Shown here: positions 1 through 64,000 of the stretch, in pieces | Numbering within the stretch: position 1 is the first letter of the stretch | Layout of the letters: each line of letters begins with the position of its first letter | Source: Hyphomonadaceae bacterium | GTDB lineage: Bacteria > Pseudomonadota > Alphaproteobacteria > Caulobacterales > Aquidulcibacteraceae | Direction: 5' to 3' | Assembly: GCA_021731815.1 (NCBI GenBank) | Contig: JAKFWO010000006.1 | Coordinates: 1,806-65,805, forward strand | DNA length: 64,000 nt | Notes under the pieces: model-generated | Told to the model about the DNA's origin: nothing | Database searches by the model: none | Seen by the model: only the letters and a program-made list of their open reading frames with translations | Program-made: the position numbers and the translations under genes

Positions 1-620
1 TCGCCGCCGATCAGGGTTATGCCAACGCCCAGAGCAATCTCGGAGTGATGCATGCACAGGGCCTTGGCGGGCTGAAAAAGGACGAGGCCGAGGCCGTGCG
101 CCTTTACCGCCTCGCCGCCGATCAGGGTGATGCCAACGCCCAGTACAATCTCGGAGTGATGCATGATCTGGGCCTTGGCGGGCTGAAAAAGGACGAGGCC
201 GAGGCCGTGCGCCTTTACCGCCTCGCCGCCGATCAGGGTTATGCCAACGCCCAGAGCAATCTCGGAGTGATGCATGCACAGGGCCTTGGCGGGCTGAAAA
301 AGGACGAGGCCGAGGCCGTGCGCCTTTACCGCCTCGCCGCCGATCAGGGTTATGCCAACGCCCAGTACAATCTCGGAGTGATGCATCTACAGGGCCTTGG
401 CGGGCTGAAAAAGGACGAGGCCGAGGCCGTGCGCCTTTACCGCCTCGCCGCCGATCAGGGTTATGCCAACGCCCAAACCTCGCTCGGCGCCATGCATCAA
501 CAGGGCCGTGGCGGGCTGAGACAGGACGAGACCGAGGCTGTTCGCCTCTACCGCCTCGCCGCGAGGCAAGGGGAACCTTATGCGCAAACTGCGTTAACCC
601 GTCGCGGACTGACCTGGTGA
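1..620 (+). CDS. Sel1-repeat protein, 5' end outside the window
   Basis: The reading frame is open from the first bases of the window, so the true start lies upstream. It encodes about five Sel1-like (TPR-related, alpha-helical) repeats of 37 residues, each carrying the cores ANAQ.NLGVMH and EAVRLYRLAADQG. Sel1 repeats normally form solenoids that bind other proteins; no enzymatic domain is visible in the part seen. The last repeat is degenerate (QQGRGGLRQDETEAVRLY) and the protein ends soon after, with the tail ALTRRGLTW. The repeats are almost identical at the DNA level, which points to recent expansion or homogenisation. Directly after the stop codon lies the tail of a WD40 gene, so the original 3' end of this gene may have been replaced. 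Partner and function are unknown. Confidence 0.85.
   Translation, partial: AADQGYANAQSNLGVMHAQGLGGLKKDEAEAVRLYRLAADQGDANAQYNLGVMHDLGLGGLKKDEAEAVRLYRLAADQGYANAQSNLGVMHAQGLGGLKKDEAEAVRLYRLAADQGYANAQYNLGVMHLQGLGGLKKDEAEAVRLYRLAADQGYANAQTSLGAMHQQGRGGLRQDETEAVRLYRLAARQGEPYAQTALTRRGLTW
9..563 (+). repeat. 111-bp tandem repeat array coding for Sel1 repeats
   Basis: Units start at 9, 120, 231, 342 and 453, exactly 111 bp apart (37 codons). The first four are nearly identical, differing at a few bases (for example ggttat versus ggtgat, and cacagg versus tctggg or ctacag). The fifth has diverged. The array probably continues upstream of the window. Such perfect DNA repeats can change copy number by slippage or recombination without losing frame. 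Confidence 0.95.
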
Positions 621-621
621 G

Positions 622-702
622 AGCGCCGCGTTCTCGCCGGACGGGTCGAAGATCGTCACGGCGAGCGATGACAACACCGCCCGCCTGTGGGCGCTGGATT
701 GA
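622..702 (+). pseudogene. WD40-repeat C-terminal fragment
   Basis: In frame 1, bases 622-702 read SAAFSPDGSKIVTASDDNTA followed by RLWALD and a stop codon. This is one textbook WD40 blade (FSPDG...IVTASDDNTARLW). An in-frame stop at 610-612 lies just upstream, so no more than about 30 codons remain and there is no start. It begins immediately after the Sel1 gene stop codon. The simplest reading is a remnant of a WD40-repeat gene left by recombination or deletion; only its last blade survives. Confidence 0.75.
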
Positions 703-728
703 GGGGCAAACCCCTTCGGTATTCCGGA

Positions 729-804
729 CCCGGCCCTTGTCGCGAAGCCCGGCCCTTGTCGCGAAGCCCGGCCCTTGTCGGGAAGCTCAGCCCTTGGCGG
801 GGCG
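729..804. repeat. 19-bp tandem repeat at the rplS 3' end
   Basis: Three 19-bp units start at 729, 748 and 767 (core cccggcccttgtcgcgaag; the third has one change). A fourth, degenerate copy at 786-804 covers the last codons and stop of rplS. The array therefore looks like reiteration of the gene's own 3' end. There are no spacers and no dyad, so it is neither a CRISPR nor a terminator. Confidence 0.85.
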
Positions 805-1164
805 GGCGACCACGCGTTCGGCGATGCGGGCCGAGCGGCCGCGGCGATCGCGCAGATAATAGAGTTTCGCGCGCCGCACCTTGCCATTGCGCACCACGGT
901 GATCGAATCGATCGAGGGTGAGCAGACCGGAAAAATCCGCTCCACGCCTTCGCCAAAGCTGATTTTGCGCACGGTGAAATTCTCGTTGAGCCCGGAACCG
1001 GCGCGGCCGATGCACACGCCTTCATAGGCCTGGACGCGCTCGCGCTCGCCTTCCTTGATCTTGACATTGACGCGCAGCGTATCGCCCGGGCGGAAGGCCG
1101 GAATGGTCTTGCCCGCAGTGACGCGTGCCAGTTCTTCGGCTTCGAGGGTTTCAATCAGGTTCAT
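787..1164 (-). CDS. rplS: 50S ribosomal protein L19
   Basis: This 125-residue protein matches L19 end to end: [19 protein letters not shown] near the N-terminus, then [30 protein letters not shown], and the basic C-terminal part [14 protein letters not shown]19 sits at the 30S-50S interface. The ATG at 1164 lies inside the end of trmD (14-bp overlap), so the two genes are read as one unit, as is usual for the trmD-rplS pair. Tandem 19-bp repeats begin at its stop codon. Confidence 0.97.
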
Positions 1165-2020
1165 GCTGGTCGCTCCGCCCCGCTTCCTGCGCCATCGGCG
1201 CGTCGGGGAAATTGGTGTTCACTTTATCCTTCAACCCGCTCTCGCGGAGAATTGCCTTCGTCCCCCCGCGCGTGCCTTTCGGTCGCCGCGGGCTGGTCTT
1301 TTCCGCCCCCTCACGGGAATCCCCCGCATGGGCCGCCCACAAATCGGGCCGCCGTGCGCGGGTGATGTCCTCCGCCTGCGCCTGCCGCCATGCAGCGATC
1401 CGCGCGTGATCGCCCGACAGAAGCGGCTCCGGGATCGCCATCCCCTCCCACACGCGCGGACGCGTGTAATGGGGATATTCGAGCAAGCCCGCCTCGAAAC
1501 TCTCCTCACCGGGCGAGGCCACGTTTCCCGTCGCCCCCGGCAGCAGTCTTATGGTCGCCTCGATCATCGCCATGGCGGCGATCTCGCCCCCCGCCAGCAC
1601 GAAATCGCCGAGCGACACTTCCTCCATCGCGCAAAAAGCGATCGCGCGCTCGTCCAGTCCCTCGAACCGCCCGCACAAGACGATGAGGCCCGGCCCCTTC
1701 GCCCATTCGCGCACCCGGCTCTGGGTGAGAGGTGCGCCGCGTGGGCTGGGATAGATCAGCGGACGGATGTCGCGCCCATCATCTCCCCGCGCCGCTGCGA
1801 CCGCCCGGGCGGCCACATCGGCGCGCAGGACCATGCCCGCGCCACCGCCGGCCGGAGTGTCGTCCACGGAGCCGCGTCTATTACCGGAAAACGCACGGAT
1901 GTCCAGAGTTTCAAGCGCCCAAATCTCACTCGCGCGCGCGCGGCCGGCAATTGACAGATCGAGTGGGCCGGGAAAAGCCGCCGGATAAAGCGTCAATACG
2001 CTGGCACGCCAGATGCTCAC
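1151..2020 (-). CDS. trmD: tRNA (guanine-37-N1)-methyltransferase TrmD
   Basis: TrmD uses S-adenosylmethionine to methylate G37 next to the anticodon and so prevents frameshifting. Family motifs are clear: [20 protein letters not shown] at the N-terminus, [30 protein letters not shown], the knot loop [18 protein letters not shown], and [20 protein letters not shown]. At 289 residues it is about 45 longer than usual, because of a basic C-terminal tail after about residue 235 that has no visible domain. The start overlaps the stop of the J-domain gene by 4 bp and the end overlaps rplS by 14 bp. The rpsP and rimM genes that often precede trmD are not here. Confidence 0.96.
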
Positions 2021-2661
2021 GCCAGCCCGCCGGCGCGCAGGGTTTTATAGGCGCGAATGACCTTGCCGAGATGGGCTTCCGTCGTTCGGTCGCCGCCATT
2101 GGAATCCGGGTGGAGGCGCTTGACCAATTCGCCATATCGCGCGCGGATCTCCGCCGGCCCCGTACCGGGTTCAAGCCCAAGGATCTCGAAGCACTGGATC
2201 TGCAATCCCCCGAAGCGGCGGCCCTCGGGCTGGGCGTCGCCGCCGGAGAAATCCCGGCGCTTGCGCTCACGCCCGCGAAAAATCCGGTGGGGGTCTGCAA
2301 AGCCGGCGCGAGGATCTTCTGGATCGACGCGCGCCCGGCTTCGCGTGCCTGCATTGGGATTGGCACGGAAGGGCCAGGTCGGACGTTCACCCGTGGCCGT
2401 ATACGCGCGGAAGCGTTCGAACTCGGCCTCGCTCATGCCTGAAAAATAGTCCCAGTCGCGATTATAGTCGCGCGCATGCTCGGCGCAGAAATGCCAATAT
2501 TCCCGCAGCATGCGGTCCTTGGGCGCGCGGCAATCGCCGCGGCGGCGGCAATCGCCATGCTCGCAGCGGATTTCGGCCCCGCGCGGACGCGCTTCGGATT
2601 CCGCGGGCTTGACCACGCGGATATCGACGAAGCGGGGACGGTAATTGTAGCGCGCGCTCAT
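2017..2661 (-). CDS. J-domain protein with N-terminal Cys/His cluster
   Basis: The 214-residue protein starts best at the ATG at 2661 (MSARYNYRPRFVDIRV), the typical N-terminus of alphaproteobacterial proteins of this type; an upstream in-frame start would add 21 unlikely residues. Residues about 35-75 hold a cysteine/histidine cluster (CEHGDC, CRAPKD, FCAEHA) that could bind zinc. The C-terminal 60 residues form a J domain (CFEILGLEPGTGPAEIRARY...LVKRLHPDSNGG) with the HPD tripeptide that stimulates DnaK ATPase. It overlaps trmD by 4 bp and is probably co-transcribed with trmD-rplS. It is not canonical DnaJ, since it lacks the G/F region and the four zinc-finger repeats. Its client is unknown. 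Confidence 0.85.
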   Translation of the reverse strand: MSARYNYRPRFVDIRVVKPAESEARPRGAEIRCEHGDCRRRGDCRAPKDRMLREYWHFCAEHARDYNRDWDYFSGMSEAEFERFRAYTATGERPTWPFRANPNAGTRSRARVDPEDPRAGFADPHRIFRGRERKRRDFSGGDAQPEGRRFGGLQIQCFEILGLEPGTGPAEIRARYGELVKRLHPDSNGGDRTTEAHLGKVIRAYKTLRAGGLA

Positions 2662-2813
2662 GCAGACTCGGCCGATTGGCCCGGACTCGCTGCGAGATCC
2701 GGTACGGGGGACCGCATTATGCATAATTCAAAGCGGTTAAGGATAAAAAAAGCCGCAAACAATGCGCCGCATCGCGAGTGAAGATTCCGGGGCAATGGAT
2801 TGCTGCCGCCTGC

Positions 2814-4541
2814 TTACATTTCCCATTCACGCTCGATAATGGCAGCGAAACGCTCCGTGCGGGCACGAATGATGGCGGGATTCCATTCAGGATAATCGGG
2901 CAAATCGCGGCAGGTCGCGAATTCGGTTCCGCCTTTGGAGAAGATGCGAACCTTTTCGGAAAATTCCTTGCGGTCGGCGAGACGGTTTTTCGGCTCGGGT
3001 GCCAAAGCAAGATTTCCATACTGGTTGACGAGCGGCATCGCCTCGGTTTCGTTCGGAAAATGAATCTTGCGCCACGCCGAAGCGCCATCCGGACGGCGCG
3101 GCAACACATGTTCGACGGAAATCTTCGCGCCACCATTCGCCAGAAAGCGGGCGATTTCGTCGGGGGCGAGGATGTCATTGAGCAGATAGAGCATCGTGCT
3201 CTGAACATCATCGCCAAACGGCATGCGAAGGCGCTGGCTCAGACGGATTTGCTCGGCTTCAGAGAGATTGACATCGCCATCAAGCGCATCGGCCCAGTCC
3301 CGCGCCTGCAATTGGTCGAGCACGCGGCGATAGCGCCGGCGCCGTTCCTCCCGGTCGGGGCGGGTCAGTTGCATGGAAAAAGCCAGCCGCTCCAGCCGCG
3401 CAAAGAAGCGCTCCGCCTGGCCACGATCCTCGCCCTTCCGGGCCAGCGCCACCATCACCACCGGCCGCCAGCTCTGGTGGTCCAGCCATTTCAGCCGGCG
3501 CAGGGCGGCTGTGATGCGTGGATTGTCATAAGGGCTTTCCGGAATCCCGGTCAGCAGCGCCCGATAGACGGCGACAAAGCCCGGCAGCCGCGTCTCCAGA
3601 AACGCCCGCGCCCCGGTCTGGCGCACGGCGCGCACGAGGCTTTCCATCGCCTGGCCACGATGATTGCGGTCGAGGATGGTCCGGATATGACCGAACATTT
3701 CCTCGAAAGCGCGGTCGCCGAGCGTGTTTTCCCATTCGTGCCAGCGATTGGACATGTCGCGGGCATCGGCTTCACCCAGGCCCGCATGCTGGAACAAGGC
3801 GGATTTCAACAGATCCGACGCCTGCGGGCGCTGGCCACGCGCATTCATGGTGTTGAACACATGAAAAACAATTGTGGGCGCGCGCAAGGTGATTTCGTCG
3901 ACAAGACAGGAATGCAGCAGAAAATCGCAGAATCCGTGGCGCCAATCCGCGCTGCGGGCCATCATCGCCTCGCGAATATGCGTGATCGCAGCATGCATGC
4001 GCCGCCAGGAATCCCGGTCGGGGGTCGGGTTGGCATCGGTGTCGCGCGTCGCACCCCGAATCTGGGCGGTGTGTTCGAAAAATGTCTTGTCGAAAAAGCC
4101 GGGCGTCACCCGCCAGGCACGCTCGCCCATAATGGGCGGATCGCGCAGCGCCAGCAGCATATGCAAGGCACGCTCGCGGTCGGGATGGGTTTCCAGATCC
4201 CGCAAAACGGCAATCAGGAACGAGAATGTGGCGATCCGCTGCTGGCCATCCACGATCTCGAACAAAGACAGCTCAAGTCCGCTGGCTGTGTGCCCGGCAG
4301 GCTTCGGCGGGTCCGACAGGGGTGCATATCCGTTCGCGGAATTGGCCGAAAGAATGATCCCGCCCATGAAATAGGGCAACCCGGGATCGCCTTCGAATGC
4401 ATCGATCAAATCATGGAGAAGCGTCGATACGACCGCCAGAGTCCACGAATATTGACGCTGGAACGATGGAACCACCATCGCACGCTCTTGCCCGAACAAT
4501 TCCCCGATGGACACAATTCTGGACGTGATATCTGTACGCAT
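2814..4541 (-). CDS. DUF262/DUF1524 protein (GmrSD-like)
   Basis: A 575-residue protein if started at the ATG at 4541 (MRTDITSRIVSIGELF). The DUF262 (GmrS) module is marked by VVPSFQRQYSW (residues 23-33) and FEIVDGQQRIAT (94-105), the ParB-like NTP-binding/hydrolysis signature. The C-terminal DUF1524 (GmrD, His-Me finger nuclease) module is marked by SVEHVLPRRP (from about 475), the GN pair near 509 and the N near 519. Proteins with this layout include GmrSD, BrxU and SspE, which restrict modified or phage DNA. It stands alone here, with no methylase, Brx or Dnd/Ssp genes nearby, and its flanks are non-coding and less GC-rich than the surroundings. Family assignment is firm; a defence role is inferred. 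Confidence 0.85.
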   Translation of the reverse strand: MRTDITSRIVSIGELFGQERAMVVPSFQRQYSWTLAVVSTLLHDLIDAFEGDPGLPYFMGGIILSANSANGYAPLSDPPKPAGHTASGLELSLFEIVDGQQRIATFSFLIAVLRDLETHPDRERALHMLLALRDPPIMGERAWRVTPGFFDKTFFEHTAQIRGATRDTDANPTPDRDSWRRMHAAITHIREAMMARSADWRHGFCDFLLHSCLVDEITLRAPTIVFHVFNTMNARGQRPQASDLLKSALFQHAGLGEADARDMSNRWHEWENTLGDRAFEEMFGHIRTILDRNHRGQAMESLVRAVRQTGARAFLETRLPGFVAVYRALLTGIPESPYDNPRITAALRRLKWLDHQSWRPVVMVALARKGEDRGQAERFFARLERLAFSMQLTRPDREERRRRYRRVLDQLQARDWADALDGDVNLSEAEQIRLSQRLRMPFGDDVQSTMLYLLNDILAPDEIARFLANGGAKISVEHVLPRRPDGASAWRKIHFPNETEAMPLVNQYGNLALAPEPKNRLADRKEFSEKVRIFSKGGTEFATCRDLPDYPEWNPAIIRARTERFAAIIEREWEM

Positions 4542-4996
4542 ACAACAATTTTCAGTGCCAACGCGTTTTCTGAACGCAAACAAATTACTGCCGGTGAGCG
4601 GGGCCGGTCCGGTTTCGCAGATATGCCGTAAACGAACGGCCCCCCGTCGTGATTCCCTCCACCCCGTCAATCGCGGTTCCTGCCGGAGTTTTGTTCCCCT
4701 GTAATGTTCCCCTGTCAGATGATCGCACGATCCGACCGTTCGCCTCTCGCCGGGATGAATCATGCGACAGGAGAGAACAGATGGCACAATTGTGGCGAAA
4801 TCATCACAAAACGGACAGGAAAGTCCATTTTTCTGCCCGGGGGTTTCCGGACGGGATGTAAGGCGGCCCGCTGCAAGAAATTTGCAGTGACCTCGCGTCA
4901 GGGAACCATCGCAAAAGGCGCGCTTTCGGAGTAGGCGGATACGGCATGGGACAAAGGCGGGGCGGGCCAATATGTCTTCGGGTGGGAAACAGCATT
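4542..4996. other. Intergenic region, 455 bp
   Basis: This lies between the divergent DUF262 and DUF1499 genes and must hold both promoters. I see no convincing small gene. It contains a 13-bp direct repeat (core tgttcccctgtaa, units at 4692 and 4705) and is poorer in GC than its neighbours. Confidence 0.6.
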
Positions 4997-5779
4997 ATGG
5001 ACCGGGTTCGTAATTTTCTCCTTACTGTTGCGCTGGCGGGGGCGGCATTTCTGCCAATCTGGTTTGCGGGGGCAGCGCTCGGAACCCGCTTCGGGCTGTG
5101 GCACTGGCGTTTCGGGCTCGGGACCATGATAGGGCAAATGGGGCCGATCCTGCTCGGGGTGGTGGGATTGCTGGCTCTGGTGGCACTGGCCTTTGCGATC
5201 CTCGTCAAGCCCCGCAAGGGATTATTGACAGGGCTCCTTGCGCTCGCCATCCCGCTCGCGGGCTTCGCTTACGCGACCAACATTCGTGCCAGCGTGCAGA
5301 AGATTCCGGCCATCCATGACATATCCACCGATTGGCGCGAACCGATGCATTTTTCGCCAACCCTGATGGGCCAACGCGGGGCGGGGAGCAATGCGGTCGT
5401 AGTGGATGGCCGGATTCCGGAAGATTACCCGGTCCCGGAACTGCGCAGCAAACCCTATGAGGCGATCCTGTCGGCCGCCTTTCCTGATCTCGGAGGGATC
5501 GTGCTGGCCGGCGGGGAGGCGGAAATTTTCGACCGGGCCATGCGGATCGTAAAAGCGCGCGGCTGGAAGCTCGTGAGCGCCGATCTCAAGGCGGGCCGGA
5601 TTGAGGCGAGCGCCACCAGCTTCTGGTTCGGCTTTGTCGATGATGTAGTAATCCGCCTTTCCGAGCGCGAATTGGGGGTCAGGGTCGATATGCGGTCGGT
5701 CTCGCGCGCGGGTGTGTCGGATATTGGCGCGAATTCCCGACGGATCAGGGCCTTCATGAAGGATTTGCGGGACCAGTGA
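4997..5779 (+). CDS. DUF1499 family membrane protein
   Basis: The likely start is the ATG at 4997 (MDRVRNFLLTV), giving 260 residues. The first 90 residues hold about three hydrophobic segments (FLLTVALAGAAFLPIW, MGPILLGVVGLLALVALA, LLTGLLALAIPLAGFAY). The rest is a DUF1499 domain with its hallmark sites: KIPAIHDISTDW, the phrase RIEASATSFWFGFVDDVVIR, and VDMRSVSRAGVSDIGANSRR near the C-terminus. The family is widespread in proteobacteria and its biochemical role is unknown. The stop codon lies inside the first copy of a 13-bp tandem repeat. Confidence 0.85.
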   Translation: MDRVRNFLLTVALAGAAFLPIWFAGAALGTRFGLWHWRFGLGTMIGQMGPILLGVVGLLALVALAFAILVKPRKGLLTGLLALAIPLAGFAYATNIRASVQKIPAIHDISTDWREPMHFSPTLMGQRGAGSNAVVVDGRIPEDYPVPELRSKPYEAILSAAFPDLGGIVLAGGEAEIFDRAMRIVKARGWKLVSADLKAGRIEASATSFWFGFVDDVVIRLSERELGVRVDMRSVSRAGVSDIGANSRRIRAFMKDLRDQ

Positions 5780-5815
5780 ACCGGACCAGTGAACCGGACC
5801 AGTGAACCGGACCGG
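5771..5815. repeat. 13-bp tandem repeat spanning the DUF1499 stop codon
   Basis: Three identical 13-bp units (gaccagtgaaccg) start at 5771, 5784 and 5797, with a partial fourth at 5810. The first unit contains the DUF1499 stop (GAC CAG TGA), so the others look like copies of the gene's last codons. 13 is not a multiple of 3, which does no harm after a stop. Confidence 0.9.
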
Positions 5816-5909
5816 TGCGCGGGAATCATTGTCAGGCAGATAGCCCACTCGACCCATTTGAAAAAACGCTCCAGAATGGCCGAAATGTCCTTCTGATTGC
5901 GGAGCGTCC

Positions 5910-8261
5910 ATGCGTCCCTGTTTGCTGAATATCCGATATGAGCCGGTTTCCTGCACCCGCCGGCCGTGGCCGGGATTGATGCTGGCGGCGTTTGTCTTTT
6001 CCGGCCTCGTTTCGGCGATATCGATGACCGCCGCCGCCCAGACCGCGCAGCCCTCACCATCGCCGGCAGTGTCGGTGCCGCGGGGCCGCCCGCTCACCAT
6101 CGACCGTGTATTTTCCGAGCCCGCTCTGGCGGGCCAGGGCGCACGGGGCCTGCGCTTTGCGCCCGACGGCAAGACCATCACCTTCATTCGTCCCAAGGCG
6201 GAGGATTATCTCCAGCTCGATCTCTGGGCACGCGATGTCGCAACTGGGGCCGAGCGCGTGCTGGTCGACAGCCGTGCGCTGACCGGCGGGCAGGAAGAGC
6301 AATTGTCTGAAACCGAAAAAGCCCGCCGCGAGCGCCAGCGCATCGTGGAAAAAGGCGTGGTGGATTATGATTGGTCGGCGAAGGGCGATCTCATCCTCGC
6401 GCCGATCGCAGGCGATCTCTACGCCGCCGACCCGGCAACGGGAAAGGCGCGGCGCCTGACCACAAGCCCGGCCGACGAGATCGATGCCAAAATCGCCCCA
6501 CGCAGCGGCTTTGTCGCCTTTGTACGCGACCAGAATCTCTGGCGGCTCGATCCGCAGACCGGGATCGAGGAGCAATTGACCAGCGATGGCGGGGGAAACA
6601 TTTCCAACGGGCTCGCCGAATTCGTGGCGCAAGAGGAACTCGACCGCTTCACCGGCTATTGGATCGCGCCCGATGATCGCCGGATCGTCTATGCGCGCGT
6701 CGATGAAAGCGCGGTGGCGCTGATCAGCCGGGCTGATATTGGCCCCGATGGCGCGAAGATCGTAACCCAGCGTTATCCGCGGCCGGGCGAAGCCAATGCG
6801 GCGGTGACCCTGTTCGTGCTGGATCTCGCCGGCAAGTCCCGCTTCGCGGTAGATCTCGGCTTCGGTCTGCCGCCGCAGGCCGAATATTATCTGGCGCGCG
6901 TCCATTGGGCCCCCGATGCCAGTTTCTTTCTGGTCGAGCGGCTGACCCGCGACCAGAAGCGGCTCGATCTCCTGAAAGTCGATGCCGCCACCGGCCAAAC
7001 GACCCTCATCCTGACCGAACAGGACAATGCCTGGGTCAATCTGGGCAATGACCTGCGATTTCTGCGCGGCGAAAAAGCCTTTGTCCGCGGCGCAGAGACG
7101 GATGGCTTCCGCCATCTTTATGTTCACGATTATTCCGGCAAATTGCTGCGGCGGCTGACCGGGGGTAATTATGTTGTCCAGAGCCTCGCGGGAATGGACG
7201 AAGCGCGGGGCCTCGTCTTCTTCACCGCCAATCGCGACGATCCGCGCGAAACCCGCCTTTATTCAGCAAGCCTGAAGCCGCGCGGGAAGATCGCCGCGCC
7301 GGTGCCGATCACCCGTGAGGCGGGGAGCTGGGGAATAGCCCTCGCCCCCGATGCGAAGAGTTTCATCGGAACCTTTTCGTCGACCGAACAGCCGCCGCAG
7401 ATCGGCCTCTTTCGCATGGATGGCAGCCGAATCGGCTGGGTCGCCGAAAATGCACTCACCCCCGCCCATCCGTGGTCGGACTTTGTCAATCGCTATCCGC
7501 CTGCCGAATTCGGAACCCTGAAGGCCGCCGATGGCACGACGGATCTCCATTACGAATTGCGCAAGCCGGTTGGCTTCGATCCCGCGAGGAAATATCCCGC
7601 GATCGTTCTGGTCTATGGTGGTCCCCATGTGCAGACCGTGCGCAATGCCTGGAGCCGCCCCGCCGAGCGCCTGTTCCTCGAGGCCGGCTATGTCACTTTC
7701 CGGGTCGATAATCGCGGGGCCTATAATCGCGGCAAGGCGTTCGAGGCCGCACTCGCCCGCGCCATGGCCGGCGTCGAGGTCAAGGACCAATATGCCGGCC
7801 TCGACTGGTTGAAAGGGCAGAATTTCATCGATCCTGCGCGGATCGGGGTCACCGGCTGGTCCTATGGCGGTTATATGAGCCTGATGCTGATGATGCAGGA
7901 GCCGGGCCGTTTCGCCGCCGGCCTGGCCGGGGCTCCCGTCACCGATTGGTCGCTCTATGACAGTGCCTATACCGAGCGTTATATGTCCGACCCCCGGGAC
8001 AACAAGGCCGGCTATGGGGCGGCCAATGTGCTGACCTATGCCGGCAGGCTCGACCGGCCGCTGATGATTGTGCATGGCCTCGCCGATGACAATGTCGTCT
8101 TTGACCACACCACCAAACTGATCACCGCCCTGCAGCGCCAGGCGCGGCCTTTCGAAATCATGGTCTATCCGGGCGAAAAGCATCGCCTCGGCCCCAAAGC
8201 CGTCAACATGCATTATTGGGGAACCATGCTCGATTTCTTCAACCGCCATCTGAAGCAATAA
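5910..8261 (+). CDS. S9 family dipeptidyl peptidase (DPP IV type), exported
   Basis: This 783-residue serine peptidase has an N-terminal hydrophobic export signal (residues about 20-45, LMLAAFVFSGLVSAISMTAA...AQ), a DPP IV beta-propeller (DLWARDVATGAERVLV, ...VDYDWSAKGDLILAPIAG) and a C-terminal alpha/beta-hydrolase domain. The triad can be placed: Ser651 in GWSYGGYMS, Asp726 in HGLADDNVVF, His758 in PGEKHRLG. The propeller residues FVAQEELDR are consistent with the double-Glu motif that holds the substrate N-terminus. Such enzymes release X-Pro dipeptides in the periplasm for nutrition. A GGAG at 5899 supports the ATG at 5910. The next gene starts 10 bp after the stop and is probably co-transcribed. 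Confidence 0.93.
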   Translation: MRPCLLNIRYEPVSCTRRPWPGLMLAAFVFSGLVSAISMTAAAQTAQPSPSPAVSVPRGRPLTIDRVFSEPALAGQGARGLRFAPDGKTITFIRPKAEDYLQLDLWARDVATGAERVLVDSRALTGGQEEQLSETEKARRERQRIVEKGVVDYDWSAKGDLILAPIAGDLYAADPATGKARRLTTSPADEIDAKIAPRSGFVAFVRDQNLWRLDPQTGIEEQLTSDGGGNISNGLAEFVAQEELDRFTGYWIAPDDRRIVYARVDESAVALISRADIGPDGAKIVTQRYPRPGEANAAVTLFVLDLAGKSRFAVDLGFGLPPQAEYYLARVHWAPDASFFLVERLTRDQKRLDLLKVDAATGQTTLILTEQDNAWVNLGNDLRFLRGEKAFVRGAETDGFRHLYVHDYSGKLLRRLTGGNYVVQSLAGMDEARGLVFFTANRDDPRETRLYSASLKPRGKIAAPVPITREAGSWGIALAPDAKSFIGTFSSTEQPPQIGLFRMDGSRIGWVAENALTPAHPWSDFVNRYPPAEFGTLKAADGTTDLHYELRKPVGFDPARKYPAIVLVYGGPHVQTVRNAWSRPAERLFLEAGYVTFRVDNRGAYNRGKAFEAALARAMAGVEVKDQYAGLDWLKGQNFIDPARIGVTGWSYGGYMSLMLMMQEPGRFAAGLAGAPVTDWSLYDSAYTERYMSDPRDNKAGYGAANVLTYAGRLDRPLMIVHGLADDNVVFDHTTKLITALQRQARPFEIMVYPGEKHRLGPKAVNMHYWGTMLDFFNRHLKQ

Positions 8262-8271
8262 GGACAAAGCC

Positions 8272-9162
8272 GTGGCCGGACAGCGTATATCGGGGGTTTC
8301 GGGACCGGGATTCAGGTTCTGCCTTGCCGTCATGGCTATGCTGGCGGTCATTCTGTCCCCGGCGCGCGGAATTGCCTCGGCCCAGACAGCCAATCCGGTA
8401 GCGGCCTCGGCGACCCCGGCTGTCGCTGCCGATATCCGCGTGGCCGCCGGGCCGGAAATTGCCGCACTTTATGACGAGGGCAGTTTCCTCGCGGCGGCGG
8501 CACTGGCGGAGAAGAAGACCGATGCCCCGAGCCTCGCCATGGCGGCACGCGCCCTGACCGCGAGCGTGCTGACCCGCCAGCAATCGCCCGAGAGCTATCG
8601 CAAACGGGTGGAGCGCGCTGTGGCCGCGGCCGACCGGGCGATCCTTGCCAATCCCCGCCAGATTGAGGCCTATCTCCAACTCGCGGCGGCGTTGGGACTG
8701 AAGGCGCGCCTTGTGGGGCCGCTCGCGGGGGCGCGTCAGGGCCTCGCGGGCCGGGCGCGGGATGCGGCGGCGATGGCGGTGCGCCTCGACGCGAGCCTGC
8801 CCTGGGGTTATGCCTTTCTCGGCATCTGGAATGTCGAAGTGGTCAATGCCGGCGGGCCGGTCGGGGCGCGCCTGCTCGGGGCAAATCTCAAGGAAGGGCT
8901 GCGCCATATGGAATCAGCGCTCCAGCGCAATGCCCCCGATCCCGTTGTCGGCCACCAGATCGCACTCGCTTTGGCCGGGCATGATGCCAAACGCCATCGT
9001 GTCCTGATCGGACGCGCGCTGACGGCTGCGCTCGCCGCACCGGCCGATGATTTTTTCGAGCGCGCCATCCGCCGCCGTGCCGAGGAACTGGCCGCCGTTC
9101 TGAAGCGCGAGAACAAGGCCGAGCTCAGGGAATTCCTGAAAGCGCAGAATTCCCTGAACTGA
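8272..9162 (+). CDS. Exported helical-repeat (TPR-like) protein
   Basis: The 296-residue protein begins at a GTG preceded by a good AAGGA ribosome site. An export signal is present (FCLAVMAMLAVILSPARGIASAQ). The mature part is alanine-rich and helical, with TPR-like spacing (residues about 55-80, YDEGSFLAAAALAEKKTDAP; 100-125; 130-200), and the phrase LPWGYAFLGIWNVEVVNAGG resembles uncharacterised proteobacterial periplasmic TPR proteins. No catalytic motif is visible. It lies 10 bp after the S9 peptidase, so the two may act together in the periplasm; that link is inference. Confidence 0.7.
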   Translation: MAGQRISGVSGPGFRFCLAVMAMLAVILSPARGIASAQTANPVAASATPAVAADIRVAAGPEIAALYDEGSFLAAAALAEKKTDAPSLAMAARALTASVLTRQQSPESYRKRVERAVAAADRAILANPRQIEAYLQLAAALGLKARLVGPLAGARQGLAGRARDAAAMAVRLDASLPWGYAFLGIWNVEVVNAGGPVGARLLGANLKEGLRHMESALQRNAPDPVVGHQIALALAGHDAKRHRVLIGRALTAALAAPADDFFERAIRRRAEELAAVLKRENKAELREFLKAQNSLN

Positions 9163-9311
9163 CCCGGCAGGCGTGGTCGTAGCGATCACTGCCTGTTGAG
9201 CGCGCATCGTGAACAAGAAGCAGGCGCCGAGATTGATCGCGCGCCAAGGATCGCTATACTCCGCCGCGACGATCGGACCTGACGTTACGGCATGAGGCGC
9301 AAGCAGACGCA

Positions 9312-9722
9312 ATGAGTAATGTTGAAGAATATTTTCCGACCGAGGACGAGCCATTCATGAATGATCGGCAACGGGATTATTTCCGCCGCCGTCTGATCCA
9401 GTGGAAAGAGGAAATCCTCCTCGAATCCCGCCTGACCATCTCCAATCTGCGCGAAGAGACCGAGAGCCATCCCGATCTCGCCGACCGCGCCACCAGTGAA
9501 GCCGATCGCACCCTGGAATTGCGTACCCGCGACCGCCAGCGCAAGCTGATCGCCAAGATCGAGGCCGCACTCGCACGGATCGATGACGGGGTTTACGGTT
9601 TTTGCGAAGAAACCGGTGAACCGATCGGCGTGGCGCGGCTCAAGGCGCGGCCGATCGCCACTTTGTCACTTGAATCCCAGGAGCGTCACGAACGCCGTGA
9701 GCGCACCATCCGCGACGATTGA
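9312..9722 (+). CDS. dksA: RNA polymerase-binding transcription factor DksA
   Basis: The 136-residue protein matches alphaproteobacterial DksA: a coiled coil with DxxDxA-like acidic residues (DLADRATSEADRTLELRTRD) that enters the RNA polymerase secondary channel, and a C-terminal segment GVYGFCEETGEPIGVARLKA. It potentiates ppGpp control of rRNA and amino-acid genes. Only one of the four zinc-binding cysteines of E. coli DksA remains (Cys in GFCEETG); at the CxxC positions the sequence reads SLESQERHERRER. One-cysteine forms are known from alphaproteobacteria. It is preceded by about 150 bp of leader and followed by a long gap. Confidence 0.93.
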   Translation: MSNVEEYFPTEDEPFMNDRQRDYFRRRLIQWKEEILLESRLTISNLREETESHPDLADRATSEADRTLELRTRDRQRKLIAKIEAALARIDDGVYGFCEETGEPIGVARLKARPIATLSLESQERHERRERTIRDD

Positions 9723-10268
9723 GGCGCTCGCGCCCGTCAGCAAATCGGGTCGGAACTCGCGCGAATAGTGACCGGCAGCAGGAATTCAGGGGATTCTTCC
9801 GTTTTGGGAACGAAACCTCCGCGCCCGGCTGCCATGACACGCCAACCAGATGACAGCTGTTCCACTCTTGAAATGATGGTGCAGAGACGATGCAACGGAT
9901 CGGCTCAGGACCATTCCAAAATCGCATGCCCGCGCGATTTCAGAAAAATCAGAGCCCGGGTTTCGTCAAAGCACTTGCTTGACGGGTCACGGTCGAGGCA
10001 AAACCATCCGGCAGCTTCGATCTCTCAGTATTTCCGTATGCATTCAATGGCCTGACTCATTCAGGAATTCCCTTCGAAATCACAAGAGGTGACTTCCGCG
10101 AAATCAGCTTGCCTCGGAATGCTTTCTTCTGTAGACGCGCGGACCTGCTGCCGGGTCTTTGATCCGGGCTCACCGCGCCAGTGACCATGAGCGGCCCCGA
10201 GTCAATACGGATATTTGTCGGCAGCAATACTACCCGCCCATCCGGGCCATACAAAAAAGGCAGAAGCG
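9723..10268. other. Intergenic region, 546 bp
   Basis: This is the gap between dksA and rpmE. Short open frames here have no recognisable motif or good ribosome site. I see no tRNA, no strong hairpin followed by T residues, and no known riboswitch signature. It probably holds the rpmE promoter near its right end. Confidence 0.5.
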
Positions 10269-10487
10269 ATGAAAGCCCAGGGTCATCCCGATTATCATTT
10301 CATCACCGTCGTGATGACCGACGGAACCGAATTCCGCACGCGCTCGACCATGGGCCAGGAGGGAGCGCGCCTGTCGCTGGATATCGACCCCAAGACCCAT
10401 CCCGCATGGACAGGCGGAGAGGCGAAAGTGGCCGAACGTGGTCGCGCGTCGAAATTCAACCAGAAATTCAAAGGCTTTTTGGGCTGA
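10269..10487 (+). CDS. rpmE: 50S ribosomal protein L31
   Basis: 72 residues. [20 protein letters not shown] and [14 protein letters not shown] are diagnostic for L31. The protein has no cysteines, so it is the zinc-free form common in alphaproteobacteria. The ATG at 10269 gives the usual N-terminus [10 protein letters not shown], and a purine-rich stretch (aaaaaaggcagaag) lies just upstream. The last codons and stop (GFLG, stop) are duplicated directly downstream as a 14-bp tandem repeat. Confidence 0.95.
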
Positions 10488-10501
10488 GCTTTTTGGGCTG
10501 A
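10474..10501. repeat. 14-bp tandem duplication of the rpmE stop region
   Basis: gctttttgggctga occurs twice back to back (10474-10487 and 10488-10501). The first copy ends with the rpmE stop codon, so the second is a downstream copy of the last codons and the stop. Confidence 0.9.
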
Positions 10502-10543
10502 AACGTTTCCCCTTTGATCGGGAAATCTTGTGTCCTGGACCCG

Positions 10544-11188
10544 TCACGGCCCAGGTTTCAGACCATTGGCGATCAGATCGCCGACATGCGCCGCGATGTC
10601 GGAAGCCGATCGCGACTGGTCCCACACGCCGTAGCGCATCCCGATAAAAACATTGGCCCCGATCAGTGCCCAGGCGCGGACCTCGTCATCCCCGGGGCGG
10701 ATTTGTCCGGCAGCCGCAGCCGCCGCAAGATTGTGGCGATAGGCTTCGGCAAACACCGAATAATGTCCGCGCCATGTTTCAGGGGCCACGAACTGGGCTT
10801 CCTCGATCGTGCGGTAAAGCGTGGGGCCGGCGCGCACGAATTCGATAAAGGCTTCGAGCCCCATGATCTCGGCCCGCAGGCGGTCGGGTGCGGGTTCCAC
10901 CGCCGCTGACAGATGCGCGCGTGTCTCAGCACCCAAATAGCGCACCAAAGCACGAAAAATGGCGTCCTTGCTCTCAAAATAGACGTAAAATGTCCCCAGC
11001 GCCACGCCGGCCGCCTGGGTGATGTCGCTGATCGACGTCTGATGAAACCCCCTGTCACCAAATTCCGACTTGGCCGCGGCGAGCAGCTTCGCCAGGGTTT
11101 TTTCGCCGCGCGCGGTTTTGGGCGTCCGGTCCTGTTCGCCCGTTGCGGGCACCAGTGCGGGATTCTCTGAACTTGAAGCTTGATTCAT
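10544..11188 (-). CDS. TetR/AcrR family transcriptional regulator
   Basis: 214 residues. The N-terminal helix-turn-helix (residues about 28-75) is typical: KTLAKLLAAAKSEFGDRGFH, then TSISDITQAAGVALGTFYVY and FESKDAIFRALV. The C-terminal ligand and dimer domain ends with WALIGANVFIGMRYGVWD. It is divergent from the TonB-dependent receptor gene at 11290, about 100 bp away. TetR proteins usually repress the divergent gene and themselves until a small ligand binds, so control of that receptor is likely but inferred. Confidence 0.93.
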   Translation of the reverse strand: MNQASSSENPALVPATGEQDRTPKTARGEKTLAKLLAAAKSEFGDRGFHQTSISDITQAAGVALGTFYVYFESKDAIFRALVRYLGAETRAHLSAAVEPAPDRLRAEIMGLEAFIEFVRAGPTLYRTIEEAQFVAPETWRGHYSVFAEAYRHNLAAAAAAGQIRPGDDEVRAWALIGANVFIGMRYGVWDQSRSASDIAAHVGDLIANGLKPGP

Positions 11189-11208
11189 GTTTCAACTTAT
11201 TGCATGAA
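11184..11208. promoter_or_regulatory. Candidate TetR operator (inverted repeat)
   Basis: TTCATG at 11184-11189 and CATGAA at 11203-11208 form an inverted repeat with a 13-base spacer. It overlaps the regulator's start codon and lies 82 bp before the receptor's start. A second, shorter dyad (TTGAA...TTCAA, 11173-11195) interleaves with it. Position and symmetry fit a TetR operator; there is no direct evidence. Confidence 0.35.
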
Positions 11209-11289
11209 GATATTCGTCGCACAAGCGCGCCATTCCAGATCGGTACGCTGTTCGGGCGGGGAATCACGACGGCCAACAGGAGGAAGATG

Positions 11290-13659
11290 ATGAGGGACCG
11301 GTTCAGGGAATTGCGGCGGGCATTGTTGCTGCTCGGGGTTGCGGGGCCGGCATTGATGTCGACAGTGCCCGCTTTTGCGCAGAATGCAAATGCGCCAGCG
11401 GGACTTGAGGACGAAGATGATAGCGGCGAGGAAGTGATCGTCACCGCCCGCCGGCGGGAAGAGAACCTGCTCGACGTTCCAATTTCATTGTCCGTCCTGT
11501 CGGGTGCCCAGCTCGAAGCCTCAGCCGAACCCGATATCGTCGCCCTTCAGGACCGCATTCCCAATCTGACACTCGAAGTCACCCGCGGCACCAATACCAC
11601 GATTTCCGCCTTTATCCGGGGCGTCGGCCAGCAGGATCCGGTGGCCGGATTCGAGGCCGGTGTCGGGATCTATATCGATGATGTCTATCTCAACCGTCCC
11701 CAGGCGGCCGTGCTCGACATCTATGATGTGGAGCGCATCGAAGTCCTGCGCGGGCCACAGGGCACGCTCTATGGTCGCAACACGATTGGCGGCGCGGTCA
11801 AATACATTACCAAACGGCTCGGCGATGATCCGGAACTCAAGGTCCGCCTGACCGGCGGCACTTTCCGGCAATTCGATGGCGTGCTCACCTTCACGGCCCC
11901 GGTCACGGAAACCCTCGCGGTGGGCGGAACTGTGGCGCGCTTCAGCCGCGACGGCTTTGGGGACAATCTCACCCTCGGGACGGAGAATTACGAGCGCGAC
12001 GTGATCGCCGGCCGGGTCAGTGTCGAATATGAGCCCAATGATCGCTTTTTTTTGCGCCTGACCGGCGATTATTCCGATGACAATTCGGTGATCCGCCAGG
12101 GCGCGCGGCTCATCCCTGATCTCGCACCACCCTTCCAGTTTCCGGTGCTCGATGACGTGTTCGACACGCGGGCCGGGCTTCAGGTTCCGGAATCGAGCGT
12201 GGTGGCGCGCGGCGTGTCGGCCAGCGCCGAATTCCGGGTCAATGACCAGATCCTGCTGCGCAACATCTTTGCCTGGCGCGACGACCGTTCCGAAACACCG
12301 ATCGATTTCGACGCCTTGCCCGCGGCCGATGTCGATGTGCCGGTCATCTATGACAATCAACAATTTTCCGAGGAATTCCAGATCGTCTATACCGGAGAAC
12401 GGATTGCGGGCATTGCCGGCTTCTATTTTCTCGATGCCGGTGCTTTCAACGCCTTTGACGTGATTCTGGCCGAGACCGGGGCGATCATCAATCTGCCGGG
12501 TCTCAACGCCTTCACCATCAGCGATGTCAATACCAGCACCTGGTCTATATTTGGCGATGTGACCTTCGATCTCCTGCCCAATCTCAGCCTCTCGGTGGGG
12601 GGTCGCTATACCAGCGACGAGCGCAATGCCCGCCTCCTTCGCCAGACCTTTCTGGGCGGGTTTTCGCCGGTCTTTGGCGGGGCGGTGCGGGCACCGATCG
12701 CCACGGCCGCCGATTTCACGGGCACACAGCGCTTCAAGGATTTCTCGGGTCGCGCCAATGTCGCCTGGAAGCCGACGGAAAATCTCAATCTCTATTTTTC
12801 ATTCAGCCAGGGCTTCAAGGGCGGCGGTTTCGATCCGCGCGGCAGCGCAACCGCTGCACCCGATCTCGACGGCGATGGCGTGCGCGGTGCAGCCGATCCC
12901 GATGATGTGTTCGAATTCCTGCTGTTCGAGCCCGAAAACGTCAACACCTATGAGATCGGTGCCAAAGCCAGCCTGTTCGACAACCGGGTGCGGGGCAGTC
13001 TCGCGCTGTTTCGCAGCGATTATTCCAATGTCCAGATCCCGGGTTCGGTCGGCTTCGACGCGAATGGCGACGGGATCAACGAAACCTTTATCGGCATCAC
13101 TTCGAACGCTGCCGATGCCGATATCAGGGGCTTTGAATTCGAAGGCCAGGCGGATCTGTTCCGCGACGGCCTGACACCGGGCGACACCTTCACCTTTGCC
13201 TGGTCGCTCGGCTATATCGACGCCCAATTCAACAGCTTTATCGACGCATTCGGCCGCGATGTGGCCAATGAACGGGTCTTCCAGAACACGCCGCGCTGGA
13301 ACGCTTCCGCCATTGTGGGATATGAAGCCCCGCTCACCATTCTCGGGCAAAAGGGGCAATGGGGGATTTCAACCCAGACCTCCTATCGCGGCGATGCCAG
13401 CCAGTTCGAGGTGCGCACCGCCCAACTTGATCAGGAGGCCTATATCCTGTTCGATGCGAGCATGACTTGGCGGTCCGAAAGCGGACGCTGGCAGTTCGGC
13501 GTGCATGGCAAAAACCTGACCGACAAGGAATATATCGTCGCCGGCTATAATTTTATCAATCCGGCCACCGGTGCTGCGACCCTGGGCCGCGAGGGCGTGC
13601 TCACCGCCTTTTTCGGCAATCCGCGCCAGATTCTCGGCACGGTGGCGCTCAAATTCTGA
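11290..13659 (+). CDS. TonB-dependent outer-membrane receptor
   Basis: A 789-residue receptor. AGGAGGA at 11278-11284 is best spaced for the ATG at 11290, although an ATG at 11287 adjoins it. A signal peptide (LLLLGVAGPALMSTVPAFAQ) is followed by a TonB box (EEVIVTARRREEN), a plug domain (VPISLSVLSGAQLEA, then VGIYIDDVYLNRPQ and VERIEVLRGPQGTLYGRNT) and a 22-strand barrel ending in the aromatic terminus TVALKF. The plug type matches the large sphingomonad/Caulobacter receptor family, which imports diverse carbon compounds; the substrate cannot be read from sequence. A divergent TetR gene suggests ligand-responsive control. A strong terminator follows at 13716. Confidence 0.93.
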   Translation: MRDRFRELRRALLLLGVAGPALMSTVPAFAQNANAPAGLEDEDDSGEEVIVTARRREENLLDVPISLSVLSGAQLEASAEPDIVALQDRIPNLTLEVTRGTNTTISAFIRGVGQQDPVAGFEAGVGIYIDDVYLNRPQAAVLDIYDVERIEVLRGPQGTLYGRNTIGGAVKYITKRLGDDPELKVRLTGGTFRQFDGVLTFTAPVTETLAVGGTVARFSRDGFGDNLTLGTENYERDVIAGRVSVEYEPNDRFFLRLTGDYSDDNSVIRQGARLIPDLAPPFQFPVLDDVFDTRAGLQVPESSVVARGVSASAEFRVNDQILLRNIFAWRDDRSETPIDFDALPAADVDVPVIYDNQQFSEEFQIVYTGERIAGIAGFYFLDAGAFNAFDVILAETGAIINLPGLNAFTISDVNTSTWSIFGDVTFDLLPNLSLSVGGRYTSDERNARLLRQTFLGGFSPVFGGAVRAPIATAADFTGTQRFKDFSGRANVAWKPTENLNLYFSFSQGFKGGGFDPRGSATAAPDLDGDGVRGAADPDDVFEFLLFEPENVNTYEIGAKASLFDNRVRGSLALFRSDYSNVQIPGSVGFDANGDGINETFIGITSNAADADIRGFEFEGQADLFRDGLTPGDTFTFAWSLGYIDAQFNSFIDAFGRDVANERVFQNTPRWNASAIVGYEAPLTILGQKGQWGISTQTSYRGDASQFEVRTAQLDQEAYILFDASMTWRSESGRWQFGVHGKNLTDKEYIVAGYNFINPATGAATLGREGVLTAFFGNPRQILGTVALKF

Positions 13660-13715
13660 GAAGCGGGGTTCGTGACTGGTCTGGTTCCGGGGCTCGATCA
13701 AGGAGACGCAGACGG

Positions 13716-13745
13716 AAAAGCGGCCGATTCATTCGGCCGCTTTTT
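13716..13745 (+). terminator. Rho-independent terminator after the TonB receptor
   Basis: A perfect 12-bp stem (AAAAGCGGCCGA, 13716-13727, with TCGGCCGCTTTT, 13733-13744) closes a 5-base loop and ends in five T residues. The A run on the other arm means it can also terminate the convergent grpE transcript, which ends at 13782. Confidence 0.9.
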
Positions 13746-13781
13746 GCCGGGATTACGATCGATCCCGCCGCATGCCCGATC

Positions 13782-14438
13782 TCAGCTGCCAGTCCCCGGT
13801 TCGGTCATGGGAGCCAAGCCCCCATCCATGTGCGATGTGGCATTGGCACCCGATTCTGCCATCGGGCCAGCCGAAACTGCCACCATGGCCGCGCGTAAAA
13901 CCCGTCCGGCCAGGGTATAGCCAGGTTGAAAAAGCTCGGCCACCTGACCGGCGGGGAGGTCCGAGGGAATCTGCGCCACCGCCTGGTGCAGATTGGGATC
14001 GAACGCCTCGCCCAGCGGCGACAGTTTTTTGAGCTGGTTCCGATCAAAGGCATGCATCAGCGCGCGCCCCGTCAGCTCGACGCCCTCAAACAGATTGCGC
14101 AGGCTGTCGGGCCATGTTTGTCGGTCGGTCTCACCCGCCGCATCCTGTGCGACCTTGAGTGCGCGCTCGAGATTATCGGCAACGCCAAGCAAATCGCGCG
14201 CGAAACGGTCGACCCCGAAATCGCGGGCAGCCGCCACATCGCGTTCGGCGCGCATCCGGACATTGCCGGTTTCGGCGATCGCACGCAGCAATTGCTCCTT
14301 CAAATCTGCCCGCTCGGCCTCCAATTGGGCAATGATCGCGGCCTCGCGCGTGACTTCAGCGCTGGCGGCATCGCCCTCCCTTATCCCGTCGGTTGCGGCG
14401 GACAGGATTTCGGACGGGTTCATTTCGGATTCGGACAT
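13782..14438 (-). CDS. grpE: Nucleotide exchange factor GrpE
   Basis: GrpE releases ADP from DnaK in the heat-shock chaperone cycle. The start at 14438 (MSESEMNPSE) has a GGGAG ribosome site nine bases upstream and gives 218 residues; a longer frame adds nine doubtful residues. A long N-terminal helix (IIAQLEAERADLKEQLLRAI) leads into the family core RMRAERDVAAARDFGVDRFA, DLLGVADNLERAL and the C-terminal beta part (FDPNLHQAVAQIPS, LFQPGYTLAGRVLRAAMVAV). It follows hrcA by 27 bp in the usual heat-shock pair. Confidence 0.95.
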   Translation of the reverse strand: MSESEMNPSEILSAATDGIREGDAASAEVTREAAIIAQLEAERADLKEQLLRAIAETGNVRMRAERDVAAARDFGVDRFARDLLGVADNLERALKVAQDAAGETDRQTWPDSLRNLFEGVELTGRALMHAFDRNQLKKLSPLGEAFDPNLHQAVAQIPSDLPAGQVAELFQPGYTLAGRVLRAAMVAVSAGPMAESGANATSHMDGGLAPMTEPGTGS

Positions 14439-14465
14439 CTGGTTGACGCTCCCGGAAAAACACAT

Positions 14466-15545
14466 TCAGGCTTTGGAAGAATACTCACCGCCCAATAAAC
14501 GGCCGATCAGTCGCGACGTGTAATCCACGACCGGGATCACACGCGCATAATTAAGACGCGTCGGGCCAATAACCCCCAGTGCCCCGACCACTTTCCGCTC
14601 TGCATTCATATAGGGTGCGACGATCAGGCTTGAACCCGAGAGCGAGAACAAAGGGTTCTCTGCGCCGATAAAAATTCGTACTCCATCGGCCTCGCGCGCG
14701 AGATCAAGCATTTGCATGACCGTTTCATTGCGTTCGAGATCCTCGAACAATTGCTTCACACGGGCGAGATCGGCCGCCAGATGCGTGTCCGCCAGAAGAT
14801 TGGCCCGCCCGCGCACGATGAGCGAACGCCCGCGCGCCGGATCCTCGCCCGACCATTCGCCGGCCCCCGCCTCGATCAGGCCGGCGGCCGCCACATCGAG
14901 TTCCATCCGGTCGCGTGTCAGGGTCTCGGCGATCTCGTGGCGTGCTTCGGTCCAGGTCTTGCCCTTCATATGGGCGTTGAGATAATTGCTGGCCTCCTGC
15001 ATCGCGGCCGGGGTCAGGCCGGGCGGCGAGCGCATCAGCCGGTTTTCCACCGCCCCGTCGTCGGATACCAGCACGATCAGCGCCTGTTCGGGCGAGATCG
15101 AGACGAATTCAACATGCTTGACCGGAGCCTCATGCGTCGGGGTCATGACGATACTGGCACCGCCGGCAAGCCCCGACAGCATTTCCGACGCCGCAGCGAG
15201 CATTTTGGGCAGTGAATTGCCACCGCCCGCGAGCCGTGCCTCGATGTCGCGCTGTTCCTCACTGCCGAGATCGCCGATCTCCAGCAGGCCATCGACGAAC
15301 AGCCGCAATCCGGCCTGGGTCGGCAGGCGCCCGGCGCTGGAATGCGGCGCGTTGAGCAAGCCGAGCGCCGCAAGATCGGACATGGTGTTGCGAATCGAAG
15401 CCGGCGACAGCGCGATGCCCCGCCGCGACAAGGTGCGCGAGCCGACCGGTTCACCATCCGAAAGGAAGGATTCGACGATCTCGCGGAACACTTCGCGCGC
15501 GCGGCTGTCGAGATCCATGGCGCGGATCAGCGGACCTGCATTCAT
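14466..15545 (-). CDS. hrcA: Heat-inducible transcription repressor HrcA
   Basis: 359 residues. The N-terminal winged helix ([20 protein letters not shown], then [18 protein letters not shown] and [18 protein letters not shown]) is the HrcA hallmark, followed by the GAF-like and C-terminal parts ending in the family's [20 protein letters not shown]. HrcA represses chaperone operons at CIRCE elements. No CIRCE (TTAGCACTC-N9-GAGTGCTAA) is visible upstream of hrcA-grpE here, so its targets probably lie elsewhere (for example groESL). The 3' end adjoins grpE. Confidence 0.96.
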
Positions 15546-15633
15546 CCAGCGACCTGTTTCATCACATTGTCGCGGCCAAATTCGCCAGGCCGCCCGGAGG
15601 ATCGTGAAATCCGGCCCCGGCCAGTGCAGGACG

Positions 15634-15672
15634 GCTTTTCCGGTGGTGGCTTTTCCGGTGGTGGCTTTTCCG
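15634..15672. repeat. 15-bp tandem repeat between rpsU and hrcA
   Basis: Two full copies of gcttttccggtggtg (15634 and 15649) and a 9-base partial third copy (15664) lie in the gap between rpsU and hrcA. No open frame uses them convincingly. Confidence 0.85.
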
Positions 15673-15734
15673 ATTGGCGCTTTCGGCCAGAACCCTGCCC
15701 TCCGTCGCGGTGGTTCTCCATCTTGCCGGAGCGC

Positions 15735-15953
15735 TCAGCGTTTGGCCACCAGCCCTTCGCGCTGGGCACGCTTGCGGGCGAGCTTGCGGGCGCGACGAAC
15801 GGCCTCGGCATCCTCGCGCGCACGCTTTTCCGAGGGTTTCTCATAATGGTTGCGACGCTTCATTTCGCGGAATGTGCCTTCCCGCTGCATCTTTTTCTTC
15901 AGCGCCTTGAGCGCCTGGTCGACATTGTTGTCGCGCACGATAATCTGAACGAT
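15735..15953 (-). CDS. rpsU: 30S ribosomal protein S21, probable AUC start codon
   Basis: The sequence [20 protein letters not shown]...[20 protein letters not shown]...[14 protein letters not shown] is S21 without doubt. The start is unusual. The family N-terminus is M(V)Q-hydrophobic-VRDNN; here that methionine position is an ATC codon (15953-15951, ATC GTT CAG ATT ATC GTG). A strong ribosome site, AGGGAG, ends seven bases before this ATC. The nearest in-frame ATG (15983) would add ten residues foreign to the family, would have no ribosome site, and would place AGGGAG inside the gene. I therefore choose ATC, giving 72 residues. ATC starts are very rare (compare AUU in infC). Confidence 0.8.
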
Positions 15954-16103
15954 GACTGATCTCCCTGAAAATGCGGCCGTCATGATCGGCGTCTGAAGGG
16001 GCGGCAGATAGCAAAGCGGGCGCTGTTTGTCTATGGCGCACGGGCACCGGAAATGCGCAGACCATGCGCCGGACAGGGCCCGGAACGGGATATCAACGCA
16101 ATA

Positions 16104-16994
16104 TCAACGGCCGCCCGAAGCCGCCAAAGCGAGGGATGGGTCGAGAAAACGCCCGCGCCATTTCAGCCGCCAGCACAGATGCGGGCCGGTCGCGCGGCCT
16201 TCGGCTCCCACAAGGCCGATCGCATCGCCTTTGACAAGGCGGTCGCCGGGCTTCACATCGAGCCGGCTCATATGGAGATAGGCGCTGATCAGCCCCTGTC
16301 CGTGATCGATCAGCACCAGCCCGCCCTCGAAATGCAGGCCGTTCTCGGCAAAGGTGACGACCCCCGCCGCCGGCGCGCGGATTTGTGTGCCCTTGGGCAC
16401 GGCGAGATCCACACCGTAATGGGGCGTTTTCGCCTCGCCATTGAGAATGCGCTGCCCGCCCCAGGCCCCCGAAATGCGGAAACCCTGCGCCAGCGGCCAG
16501 AGCCAGGTTTCAGTGAATCCGACCTCCGCGGCACGGCTGGCATAGCCCTTTTGCTTGCGGGCGCTCTCGGCAGCGATGCGTTTGAGAAGCTCCGGATCCT
16601 CGGGATTGACCAAAGCCGGGGGCAAGCCGTCAATGCGTTGAATATTGTAGCGGCGCGCGGAGATTGCGTAGGATTTTTCGCGTTTCCTTGCGCCGGCGGT
16701 CACGTCGATGACCGTTTTTGCTCCCGCATTGCGATCGAAGCCGACCACGAATTTTCCCGCCGCATCGGCCTCGGTCGCGATGGTCCCATCGACCAGAATC
16801 GCCGCACCCGGAGCGGTCGTGCATGAAATGAACCCGCCCTGGGTAAAACTTCCACGGCAATCAAGCGGCGGAACCGGCACGGGAGACGGGGCAGGCCCCG
16901 CCGCCACGAGACCTGGAACCAAAGCAAAGAGAATCAGGCCAAGGAGCGGCAAACCCGGCCAATTGCGACTCATCTGCTTCATGTTCATTGCCAT
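16104..16994 (-). CDS. M23 family peptidase (LytM/peptidoglycan hydrolase type), exported
   Basis: 296 residues with an N-terminal signal (LPLLGLILFALVPGLVAAG). Residues about 45-110 form a beta-rich region with a cysteine pair (DCRGSFTQGGFISC). The C-terminal M23 domain shows HYGVDLAVPKGTQIRAPAAG (His and Asp zinc ligands), VLIDHGQGLISAYLHMSRL and TGPHLCWRLKWRGRFLDP. In the usual HxH motif (PHLH) the last histidine, a zinc ligand, is cysteine here (PHLC). M23 enzymes cut peptidoglycan cross-links, and inactive forms activate amidases. It ends the murG-murC chain and overlaps the DUF971 gene by 10 bp. Confidence 0.87.
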   Translation of the reverse strand: MAMNMKQMSRNWPGLPLLGLILFALVPGLVAAGPAPSPVPVPPLDCRGSFTQGGFISCTTAPGAAILVDGTIATEADAAGKFVVGFDRNAGAKTVIDVTAGARKREKSYAISARRYNIQRIDGLPPALVNPEDPELLKRIAAESARKQKGYASRAAEVGFTETWLWPLAQGFRISGAWGGQRILNGEAKTPHYGVDLAVPKGTQIRAPAAGVVTFAENGLHFEGGLVLIDHGQGLISAYLHMSRLDVKPGDRLVKGDAIGLVGAEGRATGPHLCWRLKWRGRFLDPSLALAASGGR

Positions 16995-17362
16995 TTTCCG
17001 TTCGCAATGGCCGCGCGACAGGCCGCAAGCAAGGCCACCTGATCACGTCCGAGCCGCCAGAGCCAGTCCCAGGAGAAAATTCCGGTGTCATGGCCATCAT
17101 CGAAGCGCAATTTCACTGCGTAACGGCCGATCGGCGTGCATTCCACGATCCCGACCTGCGCTTTTCCCCTGACAATGCGCTTGTCTTTGGCCCCATGGCC
17201 CTGAACCTCGGCTGAAGGGGATTCCACACGGAGGAGTTCAAAGGGGATCGAAAATTCCGTGCCATCCTCGAAAGCGATGCGCAGGATTCGGGCTTCCGCC
17301 TGAAATTCCAGAAAAATCGGCCAGGGCCGCCCATCGGAATTTTCGACGGCAAAGTGGCTCAT
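16985..17362 (-). CDS. DUF971 domain protein
   Basis: A 125-residue stand-alone DUF971 (gamma-butyrobetaine hydroxylase N-terminal-like) domain: [20 protein letters not shown], then [15 protein letters not shown], and [20 protein letters not shown]. Proteins with this domain are linked to iron-sulfur cluster handling in some bacteria, but the role of the stand-alone form is not settled. It overlaps the Trm112-like gene by 4 bp and the M23 gene by 10 bp, so all three are translated as a coupled block after murC. Confidence 0.88.
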
Positions 17363-17607
17363 TCGGGCATGCCCTGCACTTCATCGAGGTTGCGGGCTTC
17401 CTCGGCCAGCAGGATCGGCACGCCGTCGCGAATGGGGAATGCCAGCCGCGCCTGTTGGCTCACCAATTCTCCCGCCGCCCGATCATGATGCAGCGGACCC
17501 CGGCTGACCGGGCAGACAAGGATTTCCAGCAATTTCGGGTCGGGCAATTTCGGGTCGGGCAATTTCGGGTCGGGCCCGGGGGCATGGTCACTCACGGAAT
17601 CTGTCAT
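17359..17607 (-). CDS. Trm112/YcaR family small protein with N-terminal PDPKL repeat
   Basis: 82 residues. The Trm112-like core runs [19 protein letters not shown]...[20 protein letters not shown], the usual YcaR-type sequence. These small proteins act as partners of methyltransferases or stay uncharacterised in bacteria. The N-terminus is extended by a tandem repeat, [15 protein letters not shown], encoded by three identical 15-bp units, so its length differs from relatives, which begin near [12 protein letters not shown]. The true start could be shorter, but an ATG exists only at 17607. Overlaps: 4 bp with murC and 4 bp with the DUF971 gene. Confidence 0.88.
17530..17574. repeat. 15-bp tandem repeat inside the Trm112-like gene
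   Basis: Three identical units of caatttcgggtcggg (17530, 17545, 17560). Each encodes five residues (PDPKL-type) in frame and reiterates the family's conserved N-terminal DPKLL sequence. Confidence 0.93.
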
Positions 17608-19037
17608 CCGCCCGCCTCCGCCAATTGGCCCGCCAGCGCCTGGGCATAGGATGTGATATCGCCCGCACCAAGGCAGATGACAAGATCCCCCGGCCGGCCA
17701 TGCTCCTTCACAAGTCCGGGAAGGGCCGCGAAATCCGGCAATTTCAGCGCACAGCGATGGCCGTGGCTGCGCAGACTGTCGACCAGTGCATCGGCATGGA
17801 TCCCGGGGATGGGCGCTTCGCCGGCGGTATAGACATCCGCCACCATCACGACATCCGAATCATTGAAGCAGGTCGAGAATTCCCCGAACAGATCCTGGAG
17901 TCGGCTGAACCGATGGGGCTGGACGACCGCGATTACCCGCGCGGTTTCGCCAGCCACCTCGCGCGCCGCCTTGAGCACGGCGGCGATTTCCTTCGGGTGA
18001 TGGCCGTAATCGTCGATGATGCGCAGGCCCTGCCAATTGCCAACGGTCGTGAAGCGCCGCTTGACGCCGGCAAATTGGGCCAGCGCACGCCGCATCGCCT
18101 GTCCCCCCACGCCGAGATTCCACCCCACAGCGATCGCCGCCAGCGCATTCTGCACATTATGCGCGCCCGCCATGGGCAGGAACACGTCGCGCATCTCGTC
18201 ATCCGAGCCATCGCGTCCGCGCAGCAACACATCGAATCGCGCGCCCTCGGGGCCCATGCGCAGATTGGCCGCGCGAATGTCCGCCTGTGGGGTGAAGCCA
18301 TAGGTGACGATCCGGCGGTCTTTCACACGGTCGACCAGTTTCTGGACTTCTTCGTGATCGAGGCAGACTACCCCAAAGCCATAAAAGGGCAGATCCCGGA
18401 CAAAGGTCTCGAACGCCGCCTTGAGCGCATCGAAACTCTTCCAATAATCGAGATGCTCGGGATCAATATTGGTGACAATGCCGATCGTGGGCCGCAGCCG
18501 GATAAAAGTGCCGTCGGATTCATCGGCTTCCGCCACGATCCACGCCCCGCGGCCGACCTTGGCATTGGAATTATAGGCGGCCATGATGCCGCCGCCGATC
18601 ACTGTCGGGTCGAAACCGGCCGCGTCGAGCAAGGTCGCGACCATGGTGGTGGTCGTGGTTTTGCCATGGGTCCCGGCCACCGCCACCGTCCATTTGACAC
18701 GCATGAGTTCGGCCAGCATCTCGGCACGCGGCACGATGGGCAGGCCGCGGCGGCGGGCTTCATCTACCTCTGGATTGCCCGGCTTTATGGCCGAGGAGAT
18801 AACCACGGCGCCGGCACCGCTGACATTACTGGCCTCATGCCCGACATAGACCCGCACGCCCTTCTGGATGAGCCTTTCGGTATTGGCCGAGGCTTTGGAA
18901 TCCGAACCCTGCACCCGCCAGCCGAGATCGATCATGACCTCGGCGATCGCCGACATCCCGATTCCGCCAATCCCGACGATATGGACGGGACCGAGATCGG
19001 TGGGGACAGGGCTCTTCAATATCTGGTTTGGCGACAT
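17604..19037 (-). CDS. murC: UDP-N-acetylmuramate--L-alanine ligase
   Basis: 477 residues, the normal length. MurC adds L-alanine to UDP-MurNAc with ATP, the first peptide step of peptidoglycan synthesis in the cytoplasm. Seen: the N-terminal Rossmann motif [23 protein letters not shown] loop [45 protein letters not shown], and the C-terminal domain with [18 protein letters not shown] and [12 protein letters not shown]. It lies 94 bp after murG and is followed, with a 4-bp overlap, by the Trm112-like, DUF971 and M23 genes. The usual murB-ddl-ftsQAZ genes are not downstream here. Confidence 0.97.
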
Positions 19038-19131
19038 GGGGGTTCCGGGCCTGAGAAAGACGCCCTCGGGTCATAAATCGAATCCCGGCATTTTCAATGC
19101 GGAAAACCGCGCAGCGCCGGTCGGGGCGCGA

Positions 19132-20280
19132 TCACCCGCTGGCAACGCTTTCGGCAAGATCCGCCAGCCGCTGGGCCGCATCCACCCGGCCCAGCCCGCG
19201 CGCGGCTTCCGCCCGGCGCAGCAGAAATCCCGGATCATTGAGCCGGTCCGTGAGCAAGGCCGTCAGCGCGGGGGCGGTGAATTCCGCCTCGCCCAGCATA
19301 TCGGCAGCGCGTCCCGCGACAAGCGATTCGGCATTCGCGGTCTGGTGGTCATCGGCGGCGATCGCCAGCGGCACGAGGATCGAAGGCCGGCCAATGGCGG
19401 CGATCTCGGTGACCGAGGACGCCCCCGCCCGCGCGATGATGAGATGCGCATTGGCCATGCGCGCGCCGATATCGGCAAAGAAGGGCGCACATTCGGCCTT
19501 CACGCCGGCTTCGGCATAGCGGGCTTGCGCATCTGCCTGCTGGTCGGCGCGAACCTGGTGGACGATTTCGAGCCGCCGGCGAAGTTCAGGGTCGAGGGCA
19601 GCAATTGCATCGGGAATGATGTCGCCAAGAATCCGCGCGCCCTGGCTTCCTCCAATCGCCAGCAAACGGATCGTTCCGCCCGGCGGCAGCGCGGGATAGG
19701 CCAGAGCGCGCGCCGCGATGATCGGTTCGCGCACCGGATTTCCGGTCAGCCGCTTGCGGGATTCAAGGCGAGGTGCCAGCCGGTCAAGGCGCTCGAAACC
19801 ACAGGCGATGATCGTGGCATCGCCCGCAAAAAACCGGTTGACGCGCCCCAATACCGCATTCTGTTCATGGATGAGGATGGGAATGCCCAGATCCCGCGCT
19901 GCCCACAAGGCGGGAAAGGATGGATAGCCGCCAAATCCGGCGACAATGGCCGGTCGCAATTGCAGAAGCCGCTCCTTGGCGCGGGTAATGCCGCGCAGGA
20001 TTTTCCCGCCCGCGCGCAGCCAATTGACCGGATTTTTCCCTGCAAGGCTCGCGGCTTCCACAAATTCCTGGGCATCTGCCGGGAAATCCTTGGCATAGAC
20101 CCCTCCGCGCGGGTCGGTCATCAGCAGGATCCGGAAGCCGCGCGCGCGCAACGACGCTGCAAAGGCCGCAGCCGGGAACATATGCCCGCCGGTTCCTCCC
20201 GCCGCGATCACGACGAGCCGGTCCCGTCCGGGCGTTGCAGAAGATTGCAGCGCATTCATCCTGGATTTCGGCTTATTCAT
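19132..20280 (-). CDS. murG: UDP-GlcNAc:lipid I N-acetylglucosaminyltransferase
   Basis: MurG converts lipid I to lipid II at the inner face of the membrane. Starting at the ATG at 20280 (MNKPKSRMNAL) gives 382 residues; an alternative ATG lies 21 bp downstream, and no strong ribosome site separates them. Motifs: VVIAAGGTGGHMFPAAAFA (glycine-rich loop), VAGFGGYPSFPALWAA, HEQNAVLGRVNRFF, LAIGGSQGARIL, HLIIARAGASSVTEIAAIGR, VPLAIAADDHQTANAESL. It probably starts the murG-murC-Trm112-DUF971-M23 group on the minus strand. Confidence 0.96.
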   Translation of the reverse strand: MNKPKSRMNALQSSATPGRDRLVVIAAGGTGGHMFPAAAFAASLRARGFRILLMTDPRGGVYAKDFPADAQEFVEAASLAGKNPVNWLRAGGKILRGITRAKERLLQLRPAIVAGFGGYPSFPALWAARDLGIPILIHEQNAVLGRVNRFFAGDATIIACGFERLDRLAPRLESRKRLTGNPVREPIIAARALAYPALPPGGTIRLLAIGGSQGARILGDIIPDAIAALDPELRRRLEIVHQVRADQQADAQARYAEAGVKAECAPFFADIGARMANAHLIIARAGASSVTEIAAIGRPSILVPLAIAADDHQTANAESLVAGRAADMLGEAEFTAPALTALLTDRLNDPGFLLRRAEAARGLGRVDAAQRLADLAESVASG

Positions 20281-20453
20281 GTCCGGACCGCCCTTGTTGA
20301 CCCGCGTATCGTCCGGACCACGCCGATCCCGACACCCCGCGATCAATCAGCCAATAAGGCTTACAAGTCGCTAACGTGGAATCCACTGGAAAGCAGCCGG
20401 GTATCGCAGCGCCAAATTCCCGTCCGCCCCCCCCCACCGGCACGGGAGCCATT

Positions 20454-21179
20454 TCAGGGAAACAGCATCTTTCGCGACCACAGGGCGCTTTCATTCTCTC
20501 CTGCCGGTCGACTGAAGGCGATCCGTTCATGCAGGCGAAAGGGCCGGTCGCGCCAGAATTCCATGGCGACGGGCCACAGGCGATAGCCCTTCCAGTGCGG
20601 CGGGCGCGGGATGGCCCCCGTTCCGAATCGCAAGGCGGTTTGCGCCACCCGGGTTTCGAGGTCGAGGCGTCCCTCCATCGGGTCCGATTGCCGCGAGGCC
20701 CATGCCCCGATGCGCGCCAACCGCGCACGGCTGGCGAAATAGGCATCGGCTTCGGCTTCCGTGACCTCGGTCAGGGAACCGCGCAGACGGATCTGTCGGC
20801 GCAGGCTTTTCCAGTGGAAGCACAAGGCCGCCTGGGGATTGACTGCGATCTGGCGACCCTTCGCGCTCAGGGAATTGGTGTAGAAGACAAAACCGCCGGC
20901 ATCAAAATCCTTGAGAAGCACCATGCGCACATCGGGCAACCCATCGGCATCGGCGGTGGCAAGCGCCATGGCATTGGCATCATTGGGCTCGGTTTGCCGC
21001 GCCTTCCCCAGCCATTCGGCAAACAAGACGAGCGGATCGGCCGCCGGCGACAGCGGCCCCTGTTCCCTTTCCCCGCTATTGGCGTATTCGGCCTCATCCG
21101 GGCTCGGCGGAATCAGACCCTCGGCCCGCGCCCGGGCGAGAAGTCCGGGTTCATCCGGTTCGAGGGATTTGTCTGACAT
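20454..21179 (-). CDS. pdxH: Pyridoxine/pyridoxamine 5'-phosphate oxidase
   Basis: 241 residues. This FMN enzyme oxidises PNP or PMP to pyridoxal 5'-phosphate. Family motifs: [40 protein letters not shown] (FMN phosphate site), [19 protein letters not shown], and the C-terminal [20 protein letters not shown]...HER. The N-terminus carries about 35 extra residues before the conserved core. It follows lysA by 60 bp on the same strand, which is apt because LysA uses the pyridoxal phosphate that PdxH makes. Confidence 0.95.
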
Positions 21180-21239
21180 CCTTCATCTCCTGGCCAAATC
21201 CTGTGGCCAAAACAACATCCGGCCGCCAACCATTCACGC

Positions 21240-22505
21240 TCAGCGCGCAAGCCATTGGGCCAAAGGCTCGCGCGCCAGCATCTCGTCGAGCACCGGGCGC
21301 CGGCGCACCACAGCGTGTTCGGCCCCGCGAACGAGGATTTCCGCCGCCAGCGGTCGCGAATTATATTCCGACCCCATCGAGGCACCATAGGCCCCGGCCG
21401 AAAACAATGCCACGAGATCCCCGGCCTCCAGCGGCGGCAATAGCCGGTTCTCGCCGAACAGGTCCGAGGTCTCGCAGATCGGCCCGACCACATCAACGGG
21501 GACGGGCTCTCCGCGCGGACGGCCCACGGGCTCGATGGCGTGAAACGCATCATAAAGTGCCGGACGCATCAGATCATTCATGCCGGCATCGAGCACCAGA
21601 AAATTCCGGCTCTCACCGCGTTTGAAATAGATGACTTCGCTCAGCAATATCCCGGAATTGCCGGCGATCAGGCGCCCGGGCTCGAAAATCAGCAGCCCAG
21701 GAAAATCACCGGCCGCACGCGCCACCATCGTCCCATAGGCCGCTGGCTGGGCGTGGGTTTCGCCCTCGTCATAGGGAATGGCCAGCCCGCCGCCCAGATC
21801 GATCCGGGGAACCCCGATCCCCTCGGCCCCGAGCGCCCGCGCCAGCGCAAAGACTTTGCCGAAGGCGCGCTCCATCGGTGCGAGATCCCCGATCTGGCTG
21901 CCGATATGGACGGCGAGGCCCTGGAAATCGAGACTCTGATGTTCGATCACGCGGCGCACCAGTGCCGGAGCCTCGGCCATGGGGACGCCGAATTTGACCT
22001 CCGCCCCACCGGTCGAGATCTTGGCATGACCGCCAGCCCCGATATCGGGATTGACCCGGATCGCCACCGATGCCCGCAGCCCCGTCGCGGCCGCGCAGGC
22101 AGCAAGGGCCTCGAGTTCGGGCGCACTTTCGACATTGAACTGGAAAATGCCGGCCACAAGCCCGGCCACAAGTTCGGCGCGTGTCTTGCCGACACCGGAA
22201 AACACGATGCGCCCTGCCGGAATGCCGGCCGCCAGCGCCCGCGCCAGCTCGCCGCCCGACACTACATCGGCCCCGGCACCGCATTGCGCCAATGTCGCCA
22301 GCACCGAGAGATTGGAATTGGCCTTGACCGAAAAGGCGATGAGCCGCGGGCGGGGCCCGATCGCTTCATCCAGCACATGAAAATGGCGGCGCAAGGTGGC
22401 GTCCGAATAGACATAAGACGGCGTTCCCCAGGCGCGCGCCAATGCGGCCAGAGGAACGTCCTCGCACCATAATTCGCCCTGACGCCGGTGAAAAAAATGG
22501 GTCAC
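21240..22505 (-). CDS. lysA: Diaminopimelate decarboxylase
   Basis: 421 residues, the usual size. It decarboxylates meso-diaminopimelate to L-lysine with PLP. Seen: FSVKANSNLSVLATLAQCGA (Lys binds PLP), GADVVSGGELARALAAGIPA, the HIGSQIGDL motif, DLGGGLAIPYDEGE, FEPGRLIAGNSGILL and the active-site CETSDLFGENRLLP, followed by GDLVALFSAGAYGASMGSEYN. It lies in the classic argH-lptM-lysA order, 67 bp after lptM. Confidence 0.97.
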   Translation of the reverse strand: MTHFFHRRQGELWCEDVPLAALARAWGTPSYVYSDATLRRHFHVLDEAIGPRPRLIAFSVKANSNLSVLATLAQCGAGADVVSGGELARALAAGIPAGRIVFSGVGKTRAELVAGLVAGIFQFNVESAPELEALAACAAATGLRASVAIRVNPDIGAGGHAKISTGGAEVKFGVPMAEAPALVRRVIEHQSLDFQGLAVHIGSQIGDLAPMERAFGKVFALARALGAEGIGVPRIDLGGGLAIPYDEGETHAQPAAYGTMVARAAGDFPGLLIFEPGRLIAGNSGILLSEVIYFKRGESRNFLVLDAGMNDLMRPALYDAFHAIEPVGRPRGEPVPVDVVGPICETSDLFGENRLLPPLEAGDLVALFSAGAYGASMGSEYNSRPLAAEILVRGAEHAVVRRRPVLDEMLAREPLAQWLAR

Positions 22506-22572
22506 ATGCGGCCCGATGGCTGGAGGTCAGATGAAATTTCATTACGCGGCACCTGCCCGTATCGATGCCCGT

Positions 22573-22890
22573 TCAATGCCGCGGATTCTCGCCGGCGGGC
22601 GTGGGCGGATCGGCCGGGATCGGGATTTGCCGCGTCTGGCGGGTGCTGCCATTGGCGGGGGAATTCCCGGCCGCGTCTTTGGTACCGGCCGCTTTTTCGG
22701 ATTCCGCACGCGCCACGGCTTCGGCGCGCTTTGCCGCTTCCTCGGCCCGCTTCTGCGCCTCATATTGGGCGCGCGCGCTGCCGAACAAAGGCGGCGCGGG
22801 CTCAAGCGGGCCACGAATTCCGCAGGCTGCCAAAACGAGGCACCCCGCCATCACCGCCATCTTCCGGGATGTCGCATAAATCCGGTTCAT
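22573..22890 (-). CDS. lptM: LptM-like lipoprotein
   Basis: 105 residues. A lipoprotein signal ([13 protein letters not shown], Cys near residue 23) is followed at once by [11 protein letters not shown], the CGxxGPL motif of LptM (formerly YifL), the outer-membrane lipoprotein that helps oxidative maturation of the LptDE LPS translocon. The rest is a long alanine- and charge-rich tail ([20 protein letters not shown]) typical of alphaproteobacterial members. Its place between argH and lysA is conserved. It overlaps argH by 4 bp (ATGA type). Confidence 0.87.
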
Positions 22891-24380
22891 TGCCCGTCCT
22901 CCATACCAGGTTCTTTTGTCTCCGGTTCCTCGATCCCGAGTTCCTGCCGCCAGCGCGCAATCTGTTCGCGCACCCTCACGGGTGCGGTACCCCCGAAAGA
23001 GAGCCGTGCAGCAACCGAGGCCTCCACCGTCAGCAAAGCCTGCGCCTCCGCGGTAAACCGGGGTTCAATCGCCTGAAATTCAGCAAGCGGCAAGTCTTCC
23101 AGCGAGGACAAGCCCAGTTCTTCGGCCCGCCGGACCGCGGCACCCGCCACATGATGGGCGGTGCGAAACGGCATGGCCAGCGCACGCACCAGCCCGTCGG
23201 CGAGGTCGGTGGCGGTCGAAAAGCCGCGCGCGGCGGCAGCACGCATCGCGGCACGATCGAAAGTGGTCGTCGCGATCATGCCGGTCATCGCCCCGACCAT
23301 GAGTGCAAAGGAATCGAAGGCCTCGAATACCAGCGCCTTGTCCTCCTGCAAATCCTTGGAATAAGCGAGCGGCAGCGCCCTGACGATCGACAACAACGCC
23401 GCCGAATTCGCCGCGATCCGCGCGGCCTTGGCCCGCACCAGTTCGGCGGCATCGGGATTGCGCTTTTGCGGCATGATCGACGACCCGGTCGACCATTCAT
23501 CCGACAGGCGCGCAAAGCCGAATTGCGGCGAGGTCCACAGCACGATCTCCTCGGCCAGCCGCGAGAGATGCACCGCCGCAATTGCCAGCGCACCCAATGC
23601 CTCCAGCGCAAAATCGCGCGCCGAAACAGCGTCGAGCGAATTGGCCATCGGTCCGTCGAAGCCAAGCGCGAGCGCAGTCGCTTCCCGGTCGATCGGATAG
23701 GCTGTCCCCGCCAGCGCCGCCGCGCCGAGCGGGCACTCATCGGCACTGGACCACGCCGCACGCAGGCGCCGGTCATCACGCGCAATCATCTCGACATAGG
23801 CCAACAAATGGTGGCCGAGGGTTACCGGTTGCGCCGTCTGCAAATGAGTGAAGCCCGGCAGGATCCAGTCGGCATGGGCTTCTGCGCACCGGACAAGGCC
23901 TATTTGCAGGGCCTCGAGCGAATGGCTCGCCGCGAGCAGCGCCCGCCGGGTCCACAGCTTGAAATCCGTCGCCACCTGGTCGTTGCGCGAGCGCCCCGTA
24001 TGCAGACGCTTGCCGGCTTCCCCGATGCGTTCGGTCAGCCGCGCCTCGATATTGAGATGAATATCTTCCAGATCCTCGGAAAATTCGAACTGCCCGGCAG
24101 CGATTTCTGCACCAATCGCGTCAAGGCCCTCCTGAATGGCCTTTTCATCGTCCGACGAAATGATCCCTTGGGCGGCCAGCATCGCGGCATGGGCTTTGGA
24201 GCCTTCGATATCCTCGCGCCACAGGCGCTGATCGACCGCGATCGAGGCATTGATGGCGCGCATCAGCGCACCGGGCCCGCGATTGAATCGGCCACCCCAC
24301 AGGCCCTGCGCGCCCGAAGGCCCGATCGGAACCGGCCCGGATTTTCCGGCGGTCGGGGGTGATGTGTCAATCCCGGTCAC
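22887..24380 (-). CDS. argH: Argininosuccinate lyase
   Basis: 497 residues, slightly long because of a proline-rich N-terminal extension before [14 protein letters not shown]. It cleaves argininosuccinate to arginine and fumarate. Motifs: ANAS-type start ([20 protein letters not shown]), [37 protein letters not shown], and the fumarase/ASL signature [16 protein letters not shown], with the catalytic serine in the GSS loop. It is the first gene of argH-lptM-lysA. Confidence 0.97.
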
Positions 24381-24451
24381 AATTTCACGTCCTTTTCGAT
24401 GCCAAAAATCCGGATACTCTCAGGAGGCCGGCAAGTTCACGAAGCAGGCAA

Positions 24452-24931
24452 TCACATCAGAAAGGAATGCAGCGTCATCCCGTTCCGGCCCTGTCCATAT
24501 TGGGCAAGCCAGGCCGCCATCGCGCGCGCGGTCAGCGGGCGGATCCCATCTTCCGCGCGCAAGGCAGCGATCCTCTTCCGCGCTTTTTCGGCCCGCGTCC
24601 ACAGGGTGATTGCGGTCAGAATGGCAAGGAGCCCCAATAACCCGCGCAGCATGCCGCCCGAAACCAGCAGAATGAGCCCGGCGAGGGTAAGCCCCACCGC
24701 CCCCCATTGGCCCCAGCCCTCGGGTTCCTCATAAAAGAATTCGTGAAAGGGAAACCCGGTGAGATCAAACCCGTTGCGGCGCAACCGCGCGAGGAATGCC
24801 TGCGCCTCCTTCCCCTGAAGATGATCGTTCAGAACAAAATCCAGATTCACCGCCGCACCAAAGCTTTCAGCCGCGGATTGCAACACGGCGCTCTCGGCAG
24901 CAAGGAACCCCGAATGCTGGCTTTCCGTCAT
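24452..24931 (-). CDS. Small membrane protein, unknown function
   Basis: I do not recognise the family. Starting at the ATG at 24931 (MTESQHSGFLAAESAVLQSA) gives 159 residues and leaves 49 bp after the RidA gene; a longer frame (from 25048) would run into that gene and looks unlikely. An N-terminal soluble part (residues 1-75) is followed by two adjacent hydrophobic segments, WGAVGLTLAGLILLVSGGML and GLLGLLAILTAITLW, then a basic, soluble C-terminal tail. The RidA gene and this gene share strand and probably a transcript. Confidence 0.6.
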   Translation of the reverse strand: MTESQHSGFLAAESAVLQSAAESFGAAVNLDFVLNDHLQGKEAQAFLARLRRNGFDLTGFPFHEFFYEEPEGWGQWGAVGLTLAGLILLVSGGMLRGLLGLLAILTAITLWTRAEKARKRIAALRAEDGIRPLTARAMAAWLAQYGQGRNGMTLHSFLM

Positions 24932-24980
24932 CGCGCGCGCACTCCGGAACCCGGAGGATACGAAATCCCGGGACAGAATC

Positions 24981-25409
24981 TCACAGATATCGTTCCGTTT
25001 CCCGCGGAAGCCGCGCGGTGGTTTCGATCTCGATCCGGATGGCTTCATTGATGAAGCCGGTCACCAGGGTCGTATTCGCAGGCTTGGCACCCCGGCAATA
25101 TTCGCCAATGATCGGCGCGACAATCGCAAAATCTCCGGCATCTGCCAGAAAGACCTGTATCCGGATGATATCATCCAGAGACCCGCGCGCCTGATGCAGG
25201 GCAGAGGCAATATTCCGGAAAGTCTGCCGGGTCTGTTCGGCGACATCGGGGCTGATTTCGCCAGACTGATATTCATATCCCGTGGTTCCCGAGACGAAAA
25301 CCCAGTCGCCCCCGGAATCGGGCACGATCACCGCCCGCGAATAGGCCGCCAATTCCTCAAATTTCGAGCCTGAGCTGATTCGTCGTCGAGTACGCATGCG
25401 AGGTTCCAT
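24981..25409 (-). CDS. RidA family protein (YjgF/YER057c/UK114)
   Basis: 142 residues. RidA proteins hydrolyse reactive enamine/imine intermediates made by PLP enzymes. Seen: the N-terminal beta strands with WVFVSGTTGYEYQSGEISPD, central VAEQTRQTFRNIASALHQAR, and the C-terminal TTLVTGFINEAIRIEIETTA. The archetype has an arginine in the substrate pocket (R105 in IVEIEAIAR); here the matching stretch is IRIEIETTARL, so the arginine is probably kept. There is a charged N-terminal extension of about 15 residues. A subgroup with a different substrate is possible. Confidence 0.85.
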   Translation of the reverse strand: MEPRMRTRRRISSGSKFEELAAYSRAVIVPDSGGDWVFVSGTTGYEYQSGEISPDVAEQTRQTFRNIASALHQARGSLDDIIRIQVFLADAGDFAIVAPIIGEYCRGAKPANTTLVTGFINEAIRIEIETTARLPRETERYL

Positions 25410-25860
25410 TCATCCGAACAGGTTCCCTGATCCGGTGGAGACGGGCGGAAGGGGCAACCGGCTTCTCCATTTGGCGCTATCCCGATTTCCTTGCAAATGG
25501 TCCCGGCATCATTTCCCGGATTTCGGGACCAGCCGGGAGGATCAGGGCTAAAGATCGGTTGTCCCAACCGATGCCCGGTTTTGTTAAATGCGTGAAGCGC
25601 ATCCCACAGCGCGCGTCGCCGTCACGCGGATTGAAATCACTGCCCAAACCCGGCGCGCCAGGGTGACCAATTTCCCGTGGCGTGCCACAAACGCAACACA
25701 CATCCGAATCCATCCCGTGCCCCAAACAACAATCGCCCGCAAGCGCTTCTGATTATATTGACAAATTTCTTATTTCTTTCTGCGTTCTGCCCTGAAAGCC
25801 ATCCCTTTCGTCACATCCCTTTGATTGGAACGTGAAGCCGGCTTCTTGCTACATCGTCCC
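25410..25860. other. Intergenic region, 451 bp
   Basis: This is the space between the divergent RidA and DUF1223 genes. The right-hand 100 bp is AT-rich (ttgacaaatttcttatttct at 25759) and may hold a promoter for the DUF1223 gene. I see no small gene or RNA signature. Confidence 0.5.
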
Positions 25861-26625
25861 ATGAACAGATCCTCACTCACTCCCCGCGTCATCGCCAGCG
25901 GTGCCGTTTTTACTGCGCTTCTCATGACATTTGCCTCAGGCGGAGCCGCTCCGCGCGAAAGCACCGGCGGCGCGGGCGGGACGGTCTTTAAACAGGCCGG
26001 ATTTTCGCCCGTCGTGGTCGAATTGTTTACGTCCCAGGGCTGCTCATCCTGCCCGGCGGCCAATGCGGTAATGGCGACCTATGCCAACCGCCAGGATGTT
26101 CTGCCTCTCGCACTTGGCGTGACCTATTGGGATTATCTGGGCTGGAAAGATACCTTTGCCGACCCTCAATTCACCAAACGCCAGCAGGATTATGTGATCC
26201 GCATGGGATTGCGCTCCATGTATACCCCGCAGGCCGTGATCGACGGCGTGACGGAGACCGTGGGCTCCAAGAGCCAGCAGGTCGAACGCCTGATCCGCGA
26301 ACGGATTACCGCGACCGCCAAACGATCGGCCAGTGTCTTTTTCAGCGTCAATTCTCCCATGCCGATGACCAAAATTCTCGCGCCCGAAGGTGCCGATGTC
26401 TGGCTGGTCGGATTTAAACCCGGCATGCAGAACGTCGCCGTGAAGGCCGGAGAAAACCGGGGCCGCACGGTCGAACATTACAATGCAGCGACCAGCCTGC
26501 GACGCGTTGGCCGGGTTTCCCAGGGCCCGTTTTACGCCTATCTCGATACGTGCAAGCCCTCCTGCGCGGTCGTCGTCCAGCGTCCAAATTCCGGCGAGAT
26601 CCTGGGGACCGGCGTTACCGGATAA
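25861..26625 (+). CDS. DUF1223 thioredoxin-like exported protein
   Basis: 254 residues from the ATG at 25861 (MNRSSLTPRVIASGAVFTAL), which gives a proper signal peptide; the longer frame starts 36 bp upstream without a signal. The mature part begins with VVELFTSQGCSSCPAANAVM, a thioredoxin fold with a CSSC pair, followed by the family's GVTYWDYLGWKDTFADPQFT and YTPQAVIDGV. DUF1223 proteins are periplasmic or secreted and uncharacterised; a disulfide role is inferred from the CxxC. A DTCKPSC pair near the C-terminus could form a second disulfide. Confidence 0.87.
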   Translation: MNRSSLTPRVIASGAVFTALLMTFASGGAAPRESTGGAGGTVFKQAGFSPVVVELFTSQGCSSCPAANAVMATYANRQDVLPLALGVTYWDYLGWKDTFADPQFTKRQQDYVIRMGLRSMYTPQAVIDGVTETVGSKSQQVERLIRERITATAKRSASVFFSVNSPMPMTKILAPEGADVWLVGFKPGMQNVAVKAGENRGRTVEHYNAATSLRRVGRVSQGPFYAYLDTCKPSCAVVVQRPNSGEILGTGVTG

Positions 26626-26931
26626 TCAGCCCTCCCCGTCACCCCCGGCACCGACCCGGCACGACAATCGCCGGCTTTCAGCCATGCGGGACAAATTTGG
26701 TCCGCGTCAACAAATCCCTCGGTGAAGCCTCAACGGGTGAAAGCTCCGCGGCCAGCACTCCAGGGGCGGACCAATGGCGGAACAAGGGCGAACCCGATCC
26801 GCATTTCTTGCGGGTCGGGTTCCCTGTTCACCGAAAATCTACGTATCAAGAATCCAGCTCGCCCGAACCGGGACCTCGTCAGCCGAACAGCATGTCACGA
26901 GCCCCGGGGGCGCACTCCGTCCTTAACCGGT
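26626..26931. other. Convergent intergenic region with a long inverted repeat
   Basis: The gap between the convergent DUF1223 and recA genes. At 26790-26822 a 14-bp stem (GAACCCGATCCGCA with TGCGGGTCGGGTTC, one G-T wobble, 5-base loop) forms a strong hairpin; flanking AACA...TGTT extends it loosely. It has no T run on either strand, so it may be a weak bidirectional terminator or only a transcript-end stabiliser. I see no gene. Confidence 0.55.
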
Positions 26932-28008
26932 TCACGGCCCCTCATTCTGGCCGCTGTCATCTTCCGGCGCGGCCAGCATGGCATCGGCCAACAGGCCGGA
27001 GCTGCGCCGCACCTTTTCCTCGATCTCGGCAGCGATTTCGGGGTTTTCCTTGAGAAAGCGCCGGGAATTTTCGCGACCCTGACCGAGCCGCGTCGCGCCA
27101 TAGGAGAACCATGCCCCGGATTTGTCGATCACGCCGCCCTTGACGCCGAGATCGATCAATTCGCCGGTCTTCGAAATGCCTTCGCCATAAATGATATCAA
27201 ATTCAACCTGTTTGAAGGGCGGCGCGACCTTGTTCTTCACCACCTTGACGCGGGTCTGCGAGCCAATCACTTCCTCGCGTTCCTTGATCGCGCCGATCCG
27301 CCGGATATCGAGGCGCACCGAGGCGTAGAATTTCAGCGCATTGCCGCCGGTCGTGGTTTCGGGGCTCCCATACATCACCCCGATCTTCATGCGGATCTGG
27401 TTGATGAAAATCACGAGGCAATTCGAGCGCGAAATCGATCCCGTCAGTTTGCGCAGGGCCTGGCTCATCAATCGCGCCTGCAAGCCGGGCAGGCTTTCGC
27501 CCATCTCGCCTTCCAGTTCGGCGCGCGGCGTGAGCGCCGCCACCGAATCGATGACCAAAATTTCCACCGCCCCTGATCGCACCAGGGTGTCGGCAATTTC
27601 CAGTCCCTGCTCGCCAGTATCGGGTTGCGAAATCAGAAGATCGGCGAGATCAACCCCGAGCTTTTGGGCATAAATGGGGTCAAGCGCATGCTCGGCATCG
27701 ATAAAGGCCCCGACGCCCCCGCCTTTCTGTACTTCAGCCACGCAATGCAGCGCAAGTGTCGTCTTGCCCGAACTTTCGGGCCCGAAAATCTCGACAATCC
27801 GCCCGCGCGGCAAACCACCAATCCCGAGCGCAATGTCGAGCCCCAGCGAACCGGTGGAAACCGACTCGATTTCCACGGCCTTTTGATCGCCCATGCGCAT
27901 GACCGAGCCCTTGCCAAAGGCGCGCTCAATCTGGGAAAGGGCGGCTTGCAGGGCTTTTTGTCGATCGCCGGGGGGATGTTCAACCAATTTGAGTGCGGGC
28001 TCCGCCAT
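26932..28008 (-). CDS. recA: Recombinase RecA
   Basis: 358 residues, the usual length. RecA forms ATP-dependent filaments on single-stranded DNA, drives homologous recombination and triggers LexA self-cleavage. Motifs: [20 protein letters not shown] (Walker A), [80 protein letters not shown]. The C-terminus is acidic ([14 protein letters not shown]), as is common. A ribosome site AGGGAGAT precedes the ATG at 28008. An alphaproteobacterial LexA box lies about 90 bp upstream. Confidence 0.98.
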
Positions 28009-28096
28009 GTTTATCTCCCTGAAGCTTATTCACGGCGCAGACGATTCTGGCAATGGTCCGGCCTCACGCATGAACAATGTGCATGATTTGTTCCCG

Positions 28097-28111
28097 GAAC
28101 GCAAGCAGAAC
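28097..28111 (-). promoter_or_regulatory. LexA (SOS) box upstream of recA
   Basis: On the minus strand the site reads GTTCTGCTTGCGTTC, exactly GTTC-N7-GTTC, the direct-repeat LexA box of alphaproteobacteria. Its near edge lies 88 bp before the recA start codon. Both motif and place fit SOS control of recA. Confidence 0.8.
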
Positions 28112-28251
28112 ATTGTCGTCGATCTGCGTCGAATCGCAGTGCCGGCGCGCGGCCCGGCAGGAGCAATTGCACTTGCCGGTTTTCTGTGGCACCGGGGCCC
28201 GCCGGAAAAGACGGATTGATCGGGCTCTCTCACAGCGGTCATTGGCGTATC

Positions 28252-28719
28252 ATGCACGGACCAAAGCACCGCAAATTCCTGCGTCTGGCCGGTTTTGCCG
28301 GGGCCGGGGCAGTGGCGTTCGCGGTGGACCAGAGTGTTCTGCAGGGGCTGACACTCGCGGGGATGCAGCCGCAAAACGCGCGGCTGATTTCGATCTTCAC
28401 CGCCATTATCGTGGCCTGGCAACTCAACCGGCGGGTCTTTGAATCCCAAACCGGTGCCGGGATCATTGGACAGATAGCCGAGTTGGGCCGGTATTTTGCG
28501 TCGGCACTTGCCGCCCGGGCGGTCGATTATTGCGCATTTTTGCTGATATTGCCGCTTCTGCGCCACATGGAGGCCGATCATTTCGGTCCGCAGGCAAGAC
28601 TGGCGCTCGCAGCGGCGGCCGGAGCCCTTGCCGGCGGAATTCTCGGTTATGTACTGTTCGAACGCCTGGTGTTCGGGACCCGCGCAGCCAGGGGGAAGCC
28701 GGATGGACCTCCATCCTGA
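28252..28719 (+). CDS. GtrA family membrane protein
   Basis: 155 residues from the ATG at 28252. Four hydrophobic segments are visible (LAGFAGAGAVAFAVDQSVLQ; LISIFTAIIVAWQLNRRVFE; YFASALAARAVDYCAFLLIL; LALAAAAGALAGGILGYVLF), with the family's F-x-ISD/LNR-F signature in WQLNRRVFE. GtrA-like proteins are thought to move polyprenyl-linked sugars across the membrane; no glycosyltransferase gene is adjacent, so the substrate is unknown. The gene is divergent from recA and ends 49 bp before rlmN. Confidence 0.82.
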   Translation: MHGPKHRKFLRLAGFAGAGAVAFAVDQSVLQGLTLAGMQPQNARLISIFTAIIVAWQLNRRVFESQTGAGIIGQIAELGRYFASALAARAVDYCAFLLILPLLRHMEADHFGPQARLALAAAAGALAGGILGYVLFERLVFGTRAARGKPDGPPS

Positions 28720-28767
28720 CCGCAGCCAGGTCTTTCGCCGGCGGGAAGATTCAGGCAAGAACGCACC

Positions 28768-29946
28768 ATGACCATTCTTCAGATCCCCTCCCCCGCCAGA
28801 GCGCCGGCCATGAAGGAAGCTGCACCGGCATTCTTGCCGGGCCTCGACCGCGAGGGCCTCGCCGCCGCGATCGCGCCCCATCTCGCCAATCCCAAACAGG
28901 CCCGGATGCGCGCGGGGCAGATCTTCCGCTGGATCTATCACGCAGGCGTGCAGGATTTTTCGGCGATGACCAATATCGCGCGGGAATTGCGCGAGACACT
29001 CGCCAGCCATTTCAGCCTGCAACGCCCGCAGATCGTGTCGCGGCAAGTGGCGTCCGACGGGGTGCGCAAATGGTTGCTGCGGAGCGCTGAAGGGATTGAA
29101 TTTGAAACGGTTTTCATTCCCGATGTCGCGCGTTACGGAGCGCTGTGTGTGTCGAGCCAGGTCGGCTGCACGCTGACCTGCAGCTTTTGCCACACGGGCA
29201 CGCAAAAGCTGGTGCGCAATCTGTCCACGGCTGAAATTCTCGGCCAGATCATGGTGGCGCGCGACGATCTCGACGATTGGGGCAGCCCGGCCGAGGCGCG
29301 CGCCATTACCAATGTCGTGTTCATGGGCATGGGCGAGCCGCTCTATAATCTCGACCATGTGGCTGAAGCCATCGACATTCTGGCGGATGGCGAAGGAATC
29401 TCCATCGGCCGTCGCCGGGTCACGGTGTCCACGGCCGGCGTCGCGCCGCGCATTCCGGAACTCGGGACACGCACCAATGCGATGCTGGCGATCTCCCTGC
29501 ACGCCACGCGCGACGATCTGCGCGATGATCTGGTGCCGCTCAATCGCAAATATCCGATCGCCGAATTGCTGGAATCCATCCGGGCTTATCCCGGCCTGTC
29601 CAATGCCAGAAGGGTGACGTTTGAATATGTCATGCTGCGCGGCGTCAATGACAGCCTTGCCGAGGCACGCGCCTTGGTCAAATTGCTGGCGGGGATTCCG
29701 GCCAAGATCAATCTCATCCCGTTCAATCCGTGGCCGGGGGCACCCTTTCTGTGCTCGGACCGCGCGCAGATCGAGGCCTTTGCCGACATCGTCAACCGGG
29801 CGGGCTATGCCGCGCCGATCCGCAAGCCGCGCGGGCGTGACATTCTGGCGGCCTGCGGGCAATTGCGATCGGAATCGGTGAAGGCGCGGGCGAGCGCACG
29901 ACGCGCGATGCCGGCAGAACGACCCTCTTCGCCTCCGGGACCCTGA
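28768..29946 (+). CDS. rlmN: 23S rRNA/tRNA adenine-C2 methyltransferase RlmN
   Basis: 392 residues. This radical-SAM enzyme methylates A2503 of 23S rRNA and A37 of some tRNAs. The cluster cysteines are in [12 protein letters not shown] (Cys134, Cys138, Cys141), and the catalytic cysteine lies in ILAACGQLR near the C-terminus. Other family marks: [20 protein letters not shown] at the N-terminus, [42 protein letters not shown] and [10 protein letters not shown] serine/proline-rich tail follows the last conserved part. Confidence 0.97.
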
Positions 29947-30103
29947 CCTTTGCCCTCAATGCGACACCGCGCGTGGAGCATTCCCGGCTTTCGCTTCAAC
30001 TCCTGCGTGAAACCAGACTCATTTGTCGAGGCCTTGTTAATATTTTCTGGCTAGAGTTGATTCGAGGGTCTGTTTCGCCGACCCGCGAGATGTCGAGGCC
30101 CAG

Positions 30104-30928
30104 GTGAGTCGCTCAGAGCCCAATTATGAAATGCGTTTTTCGGGTCGCGATTTTCAGGTGATCGCCGATCTTCTGCGCGCGCGAACCGGTATTCATCTGC
30201 CGCCCACCAAACAGGCTTTCGTCTATTCGCGGCTCGCCCCCCGGTTGCGGCAATTGGGAATCAATTCCTTCCGCGACTATCGTAACCTCCTGGAAGGGCC
30301 GAAGGGGGCGGATGAACTCGGCCTGCTCGTCAACCGGCTTACGACCAATCTCACCAGTTTCTTCAGGGAACCGCATCATTTTGAAGCGCTGACTTCGCAT
30401 CTCGCAAGCTGCGGTTCGCGAATCAGGATCTGGTCGGCGGGATGCTCGACCGGGCAGGAGCCTTATTCGATCGCCATGACGCTTGCCGCCTTCATGGCGG
30501 ACAAGGGCCCGCGTGACATCCGGATTCTGGCGACCGATATTGACACCGATGTTCTGGCGACCGCCGGAAAAGGCATCTATTCTGCGGAACATGTCGAAGA
30601 CCTGCCCGCGAATATGCGACGCTTCACCCAGCCATTGGGGGCTGATTCTTTCCGGATGACACCCGCCATTCGCAATTTGATCGCCTTCAAGCGCCTCAAT
30701 CTCATCGAATCCTGGCCGATCGGGGGGCCGTTTGATGCCATTTTCTGTCGCAATACCGCGATTTATTTCGAAAAGCCGATGCAAAAACAGATTTATCACC
30801 GCATGGCCAATTTGCTGCGGCCGGGCGGATTATTCTGTGTCGGCCATTCCGAGACCCTGCACGGCTTCGACCTGCCCCTGAAGGGGCTCGGGGGCTCGAT
30901 GTGGATGCTCCCCGAGGGGGCAGTGTGA
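30104..30928 (+). CDS. cheR: Chemotaxis protein methyltransferase CheR
   Basis: 274 residues from a GTG at 30104 with GAGG six bases upstream. CheR methylates glutamates on chemoreceptors with S-adenosylmethionine. Seen: N-terminal helical domain (FQVIADLLRARTGIHL, RLAPRLRQLGI), NLTSFFREPHHFEAL, IRIWSAGCSTGQEPYSIAMT (SAM loop), ILATDIDTDVLATAGKGIY, IFCRNTAIYFEKPMQKQIYH and FCVGHSETL. In the usual CRNVLIYF the valine is threonine here, a small change. It overlaps cheB by 4 bp (GTGA). Confidence 0.95.
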   Translation: MSRSEPNYEMRFSGRDFQVIADLLRARTGIHLPPTKQAFVYSRLAPRLRQLGINSFRDYRNLLEGPKGADELGLLVNRLTTNLTSFFREPHHFEALTSHLASCGSRIRIWSAGCSTGQEPYSIAMTLAAFMADKGPRDIRILATDIDTDVLATAGKGIYSAEHVEDLPANMRRFTQPLGADSFRMTPAIRNLIAFKRLNLIESWPIGGPFDAIFCRNTAIYFEKPMQKQIYHRMANLLRPGGLFCVGHSETLHGFDLPLKGLGGSMWMLPEGAV

Positions 30929-32001
30929 TTTCTTCTTCGCCACCCATTCGCATTCTGGTCGTCGATGACAGCCGCACCATGCGGGCGATGCTCAGCGCCG
31001 CCATGTCGGACGATCCGGCGGTAACCATTGTGGGCGAAGCTGCCGATCCCTTCGAGGCGCGCCAGATGATCAAGGCGCTCAATCCCGATGTGCTGACCCT
31101 CGACATCGAAATGCCGGGCATGAACGGGCTCGAATTCCTCGAAAAGCTGATGCGATTACGGCCAATGCCGGTGGTAATGGTGTCCTCCCTCACCCAGGAC
31201 CGGGCGGCGGCGGCCATCGCCGCCCTCGAACTTGGTGCGGTCGATGTGGTGGGCAAACCCCAGGACGCGCGCAATGCGGCGTTCGGGCGCGAGCTGCTCG
31301 CCAAGGTCAAGGCGGCGGCGCGGGCGCAGATGCTGGCCTCGCCACTCGACGGTCCGGTCCCGGCCCGGACCCGCCCACCGATCGGGGCCACCCCGGCAAA
31401 GGCCGCCGGAATCTTTCATCCCGATGCGGTGATCGGCATTGCGGCCTCGACCGGGGGGGTTGATGCGCTCCTGAAGCTCCTGCCAGCTTTGCCAATGCCG
31501 GTCCCACCGATTGTCATCGTTCAGCATATGCCGGCAGGCTTTACCGGACGCTTTGCCGAGCGGCTCAATGTCAATTGCCCGTTCCGCGTGCGCGAAGCTG
31601 AACCCGGAATGGTTCTCGAGCCCAATTTGGCCGTGCTCGCCCCGGGCGGGCGCCATTTGCGGGTCGAAAAAAGGCCGAGCGGGCGCTATGTATGCCGCAT
31701 CTCGGACCAGGACGACCTGCCCTTCCGCCCTTCGGCCGATTATCTGTTTCATTCGCTGGCAATTGCCGCCGGGGCAAAGGGAATCAGTGTGATCCTGACC
31801 GGCCTCGGGGACGATGGCACCGAGGGGATGAAAGCCATGCGCGAACAGGGGGCTGCCACCTTCGCCGAGAGCGAGGAATCGGCCATAATCTACGGAATGC
31901 CCAGGGCGGCGCTGATGCAGGGTGCGGCCCGACGCGCCGCCTCCATCCGATCTTTGCACATTCTTATCGCCGAGGCGCTAAAGGAAAATGCTGCTGCATG
32001 A
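30925..32001 (+). CDS. cheB: Chemotaxis protein-glutamate methylesterase CheB
   Basis: 358 residues from the GTG at 30925, which shares GTGA with the cheR stop and has GAGGGGG just upstream; a GTG at 30901 is a less likely start. The receiver domain shows ILVVDDSRTMRAML, the phospho-acceptor Asp in VLTLDIEMPGMNGLEFL, and VVMVSSLTQD. The esterase domain has the catalytic Ser in GIAASTGGVDALL, His in VIVQHMPAGFTGRFAERLN, and Asp in ILTGLGDDGTEGMKAM. It removes receptor methyl groups or deamidates receptors when phosphorylated by CheA. Confidence 0.95.
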   Translation: MISSSPPIRILVVDDSRTMRAMLSAAMSDDPAVTIVGEAADPFEARQMIKALNPDVLTLDIEMPGMNGLEFLEKLMRLRPMPVVMVSSLTQDRAAAAIAALELGAVDVVGKPQDARNAAFGRELLAKVKAAARAQMLASPLDGPVPARTRPPIGATPAKAAGIFHPDAVIGIAASTGGVDALLKLLPALPMPVPPIVIVQHMPAGFTGRFAERLNVNCPFRVREAEPGMVLEPNLAVLAPGGRHLRVEKRPSGRYVCRISDQDDLPFRPSADYLFHSLAIAAGAKGISVILTGLGDDGTEGMKAMREQGAATFAESEESAIIYGMPRAALMQGAARRAASIRSLHILIAEALKENAAA

Positions 32002-32103
32002 TCGCTGTTGCGCAAACAATATCGGGCGCAAATTCCGGTATTCATATTCTGCGGACCCGCGCGAAAGCATCCTTGCCGCCCCTCTCTTGAATGAAACCCA
32101 GCC

Positions 32104-32496
32104 ATGCCCAAGGCCCGTGACCTGAACATCCTCCTCGTCGAAGACCAGATGAGCATGCGGCTCCTCGCGCGTCAGGCGCTCCAGGCCATTGGATTTACAC
32201 GAATTACAGAAGCACGCAGCGGGCGTGATGCCATGGCGGTGCTGGAAAAGGACCCGATCAATCTCATCCTCTCGGATTGGAACATGGAGGATATTGACGG
32301 GCTGACATTACTGAAAATGGTCCGCAAACACCCCAAAACCGGGAAAACGCCTTTCATCATGCTGACCGGCAATGCCGATCGCGAAAAAGTGAAGGAAGCC
32401 ATCGAAGCCGGCGTATCGAATTATATCGTCAAACCGGTGGATGTCATCACCATGCGCAAACGCATCGAAATGGTGATCGGCCCGATCGAGGCCTGA
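32104..32496 (+). CDS. CheY-like response regulator
   Basis: 130 residues, a single receiver domain: ILLVEDQMSMRLLARQAL, phospho-acceptor Asp in LILSDWNMEDIDGLTLLKMV, the Thr in FIMLTGNADREKV and the Lys in NYIVKPVDVITMRKR. NMEDIDG is close to the flagellar CheY pattern (WNMPNMDG). It lies 102 bp after cheB on the same strand. It could be the motor-binding CheY or a phosphate sink; without cheA nearby the partner kinase is unknown. Confidence 0.92.
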   Translation: MPKARDLNILLVEDQMSMRLLARQALQAIGFTRITEARSGRDAMAVLEKDPINLILSDWNMEDIDGLTLLKMVRKHPKTGKTPFIMLTGNADREKVKEAIEAGVSNYIVKPVDVITMRKRIEMVIGPIEA

Positions 32497-32577
32497 GACG
32501 CATTCGCCTGCCCGTCCGGCGGCTTTCATCCACCATTCGGGGAATTGGCCCCACGGCCCTTCTCGCGCAAGCCCGGC

Positions 32578-34428
32578 TCAGCCCGTATTTTCAAGCTCGA
32601 GGCTCAAGGCCAGCCATTCCGCTTCGGCTTCCGCCATCCGCGCTTCGAGCCCCGCACGCTTCTGGCGCAGGGCATCCGCGCGTTTCGGATCGCTGCGCCA
32701 GAGCCCGGGGTCGGCGAGATCGCGGTCAATCGCAACGAGTTCCGCCTCGGCTCTGGCGAGCTTTTCCTCGGCCGCCTTGAGCTTTTTCCGGGCTCCGGGC
32801 GGTGAGGAAGCCGTTGACGCGGGAACCGGCACTGGCTTCGGCACTTCCGCGCGTATCGAAGGTCGGTCGGCAGACAGCACCAAAGAACGGTAATCCGAGA
32901 GATCCCCGTCATAGCCCCGCGCCGCACCGTTGAAGACCAACAACAAGCGGTCGGCCACGGCTTCCGCCAGATAGACGTCATGGGTAATCAGCAGCAATGC
33001 GCCCGTGTAATCATTGAGTGCGAGGATCAGCGCCTCACGACTGTCAATGTCGAGATGGCTGGTCGGTTCGTCGAGGATCAGCAGATGCGGCTTGTGCCAG
33101 GTGGCGAGCCCCAGCAGCAGCCGGACTTTCTCGCCGCCGGACAATTTTTCGACCGATGTTTCCACCTTTTCGCGACCAAAGCCCAATTGCGCCGCCATGG
33201 ACCGGTGCGCGGCGGGTGTCGCCTGGGGTGCGAGGTCGCGGACATGGGACAAAACGGTTTCGCCGGCGCGCAATTCGTCCAATTGGTCCTGGCTGAAATA
33301 GCCGATTCGCATCTGGCGATTGGCCACGCGGTGTCCTGCCAGCAATGGCAATCGCGCGGCGATGGACTTTACGAGCGTCGTCTTGCCCTGGCCATTCGGA
33401 CCGATAATGACGATCCGGTCATCGGGATCGAGCCGGAAGGACACTTTGCGCAAAACCGGCGCGCCCGCGACATAGCCGAGATCGGCATGGTCGAGCGTGA
33501 CCAATGGCGAGGGCAATTCCTCGCCCGCCGTGAAGTGAAAGGGTGCCGCGCGATCGGCGATCGGAACCGCGATATCCTGCATTTTCTCGAGCCGCTTGAT
33601 CCGGCTCTGGGCCTGGCGGGCCTTGCTGGCCTTGGCCCGGAAGCGGTCAACAAAGGCCTGCAAATGGGCGCGGTCGGCATCCTGCCGCGCCTTCAGCGCG
33701 CTCAGCCCCGCCATGCGCTCGGCGCGCTTGCGCAGATAATTGTCATAGCCGCCGGAATGGATCTCGAGCTTCTGCGCATCGAGGGCGAGAATATGGCTGA
33801 CGCTACGATTGAGCATTTCACGGTCATGGCTGACCACGACCAGCGTGAAGGGATAATCGCGGAGATAATCCTCGAGCCAGGCGGCCCCTTCGAGGTCGAG
33901 ATAATTGGACGGCTCGTCAAGGATGAGCAGATCGGGTTGCGAGAACAGCACGCCCGCAAGTGCGGCGCGCATCCGCCAGCCGCCCGAAAATTCCCGGCAC
34001 GGCCGGGCGAGGTCGGCCTGCGAAAAGCCGAGCCCCGCGAGAATAGCCGAGGCCCGCGCGGGCGCTGAATAGGCGTCGAGCGCTTCGAGACGCGCATAAA
34101 GATCGCCGATCCGGTCGGGGTCCACGGCGGTCTCGGCCTCTTTGGTGAGCGCGGCGAGTTCGAGATGCGATTCCAGAACGCAATCGAGAATGGTCGTGTC
34201 GGTAGCGGCGGCCTCCTGGGCGACAAAGCCCATGCGCGCGCCCCGCTTCAGGCGGATGGCGGAGCCCGGCTTGCCGACATCCTCACAGATCATGCGCAGC
34301 AGCGTGGATTTTCCTGCCCCGTTGCGGCCGATCAGCCCAACCTTCCAGCCTTCGGCGACAAAGGCCGTCGCGCCGTCAAACAGGGTTCGCCCGGCAAGGC
34401 GAAAGGTGAGATCGGTGATTTCGAGCAT
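32578..34428 (-). CDS. ABC-F family ATPase (YheS/Uup type)
   Basis: 616 residues with two ABC domains and no membrane segment. Domain 1: LIGRNGAGKSTLLRMI (Walker A) and EFSGGWRMRAALAGVLFSQP (signature) with LLILDEPSNYLDLEG. Domain 2: IIGPNGQGKTTLVKSI and KLSGGEKVRLLLGLATWHKP with LLILDEPTSHLDIDSREALI. Between them is the ABC-F linker (RKRAERMAGLSALKARQDAD...RLEKMQ), and the C-terminus carries a coiled coil (KKLKAAEEKLARAEAELVAI). The YDGDLSDYRSL loop resembles YheS. ABC-F proteins act on ribosomes or, for some, give antibiotic resistance; here a housekeeping translational role is likely. Confidence 0.93.
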   Translation of the reverse strand: MLEITDLTFRLAGRTLFDGATAFVAEGWKVGLIGRNGAGKSTLLRMICEDVGKPGSAIRLKRGARMGFVAQEAAATDTTILDCVLESHLELAALTKEAETAVDPDRIGDLYARLEALDAYSAPARASAILAGLGFSQADLARPCREFSGGWRMRAALAGVLFSQPDLLILDEPSNYLDLEGAAWLEDYLRDYPFTLVVVSHDREMLNRSVSHILALDAQKLEIHSGGYDNYLRKRAERMAGLSALKARQDADRAHLQAFVDRFRAKASKARQAQSRIKRLEKMQDIAVPIADRAAPFHFTAGEELPSPLVTLDHADLGYVAGAPVLRKVSFRLDPDDRIVIIGPNGQGKTTLVKSIAARLPLLAGHRVANRQMRIGYFSQDQLDELRAGETVLSHVRDLAPQATPAAHRSMAAQLGFGREKVETSVEKLSGGEKVRLLLGLATWHKPHLLILDEPTSHLDIDSREALILALNDYTGALLLITHDVYLAEAVADRLLLVFNGAARGYDGDLSDYRSLVLSADRPSIRAEVPKPVPVPASTASSPPGARKKLKAAEEKLARAEAELVAIDRDLADPGLWRSDPKRADALRQKRAGLEARMAEAEAEWLALSLELENTG

Positions 34429-34567
34429 TAGGAAACGCGCCGCGGACAGAGGGAGATCGCGTCTCTATGCCCTGAACCCGGCAAAAGCTGAAGGGGTGCC
34501 GCTCAGGCAGATGTGATTTTTTGCTGCATCGCATCATTTTGCGGTCAGTTCAGGCCCGAAAGATGAT

Positions 34568-35323
34568 TCAGGGATCACCCGCCCCACCTCGCGCCCGCTT
34601 GCCCATAGCGAGATCCACCATGGCGCTGGCGAGGGTCGTCAAAGACCGCGCCGCGAGCCCGGCATCGGGTGCCGACAGCCATAATACCCGGTGAAATCCG
34701 CGCCGCAAAATGGCATAGACCAGCGCGTTGGACAGGCCATGCCCGCAATCATGGGCCTGAAGCCCGGCGATTCCCGCCGTATGCAGCGCTTCGAGTGCGG
34801 GTTTTACGGGCGCAACGCTTTCACGAAAAGCGGGCCCGGAGGGCTCGAGCCGCCGGCCGGGCGGGATTTGCCCCAGCGCGTCCAGCGCGCCGATATCGGC
34901 TTCGTTCCATGCAAAGCCCGAAAGCAGGCAGGGATTTCGCGCGTCACCAGCAGCGCCTTCATCGCCCAGAACGAGGATGAAGGGCTCGACTTCCACGAGC
35001 GCGCGGCCGCTTTCCTCCATTTCCGGGAAGGTGAGGGTTTCGCCAACAAAGCGGTGGATTCCGGTCCAGACCGGCGGAACGCAATGCGTCGCGAGCCCGA
35101 TCCGCGTTGCAAAAGGGGCGGCGCGCCGGAAATGCCCGAGCGCTGCTGCCCCAAAGGCGCTATCCATGACCAGCACGATAATGAGACTGGCGCGTTCCTC
35201 TGAATCCAAAGCGCCAGCGTCTTGTGCCGGCTCCGCAAGCGGGCGCGGGGATCGCGGTGCGGTGGGAGGGCTGAAATCGGATGTCTTGCGCAACATCCGC
35301 TCATTCTGAACCGCGTGTGACAC
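34568..35323 (-). CDS. Unrecognised protein, 251 aa
   Basis: I do not recognise the family. It has no export signal and no membrane segment. A charged, proline-rich N-terminus (residues 1-40) precedes a mixed alpha/beta body with SLIIVLVMDSAFGAAALGHF, then a Cys-His stretch near residue 200 (LQAHDCGHGLSNALVYAILR). The HDCGHG piece resembles a metal-binding or active-site loop, but one motif is not enough to assign. An alternative ATG at 35296 would remove nine residues. It lies 140 bp upstream of the ABC-F gene start, on the same strand. Confidence 0.6.
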   Translation of the reverse strand: MSHAVQNERMLRKTSDFSPPTAPRSPRPLAEPAQDAGALDSEERASLIIVLVMDSAFGAAALGHFRRAAPFATRIGLATHCVPPVWTGIHRFVGETLTFPEMEESGRALVEVEPFILVLGDEGAAGDARNPCLLSGFAWNEADIGALDALGQIPPGRRLEPSGPAFRESVAPVKPALEALHTAGIAGLQAHDCGHGLSNALVYAILRRGFHRVLWLSAPDAGLAARSLTTLASAMVDLAMGKRARGGAGDP

Positions 35324-35416
35324 TAATGTGAAGCATCAATGACAGAATTCCGCAGAAGGAATTTCAGCTTTTCCCGGATCACCATTGCCCGTGCGAGCCC
35401 GGGGAGGAACCCATGA

Positions 35417-35444
35417 GGGCCCACCGGACAATACCGGCGGGCCC
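35417..35444. other. Strong stem-loop downstream of amtB
   Basis: GGGCCCACCGG (35417-35427) and CCGGCGGGCCC (35434-35444) form a stem with one A-C mismatch around a 6-base loop. A short T run (gtttc) follows only on the plus strand, whereas amtB runs on the minus strand, so it may be a 3'-end hairpin for amtB without a U tract. Confidence 0.5.
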
Positions 35445-35470
35445 CGTTTCATTCCGGCATTTTCCGGCCT

Positions 35471-35495
35471 GATCGCGCCTGATCGCGGCTAATCG
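35471..35495. repeat. 10-bp tandem repeat at the amtB stop codon
   Basis: gatcgcgcct (35471), gatcgcggct (35481) and a partial aatcg (35491) run across the amtB stop (35489-35491). Short and imperfect, but in the same position as the other stop-codon repeats in this window. Confidence 0.6.
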
Positions 35496-37018
35496 TGCAA
35501 TGCCTCGCCATGCAGGGAGATGTCGAGCCCCTCGGTCTCGGCATCCGGGGTGACGCGCAAGCCGGTGGTGAATTTCACGACGACGAGAATCCCCGATGTC
35601 GCCAATGCCGACCATGCGACCGTCACCCCAACCCCGAATGCCTGTTTCACGACCGACGCGCCTTCACCCAGCGCATTGACCGAGGGATCGGCAAACATGC
35701 CGGTGAGCAGCGCGCCGGCGATCCCGCACAGGCCGTGCACGCCGAAGGCATCGAGGCTGTCGTCATATCGCAGCGCCTTTTTGATGAAGACCGCCCCGAC
35801 ATAGCCGACCCCGCCGCCGATCAGGCCGATGAGCAAAGCGCCTTGCGGATTGACGAAGCCCGCTGCCGGGGTAATCGCCACCAGCCCCGCTACCGCGCCT
35901 GAGGCCAGCCCCAGAATGCCCGGCTTGCGGCGATGCACCCATTCGACCAGCATCCAGGACAAGGCGGCCCCTGCGGCTCCCAATTGGGTATTGAGAAAGG
36001 CGGCCGAGGCGATGCCGTCTGGCGTCCAGGCCGAGCCGGCATTGAAGCCGAACCAGCCCACCCATAGCAGCGACGCACCGATCATGGTGAGAACGAGATT
36101 GTGCGGAGCCATGTTTTCGTGACCATAACCCTGCCGCTTGCCCAGAAAGAGCGCGGCCACGAGGCCCGCGACGCCTGCATTGATATGGACGACCGTCCCG
36201 CCGGCGAAATCCAGCACCCCCGATGTCCCGAGGAAGCCGCCGCCCCACACCCAGTGACAGACCGGGGCATAGACGATCAGCAGCCACAGGGTGGAAAACA
36301 GCAACATGCCGGAAAATTTCAGTCGCTCGGCAAAGGCTCCGCAGATCAGCGCCACCGTGATGATGGCAAAGGTCATCTGATAGGCGACCCACAGAAATTC
36401 GGGCAGATATGGTGCCGCCGAATAGGCCGTATCGGCCTTGACGCCGTTGAGCAGCAGCGCCTCGAATCCGCCGAAGAATTTCTGCAAATTGCCATCGGGA
36501 TGGACGCCAAATGCAATCGCGTAGCCGGCAATCATCCAGACCACTGAACCGAGAGCTGCGATGGCAAAGCTCTGCGTGATGGTTGCGATGACATTCTTGC
36601 GCCGCACCATGCCGCCATAGAACAAGGCAAGCCCCGGAATGGTCATGAGCAACACGAGCGCACTCGAGGTGAGCACCCAACCGACCGCGGCGGGATCGAT
36701 GGCGAGTTTCACCTGATGGCCGAGGCCGGAAAAGGCCGGTTCCGCGGCTTTAACCTCCACGGCCGGTGCAGGGTCCGGCGCAACGGGAGCTGCGTCCGGC
36801 ACCGCAACAGGTGCCGCGATTTCGCCGGCGGATGCGCTGCTGGCGCTGGCGGGCGGGCTCTCCGGAATCCGGGCCTGGGCTTGTACTTGTGCTGGTGCGA
36901 GCACCAGGAACGCCAGTCCAAGGCTCAAGAGCGGGGCCAGAATCCGCATTCGCATCCGATCGCCTGCCCCGCGAGTCCGACCGGGCCTTTCAAACCGCTT
37001 GATCAGTCCCAAATCCAT
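35489..37018 (-). CDS. amtB: Ammonium transporter AmtB
   Basis: 509 residues from the ATG at 37018, which has GGAGAGGGG just upstream; a longer frame is unlikely. A signal-like hydrophobic segment (LLSLGLAFLVLAPAQ) and a proline/alanine-rich linker precede the transporter core. Eleven or so membrane segments carry the family marks VGWVLTSSALVLLMTIPGLA, LFYGGMVRRKNVIATI, and GFLGTSGVLDFAGGTVVHIN, with the histidine in VVHIN and the second histidine in DSLDAFGVHGLCGIAGALL. It imports ammonium and follows glnK by 78 bp; GlnK binds AmtB to close it when nitrogen is plentiful. Confidence 0.96.
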   Translation of the reverse strand: MDLGLIKRFERPGRTRGAGDRMRMRILAPLLSLGLAFLVLAPAQVQAQARIPESPPASASSASAGEIAAPVAVPDAAPVAPDPAPAVEVKAAEPAFSGLGHQVKLAIDPAAVGWVLTSSALVLLMTIPGLALFYGGMVRRKNVIATITQSFAIAALGSVVWMIAGYAIAFGVHPDGNLQKFFGGFEALLLNGVKADTAYSAAPYLPEFLWVAYQMTFAIITVALICGAFAERLKFSGMLLFSTLWLLIVYAPVCHWVWGGGFLGTSGVLDFAGGTVVHINAGVAGLVAALFLGKRQGYGHENMAPHNLVLTMIGASLLWVGWFGFNAGSAWTPDGIASAAFLNTQLGAAGAALSWMLVEWVHRRKPGILGLASGAVAGLVAITPAAGFVNPQGALLIGLIGGGVGYVGAVFIKKALRYDDSLDAFGVHGLCGIAGALLTGMFADPSVNALGEGASVVKQAFGVGVTVAWSALATSGILVVVKFTTGLRVTPDAETEGLDISLHGEALHD

Positions 37019-37096
37019 GATCCCCTCTCCCCTCTCACTCTTTTCGCTTCGCCATCGCGAAGGATTTCCCAATTGTCCTGTCAGTCCCGGTTTCGC

Positions 37097-37743
<647 letters not shown>

Positions 37744-39123
37744 ATGGTCAAACACGCGCGGCGCGCGGTCTTTATCGCCAGTGCACGCGCCGACGATGCG
37801 GCTGCGGAGGCACTTGCCGCCATTTTCTCCGCATCCTTCGTGCCGGCCACCGGGTTCTGGGCCGCACCGCAGGGGCGTGGACGGGAGGTGTTTGTTGCCG
37901 ACGCGCTGGAGGCCCCCACACCCGTCCTCATATTATGGAGCAAGGCGGCGCTGAATTCGCCCCGAATTCTTTCGGTGGCCGGCATCGCGGCCCGCGATTC
38001 ACGCCTCTTTGAAGCGATTTTGGTCGAAGCGAATCGGGTCGAAGCAGTTTCGCCTGAAGCCGACCCGGATTCCTCTTCGCTCCGATCACAGATCCCACTG
38101 TTCCCCGATCGTCTCGGCCGCTTTGACCCGGGCCGGCGCATATTCGCATTGTCGCGCGCCGGATCCCGCGATAATGCCACCGCCGCCGGCGACGAATCCA
38201 GGCCCGACGAAACCGGTCAATTGCAGGCGGCCCTCGAACTCTTTGTCGCCGCACCCCAGATCCGGCCGGTTTCCGTCGCCCCGAAACCGATTTCAGTTCT
38301 GCCCCGCCAGCGGGGATTTCTGGTGGCCGGGACCGCGGGCTTCGGCCTCATGGCTGGTCTGCTCGCCCTTCAGGGCGGGCCGCTCGGGGCGGCTGCCTAC
38401 GAAAAACTCTATGCGGCGATCGATCTGAACGGTGCCATTCGCGGCCTGCAACGCGGATCTGATTCCGATGCTGTCGCAGTCGATCCCGATCTCGCCCCGC
38501 CCGAGACCCGCAGCTGGGCTCCCGATCTGGCCGGATTTCCGCCGGAAATCGCACGGGCCGCCGCCCTTGCGCGTGCCGCCCGCGAGAAGGGGCGCGAAGC
38601 CGCCCGCGAAGCCGAGAAGATCGCCGCCGAAGCCGAGCGGATCGCCCGCGACCCCAATTCGCCCGAACTTCGCCGCAAGGAACATATTTTCCGCGGTGAG
38701 ATCCGCGGCGGCACGCCCGCCGGCATCGGGCGGCGCGAATTTCCCGACGGAGCCCGCTTCTGGGGCACCGAAGGCAAATCCGGCCGCGAGGGGCCGGGCG
38801 TGTTCCTGTTTGCCGATCGCGAGACGTTTCATGGCGAGTTTCGCGGCGATTTTCCCAATGGGTATGGACGCTACGGCTTTGCCGACGGCACCCGTTATGA
38901 AGGCCGCTTTGCCGGTGGCTCCATCGCCGGCTATGGGGTGCTGGTGTTTCCCGATGGCCGGCGTTTTGAGGGGGCCTTTGCCGATAATCCCGGTGCCCTG
39001 ACCTATGAGGGTCCGGGAATCTATTGGCCGCGCAGGGGCCGACCCGTGCATGGCATCTGGCGTGGCGGCAAACTGGCCGGCAAATGGAAAAGCCGCCCCG
39101 AAAGAAAGCAGGATTCGCCATGA
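37744..39123 (+). CDS. TIR-like / transmembrane / MORN-repeat protein
   Basis: 459 residues from the ATG at 37744. Residues 6-105 look like a TIR fold: RRAVFIASARADDAAAEALA (strand A, helix A), FWAAPQ, then APTPVLILWSKAALNSPRIL (strand C-D with the WS..S pattern). The catalytic Glu of active TIR NADases (S-W-x-x-x-E) is not visible; at that place the text reads SPRILSVAG. A single hydrophobic helix (191-209, GFLVAGTAGFGLMAGLLAL) anchors it. Residues about 285-305 form a coiled coil (EAEKIAAEAERIARDP). From about 312 onward four to five MORN repeats follow (GYGRYGFADGTRYEGRF, GYGVLVFPDGRRFEGAF). It overlaps the SDR gene by 4 bp (ATGA). Function unknown. Confidence 0.75.
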   Translation: MVKHARRAVFIASARADDAAAEALAAIFSASFVPATGFWAAPQGRGREVFVADALEAPTPVLILWSKAALNSPRILSVAGIAARDSRLFEAILVEANRVEAVSPEADPDSSSLRSQIPLFPDRLGRFDPGRRIFALSRAGSRDNATAAGDESRPDETGQLQAALELFVAAPQIRPVSVAPKPISVLPRQRGFLVAGTAGFGLMAGLLALQGGPLGAAAYEKLYAAIDLNGAIRGLQRGSDSDAVAVDPDLAPPETRSWAPDLAGFPPEIARAAALARAAREKGREAAREAEKIAAEAERIARDPNSPELRRKEHIFRGEIRGGTPAGIGRREFPDGARFWGTEGKSGREGPGVFLFADRETFHGEFRGDFPNGYGRYGFADGTRYEGRFAGGSIAGYGVLVFPDGRRFEGAFADNPGALTYEGPGIYWPRRGRPVHGIWRGGKLAGKWKSRPERKQDSP

Positions 39124-39971
39124 CTGGCACCGCGGCTGAACCATTCCCCGAAAGAAAATCGAGGCCGAAATTCCGGCGGGCCGATCCCGCGGACGGCATT
39201 GTCTGGCTGACCGGCGCGAGCCAGGGGATCGGGGCTGCTCTTGCCCATGCGTTGGTGGCGCGCGGCTTCACCCTTGCGCTCACCGCGCGCAATGAAGGCG
39301 CGCTGCGGGCGCTCGCCGCCGAATTTCCCGGCCGCGCTTTCGCTTATCCCGCCGATGTGGGCTCGAATGAGGCGATGGCACAATGCTACGCCGACATCCT
39401 TGCCGCGCATGGGCCGATCGGAACTATCATTGCCAATGCAGGTATCTATCGCCCGCTCGCCGCCGAAGCGATCGACATCGCCGCATTCATCGAATGCATC
39501 AATGTCAATCTGCTGGGAGCCGCGCGCCAGATCGCACCCGCCGCGCGCGCCATGGCAACCCGCGGGCGGGGTCATATCTGCGTCATTTCCTCGGCGACCG
39601 GCTTTGGCGGCATGCCGACCTCGAGCGCCTATGGGGCGAGCAAGGCCGCGCTGATCAATTTCGCCGAATGCCTGAAAATCGAACTCGATCCGTTGGGGAT
39701 CGGTGTCAGCCTCGCGGTTCCGGGCTTTGTCGACACACCCGCCCAGGAAACCAATGATTTCCCCAAGCCCTTCATGGTCAGCGCCGATGACGCTGCAAGA
39801 CGGATCGTCGAGGGCATGATGGCCGGCAAATTCGAAATCACCTTTCCCCGCCGCTTCACCTGGCCGCTTGCCGCGATCTATGCCCTGCCGCGGAGCGTTT
39901 ATGTCACGCTCGTGCGCCGGCAGACGGGGTGGGACAAACGCCCGCCGTCAACATCTTCCGGGCAGGATTAG
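39120..39971 (+). CDS. Short-chain dehydrogenase/reductase (SDR)
   Basis: 283 residues from the ATG at 39120, inside the TIR gene's stop (ATGA). The classical SDR marks are present: VWLTGASQGIGAALAHALVA (NADP-type TGxxxGxG), NAG in IIANAGIYRPL, catalytic Ser in VISSATGFGGMPTSS and YxxxK in SAYGASKAALINFAE. A 25-residue charged N-terminal tail precedes the fold, and the C-terminus has hydrophobic, membrane-leaning segments (RFTWPLAAIYALPRSVYVTL). The substrate is unknown. Translational coupling to the TIR/MORN gene suggests, but does not prove, a shared process. Confidence 0.92.
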   Translation: MTGTAAEPFPERKSRPKFRRADPADGIVWLTGASQGIGAALAHALVARGFTLALTARNEGALRALAAEFPGRAFAYPADVGSNEAMAQCYADILAAHGPIGTIIANAGIYRPLAAEAIDIAAFIECINVNLLGAARQIAPAARAMATRGRGHICVISSATGFGGMPTSSAYGASKAALINFAECLKIELDPLGIGVSLAVPGFVDTPAQETNDFPKPFMVSADDAARRIVEGMMAGKFEITFPRRFTWPLAAIYALPRSVYVTLVRRQTGWDKRPPSTSSGQD

Positions 39972-39974
39972 CCC

Positions 39975-40820
39975 TCACCCTTTCGCCAGATCCCCGAAGA
40001 ATTGCAGCAGCAATTTCTCCACCCGGTCATAGGCCTTTTCGGCCTCGTCCAGCGTTTCCTTGTGTGACAGCGAATGATCGGCGATCCCCGCCGCCAGATT
40101 GGTGATCAGCGACAGCCCCGCCACCCTGATCCCGCAATGATTGGCCACAAGGCATTCGGGAACCGTCGACATGCCGACCGCATCCGCCCCCAGCGCGCGG
40201 AAGGCACGAATCTCGGCCGGCGTCTCGAAATTGGGCCCCAAAGTGTAGAGATAGATCCCCTGCTCGACTGAAATTCCCGACCGTGCCGCCGCAGCCTTCA
40301 GCCGCTGGCGCAAGGCCGGGTCGTAGGCTGCGCTCATATCCGGGAAACGGGGGCCGAACCGGTCGTCATTGGGACCGATCAAAGGATTTCGCGCAGAAAG
40401 ATTGATGTGATCCTCGATCAGCATCAGCGATCCCGGCTGGAGCGCGCTATTGATGCCGCCGGCCGCATTGGTCAGCAGCAATTCCTTGACACCGAGTTCG
40501 TGCAATACACGCACCGGCAAGGCGACATCTTCCGGCGCATGGCCTTCATAGAGGTGAAAACGCCCCTGAAGACACACGACCGGGAAATTGGCGAGCCTCC
40601 CCACCAGCAATTTACCCGCATGGCCGGCCACGGTCGCGATGGGAAAGCCGGGAATGTCGGAATAGGGAATTTCGGTGCGGTCCTCGATCTTCGCCCCGAT
40701 CGGGCCAAGGCCACTGCCGAGCACGAGCGCGAATTTGGGGAAATCGCCCCGCACCCGCGCGCGAATCGTCTGGCAGGCAATGTCGATATGGGTCCGTCGG
40801 GCATTGATGCCACTTTTCAT
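39975..40820 (-). CDS. Purine nucleoside phosphorylase
   Basis: 281 residues from the ATG at 40820, which has AGGAAG seven bases upstream; the longer frame adds 46 doubtful residues. It phosphorolyses inosine/guanosine (trimeric PNP type) to base and ribose-1-phosphate. Seen: LVLGSGLGPIGAKIED, VAGHAGKLLVGRL, LQGRFHLYEGH, LTNAAGGINSALQPGSLMLI, EDHINLSARNPLIGPND, YTLGPNFETPAEIRAFR, DAVGMSTVPECLVANHCG and the catalytic Asn in LSLITNLAAGI. It stands close to adenosine and guanine deaminases but behind the terminator of the TonB receptor. Confidence 0.96.
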   Translation of the reverse strand: MKSGINARRTHIDIACQTIRARVRGDFPKFALVLGSGLGPIGAKIEDRTEIPYSDIPGFPIATVAGHAGKLLVGRLANFPVVCLQGRFHLYEGHAPEDVALPVRVLHELGVKELLLTNAAGGINSALQPGSLMLIEDHINLSARNPLIGPNDDRFGPRFPDMSAAYDPALRQRLKAAAARSGISVEQGIYLYTLGPNFETPAEIRAFRALGADAVGMSTVPECLVANHCGIRVAGLSLITNLAAGIADHSLSHKETLDEAEKAYDRVEKLLLQFFGDLAKG

Positions 40821-40936
40821 GGTCTTCCTGCTTTCAAGCGGCATATTTCGTGCGTTTTTCCGGATTCCGCATCCGCCGGCGCGACTCACGAAGAGTCTGA
40901 CCGATCCTTGGCATCCCGGGAGCCTCGCGACAACGG

Positions 40937-40966
40937 AAAAGGCGGGAAATGTTACCATTCCCCGCC
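40937..40966 (-). terminator. Rho-independent terminator after the second TonB receptor
   Basis: On the minus strand GGCGGGGAATG (40966-40956) and CATTTCCCGCC (40951-40941), with one mismatch, close a 4-base loop and are followed by TTTT (40940-40937). It lies 50 bp after the receptor's stop, in the right orientation. Confidence 0.85.
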
Positions 40967-41015
40967 TCCCGAATAATCTGCGAAGGCCGGTGACCCTGCG
41001 GCTCCGGTGCCTGAT

Positions 41016-43268
41016 TTAGCGGAAACGCCCCTTCACCGACACGCCGAAGACGCGCGGTTCATTGACGAAGCCGGTCAGATTATTGAAGTCGATCCCGCCC
41101 TTAAGATTGACCTGATTGGTGATATTGCGGGCAAACAGCGCAAATTCCAGATTTCCGTCGAGGCTCGCATAACCGATTTGCAAGCCGCCCTCAAAGGTAC
41201 CGCCGGAACGGAATTCCGCCGATTCATAAAGGAAGAAATTGGCATTGGTCTGAAAGAACCAGTCGGTGAACAGGAACAATTCGCCCTTGCTGCTGACCGG
41301 ATAGGCAAAACGGCCCGTGGCGCTGATAATCGCCTTCGGTGCCTGCGGGAAAGGATTGCCCGAAACAAGGGCCTGGCCCGAGGCATTCAGCGGATCGAGT
41401 ACCGTACACAGACCCGATCCGCAGGGCGCGACCGCGAGGGTGTCGTCCTTGAGTTCGGTGTTGTTATAGCTCACCCCGCTGGTCAGGGTCAGATAATCAT
41501 TGACCACCCATTCACTGTCCAGTTCAAAGCCGAAGCCAATTCCGAGATCGGCATTGACCAATTGGGTGAGATTGTTCACCCCGCCGATCGCCGATAATTG
41601 CTGGTCCCGGATCCGGTAATAGAAGCCCGACGTATTGAGGCGCACCCGATTGGCAAACAGGGTTGATTTGATCCCACCCTCGAAGGACAAGACGGTTTCC
41701 GAGGTCGCGACCGAAGGCGCGCCGAAGAACGCCACGTCCCGGCCCTGAATGGTCGGGGCACGGAAGCCGCGGGCAATGCGCCCGTAAACATTGATGTCAT
41801 CGGTGAGCTGCCAGGCCGTGGTGACATCCCAGCTCAGCCGGTCGTCGCTGGCGACGACATCGGGCGTCGGCAGATTGGCGGCAAGCGCGCGGAATTGCTT
41901 GTCGTCATCGGTGTAACGCAATCCGCCGGTGACTTTCAGCTTTTCGGTGACCTGATAGCCGACCTGGCCGAACACCGCATAAGACTGGTTTTCCTGCAAT
42001 ACCGTGGTCGGCGGCGCAAAGAAGGGATTGGTGGTGATCTGCAGGTTGGAGTTGAAATAATAAAAGCCGAATTGCCAGTTGATCGGTCCGCCATGATCAC
42101 TGGAAAAACGGATTTCCTGCGTCGTCTGGTCAAGCTCGTCAATCCCGTCCACCGTGTCCGACGGGAAGGGAATCGGCCCCGGCGACGACCCGCCCGGCAG
42201 AAATACAGCCCCCGATCCGCCATCGATGTCGCCGCGGCTGCTGCCATTGGTGGTTTCGAGCGCGGTAATCGAGGTGAAGACCAGGGGACCAAAATCGAAG
42301 TCCCATTTCAGTGAACCACCATAGCCGTCATATTGCTGGCGATTATTGTCGCCGCCATCAAATTCCACCACGCGGCGATCGAAATTTTCGTTGATGCGAT
42401 TGCTGCCCGGGCCGATGATATTGGCCCGGAACACCGCCGATGTCCCGTCGATTGTGCGGGCATGCAGGTTGAGCAGGGCCGAAAACCGCTGACCCGGCGT
42501 ATAGAGAAGCTGGACGCGGCCGGCAAATTCGTCATAGCCGCCCAGCGCACCGATCTGGTCGGTGAAGGAATTGTCGATGTAATCGTCGCGATGCTGGGCG
42601 AGCGCCGAAATCCGGATGGCGAGAACATCCTTCGCCAGAGGCCCTGAAACGGCACCTTCTCCGGTCACCGTATTGAAGGACCCGAAAGTCGCCGCCGCCT
42701 TGGCCTCAAAATTCTGCGTCGGGCGGGCCGTGTCGAATTTCACGATGCCGGCCGGTGTATTGCGACCGAACAAGGTGCCCTGCGGACCGCGCAGCACTTC
42801 CACCTGGGCGAGATCGAAGAGCGGCGAGCTTTTCAGCACGACATTTTCGAGCACGACATCGTCAACGATCACCGAAACCGGCTGCGAGGCCGCGAGATCG
42901 AAATCGGTATTGCCCAGACCCCGAATATAAAAACGGGGCGCGACGCGCCCGTTCGAGGATTCCACATTGAGACTTGGAACACGCGATGACAGCGCGAGAA
43001 TGTCATCGCCCGAATTGAACAGGGCATCCAGCCCCTGGCCCGACAGGGTGGCGATCGAGATCGGCACATCCTGAAGGTTTTCGCTGCGCTTCTGGGCGGT
43101 GACGATGATCTCCGACACCTCGCCCGAATTTTCCTGCGGCTCGGGCGAAGCCGTCTGGGCGAAAGCCGGCCCGGCCAAAATCGCCGCACTCAGCAGGGTT
43201 ATCACACAATAGCTACGGGAGGCCCTGGACGCAGTGCCCAGACCCAGTTCACGTTTCAGGTGACGCAT
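41016..43268 (-). CDS. TonB-dependent outer-membrane receptor
   Basis: 750 residues from the ATG at 43268 (MRHLKRELGLGTASRASRSY), which gives a normal signal peptide (YCVITLLSAAILAGPAFAQ). TonB box: VSEIIVTAQKRSENLQDVP. Plug: ISIATLSGQGLDALFNSGDD, NTDFDLAASQPVSVIVDDVV, VEVLRGPQGTLFGRNTPAG. The barrel follows and ends in SVKGRFR. The receptor sits between purine-salvage genes on the same strand, so a nucleoside or related substrate is a reasonable guess; nothing in the sequence shows it directly. A terminator follows at 40966-40937. Confidence 0.92.
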   Translation of the reverse strand: MRHLKRELGLGTASRASRSYCVITLLSAAILAGPAFAQTASPEPQENSGEVSEIIVTAQKRSENLQDVPISIATLSGQGLDALFNSGDDILALSSRVPSLNVESSNGRVAPRFYIRGLGNTDFDLAASQPVSVIVDDVVLENVVLKSSPLFDLAQVEVLRGPQGTLFGRNTPAGIVKFDTARPTQNFEAKAAATFGSFNTVTGEGAVSGPLAKDVLAIRISALAQHRDDYIDNSFTDQIGALGGYDEFAGRVQLLYTPGQRFSALLNLHARTIDGTSAVFRANIIGPGSNRINENFDRRVVEFDGGDNNRQQYDGYGGSLKWDFDFGPLVFTSITALETTNGSSRGDIDGGSGAVFLPGGSSPGPIPFPSDTVDGIDELDQTTQEIRFSSDHGGPINWQFGFYYFNSNLQITTNPFFAPPTTVLQENQSYAVFGQVGYQVTEKLKVTGGLRYTDDDKQFRALAANLPTPDVVASDDRLSWDVTTAWQLTDDINVYGRIARGFRAPTIQGRDVAFFGAPSVATSETVLSFEGGIKSTLFANRVRLNTSGFYYRIRDQQLSAIGGVNNLTQLVNADLGIGFGFELDSEWVVNDYLTLTSGVSYNNTELKDDTLAVAPCGSGLCTVLDPLNASGQALVSGNPFPQAPKAIISATGRFAYPVSSKGELFLFTDWFFQTNANFFLYESAEFRSGGTFEGGLQIGYASLDGNLEFALFARNITNQVNLKGGIDFNNLTGFVNEPRVFGVSVKGRFR

Positions 43269-43497
43269 TCTGTTCCCCAAATCTCGAAAGCGGGATGCGT
43301 TCCCGCAACGAAAAAGGCCGGAAGCCCGGAGAATCCCCCGTCGGCACCGGCACCATTCGTTCCGGGTAATCAGACGCAATGACGCACTTTGTCAAACGAT
43401 TCGTCACACCATTGTCATCGATTTCGGCAAAAACTTTTGTCCTGTGTCTTCCGTGCGCGGACGTTTTGCACCGATACCAGCGCGCATGTCACCAGAC

Positions 43498-43551
43498 GGG
43501 GCCCAGGCGCGTGGCGGGGCCCAGGCGCGTGGCGGGGCCCAGGCGTGTGGC
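43498..43551. repeat. 18-bp tandem repeat after the fkbM-type gene
   Basis: Three 18-bp units (ggggcccaggcgcgtggc) start at 43498, 43516 and 43534; the last has one change. The array ends two bases from the stop codon (43554-43556) of the methyltransferase gene. It lies in a 285-bp gap before the TonB receptor gene. Confidence 0.9.
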
Positions 43552-43553
43552 AA

Positions 43554-44393
43554 TTAATCGTCGTCACGCACATGGATCCGGTTGCCCGTGCCTGCGAGCG
43601 CCACGTCCCGATATCCGCGGGCCAGCAAATCCGCCGCGAGATCACCGCTCCAGCTTTCAGGATTCCATTCGGTCACTATGGCCCGCGGCCACACATGCCG
43701 CGGCGCATTGGCAAGATACGGCATCAGCACGCGGTCCTCGACCCCCTCGACATCGACCTTGATGGCATCGATCCGGTCGAACCCCGCCTCCGCAACGAGT
43801 TCGGCAAGGGTCCGGACCTGCACCCGGCGCAGGTGCTTTGCTCCCCGCGCCCGGCGGGACAGCTGAAGCGACGAGCCCCCCAGATTGGCGGAATCGACCG
43901 CGAATTCCATCTCTCCCCCTGTGTCGGAAATCGCGGCCTCGACCAGCCGGAGATTGGTGATCCCATTGGCCCCGGCATTGAAGGCGAGGCGTTCGAGGAC
44001 GGTCGCATTGGGATCGACGGCCAATATCCGGGCGCCGGCACCGACATTCCGCGCGACAAAGATGCTATAGGCCCCCACATTGCAGCCGATATCGACGAAA
44101 ACAAATTGGGGATGCAGGCGCGCTTTCAGAAAAGCGAGTTCCCCCGGATCAAAGAATTGCGGCGTGACGATCAGGCGCTTTTCGCCGGCATTGTCCCCTG
44201 GCCACAGGCGCATGTTCTGGCCGAGCACTTCGAGGTCGAGTGGCTGGCGGCGAATACGCTTGAAAATTGACCGAAGGAGCGACGCCATGCGCCGACCGCG
44301 AGGATTCGGCGGCAATCGCCGCCCCCAGGCAATGAGCTGCCGTTCAAACCCATTGGGTCGCAGCGTCCCGAAAGGCGTTGCGGTTTCGCTCAT
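43554..44393 (-). CDS. FkbM family methyltransferase
   Basis: 279 residues. The SAM site (residues about 95-115) reads FVFVDIGCNVGAYSIFVARN, followed by ILAVDPNATVLERLAFNAGA, and the family's late block RIDAIKVDVEGVEDRVLMPY with IVTEWNPESW. FkbM-type enzymes make O-methyl groups on sugars and other small or surface molecules. About 60 basic residues precede the domain. It follows the adenosine deaminase gene by 45 bp on the same strand; no sugar-synthesis genes are nearby, so its substrate is unknown. Confidence 0.9.
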   Translation of the reverse strand: MSETATPFGTLRPNGFERQLIAWGRRLPPNPRGRRMASLLRSIFKRIRRQPLDLEVLGQNMRLWPGDNAGEKRLIVTPQFFDPGELAFLKARLHPQFVFVDIGCNVGAYSIFVARNVGAGARILAVDPNATVLERLAFNAGANGITNLRLVEAAISDTGGEMEFAVDSANLGGSSLQLSRRARGAKHLRRVQVRTLAELVAEAGFDRIDAIKVDVEGVEDRVLMPYLANAPRHVWPRAIVTEWNPESWSGDLAADLLARGYRDVALAGTGNRIHVRDDD

Positions 44394-44438
44394 TGTGGAT
44401 TCACTCTCCGGCTCTTTTTGGCCCTGCAGGCCGACGGC

Positions 44439-45431
44439 TCAGGAAAAAGCGGCCAGTCTGTCGAGCAATTTGGTTTTGAGTTCCCGCGGACAAAAGGCCG
44501 CGTCAATCGCGGCCCGTGTCATGGCAAGCTGCGTTCCTTCGTCCCAGCCAAAAGCGGCGGCGGTCCGCTGGTATTCACTCCCGATATCGCAATGGAAAAA
44601 GGCCGGATCATCGGTGGAAAGACAGAGCCGAACGCCCTCGCGCCGCAAGCGATCGACCGGATGTGAGACGAGATCCGGAAAAAGCCCCAGCGCCAGATTG
44701 GAGGAAGGGCAGATTTCCAAGGTCACATTCTCACCTGCAAGATGGCGGACGAGATCCGGGTCCTCCACCGACCTCACCCCATGGCCGATGCGGCTCGGCC
44801 GAAAAGCCGCGAGTGTCGCACGCACGCTGTCGGCGCCCGCAATCTCGCCGGCATGGGCGGTGAGGCCGAGACCCGCGCCCCGCGCTATATCGAAGGCGCG
44901 GGCAAAGTCGGCAGGCTGGCCGAAGAGTTCATCGCCGGCAAGGCCAAAGCCGGTGACATAAGGATGGGGGAAGGATTCGGCGGCGCGGGCCGCGATTTCG
45001 GCCTGGCCTGGCCCCAAATGGCGCACCGCCGTGAGCACGAGGCGAACCTCCACGCCCAATTGGCTCCGCGCGCGGTCGATCCCATCGGCCAGGCCCGCGA
45101 TGAATTCCGGATAGGTCGCTCCATGCGACAGACCATGATCGAGGGAAACAAACATTTCCCCGTAAATCAGCCCATGCGCGGCGGCGTGGGCATAATAATC
45201 GAACAGGATGTCGCCATAATCCCGGGGCGTCACCGCCATATGGGCCACGGCATCATAGGCAGTGAGGAATTCGTTGAAATCCCGCCAGACATAAGCACCA
45301 TCCGCGCCAATCGCGACCTCGAGATGAAGCCCGTGCCGCGCACCGAGCCGCAAGGCAAGATCCGGCGAAATCGCGCCCTCGAGATGACAATGGAGTTCGG
45401 CCTTCGGAAGCAGGCGGGCATTTACAATCAT
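44439..45431 (-). CDS. add: Adenosine deaminase (or related adenine deaminase)
   Basis: 330 residues. Metal-binding HxH in LPKAELHCHLEGAISPDLAL, catalytic residues in LGLTAHAGEIAGADSVRATL, RIGHGVRSVEDPDLV, CPSSNLALGLFPDLVSHPVD and LCLSTDDPAFFHC. It deaminates adenosine to inosine. Some close relatives deaminate adenine; the sequence alone does not separate them here. Its ATG overlaps the stop of the guanine deaminase gene by 4 bp (ATGA), so the two are coupled. Confidence 0.93.
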   Translation of the reverse strand: MIVNARLLPKAELHCHLEGAISPDLALRLGARHGLHLEVAIGADGAYVWRDFNEFLTAYDAVAHMAVTPRDYGDILFDYYAHAAAHGLIYGEMFVSLDHGLSHGATYPEFIAGLADGIDRARSQLGVEVRLVLTAVRHLGPGQAEIAARAAESFPHPYVTGFGLAGDELFGQPADFARAFDIARGAGLGLTAHAGEIAGADSVRATLAAFRPSRIGHGVRSVEDPDLVRHLAGENVTLEICPSSNLALGLFPDLVSHPVDRLRREGVRLCLSTDDPAFFHCDIGSEYQRTAAAFGWDEGTQLAMTRAAIDAAFCPRELKTKLLDRLAAFS

Positions 45432-46804
45432 AAAGGGGGTAATCTCCTGCGGGGCGACGCGCGGCGATGGACCAGCCGGCCCGCGACATAAGTGCGGGCG
45501 ATCATCCGGTCCTCTCCCAGAATAGACAGCGCAAACAAGGTGTCGGCAAGGTCTGCCGACCAGGATTTGAAGGTGTCGGCAAGGTCTGCTGACCAGGATT
45601 TGTCCGCAACGGACCGGAGACGCCGGGCCAGCAGGGGTGTCGCCGCCCGATCAATCAGCACGAAATCAGCTTCCTTGCCGGGCTCGAGCCCGCCAATGAG
45701 GTGATCGAGGCCAAGCGCCTCCGCCCCGCCAAGCGTCGCCATGCGGAAAGCGTCGAATGGATGGAGATTGTCGCCGCGCATCTGACCCACCCGATAGGCA
45801 TCCTTCTGCGCAGCAAATGGCGAAAGAGAATCGCCCGCGCCAACATCCGAGCCCAGCCCCACCCGGATGCCCATGCGCCGGGCGCGTGAATGGTCGAACA
45901 ATCCGCTGCCAAGAAAGAGATTGGAGCCCGGGCAAAACGCAATCGCCGATCCCGCTTTGGCCAGATCCCGCCATTCACCATCCGACAGATGCACGCAATG
46001 GGCAAAGACCGAGCGCGGCCCCGCCAGACCATGCCGGGCATAGACATCGAAATAATCCCGGTGATCGGGAAATAATTCGCGCACCAGCGCCACTTCCCGG
46101 GGATTCTCGGAAAGATGCGTATGGACCAGCGTGTCAGGGAATCGGGAATGCAGCTTGCCCGCGAGTTCGAGCTGACGATCGGACGATGTCACCGCAAAGC
46201 GCGGGGTGATCGCATAACCAAGCCGCCCTTTGCCATGCCATTTCCGGATGAGCGCCGAACTCTGTTCGGCCGCGATCTCCGCCGGCACCAGCACTTCATC
46301 CGGCGCGCCGCGGTCCATCAGCACCTGACCCCCGATCAGACGCATGTCTTTGGCACGCGCCGCCGCAAACAGGGAATCGGCCGATTGCTTCTGGCTGGCC
46401 GCGAAGACGAGCGCCGTCGTGATTCCGTGGCGCAGCAACTCGGCGACAAAGAATTTCGCAAGGTCCTTCGCGAAATCGCCATCGGACAGACGTGCCTCCG
46501 CGGGATAGATATAACGCTCGAGCCAGTCCAGAAGCTGCGCGCCATGCGCCCCGATCCGGTCGATCTGGGGGAAATGGACATGGGCATCCACAAAGCCCGG
46601 CGCGATCAGGAGATCCGGGAAATGCTCGACCCGCACTTCCGCCGGCAATTTCGGTGCCAGTTCGGAATGATCGCCGATCGCCGCGACATGCCCGTTGTCG
46701 ATCAGCAATATCCCGTCCGGCCAGAAACGTGGCGCTGCCTCGTCCCGCCAGAAGCTGACGATTGCGGCCCGCAAGGCCCAGAGTGGAGGTCGGAATGAGG
46801 GCAT
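45428..46804 (-). CDS. guaD: Guanine deaminase
   Basis: 458 residues from the ATG at 46804 (MPSFRPPLWALRAAIVSFW); the long upstream frame is a shadow of the kinase gene. Amidohydrolase metal sites: APGFVDAHVHFPQIDRIGAH, VHTHLSENPREVALV, VFAHCVHLSDGEWRDLAKAG, and LGSDVGAGDSLSPFAAQKDA. GuaD converts guanine to xanthine. Near the C-terminus an 11-residue piece (KSWSADLADTF / KSWSADLADTL) is duplicated in tandem by a 33-bp DNA repeat, an insertion not expected in the family. The gene starts 11 bp after the kinase stop and overlaps add by 4 bp. Confidence 0.94.
   Translation of the reverse strand: MPSFRPPLWALRAAIVSFWRDEAAPRFWPDGILLIDNGHVAAIGDHSELAPKLPAEVRVEHFPDLLIAPGFVDAHVHFPQIDRIGAHGAQLLDWLERYIYPAEARLSDGDFAKDLAKFFVAELLRHGITTALVFAASQKQSADSLFAAARAKDMRLIGGQVLMDRGAPDEVLVPAEIAAEQSSALIRKWHGKGRLGYAITPRFAVTSSDRQLELAGKLHSRFPDTLVHTHLSENPREVALVRELFPDHRDYFDVYARHGLAGPRSVFAHCVHLSDGEWRDLAKAGSAIAFCPGSNLFLGSGLFDHSRARRMGIRVGLGSDVGAGDSLSPFAAQKDAYRVGQMRGDNLHPFDAFRMATLGGAEALGLDHLIGGLEPGKEADFVLIDRAATPLLARRLRSVADKSWSADLADTFKSWSADLADTLFALSILGEDRMIARTYVAGRLVHRRASPRRRLPPL
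45537..45602. repeat. 33-bp in-frame tandem duplication in guaD
   Basis: Two 33-bp units (45537-45569 and 45570-45602) differ at one base and encode 11 residues each in frame, near the C-terminus of guanine deaminase. Confidence 0.93.
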
Positions 46805-46815
46805 ATAAATCGCGC

Positions 46816-49248
46816 TCAGGCGGCCACAGAATTGCCGGTGCCGTCGGCACGCGCGACAGGAAACACCAGGGTGACCATGGTTCCCTTGCCCAATTCGCTG
46901 TCGATCTGAAAGCGCCCGCCATGCATTTCCACCAGCGATTTGGTCAGCGCAAGCCCGAGACCCGTGCCGCGATATTGGCGGCTGAGCTGGTTTTCCACCT
47001 GCTCGAACGGCCGGGCCAGCCGTGGAAGATGCTCTGCAGGGATACCCACGCCATTGTCGCGCACGCAAACATGAACACTGGCCCCGTGCAATTCGGTCAG
47101 CACCTCCACCTGCCCACCATCGCCCGTAAACTTGATCGCATTGGAGAGCAGATTGAGCAACATCTGCTTCAAAAGCCGATGATCGGCCTCGATTTCATGC
47201 ACAGACCCCAGCGATATCCTGATCGCAATCTGCTTTTCGTCAGCCCGACGCCGCGTAATCCGTACAGCGGAATCGATGACTTCCTCCAGATCAATCGGGG
47301 CCAGATTGAGCGACATCTTGCCGGCTTCGACCTTTGCTGTATCCAGCACATCGCTGATGAGATCGAGAAGGTGCTGGCCCGATTCCCAGATGTCTTTTGA
47401 ATATTGCCGGTATTTGTCATTTCCGAGGGGGCCGAAAATCTCGTTGGCCATCACTTCGGAAAAGCCGATCACGGCATTGAGCGGCGTGCGCAATTCATGG
47501 CTCATATTGGCAAGAAAGGCGGTCTTGGCGATCGAGGCCTCCTCGGCGCGCAATTTCTCGGCTTCATATTGCCCGGCAAGCTGGCTTGCCCGGTCTTCAG
47601 CCAAACGCACCTTTTGCAAGGTCCGGCCCAGTTCCCGGCGATTGCTTTCGAGCCGCGCCTCGACTTCCTTTTGGGTGCTGATGTCAACGCCGACCGAAAC
47701 GATACCGCCATCGGCGGTACGGCGGTCCACGAGCTTGAAAAACCGGCCATCGGCCAGCTCCACGATTCGCGCCTGGGGATCTTCCGGATCCGGATTTTCA
47801 GTACGAATATGGGCTGATGCCGCCAGAGCAACAGTTTCGTAACTGGCCCCACTCCAATCCGATGCCTCTGGTCCACCGAACAGCATCAGAAAGCGGCGAT
47901 TGGCGATGACCAGTTTGCGATGCGCATTGAACAATGCAAACGGCCCGGCAAAGCCCTCGATCGCCACTGCCAGCCGTTCCTGCAGGGCGCGTAATTTCGG
48001 CTCGGATTCGCGTTTTTCACTGACGTCGGAACCGATCCCCTGAATCCGGCGCGGGATCTTCACTGAGCGGGAGGGGCCACTATCCTCCCGACGTTCGACA
48101 ACACTTCCCCGGCACTCGATCCATACGGGCCGACCCGATTTCAGTGCCCGCAAGGTAAACCCGACAGTCGTGTGCTCTATCTCTTCCAGTGAAGACAGCA
48201 AGGCTTCGTGGTCCGCCGGATCGATCATCACCAGCACTTCGTGCAATGAGAGCGTCGCTGCTTCCTGCATACCAAGCAATTTCGCAAATTCCCGGTTGAC
48301 CGACAGACGCTGGACATCCGCACGCCATTCCCACGCGGCAAACGGGGCCTCGGCAAAACCCAGGCGCAATTTTTGTTCGGCAAGTTCCCGGCTCTTCTGG
48401 GCCTGTTCGCGCGCGGCTCCGCTGCGTCGGATTGCGTCGATCAGCCCCCAACACCCAAGGGCCGGTGCGAGAAACATCAGGGCAAGAAGCGCGGCCTCCA
48501 GAATCGCGTCCCGGCTGAGCCCCGAAGCAGGGGCCGCGGCCAGCGCGTAAAGCCCATCCGAATGCGCCCCCTTTCCCGGCGAGACGATACCGATCTCCGC
48601 AGCGCCAATCCATGCCTTCCCTTCGCCGGCAACCAACGGTTTTTCTGGTGCTGTCCAGCCATCGGACAGAAATGTCAGATGCCGGGGCAATGCCCTTTCC
48701 GGACCGGCCCAGACCGCCATTCCGTCGTGTCCCGCAAGGCCCATCGCGAAGGGCAGGTCGAGCCCGGCAAGCATATCCGTAGCCCCGAGGATCATCACAA
48801 CGCGGATGCCGTCAATTCCCGCAATGGCCCGGACCGGGCCGCGGGTCACGCCGCCAGGGGCCACATGCATGAGGATCCGGCCTTCACCGGGGGCGCTTTT
48901 TTCCAATCCGGCAGCCAGTTTCCGCGCGGCAGCCCCTGAATCGGCCGTGCTGGCACCGAGCAGCGCACCGTCATTGGTCAGGATCGCCCAGCTCTTTACG
49001 CCATGGCGGGCTGCATCCGGAGTGCGCCCGGCCTCCTCAGCTGCCCGGATACCGGTTGCGGCGGCCAGCATCTTGCCCTCGATTGCCAGAGCAAGAAACC
49101 GGGCTTCGACCACCCGATCGGCCATAGCCTGATCCCGCTGGGTCCCGATGACGAACGATATTCGCAGACCCACGGCAATTGCAAGTGCGGCAAACAAGGC
49201 CAGGCATAAATATTCCAAAGCGCGCTCGGCGCGGGCCAATGCGCTCAT
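46816..49248 (-). CDS. PleC-like sensor histidine kinase with PAS domains
   Basis: 810 residues from the ATG at 49248; the frame can extend ten residues to a TTG. Residues 10-45 and about 265-285 are membrane helices (LEYLCLALFAALAIAVGLRI; ALLALMFLAPALGCWGLIDA) around a periplasmic sensor loop. Two PAS-like domains follow (FAEAPFAAWEWRADVQRLSV; GFAGPFALFNAHRKLVIANR), then a coiled coil, the H-box with phospho-His near 584 (FLANMSHELRTPLNAVIGFS) and the ATPase core (NLLSNAIKFTGDGG, VRDNGVGIP, GTGLGLALTKSLVEMHGG). The H-box neighbourhood (EIFGPLGNDKYRQYSKDI...SGQHLL) is that of PleC/DivJ, which control CtrA in alphaproteobacteria. There is no response regulator nearby. Confidence 0.9.
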   Translation of the reverse strand: MSALARAERALEYLCLALFAALAIAVGLRISFVIGTQRDQAMADRVVEARFLALAIEGKMLAAATGIRAAEEAGRTPDAARHGVKSWAILTNDGALLGASTADSGAAARKLAAGLEKSAPGEGRILMHVAPGGVTRGPVRAIAGIDGIRVVMILGATDMLAGLDLPFAMGLAGHDGMAVWAGPERALPRHLTFLSDGWTAPEKPLVAGEGKAWIGAAEIGIVSPGKGAHSDGLYALAAAPASGLSRDAILEAALLALMFLAPALGCWGLIDAIRRSGAAREQAQKSRELAEQKLRLGFAEAPFAAWEWRADVQRLSVNREFAKLLGMQEAATLSLHEVLVMIDPADHEALLSSLEEIEHTTVGFTLRALKSGRPVWIECRGSVVERREDSGPSRSVKIPRRIQGIGSDVSEKRESEPKLRALQERLAVAIEGFAGPFALFNAHRKLVIANRRFLMLFGGPEASDWSGASYETVALAASAHIRTENPDPEDPQARIVELADGRFFKLVDRRTADGGIVSVGVDISTQKEVEARLESNRRELGRTLQKVRLAEDRASQLAGQYEAEKLRAEEASIAKTAFLANMSHELRTPLNAVIGFSEVMANEIFGPLGNDKYRQYSKDIWESGQHLLDLISDVLDTAKVEAGKMSLNLAPIDLEEVIDSAVRITRRRADEKQIAIRISLGSVHEIEADHRLLKQMLLNLLSNAIKFTGDGGQVEVLTELHGASVHVCVRDNGVGIPAEHLPRLARPFEQVENQLSRQYRGTGLGLALTKSLVEMHGGRFQIDSELGKGTMVTLVFPVARADGTGNSVAA

Positions 49249-49433
49249 CGCACCCGCCCGATATCGATCTTGCCGCAAAGGCAGAAAGCCTGTCGTGCGC
49301 TCGGCACTCCCAACCCCTGAAATCTGCGCCCGGCCGGATGCCAGGGCGAATATAACCCAATTAGCGGATAAGCTTGCCCGATTGCAAATGGGTTAATTTG
49401 CGCGCGCAGGAATGGAGCCGGGTGTCGGGCCGC

Positions 49434-50066
49434 TCAAGGAGCCGGAGAAACCGGCACCGCGCGGATCAGCGCGCAGGCGATGCGCGCACCCGCATTGCCG
49501 ATTGGCTGGCTGACATGGTCATCACGCGCCGCATGGACTACCAGCGCCGAGCCATCCGCGTCCTGAAGCGCCGCGCGGCCGCCAATCGATCGCGCGCTCA
49601 GTCCGATAAAGGTCGAGAACAGCTCTGCGCCGAACGCACCCGACGCAGGAGCCTCAATATTCGGAAGATCTCCGGTTTCGGGCCCCGTGGGATTGAGCAG
49701 ACCATGGCGGCCTGGCTTGCCGTCATGGCCGACATGCGCACCCGACAGCTTGAAGCCTGCATCCCCGCATTCCGCCTTTTCATGAAAATGCACGCCATGC
49801 CAGCCGGGTGGCAGGGCCCCCGCCTGGAATTCCAGCGCGATCAGCACGCCCACGGGCCCCTGACGCAAACGCGCCGTTCCGAGCCTTGCACCGGCCTCGC
49901 CGAGAATATCCGCCACATATTCCGCCGCCGGCAGGGCCGCCTTGCGGGAATGGCGCGCCCTGGCATCGGCGGATTGCAGCGACACCAGGGCCAGACCGGC
50001 GACACAGATCGCTGCCAACCCGGCCATGGATGCTCCAAACCTGGCATCATTCATCCGAATGGTCAT
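49434..50066 (-). CDS. sodC: Cu/Zn superoxide dismutase-like protein, exported
   Basis: 210 residues with a signal segment (MAGLAAICVAGLALVSLQSA). SodC converts superoxide to peroxide in the periplasm. Copper ligands: HGVHFHEKAECGD, and the His in ALVVHAARDDHVSQPIGNAG. The metal-bridging His is in GAHVGHDGKPGRHG. Where classical enzymes have a zinc-ligand His in GPHAGDLPN, this protein has Glu (GPETGDLPNIEA). The disulfide cysteines (AEC and RIACALI) are present. Zinc binding may therefore be weak or altered. Its 5' flank is a 423-bp gap. Confidence 0.9.
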   Translation of the reverse strand: MTIRMNDARFGASMAGLAAICVAGLALVSLQSADARARHSRKAALPAAEYVADILGEAGARLGTARLRQGPVGVLIALEFQAGALPPGWHGVHFHEKAECGDAGFKLSGAHVGHDGKPGRHGLLNPTGPETGDLPNIEAPASGAFGAELFSTFIGLSARSIGGRAALQDADGSALVVHAARDDHVSQPIGNAGARIACALIRAVPVSPAP

Positions 50067-50489
50067 TCTCCGCTCCCTTTGGCGATTGGAGCATGGCTTA
50101 TCTGTCGAAGCAGCCGATCCCGCAATCCACTTTTGCGTGTCTGATCTGTCCCGACGGATTGCTCTATATGTTTCCGGAATGACCTGTCAGCGCGAGCGGC
50201 CCCACCAGCCGGGCTTGGCCCTGAGGCTACCAGGCTGCGACCATCCATGGCAGTTCCGGTTTTCGGTCATTCCGGCGTTCCGTTTGGCCGGGAATTTACG
50301 AGCCTTTTGCCAATGGGATGATTGCAACCCTTCAGAACGGGCCTTGCCAAGGCCCCTTGGACAAAGCTGAGAATGAACCATCACCGCGACGTCAATTCAT
50401 TTCGACGCCTCGTCCAAACCCGGTTTGCCCGGAGAGTGCGAAAACCACCTCACAAATGCCGACAATGCCCCATCCGCAGGCAACAGGCC
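50067..50489. other. Intergenic region, 423 bp
   Basis: This lies between the start of sodC and the end of the DUF1036 gene, both on the minus strand. I see no small gene, tRNA or clear terminator. It probably holds the sodC promoter. Confidence 0.5.
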
Positions 50490-51686
50490 TTATTGAGCCG
50501 GGGGCCGGATTGGTGCGGATTGGGTCCCCGATGCCCCCGGACGCGGTGCCGCCGGCGACGACACCGAGCCCGGCTGCTCCGCCCGGCGCCGGATAAAATC
50601 CTGATCGAACAATTCCACCTGCATGGACTCTGCCCCCCCGGGGCGGACGATTTTGAATCCGGTGGGCTCGAAAAACCGCTCGTCACAGCCCACCCGTCCG
50701 CTGATGACAAAACGCGACGCCGAGACGCAGAAAATCTCCGCATCATCCTTGAGCACGCGTTCGCCTTGCGGGTTATTGATAACCGCGTGCACGAAATATT
50801 CCGCCTGGGCGAGTGGCTCGTTCAACACCCGCGCACAGGCCCCGGAATTGAGCCGCCACCAGCCGCGCGATTCCCAGGTCTCACCCCGCCGGCGTCCGAT
50901 CGCGGCAAACAGAATGGTCGGGGTGCGGTTGCACAGGGTCAGTCCGACAGTCTGGCTCCAGGCGCGCGCGGATTTTTCCAGCGCATCGAGCAGGACATCG
51001 TCGGAAGCGCGTTCGGGCAGTTTTTCGTCGAGCCGGAAGCGGGCAAGGGCGGCGGTTGTGCGGCGTCCCATGACCCCATCGGATTCGCGGGTCTCGTAGC
51101 CGGCATCATTCAAAAGTCGCTGGATGCCGGCGATCCGCGCCTCGCCGGCGGTAAACCCGTCCACTTGCGTGAGCCGTGTGCGCCATCCCCCTTTGCGTCC
51201 GATCGCGATCGGACGGAAGCTGCGCATCTCGCGGTCGCCGCCGCTGCATTCCTTGCTGGCCGGGCCCTCGAAAGCGATGCGCGGATCGACACAAAAATCG
51301 GTCGCGCCGCCCCATTCGCGCACGCCGCCCCGATGGGCATCGCTCGCGCGGGCATAGAGATAATGCACCGCCGTCTGAAGCGGGCCGGTAATCAGGCTCC
51401 TGCATTCGCCGGGGCGAAAGCGCGTCCAGCCCTTGATGATGGTCTGGGCACCGTTCGGGCGGCCATAGGCTGCTTCAACAATATAGCTGGTTTCGTTGCA
51501 CATGACCCAGCCGGAACCCGCGGCCGCCTGCTGGGCGGAGGCGGGCGGCGCGCTGGCCGCGCCCATCGCCAGCAGGGAGGCCAACACCCCTGCCACCGCG
51601 AACCGGCGCGCGCGGAAAACCTTCGCGGTCCCTGCGCGCCCGTGCGGAGCCGCGCCCCAATCAGCGGATAAGTGTACCGGCACCAT
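50490..51686 (-). CDS. DUF1036 domain protein (two copies), exported
   Basis: 398 residues from the ATG at 51686, which overlaps the argB end by 26 bp. An export signal is visible ([27 protein letters not shown]). Two DUF1036 units follow, each with [20 protein letters not shown] / [20 protein letters not shown] and W..L..G.C ([24 protein letters not shown]). Between them is a peptidoglycan-binding-like stretch ([20 protein letters not shown]). DUF1036 proteins are secreted and uncharacterised. The proline/serine-rich tail is disordered. The link to argB is positional. Confidence 0.85.
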
Positions 51687-52647
51687 GTTCCGTAAACAAT
51701 TCCATAAGCAAAGCGTGGGGTTGACGGCCATCGAGGATGACCGCGGCGTCGACGCCTGAATCCAGCGCCGCCAGACAGGTCTCGAGCTTGGGGATCATGC
51801 CGCCCGTGGCCACACCATCCTCGATCAGCGCGCGGGCATCGGCGCGCCCCATCTGGCGGATCAGGGTGTGATTGGCATCGAGGACGCCCGGCACATCGGT
51901 GAGCAGCAAAAAGCGCTTGGCCGAGAGCGCGCCGGCGATCGCACCCGCGGCGGTGTCGGCATTGATATTATAGGTTTTTCCATCCTCGGCCACGCCGATC
52001 GGGGCGATGACCGGCACATAATCCTGTGGGGCGTCGATCAAAGCGCGGATGAGCGTCGGATCCACCGTGTCGGGCTCCCCGACAAAGCCGAGATCCACCG
52101 CCTGCTCGATCAGGCTGTCGGGATCGCGGCGGGTGCGCGTGGCCCGGGTCACGGTGATGAGGCGGGCGTCCTTGCCCGACAATCCGACGCCGCGGACATC
52201 GGCCTCGGCCCCAGCCATTGTGATGAGATGGGCGAGTTCCTTGTTGACCCCGCCCGAGAGCACCATTTCGGCGATCTCCATGGTCGCGGAATCAGTGACC
52301 CTCAGCCCGTCGATAAAACTCGAGCGCACACCGGCGCGGTCGAGCATCCGGCTGATCTGCGGCCCACCGCCATGAACCACCACCGGATGGATGCCCACGA
52401 GCTTGAGCAGCACGATATCGGCCGCAAACAAGGCGGCCACGCCATCTTCGCCCATGGCATGGCCGCCATATTTGACGACCACGGTTTCGCGATCATAGAG
52501 CTGGATGAAGGGCAGCGCCTTGGCGAGGGTAAGCGCGGTATCATAGGCCTTGGGGTCGAAATCGCGCGGCAGGATCGGCGCGCGCCCCTGCTTTCCGTCT
52601 TTCATGGTTTCCGCGATGCGGTCTCCGGCCATCAGGTCTCCCGCCAT
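51661..52647 (-). CDS. argB: Acetylglutamate kinase
   Basis: 328 residues. It phosphorylates N-acetylglutamate in arginine synthesis. Seen: [40 protein letters not shown], the acetylglutamate site [20 protein letters not shown], and the C-terminal [20 protein letters not shown] and [20 protein letters not shown]. The N-terminal helix ([19 protein letters not shown]) is of the arginine-inhibited hexameric type. It overlaps engB by 16 bp. The argH gene is 28 kb away. Confidence 0.96.
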
Positions 52648-53366
52648 TCTTGCCCATCATGCGGCGCGGCTCCGAACTCGGCAAATTCGGCGAGCGCCCC
52701 GCGCAATTCGGCGATTCCATAGCCTGTTTCGGCCGAACAGGGAAAGGGAATCGGGAAGGCGGCGGGATGACGACGCGCCAATACCGACAATGCCTCCACC
52801 CGCTCCACGAGCTCGCGGGGATGGATCTTGTCGGCCTTGGTCAACACAAAGGCATAGGAAACCGCCGCCCGGTCAAGGGCACCCATGACCTCCTCATCCG
52901 ATTCTTTCGCCCCATGGCGGGAATCGATGAGCAGCAGAACCCGGCGCAGATTGGCCCGGCCGCGCAAATAATCGCGGGTGACCGAATTCCAGCGTTCGAT
53001 CTCGGTTTTGGGGGCCCTGGCAAAGCCATAGCCCGGCAGATCCACCAGGAACAGCGCGCCGCCCGCGAGTTCAAAGAAATTGACCGCCCGGGTCCGCCCG
53101 GGTTCGGAAGATGCGCGGGCCAAGCCGTGGCGATTGGTCAGTGCATTGAGCAGGCTCGATTTTCCGACATTGGAGCGTCCGGCAAAGCCCACTTCGGGGC
53201 CGCGCGGCGGTGGGATGAGGTCGGGCGAACGCGCCTCGCCCACGAAACGGGCTTCGGCCGCAAATAATTTGCGCCCGCGCTCCATCATTTGCGCATCCGG
53301 CACTCCGGGGAGGGGCGTTTGAGCTCCGGTCAGGGTCGCAGGCGGGGATTCAGTTCGTGATGTCAT
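52632..53366 (-). CDS. engB: Ribosome biogenesis GTP-binding protein EngB/YsxC
   Basis: 244 residues, about 40 longer than the minimal family because of an N-terminal extension. G-motifs: [20 protein letters not shown] (G1), [10 protein letters not shown] (G2), [14 protein letters not shown] (G3), VLTKADKI (G4) and [13 protein letters not shown] (G5). It is an essential GTPase in 50S assembly. It overlaps yidC by 17 bp and argB by 16 bp in the rpmH-rnpA-yidC-engB-argB series. Confidence 0.95.
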
Positions 53367-55176
53367 TGGCCGCGCGCGGTTTCAGCCGGGCCTCGATGCG
53401 GTGGAGCAGCTTGTCGAGCTCGGTCTCCACCCCGTAACGGCGCATCATGAATTGTTGCTGGATGATCGAAAGCACATTGGACCATGTCCAATAGATCACG
53501 AGGCCCGCCGCAAATCCGCCAAACAGAAAGGTGAACAAAACCGGCATCCACTGGAAAATTACTCTTTGCACCGGGTCCTGGGCCGGCGGGCTCATGGATT
53601 GCACAAGCCACATCGTCACCCCATACAAAAGCGGCCAGATGCCGATCGCAAACAGCCCGCCAATGATCGGCAGGCCGACCGGGGCGTCAAAGGGCAGCAG
53701 ACCGAACAGATTGACCCAGGATGTCGGGTCCGGGGCCGACAGATCCCTGATCCAGCCGAAAAAAGGCGCATGGCGCATCTCGATCGTTACGGTCAGCGTC
53801 TTGTAGAGCGCAAAAAAGATCGGCATCTGCAGAAGCAGCGGAAAACACCCCGCCACCGGGTTGATCTTTTCGCGCTGGAACAGCGCCATCATCTCCTGGC
53901 TTTGACGCGGCTTGTCGTCCTTGTATTTGTTCTGGATATCCTGGATCTGCGGCTGGTATTTCCGCATCTTGGCCATGGATTTATAGGATGAATCGGCCAG
54001 CGGAAACACAAAGGCCCGGACCACCAGCGTCAGCAACAGGATGGCGGCACCAAAATTGCCGGTCCACCCATTGAAAAAATGCAGAACCTCGAAAAACGGC
54101 CGGGTCAGGAACCAGAAATTTCCCCAGTCCACGGCCTCGTCGAGCCGCGGCACATTGAGGCTTTTCTGATAGAAGCGCAGGACTTCGACCTTCTTGGCAC
54201 CGACAAAGAAATGCCGGGTGATCGCGACATTTTCGCCCGCGCCGAGGGTGCGGGCCTGGCCGAAATAGGTTGCCTCATACAGGCGCTCGCCGGGCACCGC
54301 GGGATTGACGCTGGCACGGGCGAGAAATTGCTCGGACTGATCGGGGATAAGCCCGGCGAGCCAATATTTGTCCGTGAGGCCGATGAACCCGCCGGTCGAG
54401 GTGACATCCAGTGCCTTTTTCGGATCGTGCAGGGTCTTCCATTGTTTCTGTTCGCGTTTGCCGGCCAATACGCCGATCGCGCCCTCATGCACCACGCCAT
54501 CGGGCTTGAAACCGGGGGCGAGCCCGTGCCGGCGGATGATTCCGAATGGCGTCAGCGTCTGGGCAGAGGCCGCGAGGTTTTCGACCTGATCGGTCAGGGT
54601 GAACAGATATTGGGCGTCGACCGAGATCTGGCGGGTGAAACGCACGCCTTCGGCGCTGTCATAGACCAGCGTGATCGGTGTTTCAGGTGTCAGCTTCGTG
54701 CCGGATTCCAGCCGCCACAAGGTGTCGGGCCCCGGCAGATCGGAAATCCCCGAATTCTGGCCGGGCCGCAGCCAGCCGAAAAAGCCATACCAGGCTTGTG
54801 CCGCCCCCTGGGGGGTGAACAAGGTGACATTGGGGCTGCCGGCCTTTGTCGTCTCGCGGAACCCCTGAAGCGTCAGATCATCGATACGTCCGCCCGTGAG
54901 CGACAGCGAACCCGACAAAGTCGGCGTTTCAATTGCCACCCGCGGATTGGCCGCGATCGCTGCGGCGCGCGCGATCGGCCCCGCCGGTGGGGCCACAGCG
55001 GCGGGCCCCGCACCCGGATTCTGGCTGGTGCGCGCGATCTCGGCATTTCGTGCCTGATGCGCGATCTTGCGCTGCGGGCCGAGGATGAAGGCGTCGAACC
55101 CGAACAGGATCGCCATGCACAGCCCCACCGCAATGATCAGATTGCGGGTGTCTTCGGGTCGCTGCTGGGGCTGCAT
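53350..55176 (-). CDS. yidC: Membrane protein insertase YidC
   Basis: 608 residues. The N-terminal signal-anchor (NLIIAVGLCMAILFGFDAFI) is followed by the large periplasmic beta domain (residues about 60-360), typical of Gram-negative YidC, and the conserved C-terminal core of five helices with the substrate groove (GNFGAAILLLTLVVRAFVFP, KYQPQIQDIQNKYKDDKPRQ, NPVAGCFPLLLQMPIFFALY, PVLFTFLFGGFAAGLVIYWTW). YidC inserts and folds inner-membrane proteins with or without Sec. It lies 60 bp after rnpA. The small yidD gene found here in other bacteria is absent. Confidence 0.97.
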   Translation of the reverse strand: MQPQQRPEDTRNLIIAVGLCMAILFGFDAFILGPQRKIAHQARNAEIARTSQNPGAGPAAVAPPAGPIARAAAIAANPRVAIETPTLSGSLSLTGGRIDDLTLQGFRETTKAGSPNVTLFTPQGAAQAWYGFFGWLRPGQNSGISDLPGPDTLWRLESGTKLTPETPITLVYDSAEGVRFTRQISVDAQYLFTLTDQVENLAASAQTLTPFGIIRRHGLAPGFKPDGVVHEGAIGVLAGKREQKQWKTLHDPKKALDVTSTGGFIGLTDKYWLAGLIPDQSEQFLARASVNPAVPGERLYEATYFGQARTLGAGENVAITRHFFVGAKKVEVLRFYQKSLNVPRLDEAVDWGNFWFLTRPFFEVLHFFNGWTGNFGAAILLLTLVVRAFVFPLADSSYKSMAKMRKYQPQIQDIQNKYKDDKPRQSQEMMALFQREKINPVAGCFPLLLQMPIFFALYKTLTVTIEMRHAPFFGWIRDLSAPDPTSWVNLFGLLPFDAPVGLPIIGGLFAIGIWPLLYGVTMWLVQSMSPPAQDPVQRVIFQWMPVLFTFLFGGFAAGLVIYWTWSNVLSIIQQQFMMRRYGVETELDKLLHRIEARLKPRAANDITN

Positions 55177-55236
55177 GAAGGGGCTCTTTTCGTAGGAAAC
55201 CGGTTCCGGTCAGTGATGGGATGAACTGCCGGGGAT

Positions 55237-55659
55237 TCAGGACCCGGCCTGATCCGGCGACCCCGCTTTCGGCCTGACGGGAGCCGCGGTCAATATCCGC
55301 CGGAGCTTTATCAACCCGCTTCGCGCCTCGTCAAGCAAGGCCGGCCAGTCCGCCTCCGGGGTCGCAGGGCGCGCGATCAGAACGTAATCGCAGCCGCCCA
55401 CCCCCAGTTCGGGCAAAAGCGCGCGCGCAATGGCCCGCATCCGCCGTTTTGCCCGGTTGCGCGCCACCGCATTGCCGACTTTTTTCGATGCCGTGAAACC
55501 GACCCTGATGTTCACTGCCGTCCCGGGGGGCACCCCGCCAGGGTCTCCCTGAATTCGACGCAGACCCTGAAGTCCAATCCTCCCGGCTCCCGCTTTGGCC
55601 CCTTTGGCACAATCGAGGAATTCGCTGCGCTTTTTCAGCACAGAAATCCGGGGCGGCAT
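55237..55659 (-). CDS. rnpA: Ribonuclease P protein component
   Basis: 140 residues from the ATG at 55659 (MPPRISVLKKRSEFLDCAKG). This small basic protein aids RNase P RNA in trimming tRNA 5' leaders. Seen: LKKRSEFLDCAKGAKAG and the family's RNA-binding stretch VGFTASKKVGNAVARNRAKR RMR. Between them is a somewhat long glycine-rich loop (LRRIQGDPGGVPPGTAVN). Upstream in-frame codons reach far but overlap rpmH and have no ribosome site. It follows rpmH by 83 bp. Confidence 0.95.
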   Translation of the reverse strand: MPPRISVLKKRSEFLDCAKGAKAGAGRIGLQGLRRIQGDPGGVPPGTAVNIRVGFTASKKVGNAVARNRAKRRMRAIARALLPELGVGGCDYVLIARPATPEADWPALLDEARSGLIKLRRILTAAPVRPKAGSPDQAGS

Positions 55660-55742
55660 TGGCGACACCCCGGCGCTCCCATTGTGCCGGTTCGCGCCCG
55701 TAAAAACCGCCGTCGGCACGGGGTCAACACCGCGTGAACTTC

Positions 55743-55877
55743 CTATGCCGACAGCCGCTTTCGGCCCTTGGCGCGACGCCGCGCCAATACACGGCGGCCG
55801 GCCGGATCCGACATGCGGGCGCGAAATCCGTGCCGTCGCTTGCGAACGAGTCGGGAAGGTTGAAAAGTGCGCTTCAC
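55743..55877 (-). CDS. rpmH: 50S ribosomal protein L34, GTG start
   Basis: A 44-residue gene on the minus strand, read from GTG at 55877: [20 protein letters not shown], then [20 protein letters not shown], then LSA and a TAG. This is L34 from end to end. It is easy to miss because of its length and GTG start. It heads the rpmH-rnpA-yidC-engB-argB series. Confidence 0.95.
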
Positions 55878-56303
55878 GAGCCTGTACTCCCGGGCGGGGG
55901 ACGCTTCCGGCGCGGGCGCAAAACCCTTTGACGCCTGCGCGTTCCGTCACCATCATCGAATGAAAAACCAAGGGGCGGTGCTTAGACGAACAGATGTGCG
56001 GCGTCAACGCCAGGCTGCGCCGGGGCCTGCGAATTTTCCCGATTGATGATTCGCGAAAGCCGACTGCACGCACTGCGCGAAACGTTGCAAAAACACGTCC
56101 GATGGTTGAAATTTTAACCATTCACGCTCTAACTGCGCCGGTCCGCGCGCGCATAATGATAAAATCTGCGTGTTTCAGATGACAATGAAGTGCGGGCGCA
56201 ATCAATTGTCGTGAGACGTGGTTAACGAATCTTCGGATTATACCCTGTCAGTTGTCCGCCCCCCTCCCCCGGAATGGCGGACAGATCAATTTCGGAGTTT
56301 CTG
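55878..56303. other. Intergenic region with a 20-bp near-palindrome
   Basis: 426 bp between divergent rpmH and DUF547, moderately AT-rich. A near-perfect palindrome lies at 56102-56121 (ATGGTTGAAATTTTAACCAT; one central pair off). It contains TTAACCAT, a known CtrA-type half site in alphaproteobacteria, on one strand and a one-mismatch copy on the other. I see no DnaA-box cluster, so nothing marks this as oriC. Confidence 0.5.
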
Positions 56304-57110
56304 ATGCGAATTTGTGCTCTCACTTTGGCGATCAGCCTCATGACCACGACCAGTGCTTTTGCCTTGCCCGATGATGCGTCCTGGAACGCGATCCTCGGCA
56401 AATATGTCAAACCTTATCAGGGCGGCATCAATTATTTCGATTATGCGGGGCTGAAATCCCAGCCATCGGATGTGGCGAAGCTCAAAGCCTATGTGACGGC
56501 GTTGCAGACCGAGAAAGTCTCGGCCCTCACCCGCCCCCAGCAATTCGCGTATTGGAGCAATCTCTATAACGCCCTGACCATTCAGGTCATGATTGACAAT
56601 TGGCCCGTCAAGTCGATTCGCGAGATCAAATCCAAAGGCGCACCTTTCGATCCGGTGAAATCAGCCTTTGGAGGGCCGTGGCGTCAGAAATTCGTGACAG
56701 TGGAGGGCAAGGCCCTGACGCTCGATGACATCGAACACGGAATCCTGCGCGTCCAATGGCAGGAGCCGCGCGTGCATTATGCCGTCAATTGCGCCTCTTA
56801 TGGCTGCCCGAATCTCAAGGCGTCTGCGTGGAATGCCGAAACGCTTGAAGCCGATCTCGATGCCGGGGCGAAGGCTTATGTCAATCATCCGCGCGGCGTG
56901 AAGGTCAATGCCAATGGCACGCTGACCCTGTCGTCGATCTATAAATGGTTTGCCGAAGATTTTGGCGGCAATGAAGTCGCGTTGAAGCAGCATCTGACCA
57001 AATACGCGACCCCGGAACTTGCCGCCAGGATCAAGACCGCGAAAATCGCAGGGAATGAATACAGCTGGGCGGTGAATGCTCCCCCGAAAAATGTCGCTGA
57101 GAAGAAATAA
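56304..57110 (+). CDS. DUF547 family exported protein
   Basis: 268 residues from the ATG at 56304, which has GGAG seven bases upstream. A short signal (MRICALTLAISLMTTTSAFA) precedes the DUF547 domain: GGINYFDYAGLKSQPSDVAK, QFAYWSNLYNALTIQVMIDN, TLDDIEHGILR and VHYAVNCASYGCPNLKASAW with its conserved Cys residues. DUF547 proteins are secreted and uncharacterised; the NCASxGCP motif suggests a thiol or metal site. It is followed in the same direction by the TVP38 and FAD-oxidoreductase genes, an association I recall from other marine and soil proteobacteria. Confidence 0.88.
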   Translation: MRICALTLAISLMTTTSAFALPDDASWNAILGKYVKPYQGGINYFDYAGLKSQPSDVAKLKAYVTALQTEKVSALTRPQQFAYWSNLYNALTIQVMIDNWPVKSIREIKSKGAPFDPVKSAFGGPWRQKFVTVEGKALTLDDIEHGILRVQWQEPRVHYAVNCASYGCPNLKASAWNAETLEADLDAGAKAYVNHPRGVKVNANGTLTLSSIYKWFAEDFGGNEVALKQHLTKYATPELAARIKTAKIAGNEYSWAVNAPPKNVAEKK

Positions 57111-57191
57111 TTCTACCCGCCTGTAATTCTTGGTGGTGCCGGTTCTGGCATCGCCGGGGATTGATCCGCAATTTCCCTCCAAGGAGCCGAC

Positions 57192-57938
57192 ATGACCATG
57201 GAAGCCGCCGCCGAAACCCCGCCGCCAGTCAAAAAGAAGTCCAACCCGATCCTGCGGTTTTTGCCCCTGATCCTCATCGCGGTGGGAATCGCGGCGATTC
57301 TGATTTCCGGCGTTTACAAGCAATTGTCACTTGATACCCTTAAAACCCATCGCGAGGCGCTGACGACCTTTGTTCAGGCCAATCTGGTGCTGGCAATCGT
57401 GATTTATTTCGGGGTTTATGTCGCCGCGACGGCGTTTGCCATTCCCGGTGCCTCCTGGATCACGATCAGCGGCGGCTTTCTCTTCGGGCTGTTCGGCGGC
57501 ACTGCGCTGACCGTGGTGTCCGCCACCGTGGGGGCGGTAGTCCTGTTTCTGGCTGCACGATCGGCGATTGGCGGCGGGTTGCGCAAGGCTGTCGGTCCAT
57601 TTTTGGGCAAGATCGAATCCGGGTTCAACGAAAACGCGTTCAGCTACATGTTCTCGATGCGCTTCATCCCGATCATCCCCTTTTTCATCGCCAATATCGC
57701 GCCGGCGGTGCTGGGTGCCAAATTGCGTGACTATGTCATCACTACATTTTTCGGCATCATGCCCGGAACTTTTGCCTATACATGGGTGGGAGCGGGACTT
57801 GGTGCCACCTTCGACCAGGGGAAAACGCCCGACCTTGGCGCCTTTGCCGCGCAATTGACCCCCGCTTTTGCGGCAATCGGGATCGTGTCCCTTCTGCCGG
57901 CCCTGATCAAGCGTTTCACCCGGAAAAAGCCGGCCTGA
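57192..57938 (+). CDS. TVP38/TMEM64 (SNARE-associated, DedA-like) membrane protein
   Basis: 248 residues with AAGGAG just upstream of the ATG. After a basic N-terminus about six hydrophobic segments follow (LPLILIAVGIAAILISGVYK; LVLAIVIYFGVYVAATAFAI). The family marks are PGASWITISGGFLFGLFGGT and MFSMRFIPIIPFFIANIAPA with the R-F/x-P-x-x-P re-entrant loop, then TFFGIMPGTFAYTWVGAGLG. These proteins resemble DedA lipid scramblase/flippase-like carriers; the exact substrate is not known. It lies between DUF547 and the FAD oxidoreductase. Confidence 0.9.
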   Translation: MTMEAAAETPPPVKKKSNPILRFLPLILIAVGIAAILISGVYKQLSLDTLKTHREALTTFVQANLVLAIVIYFGVYVAATAFAIPGASWITISGGFLFGLFGGTALTVVSATVGAVVLFLAARSAIGGGLRKAVGPFLGKIESGFNENAFSYMFSMRFIPIIPFFIANIAPAVLGAKLRDYVITTFFGIMPGTFAYTWVGAGLGATFDQGKTPDLGAFAAQLTPAFAAIGIVSLLPALIKRFTRKKPA

Positions 57939-58015
57939 GGCCAGGGTCGCAGTAAGTGTCGGAGCGCCGGGCCTGATGTTCAGCGCCGGTTTTGCGAATA
58001 ATCATCGAGGATCAG

Positions 58016-59464
58016 ATGGCGGAACGGGAAAAAATCACGGCGGATGTCGCCGTGATCGGCGGTGGCTCGGGCGGTTTGGTGGTGGCTGCGGTCGCGGCAC
58101 CTCTGGGGCTCAGAACCGTTTTGTTCGAGCGCGGCAAGATGGGGGGCGATTGCCTGAATTATGGCTGCGTTCCCTCCAAGGCACTGATCGCGGCCGGCAA
58201 GGCTGCACAGGACATGCGCGATTCGGCCCGGTTCGGCGTTGCTTCGGTCGAGCCGCAAGTCGACTGGCTGCAAGTCCGCGCCCATGTGCGCGGCGTCATT
58301 GCCGGGATCGAACCCCATGACAGCCAGGAGCGGTTCGAAGGGCTCGGGGTCAAAGTCATTCGTGAGCATGCGCATTTCCTCGATGCCGATACTTTGGTGT
58401 CCGACAGTGTGGAGCTCAAGGCGCGCTATATCGTCGTGGCCACCGGCTCGGGGCCTGCGGTGCCGACCATTCCCGGGCTCGACCAAATCCCCTTTCTGAC
58501 CAATGAGACCGTGTTCGACCTTCCCGTCCTGCCGAAAAAACTGATTGTGCTGGGTGCGGGGCCGATCGGTATCGAGCTCGGACAGGCTTTCCGCCGGTTG
58601 GGGTCACAGGTAACGATCGTTGAGGCCGCCCGGGCGCTGGGTTCGGCCGAGCCGGAGATGGCGGCGGTCGTGGTGGAGAAACTCCGCAAGGAGGGGGTGG
58701 AGCTGCTGGAAGGCTTCCGCGCCACAAGGGTCGAGAAGACCGAATTGGGCGAAACCCGGGTGACGATTGAAGGTCCCGACCGCGTGGCGCGGACGATCGA
58801 AGGCACCCATCTTCTTGTGGCGGCCGGTCGCCGTCCACATGTCCAGGGCATGGATCTCGAAAAAGCCGGTGTCGAATATGACAGCCGCGGTATCAAGACC
58901 AATCCATTCATGCGCACCACCAACAAGCGTGTCTGGGCGGTTGGCGACGTGGCCGGGCGGGGGCAATTTACCCATGTCGCGGGATTCCAGGCCGGGCTGT
59001 TCATTCGCAATGCCTTGTTCAAGCTCTCCCAGGGGCGGGCCGATTCCATGGCGATCCCGGGGGTTACCTATTCGGAGCCGGAACTCGCCCAGATCGGCCT
59101 GACCGAGGCCGAGGCCCGCCAGATCCATGGGGATGCAGTCCGGACCACGACATGGACATTTCATGAAAATGACCGCGCCCGCGCCGAACGCAGCGAAGAA
59201 GGGCTGGGAAAGATCATTGCCGACAAAAAGGGCCGCATCCTGGGGGCTTCCATTGTCGGGGAACATGCAGGCGAACTGATTGCCCCGATCGCGGTGTGCA
59301 TGGGCCAAAAGCTGACCTATGACGCGCTGCGCACCTCCTATATCGCGCCTTATCCAACGCGCGGCGAACTGGTCCAGCGCCTGGCCAAGCAATTTTCGGC
59401 GGCACGACTCTATGCGGATTCGACGCGCCGGCTCGTTTCGATCGTCGGCAAGATCCTGCCATAA
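58016..59464 (+). CDS. Pyridine nucleotide-disulfide oxidoreductase (mercuric reductase-like)
   Basis: 482 residues from the ATG at 58016. FAD-binding DVAVIGGGSGGLVVAAVAAP, redox disulfide in GGDCLNYGCVPSKAL (CxxxxC), NAD site LIVLGAGPIGIELGQAFRRL, second FAD part VWAVGDVAGRGQFTHVAGFQ, and the dimer domain. The C-terminal HPTxSE motif of lipoamide dehydrogenase reads YPTRGE, so the catalytic His-Glu pair is not conserved in the usual way. There is no N-terminal metal-binding domain or C-terminal cysteine pair as in true MerA, and no mer genes nearby. The substrate is unknown. Adjacent TVP38 is a recurring partner. Confidence 0.9.
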   Translation: MAEREKITADVAVIGGGSGGLVVAAVAAPLGLRTVLFERGKMGGDCLNYGCVPSKALIAAGKAAQDMRDSARFGVASVEPQVDWLQVRAHVRGVIAGIEPHDSQERFEGLGVKVIREHAHFLDADTLVSDSVELKARYIVVATGSGPAVPTIPGLDQIPFLTNETVFDLPVLPKKLIVLGAGPIGIELGQAFRRLGSQVTIVEAARALGSAEPEMAAVVVEKLRKEGVELLEGFRATRVEKTELGETRVTIEGPDRVARTIEGTHLLVAAGRRPHVQGMDLEKAGVEYDSRGIKTNPFMRTTNKRVWAVGDVAGRGQFTHVAGFQAGLFIRNALFKLSQGRADSMAIPGVTYSEPELAQIGLTEAEARQIHGDAVRTTTWTFHENDRARAERSEEGLGKIIADKKGRILGASIVGEHAGELIAPIAVCMGQKLTYDALRTSYIAPYPTRGELVQRLAKQFSAARLYADSTRRLVSIVGKILP

Positions 59465-59492
59465 TTTCGGGGGGTGACCGGGAGGCCTGTGC

Positions 59493-60263
59493 ATGCCCAT
59501 TCCCCGCCTTTATGTCGGGTCCGCACTTTCCGAAGGCGCACGTATCGAGCTTGAGGCCGGGCAGACCCATCATTTGCTGAACGTCTTGCGGATGAGCGAA
59601 GGCGATTCTGCGCTGATATTCAACGGGCGTGACGGGGAATGGAGCGGTGATCTCATCGTCCTGTCCAGAAAGAAAGCGGAGATCGCGATCGAACACCAGA
59701 CCCGGGCATATCGGCCGTCTCCGGATCTTGAATTGCTGTTTGCGCCGCTGAAAAAGGACCGGACCGATTTCACCATTGAAAAGGCGGTCGAATTGGGCGT
59801 TCGCCGCATCCAGCCGGTATTGACCGAACGGACCAATGCCGATCATGTTCGCCCGGACCGACTTCAAAGCCTTGCCATTGGATCCGCGGAGCAATCCGAA
59901 CGCCTCGATGTGCCTGATATCGCGCCGCCGCGCCGACTTGGCATCGTGTTGCGGGACTGGCCGGCTGGTCGCATCCTGCTGTTTGCGGACGAGCAGGGTG
60001 ACGAAAAACAAAAGCCCTGGGGCGGGGAGGCGGGGCGCGCGCGCGCCGCCGCCGAAGTGATTGCGCAGATTACGAGCGAGCGCGAATGCGCACCGCTGAG
60101 CGTGCTGATTGGCCCCGAGGGCGGGTTTTCGCCGGAAGAACGCGCGTATTTGCGCCTTCAATCCTTTGTCCATCCCGTCAGCCTGGGACCACGTATTCTG
60201 CGCGCAGAAACCGCGAGCACGGTTCTGCTGGGGCTGGTTCAGGCCCTGTGGGGCGACCGGTAA
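59493..60263 (+). CDS. rsmE: 16S rRNA m3U1498 methyltransferase RsmE
   Basis: 256 residues, the normal length. It methylates N3 of U1498 in 16S rRNA. Seen: the N-terminal PUA-like part (RLYVGSALSEGARIELEAGQ, THHLLNVLRM), FAPLKKDRTDFTIEKAVELG, and the knotted SPOUT core VLIGPEGGFSPEER with LGPRILRAETASTVLLGLVQ. It follows the FAD oxidoreductase by 28 bp. Confidence 0.96.
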   Translation: MPIPRLYVGSALSEGARIELEAGQTHHLLNVLRMSEGDSALIFNGRDGEWSGDLIVLSRKKAEIAIEHQTRAYRPSPDLELLFAPLKKDRTDFTIEKAVELGVRRIQPVLTERTNADHVRPDRLQSLAIGSAEQSERLDVPDIAPPRRLGIVLRDWPAGRILLFADEQGDEKQKPWGGEAGRARAAAEVIAQITSERECAPLSVLIGPEGGFSPEERAYLRLQSFVHPVSLGPRILRAETASTVLLGLVQALWGDR

Positions 60264-60401
60264 CCAAAAGCCCGGCACCCTGCCCGGCGCGCCCCCGCCA
60301 CGCACCGATGGAGGGGGCGAGATCGAACAGCAATTGTCGCAATCGCCGAAAACGCGGGCGGCGAATTTCGCCGCATTCCAAAGATTTCGACCGAAGAATC
60401 T

Positions 60402-62783
60402 CTAGAATTTTGCTGACAGGCGCAATGTGTAAGCAGCACCACTCAGGCCGAACTGGACGGATTCATAAATAAACCCGTTATCGGTCTCGAGATCGTCCTG
60501 GCGGGTCGGGAATTGGTCAAAGATGTTCGAGGCCGCGGCGGTAAAGCGGAAATGGCGGTTGACGTCCACGCTCAGGCTGGCATCGGCCGAAATCCGTGCG
60601 TCATAGCGCGCATTGGGAACCCCACCGGCCGTCCCGGTAAAGGTGCCCAGCGTTTGCGGACCGAAATAGATGAATTTCCAGTCAAAAGTAACCGGGCCCT
60701 TTGCATAGTCGAAGCCGAACACGCCCTTGGCGCGCGGGGCACCATTTTCGATGAACAGCCGCTCGCGTTCGGAGACAAATATCTCCTCGCGTCCCTCAAA
60801 GCCTTCCGGCAGATTGAGTTGCAGGATACGCGTGAAATTGACATTGAACGCCGCGGACGAATGCAATTTACCGCCGAACAGATCGGTCCGATGGTCGATG
60901 GTGACATCAAAGCCGCGCGTGCGGGTGTCGGCGGCATTGACGAAGAATTGCGCTTCGCCGACCTGGAGAGCGGCAAGCGTTGCGCCGATCGTCGGATCCG
61001 TCTGGTCGAAGCGCCCGGTCAGCAGGATGCGGTCGTCGATACGGATCCAATAGCCATCCACCGTGAGGGTGAGTTTGCCCGGCAGGCGCGCCGTGAAGCC
61101 GGCCGTATAGCTGAGCGAGGTTTCCTCGCGCAAAGCCGGGATGCCGGCGGCTTCGGCGATCGGTCCGCCATTGGGCGCAAGCACCACTTCCACGGGCTCG
61201 CCGCGGATGAAATTGGTGAAGGTTGAAGAAAACAGCCGCTGCTGGAGCGAGGGCGCGCGGAAGCCCGAACTTACCGTGCCGCGCAGCACGACATTGCCGA
61301 GCGTGTAGGCGGTCGAGAATTTGCCGATGGCGGTGGAGCCGAAATCGGAATAACGCTCGAACCGGCCCGCGACATCGATCAGCCAGTTTTCCGTGAGATT
61401 CGCTTCGATATCGGCGTAGAGCGCCCAATTGCCGCGGCTCTCGCGCACTTCATCGCCGGGCTGGAAACCGGGAAAGCCCTGGCTGCCGGCGCTGCCGCCG
61501 CCCGGACCATCGGCGTCGATGAACGAGCCCGGCACGCCCGCCACGATCCGGTAGAAATCGCGGCGATATTCTGCCCCGAAGGCGAAATTAACTCCCGACA
61601 GCAAATTCTCAGCGTAACGGGTGAAATCGAGATTGGTCGTGCTTTGCTGGAAGCTGAAGCCGCCGGCATCGAAACTGGTTGGGCTCAGCCCGCGCCCGCC
61701 ATTGATGAGATCCAGATTGGCAAGCGAGGCATTGACCGTATTATTGATCGTATAGAACAATTCGTTGAAGCCATAGGTCGAGGAAAAATCCGCCGACCAG
61801 CCCAGAACCTTGCCGCGCAGGCCAAGGCTTGCACTGACATCGTTGGATTCGGTGTCGATCAGCGGAACGAAGCCGTTCGGGAAATTGGCCGCCGAATTAC
61901 GCGATGGAATGTCGTCCGTGCCGATTCCGCCGCGCTCGAATGCGCCAGCCGATCCAAAACGGTGCTGGTAGCCGGCAAAGCCATAGACCTCGAACCCTGA
62001 TGCGCCCAGAGGTGCAGAGGCATTGATGAAGCCCGTGCCATTTTCGGTGCGTGTGTCGCCGATAATGCGCAGGCTGTCGGGCGCGCGGTCGGATCGTCCC
62101 CGGTCGAGATATTCACCGGTTATGGACAGAAACCCGCCATCCCCAAGCTCGGTCCCGGCATAAAAGGCGGCCTGGTAATTCTCGCCATCGCCACGCGTAT
62201 ATTGACCGAAAGACAGAACGGATTCGAACCCTTTTCTTTCCTTCAGCCGGATATTGATGACCCCCGCAATGGCATCCGAACCATATTGGGCGGCCGCGCC
62301 GTCGCGCAGCACCTCCACCCGCTCGACCGCGAGCGTGGGGATGGTGTTGAGATCGGTGCCGGTATTGCCGCGATTGCGCGCGCCGAACAGATTGACCAAG
62401 GCCACCGTGTGCCGGCGCTTGCCATTGAGCAGAACCAGCGTCTGATCCGAACCGAGCCCGCGCAAGGCCGCCGAATCAATATGGTCCGCCCCGTCCGCGC
62501 CGGTCTGGCGCGTGGAATTGAAGGACGGTGAAATGAATTGCAGCGCCTGGGCGAGGTCAAGTTGCGGCGCACTGACCGAAACATCGCCAAAATCGATGAG
62601 GTCGACCGGCGCAGGGCTATCGGTGACCGAACCCCCGATCCGCCGCGAGCCGACGACCACGACCTCATTTTCGTCCGCGGCTTCCGCGGCATCCTCGGGA
62701 ACGGTCTGGGCGAAGACCTGCGGATCGGCGAGGATGAACAAACTGGCGGCTGAAATGAGGCTGATAGACAGTGGTTTGCGCAT
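60402..62783 (-). CDS. TonB-dependent outer-membrane receptor
   Basis: 793 residues from the ATG at 62783 (GGGGAAA upstream). A signal peptide (LSISLISAASLFILADPQVFAQ) is followed by a TonB box (ENEVVVVGSRRIGGSVTDSP), a plug of the vitamin/iron-type TonB receptor with SADGADHIDSAALRGLG-like order (RGLGSDQTLVLLNGKRRHTV; IPTLAVERVEVLRDGAAAQY; GSDAIAGVINIRLKER) and a barrel ending AYTLRLSAKF. This plug type is unlike the other two receptors here. The 2OG-Fe(II) oxygenase gene lies 111 bp upstream on the same strand, so both may share a transcript. The substrate is unknown. Confidence 0.92.
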   Translation of the reverse strand: MRKPLSISLISAASLFILADPQVFAQTVPEDAAEAADENEVVVVGSRRIGGSVTDSPAPVDLIDFGDVSVSAPQLDLAQALQFISPSFNSTRQTGADGADHIDSAALRGLGSDQTLVLLNGKRRHTVALVNLFGARNRGNTGTDLNTIPTLAVERVEVLRDGAAAQYGSDAIAGVINIRLKERKGFESVLSFGQYTRGDGENYQAAFYAGTELGDGGFLSITGEYLDRGRSDRAPDSLRIIGDTRTENGTGFINASAPLGASGFEVYGFAGYQHRFGSAGAFERGGIGTDDIPSRNSAANFPNGFVPLIDTESNDVSASLGLRGKVLGWSADFSSTYGFNELFYTINNTVNASLANLDLINGGRGLSPTSFDAGGFSFQQSTTNLDFTRYAENLLSGVNFAFGAEYRRDFYRIVAGVPGSFIDADGPGGGSAGSQGFPGFQPGDEVRESRGNWALYADIEANLTENWLIDVAGRFERYSDFGSTAIGKFSTAYTLGNVVLRGTVSSGFRAPSLQQRLFSSTFTNFIRGEPVEVVLAPNGGPIAEAAGIPALREETSLSYTAGFTARLPGKLTLTVDGYWIRIDDRILLTGRFDQTDPTIGATLAALQVGEAQFFVNAADTRTRGFDVTIDHRTDLFGGKLHSSAAFNVNFTRILQLNLPEGFEGREEIFVSERERLFIENGAPRAKGVFGFDYAKGPVTFDWKFIYFGPQTLGTFTGTAGGVPNARYDARISADASLSVDVNRHFRFTAAASNIFDQFPTRQDDLETDNGFIYESVQFGLSGAAYTLRLSAKF

Positions 62784-62894
62784 GGAATTTCCCCGATCCG
62801 GATCGTTCATCAATATGGTGGGGCAAAGTCTCCCCAAACTGACCCCGTGGCAAGTCCCGATCACATGACCGCAGCCGCCCGATCAGGACTGTGT

Positions 62895-63587
62895 CTATTT
62901 CCACGCATAATTGAAACTCGCGGAAAGTCGTGGCGAGGTGCCATCATGGCGCAAGACCTCGTGGCGGAGAAAGCTCTCCCACAGCAACAACATCCCCGGT
63001 TTGGGAAATTCGGTGACAAAGGGTTTGAGTTCGGTACGCGCATCGCTCCGGCGGAGCGGCGCGCCCATCATGAGCCCGAGACGCGGGTCCTCGAAACGCA
63101 GCCCGGCCGAGCCGTCCGGGATCTCGACATAATATGTACCGGAAATCACGCTGTGCGGGTGGATATGGCCGGAGTGAAACCCGCCCGGTTCGAGCAGATT
63201 GACCCAGATATGATCGAGCCTGATCTTCCCACCGGCCAGATCAAAATGCAGGTCCTCGGCAAACACCCTGACATGCCGGTCGATCAATTTTTTCAGATCA
63301 CCAAAACAGGGCGCGCGCAAAGGCAGGTCGAACAGCGAGGAATAAGACGTATAGCCGGGATAATTGTTTTCCTCGCACCATGCGATTCCGGCTCCGTCTT
63401 CTTCTGCAAAGGACCGGATACTCGCCCCCAGTTCCCTGTTGAGCCGTGTGGTTTCTTCCGGGGAATTATCCGCGCGATAGAGCCGGGTTGCAAATAGCGA
63501 GGCGACCGAAACCTTGGGACCGGGCCTATTGGGATTGGGCATATTGGGATTGGGCATATTGGGACCGGGCCTATTGGGATTGGGCAT
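62895..63587 (-). CDS. 2OG-Fe(II) oxygenase (TIGR02466-like)
   Basis: 230 residues with a good ribosome site (GAAGGA) before the ATG at 63587. The fold is the double-stranded helix of putative 2-oxoglutarate/iron oxygenases: HIWVNLLEPGGFHSGHIHPH, the strand SVISGTYYVEIPDGSAGLRF and a distal RHEVLRHDG, which likely hold the iron ligands and the 2OG arginine (SPRLSASFNY). The substrate is unknown. The N-terminus is a repeat (MPNPNRPGPN MPNPN MPNPNRPGPK) coded by 15-bp tandem units, so three in-frame ATGs (codons 1, 11 and 16) compete as starts. It precedes the third TonB receptor gene. Confidence 0.82.
   Translation of the reverse strand: MPNPNRPGPNMPNPNMPNPNRPGPKVSVASLFATRLYRADNSPEETTRLNRELGASIRSFAEEDGAGIAWCEENNYPGYTSYSSLFDLPLRAPCFGDLKKLIDRHVRVFAEDLHFDLAGGKIRLDHIWVNLLEPGGFHSGHIHPHSVISGTYYVEIPDGSAGLRFEDPRLGLMMGAPLRRSDARTELKPFVTEFPKPGMLLLWESFLRHEVLRHDGTSPRLSASFNYAWK
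63516..63587. repeat. 15-bp tandem repeats over the oxygenase start codon
   Basis: Five 15-bp units of two kinds alternate from 63516: gggaccgggcctatt, gggattgggcatatt twice, gggaccgggcctatt, and a final gggattgggcat that holds the ATG. Each gggattgggcat unit supplies an in-frame ATG on the minus strand. Confidence 0.93.
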
Positions 63588-63758
63588 AAATGTCCTTCAG
63601 GATGTGACGTTTCAGGCGAATGATGACATGCCGGGCCAAAGCCGCGCAAATTCTGCGCCGCGCGATTGCCAAGGCAGCGGCCTTCAATTATAGCACGCGC
63701 TTCGCGTCAGGGGCGGCCGGGACATTTCACCGATCGCCTTGCAGCGCGCTTACCCAAA

Positions 63759-63833
63759 GCGGGCGTAGCTCAGGGGTAGAGCACAACCTTGCCAAGGTTG
63801 GGGTCGAGGGTTCGAATCCCTTCGCCCGCTCCA
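63759..63833 (+). tRNA. tRNA-Gly (GCC)
   Basis: The cloverleaf is complete: acceptor GCGGGCG / CGCCCGC, D arm around GCTCAGGGGTAGAGC, anticodon stem CAACC/GGTTG around loop TTGCCAA (anticodon GCC, 63791-63793), T arm GAGGGTTCGAATCCCTT, discriminator T and an encoded CCA (63831-63833). Confidence 0.96.
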
Positions 63834-64000
63834 GTTTTCTCCCAAGGACTTTCCTGGAATTGGGCCGACTGTCGTATCGGCCTGGGTGCCTTATGGGTAC
63901 CAAAAAATCGGAAAGCGCAGGAAAGCTCAGGCAACACATCGGCCGGTTTTAGCGGCTTTGCCCTTACGGCCCCAGGGTGCTCCATGTTTGAGCGGGCAAG
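63834..64000. other. Sequence after tRNA-Gly, no gene seen
   Basis: 167 bp to the window end. There is no clear terminator hairpin and no integrase or att-site signature that I can confirm, although the 3' end of a tRNA-Gly is a common integration site. Short frames here overlap the tRNA on the opposite strand and look spurious. Confidence 0.4.

Follow-up and report, generated by a model that had tools for sequence, protein, structure and literature searches.

The Locus and Its Two Overlapping Genes

The window, by which we mean the whole 64,000-nucleotide stretch of Hyphomonadaceae DNA that was analysed, carries two overlapping genes on one strand, the first encoding a protein in which a TIR-like domain, a membrane helix, a long helix and MORN repeats follow one another, and the second a short-chain dehydrogenase (SDR). 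Their features, with the evidence for each, are as follows:

37744..39123, + strand: TIR-like/transmembrane/helix/MORN protein, 459 residues from ATG (open reading frame, Pfam, AlphaFold2, fold search)
37759..38049, + strand: degenerate TIR-like domain, about residues 6-102 (HMM against shuffles; TIR folds at Z about 10-12)
37975..37977, + strand: GTG codon of Val78, which stands in the column of the WxxxE Glu (column counts in alignment A4)
38314..38370, + strand: predicted transmembrane helix, residues 191-209 (hydropathy, flank charges)
38542..38649, + strand: long helix, residues 267-302, beginning with the Px[VI]...AR motif, which relatives conserve ahead of MORN (alignments A1 and A2; AlphaFold2)
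38665..39081, + strand: MORN hairpins, residues 308-446 (Pfam MORN; MORN1, radial-spoke and junctophilin folds)
39120..39123, + strand: ATGA stop/start overlap from the TIR–MORN gene to the SDR gene (sequence)
39120..39971, + strand: classical SDR, 283 residues, PRK07024-like (Pfam adh_short, NCBIfam, 23 orthologues)

Both reading frames were chosen by a codon-usage gene caller, the 459-residue frame being intact and of normal codon usage, and on re-reading of the sequence the coordinates and the ATGA overlap agreed exactly with those of the first-pass annotation, which had raised the idea that the two products form a membrane-bound, NAD-linked signalling pair. Among the nearby genes are some that we take, by eye, to be glnK and amtB, and one for a purine nucleoside phosphorylase that was recognised by Pfam. 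The latter belongs to an apparent purine-salvage neighbourhood at 39975-46708 of the window, in which genes for a TonB receptor and for adenosine- and guanine-deaminase-like proteins were also named by eye.

A TIR Fold without Its Catalytic Motif

Tested against Pfam TIR_2, the 459-residue protein falls under the gathering cut-off (16.1 bits against 28; E 0.016). An HMM made from 45 homologous TIRs, whose alignment has a profile similar to solved bacterial TIRs, gave the first 120 residues 20.4 bits, whereas the best of 20,000 shuffles reached 10.0. With a 46-row alignment, AlphaFold2 reached a pLDDT of about 90 over residues 11-90 (mean 72.7 for the whole protein), a model that is not fully independent because its input alignment was made of canonical TIRs; without an alignment, residues 1-125 were predicted at a pLDDT of 42, too low to inform on the fold. 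When the model was searched with VIA-align, solved TIR domains, namely those of SPARTA, a Toll-related receptor, MAL, MyD88, AbTIR, SpbK and SARM1, aligned over roughly residues 5-166 at Z about 10-12. On pLDDT, Z and HMM score against shuffles the region thus has the character of a TIR (flavodoxin-like) fold, and a predicted TIR fold beyond chance is supported for the N-terminus, so that the suggestion of such a domain, for which an HMM and AlphaFold check had been proposed, was borne out on both counts.

What this fold has lost is equally clear. Column 78 of the alignment holds Glu in all 45 homologues and Val78 in the window protein, and this count was not built into the sample, as the patterns used to gather the homologues left out the Glu. 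At column 74, where the homologues have W, F or Y, the window protein has R74, so both the W and the E of WxxxE are gone. Three residues that do not vary among the homologues (S12, Y13 and D38) are likewise missing, along with G32, which hardly varies. We equate columns 74 and 78 with the WxxxE motif of TIR NADases, and hence column 78 with the catalytic Glu, from established knowledge. Of the seven other TIR proteins that the genome encodes, the six with readable translations have, by eye, the Glu of this position intact. With the Glu replaced, a canonical NADase activity is, to judge from the residues, unlikely, and a role as a putative scaffold or regulator would fit better; the first-pass annotation had failed to see a catalytic Glu and had suggested that the domain might scaffold instead of cutting NAD, and the residue counts confirm the former and support the latter. 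Over roughly residues 5-100 the fold is that of bacterial TIR proteins such as AbTIR, SpbK, the SfSTING TIR and the SPARTA TIR-APAZ protein, but the window protein differs from bacterial TIR NADases in its missing WxxxE (R74/V78), in its fusion to a transmembrane helix and MORN repeats, and in matching no PADLOC family at E 0.01.

The Membrane Helix, the Long Helix and the MORN Repeats

The remainder of the protein is much as the first-pass annotation had described it, with one membrane helix, a coil-like helix and MORN repeats being recovered by hydropathy, AlphaFold2, Pfam and fold search. The single hydrophobic helix, at residues 191-209, is flanked by charges of +3/-0 before and +1/-1 after, a distribution that favours a cytosolic TIR domain and a periplasmic MORN part, and this is the predicted topology. 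The repeats pass the Pfam MORN cut-off (PF02493, E 9.6e-10, 38.2 bits against 22.5), most of the MORN part is modelled at a pLDDT above 90, and residues 302-459 matched MORN proteins in VIA-align with Z as high as 14.9, so both the repeats and the fold are those of a MORN-repeat protein. The fold is shared with MORN1 proteins and junctophilins (Z about 11-15), which differ in being eukaryotic and in having no TIR domain.

The premise that MORN repeats bind lipids proved weak, since MORN1 proteins were reported to interact with individual phospholipids, while binding to membranes or vesicles was not found (PMC7725318). The same study describes MORN repeats as dimerisation or oligomerisation modules (PMC7725318), and by analogy those of the window protein may be better regarded as such modules than as membrane binders.

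Relatives in a TIR-Rich Family

The family to which the window genome belongs is rich in TIR proteins: a single genome can have as many as 27 TIR_2 matches, often as tandem pairs with transmembrane helices, and the window genome itself holds seven other TIR proteins above the cut-off. TIR–helix–MORN proteins recur within this family, at loci L055, L058, L075, L073, L069 and L076, and agree with the window protein in how their domains are ordered and in the helix ahead of the repeats, which starts Px[VI]…AR. They differ from it in having kept the catalytic Glu, and their identity to it is only 22-27%. The transmembrane scores of L058 and L073 are low, with no clear membrane helix in either, so that a periplasmic placement of the MORN part is not general in the class. 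At L055, L058 and L075, Glu-intact genes of this type were seen by eye to have a uvrD-like helicase gene and/or a prmA-like gene nearby, a locus type that sets them further apart from the window protein. A Hirschia locus (L128) holds a TIR protein bearing MORN-like patterns, and at four loci (L053, L054, L068 and L083) TM–MORN genes without a TIR domain adjoin TIR genes.

Domains are combined in other ways as well in these genomes. At L077:1738-3228 (minus strand) a caspase-like protein carries, by eye, the same helix–MORN module as the TIR proteins, and at L057:4784-5458 (minus strand) a TIR domain is fused to a C-terminal Hfq-like domain (TIR_2 5.5e-24, Hfq 5.9e-16). Two TIR proteins of the window genome, L059 and L060, have C-terminal WD40-like repeats, again by eye. 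Divergent TIR–TM–MORN genes lie beside an Hsp70/MreB-like ATPase gene at L052:4235-7215 and L070:2541-5428.

When a tree was built from the helix–MORN part, the window protein came out on a very long branch (2.74), with no resolved partner. The proteins of L052, L070 and L071, which resemble it in having a divergent TIR domain, a transmembrane helix, a proline-rich linker and MORN repeats (short in these three), form one separate clade (support 99/99) that does not include the window protein, and an Hsp70/MreB-like ATPase gene lies next to two of them; all three could be parallel cases of TIR divergence. An orthologue of the window protein was found neither among 60 relatives nor in a 398-genome sample of the order, and a search of a collection of genome contigs returned no close orthologue. 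A search of plasmid sequences gave matches mainly to the MORN region. By sequence comparison, then, the window protein is a long-branch orphan, a putatively fast-diverging member of a lineage-typical TIR–TM–helix–MORN class, and such a branch could also mark a gene under relaxed constraint. None of the papers found in the literature library that we searched deals with TIR–MORN fusions from bacteria; TIR domains fused to repeats are already known, and the window protein is a TIR–TM–helix–MORN version of these in which the catalytic motif has been lost.

The SDR and Its Usual Gene Neighbourhood

The second gene encodes an SDR of classical type (Pfam adh_short PF00106, E 1.2e-42), with the motifs TGASQGIG, NAG and S/YGASK intact, and it resembles NCBIfam PRK07024 at a score under that model's own cut-off. 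From general knowledge of SDRs, we take the Arg that closes the second strand (TARN) to suggest NADP(H).

Four other genera of the family, and a further family in the same order, have orthologues at 49–60% identity, and the SDR keeps constant company in these: in 23 of 23 loci it is found with ChrR and/or DUF6134, and in most of these loci genes for CFA synthase, DUF1365, an amine oxidase-like protein and photolyase adjoin. A TIR or MORN gene lies near the SDR in none of the 23, all of which come from genera other than that of the window. In gene context these loci can be likened to the RpoE/ChrR operon RSP_1087-1091 of Rhodobacter sphaeroides, in which an SDR likewise stands amid ChrR, DUF1365 (UfaO) and an FAD oxidase (UfaD-like) (PMC7380195, PMC7074977). 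The SDR of that RpoE-dependent operon is RSP_1087 (PMC7074977), and its deletion left the fatty acid profile of R. sphaeroides unaltered (PMC7380195). The SDR of the window genome differs in lying outside such a cluster, beside neither ChrR/DUF6134 nor CFA-DUF1365 genes. Elsewhere in that genome, contig C14 keeps the order photolyase–oxidase–DUF1365–CFA without SDR or ChrR, and a search for ChrR, made without a positive control in that genome, gave no match. Judged by sequence and gene order, the window SDR is an orthologue that has been displaced from a ChrR-type stress/lipid cluster.

One further locus was considered as a second TIR–MORN/SDR pair, namely L078, where an SDR lies beside a MORN gene. 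It was rejected, as this SDR belongs to another subfamily (FabG/glucose-dehydrogenase type, 23.5% identity) and lies upstream, the MORN gene has no TIR domain, and a similar MORN gene at L074 has no SDR next to it.

Competing Explanations

Could the two genes nonetheless act together? A stop/start overlap of the ATGA type usually means co-translation, and that at this locus may therefore reflect a recently acquired functional link between TIR and SDR. The pair would then be membrane-bound and linked to NAD(P), with the TIR-like domain sensing or binding a nucleotide and the SDR acting on the same NAD(P) signal or on a membrane lipid substrate, an idea to which the shared strand, the intact SDR motifs and the general association of both protein types with NAD(P) lend some appeal. 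The comparative record tells against it: the same TIR-TM-MORN-SDR pair, which the first-pass annotation had thought worth seeking in other genomes, is never adjacent in the orthologous SDR loci, the window-type SDR is absent from all of the recurring TIR–MORN loci, and the TIR motif residues are lost. We consider a pair of this kind improbable; the SDR seems to have come to lie beside the TIR–MORN gene in this lineage only, and what looked like a two-gene NAD system probably arose by chance from the order of genes in one genome.

For the TIR–MORN gene taken by itself, the main rival to a scaffold is decay, in which selection on a once active TIR effector would have relaxed, leaving as its remnant a gene that is functionless today. 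The loss of the Glu and of other conserved TIR positions, the very long branch and the absence of orthologues from the relatives and the order sample are all as a remnant would have them, but the intact, normally coded frame and the preserved MORN hairpins and membrane helix are not, and we regard decay as unlikely. It is also conceivable that the divergent TIR has remained enzymatically active, its catalytic residue having moved or its substrate being another nucleotide, and serves as an anti-phage or cell-death effector, as many anti-phage systems have TIR effectors and the canonical relatives of this protein match defence TIR profiles. Given that both R74 and V78 depart from WxxxE, that PADLOC has no match for the protein and that the neighbouring genes (the presumed glnK/amtB and the purine nucleoside phosphorylase) look like housekeeping genes, this is very improbable.

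A Membrane Pseudo-TIR and Its Possible Role

The reading that we prefer, at a probability of about 0.5, is that of a pseudo-TIR membrane scaffold or adaptor encoded next to a separate, displaced SDR of the stress/lipid cluster. The TIR domain, having kept its fold and lost its catalytic motif, would most likely be a non-enzymatic scaffold; the helix–MORN part, probably lying in the periplasm, would bring the protein together as dimers or oligomers; and the pseudo-TIR may recruit or restrain catalytic TIRs of the same cell through TIR–TIR contacts. The SDR would be an NAD(P)-dependent oxidoreductase in its own right, one from the ChrR-type cluster that became detached in this lineage and ended up behind the TIR gene, with which it is, by its position, probably co-transcribed while standing outside the mechanism. 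An unsupported idea of two-gene NAD signalling thereby gives way to one that can be tested.

Extended to the whole family, the proposal becomes more tentative, and we hold it to be doubtful that catalytically dead membrane TIR–MORN proteins serve there as adaptors that gather or restrain the several active TIR enzymes of a cell. What can be said is that, in a TIR-rich family of bacteria, proteins occur in which a TIR domain is joined to a membrane helix and a MORN module, and that the catalytic motif has been lost in at least one copy. If the adaptor reading is true, such a protein would be a bacterial counterpart of the non-enzymatic TIR adaptors, and if some copies do act in this way, the TIR networks of bacteria may look like receptor–adaptor systems with several components.
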